Source: a bacterium (lineage in GTDB: Bacteria > CSSED10-310 > JAJRTK01). From it: a stretch of DNA of 14,672 nucleotides. The stretch covers positions 1 to 14,672 of the forward strand of contig JAJRTK010000157.1 in NCBI GenBank assembly GCA_024278345.1. Direction: 5' to 3'. The notes beneath the pieces are model-generated. The model was not told where the DNA came from. It saw nothing but the letters and a program-made list of their open reading frames with translations, and did not search any database. The position numbers were made by a program, and so were the translations under genes. The number at the start of each line of letters is the position of its first letter. The stretch's first letter is position 1. Below are positions 1 to 14,672 of the stretch, in pieces.

Positions 1-487
1 CAACATCGAGGAATTCAAGACGTTTCTGGAAAACCTTTTCGTCAAGTATCCCGACAGGACGCTGAAAATCGGCGACTCCTGGGAAGAAAAACGGGAGCTC
101 CAGAACGCCGATCCCACCAGCGGCCTCCAGATCGCCCAGACCACGGGTATCCGCTACAAGGTGAAGGATTTCGAGGAAGACATGCGCCGCAAGCGGGATA
201 TCGTGCTCCTGGAAGTCCAGATGACGGTGGATTAAGAGTTGGGCGTCCTTTCAGAAGATCCTGGCGGCACCATCGTCCAGACCCGAGGGCAAGGGGCGGG
301 TCACGGGAAGAACCGGGGAGTCATCCGCGTTGACGCCAAGACAGGGCAACTGGTCCGGTACGAGTTGGGGACTCAGCTCAACAACGATCTCACCGTCGAT
401 GAGCACCAGCTTGTTGGCGCGACGATCCGCACCAAGTATGCAACGGAGTTTTCCAGCACCACCACGACGGTGCTCAAAGCAGAGTAG
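1..487 (+). pseudogene. 3' part of a DUF6263-like gene, interrupted by an in-frame TAA
   Basis: The gene begins before the window. Reading from base 2, the frame runs NIEEFKTFLENLF...KIGDSWEE...VQMTVD, meets TAA at 233-235, and continues open in the same frame as ELGVLSEDPGG...KNRGVIRVDAKTGQLVRYEL...TTTVLKAE to TAG at 485-487. Both halves read as one protein: a 'GDSW' segment, then a 'G.G..GV.RVDAKTGQLV' beta segment, then a Thr-rich last strand. This is the pattern I associate from memory with DUF6263 proteins, envelope proteins of unknown function. A TAT or TAC (Tyr) to TAA change would explain the break. A restart at TTG 239 is possible but has no good ribosome binding site. The downstream phosphatase gene starts 7 bases after the final stop, so the two were probably co-transcribed. 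The family name is tentative; the single in-frame stop is directly visible. Confidence 0.6.
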
Positions 488-494
488 CCATGGC

Positions 495-3400
495 ATGAGC
501 AGAGCCCTCCCATCGCTGGCGTCCTCTTCGGGCCGGTGGCCCTGGATCTCCCTTCTGTTTCCATTCCTCTGTTTGGCGCTCCTTCCGGCGGCGGTTTTCG
601 GGGCGAGCTGGAAGGCGACGGACTACCTTCCTTATCCCCATTATGCTCGGGGCGTACCTTCCTTGGCCTTGATCGACGGGGCAGTTCCATGGATCCAGGA
701 GATCCTTTATCCGGTCCATTCCCTTCCGACCCTTCTTCTGCCCGGAGACGAGCTGCGGATCATTGTGGACGTGGGGCGAGACCCGGCGACAACCAATCTG
801 GAAGTGCTGGCGCTGCGGCTCCGGTCCCATAGGCAGGTGCTGGAAAAGGTCATGGATTTGACCAGTGTGGCGACGGTGGCGGAGGACGGGGACTGGGGGT
901 TGTTTTTGATTTCGGCGACCTTGCCATCGACGGATGTCCCCTACGATCTTTACGACCTGGAGATCGAGCTTGGCGACGGCACGGTGACGGGGCCGCTGGA
1001 TTGCGCGGCGCCGCCGGCGGGAGGTTGGTGCGACCGTCAGCCCAGGTCGGTGAAGATCCTGGACCGGTTTCGGCAAGATTTCCGGTTCATTCATCTTTCG
1101 GACGTTCACCAGGGCGACCCAAGGGGAAGCACGAAGAAGGATCATTTTCCTCAGGAGATCGCCGACGGCATCGTAGCGACGTTGAACTTTTTGCAACCGG
1201 AATTCGTCATCATCTCCGGGGACCTGGCTTTTGGCGATGCCTACTTCGAGGAGTTCCCGGCGGCGATGGAAACGTTTGATCGTGCGCAGTTCGCAACCTT
1301 CAACGTGCCGGGTAACCACGATTACCAGCACAACGTCCTGGGTCCGCTTCCCATCAACGACGGATTCGAGTATTACCGGTCGTTTTTCGGGCCTCCCAAC
1401 TACTCGTTCGACTACGGTTCGCTCCATTTCGTGGGCTTGAACTCCATGGATCGCCCCAAAGCGGATCGGGAGATCGGCATCGACGGCAGCGGCGGGTTGG
1501 CCACGGAGTTCTGGGGCGGGATCGATCTTTCGGCCGCGGGGGGCGGGGGTTCGCTCGCCCACGATCAGCTCGCCTGGCTGGAGACCGATCTCGTAAAAAA
1601 CGCGGCGGACGGCTCGAAGAGCGAGATCTTCATCTACCTGCACCACGATCCGACGAAGGACTACACTCCCAACTTGGAGTCCCACGATATCTGGAACTTC
1701 GACGATCCCGAATATGCGGAGTCCTCGGATCGAATCCGGCAGCTCATCGCCCAGTACGGCATCGGTTGGGTGCTGGTGGGCCACGATCATTACGACCTTG
1801 TCCACGAGGTCCTGGGTGCGAAGTTCGTCCAGACGACAACGACGGCCAGCGAACGGAGGTTCGATTCTCATTGGGGTTACCGCCTTTTCGATGTAAAAGG
1901 CTCCAAAGTCGCGAAGTTCAACTATGGAGCGTCGCCCAATTCGATTCCCTACGGCTACCACGAAGATCCCGACGACCCCGATCAGCGGACGCCCTACCTG
2001 TCCGTTACGTTCAACGGGGGGAACGATGGATCGACCGGATCGGAGACAGCGGTGATCAAGAACGAGCTTCAGGAGCCCATGACCGGGCGGCTGGAGTTCT
2101 TCTTGTGGGGACTGGGGAATCAGGCTTCCCGCGGGGAGATCGTCCAAGAGTCCGTACTGCCGGGAGGCGTACGGGTCCTTGTGGAAGTGGAGGCCCCGGC
2201 GCAGGAGACAATCCAGGTTCGCGTCCAGCCAGACACAGCCTTCCCAGCGGCGCCCACGGGGTTGGAGGCTACGGTGAACGAAGATTCCATCCGGCTGCGG
2301 TGGGACCCCATCATGGACACGGACCTGGCCGCCTACCGCCTTGTGGTCACTCCTGCAATCAGGAGTGGAGATAGCCGCGCCGACGAAGTGATCATCGAGC
2401 TGCCGGTGGGCGACCTGCCGGACCCGGCGCATCCGTCGCACACGGTCACGGGATTGACACCAGGCAGCCAGTACAACGTCTTCCTCACGGCTCTGGATCA
2501 GGGGGGCCGAGAAAGCGGGGCCATCCTGGCGGGGCCGCTTTTCCTCCACGCGCCACCGCCGGTGCCCACGAATTTTTCGGGTGTGGCGGGCGATCAGTTC
2601 ATCGACGTCCGCTTCGTTCCCGTAGGGAGGCGGGCGGTCTCGTGGCGTCTCTATTACGGATCTGGAAACGGCGGCCTCCAGGGGAATGACGCCACCGAAG
2701 GCGCATCTCCCATCGATTTGAGTTCTACGAGCTTCCGCCTCTCGGGCCTGAGCAACGGCCAAGTCTATGGCCTTGCAATCTCCTCCGTCGATTCCCAAGC
2801 TGGGGAGAGCGATCTTTCGCCGGTGATCAACGTGGTGCCGAACGCGTTCCCCGGGGCAGATCTGGACGGGGATGGCTTCGCCACGGCCATTGACCGAACC
2901 GTACTGCTCCGGACCCAGGCCGGGCTGGCGGCCCTGGACGGTTCCCTCAAGCCCACCTCCGATCTAAACCGGGACGGAAAGATCGATCTTGGCGATGTTG
3001 TGCTGGCGGATCGGCTGGTGCGGGGGCTGAACACGCCTCCGCTGGTCTTCGTGATCTCAAATCCCACGGTGTTGCAAGCGAGCGTCGAAACGCTCTTCGA
3101 TGCGTCGTCAACGATGGATCGGGAAGAGGTAGCCTCGGAGCTGGAATTCCGGTTTGACTTCGAGGGCGACGGGAGCTTCAGCGCCTGGAGCTCCGAGCCG
3201 GTGGGCCGCCATCTTTACGGCGACGACGCGGCTCCGCGCCAGGTGGTCATCCAGGCGCGTGACGGGCATGGTGGCGTGGGCCAGCGGGTCTTGCGGTTCC
3301 TTCCCAGAGTGGCCCAGCGGGTTTTTCTCATCGATATCGACGGCAGCCGCCGCGATGTCTTCTATCGTTGGATCTCGGGCACGGCGGGAGGGCACAGAGC

Positions 3401-5498
3401 CCTCCGAGACGACATTCTGGGGAGTATCTCCTTCGGCGGGACCAACCTGGACGACGCCAGTTTTTCTGGCTCCCGGGCATTGGGAGCAAACTTTACGCGG
3501 GCCCTCTTTCCCACAGTCACCTTCACGAACCAGGCGGCGATCCCCACGGGTCAGTATGCGCGGACCCACGGGATTGCCGGCAACGAGTTCTTCGACCGGG
3601 ACGAGCTGTTCGAGCGGTCTTTCGTTTCCGGGGACGCCCAGGCGGTCTACACTGAAGGCAAGGCCCTGGCGACCCTGTGGGCTGGAGCGCGGACCATCTA
3701 CCAAGATGCGGGTAGCCACGGTTTTTCCTCGACGGTGATCTTCCACCAATATCCCAAAGAGTCCGATGGATACGTCTCCCAGACCATCGCTGAGTTCGTG
3801 GCGTTCCTACTTGACGGAGCAGAGAAATACGATCAACTCACCCTTTACCGGGGAGTGGAAGAGCTGGAGCGGATGGATTTTCCTCCGCTTTCCTTCCTCT
3901 ATCTGGCCGGTCTCGATCACCGTTCCCATGCGGAAGGAATCGAGTCGCAGGATCTTCACATCGAGGTTGTCGATGGGCTCATGGATCTGTTCGTCAACGG
4001 GGGCACGCTTCAGTATCCGGACATCACTTTCCCGGCATCGGAAGCTCCCATCGATTTTCCCGGGTTGAAAAATCTGCCCGATCCCACTACGGCCGATCCC
4101 AACGATTCAATCTTCGACAATTCGATCTTCTGCTTCACGGCGGATCACGGGCAGATCAACTACAGTCTTGATAGCGCAGACATCGTGTCGATCAACGATG
4201 TCACGGACACGATCCATGAGTATTTCGATCCCGAGGCGGTCCTGGAAGGCCACACGGAGACGGAACGCGGCCCCCACGGGCTCAGAATCCGGACGGGGTT
4301 GAAGGATTCCGAGACTCTGGACGCGGCGGATATCGTGCTGGAGATCAACGGTGTTTCCATGTTCCTCTACGTCAAGAATCGGCTTCGAGGCACCTGGAAG
4401 GGGTATCCCGACTTTGACAAGGATGTTCTCCCCCTCGCACGGGCCTTCGCCATGGCAAACGTGGACGGGCGCCTCGACACGCTCCCGGACGGATCCATTG
4501 GAGACATCTTGATCAGGCGCACCGCCAAGAGCGGAGAGCTGGAATATTCCGAGGGATACATCGGCTATCGCTGGAACGGCCAGACCGATGAATTGATTGA
4601 GCTGGAAGACTATTTCACGCCAGAATTCGCCAAGGCGACCAACATTATAGACCATCTCCGTGGCCTGGAATCCCGAAGGAGCGGCGACATTATTCTGACT
4701 TCCGGCCGATCGCTGGAGATTGCCGATACGGATCTCTCCGGAACCCAGTTCAGCCTTCCCTTCTCCTTTCTCTCCAGCGCCGGCCAGCATGGCAACATCA
4801 CCCCCGGCGAAAGCCTGATTCCCCAGGTTTGCGGCGGCCCGCCCGTGGAAAGACTCGGCTTGGCTAGGACCGAGCCCCAGAGTTCCCAGATCGATTTCGC
4901 GCCCACGGCGGCCCAGTTTCTTGGCATCAACATGGATGAGGCCGACGGAACCGGCTACCTCTACAAGTTTGACACGGCGCCATCCGGCGTTCCGCAGGGT
5001 GCCGTCCTGTTGGGGAGCGCGTCCACCAAGCCGGGGGAAACGGTCACGCTTCCCGTCCGTCTCCTTGGCGCCAAAGGCGCTGCCGCAGTGCGATTGAACA
5101 TGGCCTTCGACGGGCAAACCCTCACTTTGAGTGGGGCAAGTGGTCGCCAGCTCAGCGGACAGGCGAACCTCGTGGAGATTGCCCTGAAAAAGATGGGGTC
5201 AACCGGTCAACTGGCTGCTCTATTCGACGAGCTTCAGCTCCCCGACGAAGCGGTGGCGAACATCCGTTTTGCGGTTTCCCGGGACGCTGCACCGGGAACC
5301 TATTTCATCGAGATCGACATGGTGGAGATCGCGGACAGCAAAGGCACCAGCGGCAAAGTGGGCGGATTCGGCGGAATTGTCCAGATCACTCCGCCACCAA
5401 CCGTCCCCAGCCGCAATCTCCCGCTTCCCCTTCTTTGGGCAGTGATCCTCGCCTTCTTCCTTGCGTGCCGCCCGCGGCGGGCAGTCCAAGAACCGTGA
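495..5498 (+). CDS. exported dual-phosphatase protein: calcineurin-like plus NPP/alkaline-phosphatase-like domains with dockerin- and cohesin-like modules
   Basis: 1667 residues. ATG 495 is chosen because it starts a clear signal peptide (hydrophobic core about 15-33, ending AAVFGA); the frame is open further upstream but overlaps the preceding gene. Order of parts: beta-rich N-domain (about 45-190). Calcineurin-like metallophosphoesterase (about 195-480) with D203-V-H205, G242-D243, G273-N-H-D276, H383-H384-D385 and G429-H-D-H432. Beta domain (about 480-580). Two fibronectin III domains (about 583-682 and 688-782). Dockerin-like pair of calcium loops (D789-L-D-G-D-G and D823-L-N-R-D-G-K-I-D). 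PKD-like domain (about 855-940). Alkaline-phosphatase-superfamily/NPP domain (about 943-1480) with metal ligand D949, PTVTFTN with likely nucleophile T1009 and N1012, D1141-x3-H1145, D1217-H1218 and H1432. Cohesin-like beta domain (about 1499-1630). Transmembrane segment 1641-1657 followed by CRPRR. Both catalytic sets look intact, so two phosphoester hydrolase activities outside the cytoplasm are inferred; the substrate is unknown. Confidence 0.85.
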   Translation: MSRALPSLASSSGRWPWISLLFPFLCLALLPAAVFGASWKATDYLPYPHYARGVPSLALIDGAVPWIQEILYPVHSLPTLLLPGDELRIIVDVGRDPATTNLEVLALRLRSHRQVLEKVMDLTSVATVAEDGDWGLFLISATLPSTDVPYDLYDLEIELGDGTVTGPLDCAAPPAGGWCDRQPRSVKILDRFRQDFRFIHLSDVHQGDPRGSTKKDHFPQEIADGIVATLNFLQPEFVIISGDLAFGDAYFEEFPAAMETFDRAQFATFNVPGNHDYQHNVLGPLPINDGFEYYRSFFGPPNYSFDYGSLHFVGLNSMDRPKADREIGIDGSGGLATEFWGGIDLSAAGGGGSLAHDQLAWLETDLVKNAADGSKSEIFIYLHHDPTKDYTPNLESHDIWNFDDPEYAESSDRIRQLIAQYGIGWVLVGHDHYDLVHEVLGAKFVQTTTTASERRFDSHWGYRLFDVKGSKVAKFNYGASPNSIPYGYHEDPDDPDQRTPYLSVTFNGGNDGSTGSETAVIKNELQEPMTGRLEFFLWGLGNQASRGEIVQESVLPGGVRVLVEVEAPAQETIQVRVQPDTAFPAAPTGLEATVNEDSIRLRWDPIMDTDLAAYRLVVTPAIRSGDSRADEVIIELPVGDLPDPAHPSHTVTGLTPGSQYNVFLTALDQGGRESGAILAGPLFLHAPPPVPTNFSGVAGDQFIDVRFVPVGRRAVSWRLYYGSGNGGLQGNDATEGASPIDLSSTSFRLSGLSNGQVYGLAISSVDSQAGESDLSPVINVVPNAFPGADLDGDGFATAIDRTVLLRTQAGLAALDGSLKPTSDLNRDGKIDLGDVVLADRLVRGLNTPPLVFVISNPTVLQASVETLFDASSTMDREEVASELEFRFDFEGDGSFSAWSSEPVGRHLYGDDAAPRQVVIQARDGHGGVGQRVLRFLPRVAQRVFLIDIDGSRRDVFYRWISGTAGGHRALRDDILGSISFGGTNLDDASFSGSRALGANFTRALFPTVTFTNQAAIPTGQYARTHGIAGNEFFDRDELFERSFVSGDAQAVYTEGKALATLWAGARTIYQDAGSHGFSSTVIFHQYPKESDGYVSQTIAEFVAFLLDGAEKYDQLTLYRGVEELERMDFPPLSFLYLAGLDHRSHAEGIESQDLHIEVVDGLMDLFVNGGTLQYPDITFPASEAPIDFPGLKNLPDPTTADPNDSIFDNSIFCFTADHGQINYSLDSADIVSINDVTDTIHEYFDPEAVLEGHTETERGPHGLRIRTGLKDSETLDAADIVLEINGVSMFLYVKNRLRGTWKGYPDFDKDVLPLARAFAMANVDGRLDTLPDGSIGDILIRRTAKSGELEYSEGYIGYRWNGQTDELIELEDYFTPEFAKATNIIDHLRGLESRRSGDIILTSGRSLEIADTDLSGTQFSLPFSFLSSAGQHGNITPGESLIPQVCGGPPVERLGLARTEPQSSQIDFAPTAAQFLGINMDEADGTGYLYKFDTAPSGVPQGAVLLGSASTKPGETVTLPVRLLGAKGAAAVRLNMAFDGQTLTLSGASGRQLSGQANLVEIALKKMGSTGQLAALFDELQLPDEAVANIRFAVSRDAAPGTYFIEIDMVEIADSKGTSGKVGGFGGIVQITPPPTVPSRNLPLPLLWAVILAFFLACRPRRAVQEP

Positions 5499-6604
5499 GC
5501 CCGCGGGTTCTCATGGAAGGCTCGGCTCTCCTGGGCGAGCTCACCGGTGTGGGGATCTATGTCCGGGAGCTCGCCCTGGCCCTGAGCCACGAAATGGAGG
5601 TCCGCCTCTTCCTTGCCTCCCTCAAAGATTCCATCCCGCCCTGGCTAAGGGAAGAGTGCCGTGGCCCCAAGGCCCCTTTGCTCCTTCACCGGCGCCTGCC
5701 GGCGCGGTGCCTTCTGGCAGCATGGCATACTTTGCGCATCCCCGGGATGGAGTGGATCGCCGGAACCGGCCACGACCTGGTCCACAGCCCCAACTACACG
5801 GTCCTCCCCACGCGATTTCCACTGGTCGTGACCCTCCACGATCTCTATTTCCTTCGGAACCCCACTGCGGGAACAGAGTGGGGAGGTCGGTTTTTCGCCC
5901 GGAACCTCCGACGCCATCGGCACCGGGTGACGCGATTTATCGCGGTCTCTGAGCTGACGCGGAGGGATGCCATTGAGCTTCTTGGTTTGGAGCCCCACCG
6001 CGTCAGCGTCGTACTGGAGGCACCGAGGCAAGACTTCCTGGCCCCCGTCTCTCCCGAGGCGGAAGAGCATGCCTGGAATCAGTTGGACTTCCCCCGGGAC
6101 TATCTTTTAAGCTACGGCAACGACGATCCCAGGAAAAACCGCTCGGGGCTGCTAGCAGCTTACAAGATTCTACGGCAGATCGATCCCGACTCGCCGCCGC
6201 TGGTCCTTGTGGGCGGCCAGCCCCCGCCAACCCAGCCTGGCCTCGTCTGGCGCCCCTATCTTTCGGCGGTAGAGCTTCGCTCGGCTCTCCAGAGAGCCCT
6301 ACTGCTGGTCTACCCATCCCACTACGAGGGTTTTGGGCTCCCGGTTGCGGAAGCGCTGGCTTTGGGGACGCCCGTGGCAGCCGCGGCGACGGGGGCGATA
6401 CCCGAGATCGCCCGTGACGCCTATATCGAACTCGATCCGGCGTCGGCGGAACAGATGGCCCATGCCCTTCGGGGGCTCTACGGCGACTCCGCACTCCTCC
6501 ACCGGCTGCGCGACCTGGGGCCGCGGCACGCCGCGAAGCTCTCCTGGAAACGGGCCGCTCGGGAGACCATGGCCGTGTACCGCGCAGCGCTGGAGGATCG
6601 CTGA
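5495..6604 (+). CDS. GT4-family (GT-B fold) glycosyltransferase
   Basis: 369 residues from GTG 5495, which overlaps the phosphatase stop as GTGA. No strong Shine-Dalgarno is visible, so translation is probably coupled to the gene before. ATG 5513 (MEGSALLGELTGVGIY) is a possible alternative start, and the open frame reaches back to 5435. The N-terminal Rossmann half has the glycine-rich GELTGVGIYVREL acceptor loop and later VVTLHDLYFLRNP. The C-terminal half begins around YLLSYGNDDPRKN and carries the E-x7-E nucleotide-sugar motif at E278-GFGLPVA-E286, followed by LALGTPVAAAATGAIPE. These are hallmarks of retaining GT4 enzymes such as mannosyl- or glucosyltransferases. It has no signal peptide and should act at the cytoplasmic face on a lipid or polysaccharide acceptor. 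Donor and acceptor cannot be read from sequence. Pairing with an exported phosphatase is unusual and may be only an operon accident. Confidence 0.88.
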   Translation: MSPRVLMEGSALLGELTGVGIYVRELALALSHEMEVRLFLASLKDSIPPWLREECRGPKAPLLLHRRLPARCLLAAWHTLRIPGMEWIAGTGHDLVHSPNYTVLPTRFPLVVTLHDLYFLRNPTAGTEWGGRFFARNLRRHRHRVTRFIAVSELTRRDAIELLGLEPHRVSVVLEAPRQDFLAPVSPEAEEHAWNQLDFPRDYLLSYGNDDPRKNRSGLLAAYKILRQIDPDSPPLVLVGGQPPPTQPGLVWRPYLSAVELRSALQRALLLVYPSHYEGFGLPVAEALALGTPVAAAATGAIPEIARDAYIELDPASAEQMAHALRGLYGDSALLHRLRDLGPRHAAKLSWKRAARETMAVYRAALEDR

Positions 6605-6736
6605 AGAGAGCCCCGACCAACAGATGGTGGAGACTGCATCTTGGGAAGGAGGTGGATTAGGCGACGAGAGGCGAGTGGCGGCGGACGGGGGGAACTCGCG
6701 CCGCAGGCGTGGGTCATGCCGCCGGGAGCGGAAGCC

Positions 6737-6764
6737 AAAAAAAGATCAGCGTTCCGCTAAAATC
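6737..6764 (-). terminator. intrinsic terminator of the TPR gene
   Basis: Read on the minus strand, GAT-tt-TAGCG, loop GAA, CGCTG-ATC forms eight pairs (one G-U) with a TT bulge, followed directly by seven T. It lies about 50 bases after the stop of the minus-strand TPR gene, the expected place. A larger alternative stem, AGCGGAA (6727-6733) with TTCCGCT (6752-6758), overlaps it. No comparable terminator is seen for the converging plus-strand glycosyltransferase gene. Confidence 0.6.
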
Positions 6765-6813
6765 CTGCACCGGGCAGGGCAGCCACTCTTCAAAGCCGTG
6801 CTGGAATCGCGCT

Positions 6814-8007
6814 TCAGGAGAAGTTATCCAAGAACCTCTTGGCATCCTCGGTGACGCTGTCTCCCGGAGGCCCGGCGGCCGCCTGTCGTGCATAAGCCTG
6901 GCTTTCCTTCTTCTTGTCTAGCTTCCAATGGACGAGGGCCAAGTTGTAGAGGGCAATATGGGTCTCCTCGGGAGGAGAGTGGGTTTTGGCCTCTTCCAAG
7001 AGGGCGCTGGCCCGGAGGAGGGGCTTTTCTTCGGTCTCCTCCATGAGGAGCAGTGCCAAGTTATTCCTGGGTCCCCATTCGGAGTCCGGAGAATTGGCGA
7101 CAGATGTTTCCAGGGCATTTTTTGCCTGGTCCTTGAGGCCTACGGCGTCGTAGACCATGCCGAGCTGATAGTGAGCTCTCCACCCGTCGGGTTCGAGCTC
7201 CGCGGCCTTTACAGCGCCTTCCTCGGCGACTTCGAGGTCCTCGGCGAGCATCCCAAAAATTGAGAGATTGAGCCAGGCGTCAACATTCTCTGGATCGACT
7301 TCAAGCTCCTGGCGAAGCCTCTCGATGGCACCGTTGGGATCGCCTCTTCTGGCAGCCATGGCGGCGCGCTTGGAGTGGATAATCCCCTCGTCGGGGAAGA
7401 GCTGTGCGGCATTGTCCAGGATCTCTTCGGCCAGCCGTTCCCTCTTGGCATTCACCAAGACGTCGGCCAGAGTCAGGTGGCCATCGACGAAGAGGGGATT
7501 GATTTCCACGCATTCGCTAAACGCATCGATGGCCTTGGCGCTATCCCCAGACTCCTGGCAGACGATTCCTAGGTTATACCAGAACGCGACATTCCCCGGC
7601 TCCTGGCGCGTGGCTACCTGGAGCTCGCGAACAGCGGCCTTCCAACGTTTGAGCTGCCCGTAGCAGCGCCCCAAGTTAAACCGTGCCACAGGTAACCTGG
7701 GATCGAGTTTCGCCGCCTTTTCGTAGTATTTGAGTGCAGGCTCCAGCCGCCCGAACCCCTCGTCCACGACGCCCCGATAGGTATTGGCGGCGGCATGTTT
7801 TGGAAAGAAGCGGAGAATGCGGTCCAGAATGACCATGGCATCCTCATACCCGCCGAGCATGAGGGCGACTCGAGCCATGCCGATGGCGCCATCGGGAGAC
7901 TGAGGATTGGCATCATGCGCCTGTTCAAACAGGGTCACTGCCTGCTCGAAGTCACCCTGCTCGAACGATTGCTCTGCAGTCTGAAGAAGTTCATCTGCGG
8001 TGGGCAT
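6814..8007 (-). CDS. tetratricopeptide-repeat (TPR) protein
   Basis: 397 residues with no signal peptide or membrane segment, so probably cytoplasmic. Almost the whole protein is about ten to eleven 34-residue TPR units, starting with ADELLQTAEQSFEQGDFEQA near residue 4 and continuing through FWYNLGIVCQESGDSAKAI, AWLNLSIFGMLAEDLEVAE and HYQLGMVYDAVGLKDQAKNA. Each unit shows the usual W/L-G-Y-A-P spacing. TPR superhelices bind partner proteins or peptides; no enzyme domain is attached, so the role is scaffold or adaptor with unknown partner. ATG 8007 is preferred over the adjacent GTG 8010 because AAGGAG lies 5 bases before the ATG and only 2 before the GTG. It follows the EF-hand repeat gene on the same strand after 88 bases holding a hairpin, and may be co-transcribed with it. 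It ends at a good intrinsic terminator. Confidence 0.88.
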   Translation of the reverse strand: MPTADELLQTAEQSFEQGDFEQAVTLFEQAHDANPQSPDGAIGMARVALMLGGYEDAMVILDRILRFFPKHAAANTYRGVVDEGFGRLEPALKYYEKAAKLDPRLPVARFNLGRCYGQLKRWKAAVRELQVATRQEPGNVAFWYNLGIVCQESGDSAKAIDAFSECVEINPLFVDGHLTLADVLVNAKRERLAEEILDNAAQLFPDEGIIHSKRAAMAARRGDPNGAIERLRQELEVDPENVDAWLNLSIFGMLAEDLEVAEEGAVKAAELEPDGWRAHYQLGMVYDAVGLKDQAKNALETSVANSPDSEWGPRNNLALLLMEETEEKPLLRASALLEEAKTHSPPEETHIALYNLALVHWKLDKKKESQAYARQAAAGPPGDSVTEDAKRFLDNFS

Positions 8008-8012
8008 CACGA

Positions 8013-8018
8013 CTCCTT
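8013..8018 (-). promoter_or_regulatory. ribosome binding site of the TPR gene
   Basis: AAGGAG on the minus strand, 5 bases before ATG 8007. This spacing decides the start in favour of the ATG over the adjoining GTG at 8010. Confidence 0.65.
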
Positions 8019-8032
8019 GAAAGAGTATAGAG

Positions 8033-8060
8033 GCCGGGACGCCCTTTCAGGCGCCCCGGC
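8033..8060 (-). terminator. strong hairpin in the spacer between the EF-hand repeat gene and the TPR gene
   Basis: Arms 8033-8043 (GCCGGGACGCC on the plus strand) and 8050-8060 (GGCGCCCCGGC) form an 11-pair stem, 6-base loop, with one position that is a G-U pair in minus-strand RNA. No T tract follows on the minus strand. It may be a factor-dependent or partial terminator, or an mRNA-stabilising or processing stem setting the ratio of the two proteins. Confidence 0.45.
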
Positions 8061-8095
8061 AATGTAATGCAAGCTTGTCATTCCAAGGCTAGAGC

Positions 8096-9724
8096 CTACC
8101 AGGGAGACCAGCTCGCGAGTTTTTTACCAAAGCTCTTGATGGCGCTTCCAGCTCTCTCGACAGCCTTGCCGGCGGTATTCACGACGGCCTTGGCCGCGCT
8201 TCCCGCTGCTTTGGCGGCGGAAGAAGCGGCATCTCTTACGGTTCTGGTAGCGCGATCAACGGTTTTCTCGACGGCTCGTTCGATCTTTTGCCCCGCAACT
8301 TTAGCGTCGTTCAGGGTCAACTTGCCATCGCCATCCGTGTCAAGGGCCTTTTTCGCGGCATCCCCCACTTGATCTACCACGCCCTCGGCCATCTTTCCAA
8401 GCTGTTTGACGTCAACCTCGACCTTCCCGCTCAATCCGGCGCCATAACCGACCGCCGCACCGGCTCCCCAGCTCAGGCTGAGTTTTCCATTCTTGTAGCC
8501 AGCTTCAACATGGGCCTCCGCACCGGCGCCTGCCCAAGCCTCACCAGTGACGGAAGCGCTGAAGGGGCCGACACCGACTTTGCCCGTGGCCGTGGCCTTG
8601 GCTCCGGCAAAGGCTCCCGCCTTGGCCTGGACAACAGCCGTGGGAGGATTGCCGGTAACCTTCGCGGTTGCATTGGCATAGGCATAGGCTCCGGCCTCGA
8701 CCTTGCCGGTGACCGATGCATTGGCCTTGACATCGACGCCCCCGATTTTGACAAGGGGCTTGGACTCGACCTTGGCTGTGCCTTCCACCGACGCGCTCAC
8801 GCCCACATAGGCATTGGCCGTCGCCTCCAGGCCGTTGGCGCTCAAGCTGACTTTCCCATCAGCGGAAGCCTTGGCCGACGCCTGGGCTTTATAGCTTGCC
8901 TCGGCCGTCCCGTATTTGCCTGTCGTCTTCGCGGAATCGCCATAAGAGGCGGTCACACCGACCCCTGCCTGGCCCTGGGCACTGGCGCCACTGAGGCCAA
9001 CCTGGTAGCTCCCCGAAGCGCTGGTATCCAAGGTCACCTTGCCCTTGCCATCCTTGGTCTGGGCCAGCACCTTGCTGCCGCCGGTCTTGGCTTCTCCCTT
9101 GGCAATGGTGGTATCGATGCCCAGCTTCTTCGCGGCGGCATCGAGCTGCTGGAGCTTGGCACCGGCCTGGGAAAGCTTGCCACCGGCGCTGCTCAGGCGA
9201 TCCTGGGTTTTCTTGGCAACAGCATATTCCCGGCCACCACTGCGGGAGTCTTTGATCTTCATGTCGTGGGGCTTGCCCTGCTGTGCCCCGGAAATTCCGC
9301 CACTGACCCAGGCATTGCCCTTGCCACTACTTGTCTTCTTGGAAGCCGATGCCAAGCTGCCGTCCCACCCGGACAGTTTCTTGTTCACCATCTTCTTGGC
9401 TTCGGTCTTCGCCCTGTCCACAAGACCGCGAGCGGTTTTCAAAGCCGCCTGGCGGTCGGGTGAAAAGAGCTTCACGAATTCATTGCTTTTGAGAAGCTTT
9501 TCGCCCTTCTTCCGAGCTGCCTGGAGAAGGCCCTCCAGCTTCTTAAATTTGTTGACATCGCCCGTCTTGAACGAATCCCTCAGCTTGGCGGCGGCTTTGT
9601 GGGCGGCTTTTTGCACGGTGACGGCCGTCTTGGTGCCCTTTGCCTTGTGGTGGTGATGCACCGACGCCTTCTTGATGGCGGTCTTGTACTGTGGTCGTTT
9701 AGTTTGCCCTTTGATCTTCGGCAT
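8096..9724 (-). CDS. Gly/Ala-rich beta-repeat protein with basic His-rich N-terminus and one EF-hand; function unknown
   Basis: 542 residues from ATG 9724, chosen because GGAGGAA sits before it at proper spacing and the protein then begins MPKIKGQTKRPQYKTAIKKA. The frame is open to 9988 but the added residues look non-coding. Parts: a very basic N-terminus with H23-H26 (SVHHHHKAKG) and Lys/Ala-rich helices to about 118; a Ser/Gly-rich linker; a helix near 172-202; then about 230-440 of short beta repeats of roughly 24-28 residues rich in Ala, Gly and Val (for example AGAFAGAKATATGKVGVG, EAWAGAGAEAHVEAGY). A single EF-hand loop D462-T-D-G-D-G-K-L-T-L-N-D473 follows, then Ala-rich amphipathic helices resembling LEA proteins to SWSPW. 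There is no signal peptide. Similar Ala/Gly repeat stretches occur, from memory, in some polymorphic toxins and secreted EF-hand proteins, but no toxin domain is visible. Function not assigned. Confidence 0.75.
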   Translation of the reverse strand: MPKIKGQTKRPQYKTAIKKASVHHHHKAKGTKTAVTVQKAAHKAAAKLRDSFKTGDVNKFKKLEGLLQAARKKGEKLLKSNEFVKLFSPDRQAALKTARGLVDRAKTEAKKMVNKKLSGWDGSLASASKKTSSGKGNAWVSGGISGAQQGKPHDMKIKDSRSGGREYAVAKKTQDRLSSAGGKLSQAGAKLQQLDAAAKKLGIDTTIAKGEAKTGGSKVLAQTKDGKGKVTLDTSASGSYQVGLSGASAQGQAGVGVTASYGDSAKTTGKYGTAEASYKAQASAKASADGKVSLSANGLEATANAYVGVSASVEGTAKVESKPLVKIGGVDVKANASVTGKVEAGAYAYANATAKVTGNPPTAVVQAKAGAFAGAKATATGKVGVGPFSASVTGEAWAGAGAEAHVEAGYKNGKLSLSWGAGAAVGYGAGLSGKVEVDVKQLGKMAEGVVDQVGDAAKKALDTDGDGKLTLNDAKVAGQKIERAVEKTVDRATRTVRDAASSAAKAAGSAAKAVVNTAGKAVERAGSAIKSFGKKLASWSPW

Positions 9725-9732
9725 ATCCAAAG

Positions 9733-9739
9733 TTCCTCC
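9733..9739 (-). promoter_or_regulatory. ribosome binding site of the EF-hand repeat gene
   Basis: GGAGGAA on the minus strand, with 10 bases between GGAGG and ATG 9724. It sets the start at the internal ATG and excludes the longer 630-residue reading. Confidence 0.65.
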
Positions 9740-9961
9740 ATAGATTTCCGGCTCACTGCCGGTTTGACCGGAGTCTCGCTCTCCGGGAGCGTGGGGACGG
9801 CAAAACAGGGATTCTGGGGCGTCTTCAAGGGGAAGAACGCTCCACTCCCTCGCCAGATTCGCCTCCTGGTCCATACCGTGGCCCGATGGCGGTTCATCTT
9901 GTGACCGATCCCAAGGCATCCGCCCGGGAATCGCCCAGCCCAACCACCATCCCATCCTAAC

Positions 9962-9988
9962 ATTATCGCAGCCGGACACTCCCTTCAA
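9962..9988 (-). promoter_or_regulatory. possible sigma70 promoter for the EF-hand repeat gene
   Basis: On the minus strand GATAAT (9967-9962, five of six to TATAAT) is preceded by TGC, an extended -10. TTGAAG (9988-9983, four of six to TTGACA) lies upstream with a short 15-base spacer. Sequence match only. Confidence 0.3.
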
Positions 9989-9997
9989 TAGAAGGGA
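9980..9997. promoter_or_regulatory. inverted repeat overlapping the possible -35 box
   Basis: TCCCTTC (9980-9986), loop AATA, GAAGGGA (9991-9997): a perfect 7-base inverted repeat. It covers the putative -35 of the EF-hand gene, so it could be an operator. It could also be a weak terminator for the YgfK-like gene, though no T tract follows on either strand. Confidence 0.35.
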
Positions 9998-10078
9998 TCT
10001 GAGCTACGCCGGGGACAAGAAGCAAAACACCCCATTTGGTTATCGGCAAACGACGGATTTTGTTGTCTTGGAAACGAT

Positions 10079-12319
10079 CTAGACCGTCGGCTCAGGCAAG
10101 AAAGGCAAATTGGCAAAGTGGACCCTTTCGGGGGCCAAAAGGCCGTGGAGCAGGATCGACAACACGAAGTATCCCTTCATCTCCAAGATGTGCTCATCCA
10201 AGGGAATCCCAACGATCCGCTTGGCGATGACGCGGTGCTCTTCCTCCAGAAGATCGACCTCCACGACGCCGTCGGAAAAGGTCGATACGCCCGATTCCAT
10301 ATTCCATACAAGCTGGATCTCCTGCCCGGAGATTCGCCCGAAAATCGTCCTCCGCGGACCCTCTACCGCCAACGCAAAGCCATCGTGTTCCGACCATTGA
10401 TGGAGACTTTCGGGGCTGGAGAAGATCCGGGGCTTCTCCAGATAGGGACCACCATCCTCGGGGCAGAAGATGTCGCAGTTCCCGCACTCGTTGCAAAAAT
10501 CGGCATAGTTGGCGATTTGGTGCGATTTTTCCACCTTGAAACGACCACGCGGAACCGCGACAAGGTCGGGTCCCTGAACAGCGTAGCTCTCGAAGCTGAC
10601 GTCGATCTCCCGGACAGTGAAGGCGAAATTGGCGTCATTTGGGCAAACCGGGATGCACTTGTCGCAGTTGATGCAATCCCACAGGAAGAGCTTGGACCCA
10701 ATCTTTTTGGGGAGGGCACGGTTTTTCGCCGCCGAATAGCGTGGGTCCACGACGAGCTCCGGCAGGATCTTCTCTGTGTTTAGGACCCTGGCTTCGTAGA
10801 GGCAAAGACGGTAGATCTTCGCAGCCAACGCCGAAAACCTGGCGGAAGAGCGTTCAGTTCCGCTGTCTCTGGCCCCCGCAGCCGCAATCCCTTCCTCCAG
10901 CGCCTGGAAAACCGAGAGCGCGCCGCGCTGTTTCAGAGCCTCCAGGAGATCGAGCCTCCAGTTCCCGGCTGCGGCTTCGAGCCGCGCGAGCTCCACGGCC
11001 TCCTTCTCCAGCAAGTTCCCACTGCGAAAGCTCTCTTCGAGACAGTGGCAAGCGCGCTCCAGCGCCTCCAGCCCGCAGCCTTCCGACAAAATGACATAGT
11101 CCTCCACCGTGCGGACACCAAGCTGGGTCATCCGCGTTTCCAGACGCTTCAGATATCGAGGCAGCCGGCCATAGCCGCCCGGCCGCAACAGGTCCGTGCA
11201 GGTTGTCACCGGCAAGAGGCCCAGTGCTAACGTGCGGGGGAAGTTCTGGTTATCAACTCCCGCGGAGAAGGAAATCTCTAGCTCTCCCCCAAACTCTCGC
11301 CGAAACTCTCCCAAGAGCTGCGTGGCCAAAACATGGAGCGGTTGCCCGGAGAGGTACATCACTCTTTCCTTGGCGGGAAAGAAGGTCTTGTGATTTTGAA
11401 CCACAAGTGTGTTCGTCAGCTTGATTCCAAAGCCTCGTCCGTGCTGGCGCGCCGTTTTTTGGAGAGTCCGAACAATCTCTACAGCCTGCTCCCAGCGGAG
11501 GTCACTCTGGAAAGCGTGAGGATCCAGCTCGATGCCGGTATAGCCAAGCCCGTCGTGGAGGATCTGGCGAACCCGCTCGTAGCCAAGGAGGGTTGGGTTA
11601 AACTTCACGATGGTATCGGTGCCCACATCGGTCAACAGGGTGTGGGCAATCCCCTCGATCTCCGTGGCTGGGCAGCCGTGGAACGTGGAAAGAGTCACGC
11701 TGGACGAAACCCGCGGGTCGAAATCAAGATCCCGAAAGCGGCGGAAGGGGCCGTCCAGCTCCATCCGCAGCTCGTCAATGACCGCGGAAGCATCGAGCAT
11801 CCCGTCGATGAAACGCCGAACTTTCGGCGTGTTGATCCCTTTGAGGTCGTAACCGACGGACATGTCGAAAATTGTGTCTCCACCGGCCTTCTCAAGGATC
11901 TCCCAAACTGGCGTCTCCCGGAGGATCCGGATGAGCATCCAGGCAGTCACGTATTCCCGCAAAGACTGGGAAACTCGTAACTCCTGGCTCCACTCCACAT
12001 TGAAGCCCACGTTCTGCATGTCAATGCAGGGCCTGGAAATATCCAGCGCATCCAGCACCTGAACCGTCTTGAGCTCGATAATTCGTGAGCCGGCCAGCCA
12101 GGCAAGGACGATGTTCTGTACGAGTTGGTTGTGGGGGCCGGCAGCGGGCCCCAAGGGAGTGGATGCCGGCCGCCCGTGAAACAGAACGCTAAGATCGACC
12201 GCCTGGCTGCCAGAATAAAACTTGCGAACGGGAAGATCGTAGACCGCCGACTGGCGCTGGAGCTCGAGTAGAATGCGCTTGAGGTGTAGACGCAGCGGCA
12301 GGGGACGGAATTCGGCCAT
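10079..12319 (-). CDS. YgfK-like iron-sulfur oxidoreductase (putative selenate reductase family), short form lacking the NADPH/FAD domain
   Basis: 746 residues from ATG 12319, with AGGAGG 8 bases upstream. The N-terminal 1-415 follows E. coli YgfK closely from memory: TPLGPAAGPHNQL (54-66), IELKTVQ (81-87), FDMSVGYDLKGI (151-162), VTLSTFHGCPATEIE (208-222), VKFNPTLLGYERVR (238-251), GFGIKLTNTL (296-305), TDLLRPGGYGRL (375-386). This is a dihydroorotate-dehydrogenase-like flavin barrel. The C-terminal part has two 4Fe-4S sites, C549-x2-C-x2-C-x3-C559-P and C609-x2-C-x2-C-x3-C619-P, then the YgfK-type tail. E. coli YgfK is about 1030 residues because a GltD-like NAD(P)H/FAD domain sits between these parts; here only about 130 mostly helical residues (416-545) fill that place. 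Electrons probably come from a ferredoxin or a separate partner. The substrate is unproven; selenate reduction is only a label of the family. Confidence 0.85.
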   Translation of the reverse strand: MAEFRPLPLRLHLKRILLELQRQSAVYDLPVRKFYSGSQAVDLSVLFHGRPASTPLGPAAGPHNQLVQNIVLAWLAGSRIIELKTVQVLDALDISRPCIDMQNVGFNVEWSQELRVSQSLREYVTAWMLIRILRETPVWEILEKAGGDTIFDMSVGYDLKGINTPKVRRFIDGMLDASAVIDELRMELDGPFRRFRDLDFDPRVSSSVTLSTFHGCPATEIEGIAHTLLTDVGTDTIVKFNPTLLGYERVRQILHDGLGYTGIELDPHAFQSDLRWEQAVEIVRTLQKTARQHGRGFGIKLTNTLVVQNHKTFFPAKERVMYLSGQPLHVLATQLLGEFRREFGGELEISFSAGVDNQNFPRTLALGLLPVTTCTDLLRPGGYGRLPRYLKRLETRMTQLGVRTVEDYVILSEGCGLEALERACHCLEESFRSGNLLEKEAVELARLEAAAGNWRLDLLEALKQRGALSVFQALEEGIAAAGARDSGTERSSARFSALAAKIYRLCLYEARVLNTEKILPELVVDPRYSAAKNRALPKKIGSKLFLWDCINCDKCIPVCPNDANFAFTVREIDVSFESYAVQGPDLVAVPRGRFKVEKSHQIANYADFCNECGNCDIFCPEDGGPYLEKPRIFSSPESLHQWSEHDGFALAVEGPRRTIFGRISGQEIQLVWNMESGVSTFSDGVVEVDLLEEEHRVIAKRIVGIPLDEHILEMKGYFVLSILLHGLLAPERVHFANLPFLPEPTV

Positions 12320-12327
12320 GAGCGGTT

Positions 12328-12333
12328 CCTCCT
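12328..12333 (-). promoter_or_regulatory. ribosome binding site of the YgfK-like gene
   Basis: AGGAGG on the minus strand with 8 bases to ATG 12319; a near-consensus site that fixes the start. Confidence 0.75.
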
Positions 12334-12453
12334 AGCAAGTGGACCGTGAACTGCGAGGAAGCATACCAAAACTCGTGGTTCGAGGTTAGCGGGAAGTTAC
12401 AGCGGGGCTCGGCACGTCTAACACGGGGAACTCCACTGGTCGGGGCACGGCAC

Positions 12454-12479
12454 GCCGGGCCCCGAGGGGGGCCCAGGGC
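12454..12479 (-). terminator. GC-rich hairpin after the vWA lipoprotein gene
   Basis: GGGCCCC (12457-12463), loop GAGG, GGGGCCC (12468-12474) is a perfect 7-base stem, extendable by GCC/GGC across a 2-base bulge. It starts 12 bases beyond the minus-strand stop at 12487. No T tract follows, so it may work with Rho or protect the mRNA end. The rest of 12320-12453 shows no convincing promoter. Confidence 0.4.
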
Positions 12480-12486
12480 GGCTAGC

Positions 12487-14157
12487 TCAATTCTTTTCCA
12501 GGCTCTTGGCGAGCCGCGCGAGCTCCAGGAATTCGCGGCGATATCCGTGCTTGTCTGCTCCCAGAGCATCCTCCGCCAGCTCCAAAACGGCGGCCCAGGT
12601 CGTACTGCCCTTGTATGGCGAATCCCGGAGCAGCATCCCGAAGGCGGCCACCGACGCCGCGAACCGAAAGTCATCGGAGGCCTTTTCGTAGCCGACGCCG
12701 CGATCTTGGACTGGGTGCTCCAAGAGCTTGCTTTCGGACCCGGCTGGATCTTTGTAACGGAGCTTGACCGTGAAAAGGTCCCCTGAACCGGCGGCGCGGT
12801 CCGGGCTGGGCGTCGATTGGTATTTCAAGGGATCGACTGACTGCGCTCCGGGAACTTCCTTCCCGGCTGGGATGATCTCATAAAGAGCGGTAACCGAATG
12901 CCCAGCCCCGATCTCACCGGCGTCGATGGTGTCATCATTGAAATCCTGATCCCGCAATAGACGGTTCTCATAGCCAATCAAACGGTAACCGGCCACGGTG
13001 GCTGGATTGAACTCAAGCTGGAGCTTCACATCCTTGGCAATGGTCATGAGGGTCGCGCCGATCTGCTCCACAAGAACTTTCTGGGCCTCTTTCGCCGTGT
13101 CAATATAGGCGTAATTGCCGTTTCCCTTGTCGGCCAGTTTTTCCAGAGTCGAATCCTTGTAATTCCCCATTCCAAACCCCAGGACAGTCAAAAAAACACC
13201 ACTCTTGGCTTTTTTCTCGATAAGTTCCACAAGAGAGCTCTGGTTCGTGATTCCCACGTTGAAATCGCCGTCCGTGGCAAGAATCACACGATTGATCCCG
13301 CCCTTGACAAACCCTTCGGCTGCCACATTGTAGGCAAGCTCAATACCGGAACCGGCGTTTGTGGAGCCTCCCGCACGAAGACGCCCGAGAGCTTCCAAGA
13401 TCCGCTGCCGATCTCCAGCGGGAGTCGAGGGTAGTACCAAGCCCGAGGCTCCCGCATAGACGACAACCGCGACTCGATCCTTTTCCTCTAGATTGTTCAC
13501 CAGCATCTTCAACGCCGCCTTCAAAAGAGGAAGCTTGTTCCACTGACTCATGGAGCCCGAGACGTCCAGCAAGAAAACCAGGTTGGCGGGCGGGCGTTTG
13601 GAAGAAGGAATCTCCCGGCCTTTGAGAGCAATCCTCGCCAAACGGTGATCGAGTTTCCAGGGGCAGGCCGCCACCTCCACGGCAACGGAAAAGGGAACCT
13701 CTCCCTCCGGCTCGCGATCATCGTAAGAAAAATAGTTCACAAACTCTTCGATGCGAACCGCACCTTTTGGAGGCCGCGTTCCCTGTTTGAGCAACCGCCG
13801 CACATTGGCGTATGAGGCGGTGTCAACATCGATGGAAAATGTCGAAAGTGGATTCTGAAGAACGGTGAAAAAGGGATTATCCACCACTGAATCGTAGGCT
13901 TCGGTGTTGAAGCCACCATCGGCACTGGACTCTCTGTCCGAAGCCTCCTTGACATCCCTCCCCGCGACACCGGTGGCCACAGGCCGTGGCTGCCGATTGG
14001 GATCGGACTTGAGAGACGCTGAAGCAGAGCGCACCGGCTGAGGGCGACTCGCTCCCGCCACTTCCTGCCTCGACGGGCTATCCTGTCGAGCACGATCAAG
14101 GGTACAGGAGGGAAGAAAAAGAACGAGCAAATAGGACAGCAAGATTCTTAGTTTCAT
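12487..14157 (-). CDS. yfbK: YfbK-type von Willebrand factor A lipoprotein
   Basis: 556 residues. ATG 14157 is chosen because AAGGAG lies 6 bases upstream and a lipoprotein signal follows: MKLRILLSYLLVLFLPSC with lipobox L15-P-S-C18. T19 after the cysteine gives no inner-membrane retention signal, so an outer-membrane lipoprotein is inferred. A low-complexity linker (19-88) precedes the vWF_A N-terminal domain (VDNPFFTVLQNPLSTFSIDV, 92-111, to about 180), the vWA domain (about 190-370) and the YfbK C-terminal domain (DUF3520, about 375-550). The metal-ion site is complete: D198-V-S200-G-S202, T266 in GGSTNAG, D296 in ATDGD. Order and length match E. coli YfbK and its many Gram-negative relatives. 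vWA domains bind protein partners through the metal site; the partner of YfbK is not known to me. It stands alone, 167 bases before the YgfK-like gene on the same strand. Confidence 0.92.
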   Translation of the reverse strand: MKLRILLSYLLVLFLPSCTLDRARQDSPSRQEVAGASRPQPVRSASASLKSDPNRQPRPVATGVAGRDVKEASDRESSADGGFNTEAYDSVVDNPFFTVLQNPLSTFSIDVDTASYANVRRLLKQGTRPPKGAVRIEEFVNYFSYDDREPEGEVPFSVAVEVAACPWKLDHRLARIALKGREIPSSKRPPANLVFLLDVSGSMSQWNKLPLLKAALKMLVNNLEEKDRVAVVVYAGASGLVLPSTPAGDRQRILEALGRLRAGGSTNAGSGIELAYNVAAEGFVKGGINRVILATDGDFNVGITNQSSLVELIEKKAKSGVFLTVLGFGMGNYKDSTLEKLADKGNGNYAYIDTAKEAQKVLVEQIGATLMTIAKDVKLQLEFNPATVAGYRLIGYENRLLRDQDFNDDTIDAGEIGAGHSVTALYEIIPAGKEVPGAQSVDPLKYQSTPSPDRAAGSGDLFTVKLRYKDPAGSESKLLEHPVQDRGVGYEKASDDFRFAASVAAFGMLLRDSPYKGSTTWAAVLELAEDALGADKHGYRREFLELARLAKSLEKN

Positions 14158-14330
14158 CACCAGCTCCTTCAAAGAAAAACAGTCTGTTGATCTGATGAAG
14201 CATTGGACAACAACCTTTCCTTGCTGTTCCATGAGCTCCCTCAAGCCGCTTCAGACCCTGGTTCAGGGAATCCGACCTTCCCAAATACCATACTTTCAGT
14301 TTCTGGGCCGGAACGGGCATCCACGCAAAG
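14158..14330. other. upstream region of the vWA lipoprotein gene
   Basis: This part must carry the promoter of the minus-strand lipoprotein gene unless transcription comes from further right, but I find no convincing -35/-10 pair. A small hairpin CCCTG-GTT-CAGGG is at 14256-14268. No protein gene is supported on either strand. Confidence 0.4.
14164..14169 (-). promoter_or_regulatory. ribosome binding site of the vWA lipoprotein gene
   Basis: AAGGAG on the minus strand, 6 bases before ATG 14157. It supports the internal start giving a lipoprotein signal over the longer frame that opens at 14244. Confidence 0.7.
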
Positions 14331-14366
14331 CGGGAGGGACCTATCAAATCCCCCCGTTTTTGCTTT
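14331..14366 (+). terminator. plus-strand intrinsic terminator with no obvious gene in front
   Basis: CGGG-A-GGGA (14331-14339, one bulged A), loop CCTATCAAA, TCCCCCCG (14349-14356), then TTTTTGCTTT (14357-14366). This is a classic Rho-independent shape on the plus strand. On the minus strand only CTTT follows the stem, so the plus direction is favoured. The nearest plus-strand gene in the window ends at 6604. It may end a small RNA in 14158-14330 or block antisense transcription. Confidence 0.5.
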
Positions 14367-14374
14367 ACACTCCG

Positions 14375-14560
14375 CGGTGCCGCCCTGGTGGCACCGGCAT
14401 CTTACCGGTGGCGGGCTGGCCTCGGTCATGGTACCGGCCACGGTTCAGATTTCAGACGCAGCCCCGGGGCTTCCAGGCCTGGAACCCGGCGGAGGCTCCG
14501 CCTCCGGACCTCCGCTGGGAGCGCCGCTCCCAGACCCACGCCAGGGAGCGCGCTCCCTGG
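14375..14560. repeat. array of consecutive hairpins and palindromes
   Basis: Six inverted repeats follow one another. (1) CGGTGCC 14375-14381 with GGCACCG 14390-14396. (2) CACCGG 14392-14397 with CCGGTG 14405-14410, loop CATCTTA, sharing bases with (1). (3) TGGC-ct-CGGT 14417-14426 with ACCG-GCCA 14433-14440. (4) TTCCAGG|CCTGGAA 14471-14484, extendable by GGG/CCC. (5) GGCGGAG-G-CTCCGCC 14488-14502. (6a) CTGGGAGCG-C-CGCTCCCAG 14515-14533 and (6b) CCAGGGAGCG|CGCTCCCTGG 14541-14560, both perfect; the last two share a (C)CTGGGAGCG-like core. The form is like REP/BIME-type intergenic repeats, and may be one copy of a family dispersed in this genome. Confidence 0.7.
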
Positions 14561-14562
14561 AC

Positions 14563-14672
14563 GTACGCCTGAAAGCACATTCGGACAGGAAGGTGAAAGT
14601 CCTTCCCAGACATGCACACTCCGGTCTGTATCCGACAGAAACTGCGTCGCCGTGAGGCGGGGTGGGGAGTAA
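14563..14672 (+). ncRNA. structured RNA, possibly the 5' end (domain I) of a group II intron running off the window
   Basis: The stretch contains GGTGAAAGTCC (14592-14602) inside a perfect GGAAGG/CCTTCC hairpin (14588-14593 with 14601-14606). Bacterial group II introns carry a GGGUGARAGUCCC hairpin about 25-30 bases from their 5' end; here it falls about 26-30 bases after GTACG at 14563. That pentamer differs by one base from the usual GUGYG start. An outer helix TCGGACAG (14581-14588) with CTG-ta-TCCGA (14616-14625), or alternatively TCTGT/ACAGA (14615-14629), and a GNRA-capped stem CGCC-GTGA-GGCG (14648-14659) add structure. The presumed start is 2 bases after a perfect 20-base palindrome, as expected for class C introns, which insert beside terminator-like hairpins. 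The reverse transcriptase would lie beyond the window. Confidence 0.4.

Follow-up and report, generated by a model that had tools for sequence, protein, structure and literature searches.

Two unrelated folds that hydrolyse phosphoesters appear to be joined in one gene product encoded in the window, i.e., the whole 14,672-nucleotide stretch of DNA that was analysed. This raises the question of whether the joining is genuine and old, and what a protein carrying both folds would do for the cell. Calcineurin-like enzymes hydrolyse their substrates by way of a dimetal-bound water and NPP/alkaline phosphatase (NPP/AP) enzymes use a nucleophilic Thr, and the initial annotation proposed that a complete enzyme of each kind resides in the same exported polypeptide.

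Layout of the 1667-residue protein

The reading frame is located on the + strand at window positions 495–5498, with an ATG at 495 and a stop codon at 5496–5498, and specifies 1667 aa. From the N- to the C-terminus it comprises a signal peptide-like start, an N-terminal beta domain, the Metallophos domain, a C-terminal beta domain, two fibronectin type III (fn3)-like repeats, a dockerin-like segment, a PKD-like segment, the NPP/AP-superfamily domain, a cohesin, and a hydrophobic C-terminal tail (Table 1). The span originally assigned to the pair of enzymes, 1095–4800, covers both catalytic parts from the codon of D203 to that of H1432 but not the whole protein. The linkers, the dockerin-like segment, the cohesin and the C-terminal tail are parts that the initial annotation had left unmentioned.

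Table 1. Window coordinates of the features recognised in the 1667-residue protein.
Feature	Residues	Window position	Strand	Basis
Signal peptide-like N-terminus	1–36	495..602	+	MSRALPSLASSSGRWPWISLLFPFLCLALLPAAVFG: basic n-region, hydrophobic core, small residues at end; judged by eye
N-terminal beta domain	about 64–190	684..1064	+	Strands in AlphaFold model; aligned in L004, L065, L068 and other relatives
Calcineurin-like metallophosphoesterase domain	196–433	1080..1793	+	PF00149, E 1.1e-7; GpdQ fold match; residues kept in relative
Putative dimetal ligand codons	D203, H205, D243, N274, H383, H430, H432	1101, 1107, 1221, 1314, 1641, 1782, 1788		
C-terminal beta domain of metallophosphoesterase half	about 500–578	1992..2228	+	Model strands, pLDDT mostly >80; aligned in most relatives
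Two fibronectin type III-like repeats	about 586–682, 686–783	2250..2843	+	PF00041, E 8.6e-11 for first (586–672); two stretches in relative
Dockerin type I-like segment	Ca-binding-type loops D789–D800, D823–D834	2856..3029	+	PF00404 (789–835), sub-threshold; loops by eye
PKD-like segment	846–935	3030..3299	+	PF00801 in relative at same place, E 8.9e-8; 42% identity
NPP/AP-superfamily domain	about 940–1490	3312..4964	+	PF01663, E 2.8e-18; SPAP/ENPP5/PafA folds; 10 relatives
NPP/AP codons	D949, T1009 (nucleophile), N1030, D1141, H1145, D1217, H1218, H1432	3339, 3519, 3582, 3915, 3927, 4143, 4146, 4788		
Cohesin domain	1504–1615	5004..5339	+	PF00963, E 4.7e-7; relative E 2.2e-9
C-terminal hydrophobic stretch, then basic residues	1639–1667	5409..5495	+	LPLPLLWAVILAFFLACRPRRAVQEP; judged by eye

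Both halves were matched to their own superfamily by Pfam above the curated cut-off, the N-terminal half by PF00149 (32.9 vs 21.5 bits; 46.2 bits in a full-length relative described below) and the C-terminal half by PF01663 over residues 943–1155 (67.1 vs 23 bits). All catalytic-motif residues previously listed are present at their positions, namely D203/H205, D243, N274/H275, H383/H384, and H430/H432 in the N-terminal half, where the PF00149 ligand motifs DxH, GD, GNH(D), H, and GHxH are complete, and D949, T1009, D1141, H1145, D1217, H1218, and H1432 in the C-terminal half. We take these to be the dimetal-water and the Thr-nucleophile catalytic residues of calcineurin-like and NPP/AP enzymes, respectively. 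The AlphaFold models of the metallophosphoesterase half (mean pLDDT 77.7, pTM 0.85, alignment of 20 sequences) and of the NPP/AP half (mean pLDDT 81.5, pTM 0.87, alignment of 10 sequences) each resemble solved structures of the respective superfamily, and a PDB sequence search with the family profiles of both halves returned the same groups as the fold matches. By Pfam match, residue check and fold match, two distinct superfamilies with full sets of catalytic residues are thus found on one chain, as had been proposed. The polypeptide had also been called exported; the signal peptide-like start can be seen by eye, and export itself is what such a start would predict.

Conservation and age of the fusion

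In a search of 60 genomes one full-length relative was found, which aligns over residues 30–1650 with 43% identity. It comes from the same phylum as the window, although from a different family, and corresponds to Candidatus Schekmanbacteria contig JACPHN010000135.1 in the public collection. Its domain order matches, including the fn3, dockerin-like, PKD, and cohesin parts and the hydrophobic C-terminal tail, and every catalytic residue of both halves is kept. Because this independent genome carries the same full-length protein, an assembly artefact or a chance fusion is ruled out and the fusion is not unique to the window. A candidate third member (L024) proved to be the same DNA as the Schekmanbacteria locus (100% over 8064 bases) and was rejected, so that the full-length fusion is known from two members, both from draft assemblies. 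In the tree of each half the two fusion proteins pair with 100% support, the path lengths being 1.28 and 1.19. The near-equal divergence and the pairing of both halves therefore fit a single ancestral fusion that has been kept since.

Identity to the relative is 56% in the metallophosphoesterase domain and 48% in the NPP/AP domain, compared with 26–42% elsewhere, and this concentration of conservation in the two enzyme domains was counted in favor of a hydrolase with two working enzymes. It also bears on the idea that the protein holds a remnant, i.e., that a single site is active and that the other half serves binding or structure. Metal ligands have been lost in some relatives of the metallophosphoesterase module, such as L065, which lacks the DxH motif (the 1360 aa of its long frame are not a real protein length, since masked bases, X, lie inside the frame). 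For the fusion a single active site is nevertheless improbable, as the ligands of both sites are all kept in two proteins that are just 43% identical and the two enzyme domains show the highest identity.

The non-catalytic modules are shared by both fusion proteins as well. The cohesin scored above the Pfam cut-off (PF00963, 30.5 vs 24.1 bits; 38.1 bits in the relative), whereas the dockerin-like segment stayed below it (PF00404, 18.1 vs 22.9 bits; 19.5 bits in the relative), and both patterns of its Ca-loops were recognized by eye. The presence of cohesin and dockerin-like modules on one chain in both relatives could mean that the protein belongs to an extracellular complex held together by dockerin and cohesin, and that assembly and not the enzyme pair is the point. 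We consider this a poor bet, given the sub-threshold dockerin matches, the position of the cohesin among the least conserved parts (27% identity), and the occurrence of dockerin/cohesin modules in bacteria without cellulosomes. The C-terminal stretch is a possible membrane anchor or sorting tail; the last 52 residues gave no match to the NCBIfam sorting domains PEP-CTERM, IPTL-CTERM, or MYXO-CTERM at E up to 10. Anchoring by this tail, as well as any role for the cohesin or the dockerin-like segment, would be predicted from such resemblances.

The fusion appears to be rare. Searches with the full-length profile, with either half and with the protein itself revealed no third fusion among about 960 sampled genomes, where in the larger genome sets only two or three candidates were scored per genome and a fusion could have been missed. 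When long reading frames from the matches were scanned with the profiles of both halves, both were present only in the two known proteins. Exact peptide patterns, a narrow probe, matched only the Schekmanbacteria genome among 84,980 species, and plasmids gave partial matches only and no full fusion. The claim that the architecture is not a described family holds insofar as no Pfam or NCBIfam model spans the combination; on the literature side it extends to titles and abstracts, mostly outside subscription journals, in which no Metallophos and NPP/AP fusion was described. Each enzyme is of a well-known kind, and the combination is a rare, new pairing of known families.

Apart from each other the halves are widespread. 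The N-terminal beta domain, which is also present in stand-alone metallophosphoesterase relatives, occurs together with the metallophosphoesterase in many exported-looking proteins; some of these have nothing further, and others carry additional modules, for example PKD repeats, beta-propeller-like repeats or a MYXO-CTERM tail. Similarly, the NPP/AP half is found in several genomes as stand-alone proteins of about 430–620 residues, and two genomes (G126 and G263) encode both enzyme kinds, each as a protein of its own and not on the same contig. G126 also has a tandem pair of metallophosphoesterase genes from the family of the N-terminal half (L050:1369-3988). The same metallophosphoesterase module is followed by many repeat domains in a protein of 2223 aa (L067:5455-12123).

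Catalytic type of the two halves

The nearest solved fold of the metallophosphoesterase half is the GpdQ/class III phosphodiesterase group, where Lmo2642 (Z 23.7) is level with GpdQ (Z 23.9; 225 residues superposed at an rmsd of 2.4) and Rv0805 follows at 22.5. GpdQ and Rv0805 are diesterases.

In the NPP/AP half T1009 and D949, D1141, H1145, D1217, H1218, and H1432 are invariant across 10 diverse relatives, which corresponds to the nucleophile (Thr) and the metal ligands (D, D, H, D, H, H) of the NPP-type AP superfamily. The fold matches SPAP (Z 28.9), ENPP5 (28.2), and PafA (28.1) were tied, while the best PDB match of the family profile was PafA (E 3e-23). A Lys/Arg pair is the mark of monoesterases. 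In the alignment the nucleophile Thr and an Asn (N1030) are common to the NPP/AP half and to PafA-like proteins of other genomes. PDB entry 5too lists Thr79, Asn100, Lys162, and Arg164 in its title as residues of the PafA active site; when aligned with PafA relatives, in a gapped and only moderately certain region, Lys162 falls on Y1086 and Arg164 on K1088. The Lys162/Arg164-type pair of PafA and PhoK is thus not found in the NPP/AP half, and Lys occupies the Lys162 position in 0 of 10 aligned members of its family. The NCBIfam PafA model NF042991, whose cut-off is 650 bits, scored it at 13.7 bits. The alignment suggests that the NPP/AP half leans to diesterase activity, with moderate certainty because the aligned region is gapped. 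As PafA Arg164 is aligned with K1088, this half may have some monoesterase ability.

As GpdQ and Rv0805 are the nearest folds of one half and the PafA Lys is replaced by Y1086 in the other, two diesterase-type sites would, judging from alignments and models, be at least as likely as a diesterase combined with a monoesterase. For this reason "phosphoesterase" is a safer name than "phosphatase" for the protein. The stepwise order formerly suggested, in which a diesterase is followed by a monoesterase, was not borne out. The substrates put forward with it, nucleotides, phospholipids or teichoic-like polymers, would be candidates only.

Genomic context

A DUF6263-like frame (window 2–487, +; PF19777 E 1.1e-5, just under the cut-off) ends 7 bases before the ATG of the phosphoesterase gene and contains an in-frame TAA at 233–235; it may be a pseudogene, reflect a sequencing error or consist of two frames. 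Downstream, the ATG of a GT4-type glycosyltransferase gene (5513–6604, +) is found about 15 bases past the stop codon, and the two genes are probably co-transcribed. As the neighbors of the relative differ, with S-adenosylhomocysteine hydrolase on one side, the neighborhood is not conserved. Further away, on the opposite strand, a frame of 540 aa (8096–9718, -) is rich in Ala, Gly, and Lys, belongs to no Pfam or NCBIfam family and shows only, around residue 460, a loop that weakly resembles an EF-hand. A protein of 746 aa (10079–12319, -) matches the first about 400 positions of YgfK, a putative selenate reductase subunit (E 1.3e-136), and has 4Fe-4S motifs, its score being well below the equivalog cut-off.

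A promoter scan of the window found none and terminators were no more numerous than in shuffles. No match to the Pho-box consensus, which may not be this organism's own, was found in the window, nor was any phosphate gene recognized among the neighbors by Pfam or NCBIfam. Phosphate scavenging is therefore unsupported by context.

Proposed function

We favor, with somewhat better than even confidence, the view that the protein is a secreted or surface-anchored organophosphate hydrolase or scavenger with two complementary phosphodiesterase-type sites. The exported chain would carry a GpdQ-like dimetal metallophosphoesterase on its N-terminal side and an NPP/PafA-like AP-superfamily enzyme on its C-terminal side, kept apart by the fn3, dockerin-like, and PKD-like spacers. 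At the first site a metal-bound water would be activated for direct attack, and at the second Thr1009 would act as the nucleophile and form a covalent phospho-enzyme. Together they may break down a wider range of phosphodiesters and related esters outside the membrane, from which the cell would gain phosphate, carbon or nucleosides. The activity of both sites, their substrates and any cooperation between them are predicted here from sequence and models.

It is conceivable, though rather unlikely, that the sites act in sequence on one substrate, one half opening a diester and the other stripping the resulting monoester to free phosphate. The presence of two sites of differing chemistry on one chain would suit such a pair, SPAP and PafA, which are monoesterases, lie no further from the NPP/AP half in fold than NPPs do, and K1088 provides a positive residue at the position of PafA Arg164. 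On the other hand, the position of Lys162 is held by Tyr1086 and lacks Lys throughout the aligned family, both halves have diesterase neighbors, and about 360 spacer residues separate them, so that channeling is not suggested. It is tempting to speculate further that the protein represents a new bifunctional extracellular phosphoesterase class, ancestral in a little-studied phylum, whose dimetal and Thr-nucleophile hydrolases work one after the other on a single polymer or lipid headgroup; this must be regarded as a long shot of about the same order.

Neither site would be surprising by itself until activity is demonstrated. What sets the protein apart is that two convergent solutions to phosphoester hydrolysis have been kept on one exported chain across divergence to 43% identity. 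Provided that both sites work, the protein would serve as a natural model of the way in which extracellular organophosphate breakdown is divided between two chemistries in uncultured bacteria, and the two sites can be tested separately by single mutations.

Comparison with known phosphoesterases

The N-terminal half has its catalytic fold and ligand motifs in common with GpdQ and Rv0805. These are however short enzymes, whereas here N- and C-terminal beta domains and a second enzyme are attached, and identity is only 17–21% (23% to the Rv0805 core). Stand-alone exported metallophosphoesterases such as L004 (770 aa) likewise have the metallophosphoesterase set between the same N- and C-terminal beta domains, but are without the NPP/AP half; L004 bears a MYXO-CTERM tail in addition to a PKD-like domain. 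The UshA/CpdB-type two-part periplasmic nucleotidases are similar in that an exported metallophosphoesterase is joined to a second domain; in these, however, the second domain binds substrate and there is no second, unrelated active site.

The C-terminal half resembles the NPP/ENPP enzymes (ENPP5, ENPP7, Xac NPP; Z 27–28) in that it belongs to PF01663 and combines a Thr nucleophile with the D, D, H, D, H, H ligand set. It differs from them in length (about 550 vs 380 aa), in sequence (11–20% identity) and in its C-terminal part, which is PafA-like ("SGDI ... HG ... IP"). With the alkaline phosphatases PafA and SPAP/PhoK it shares the fold to the same degree, but it has Tyr1086 in place of PafA Lys162 and scores far below the NF042991 cut-off.
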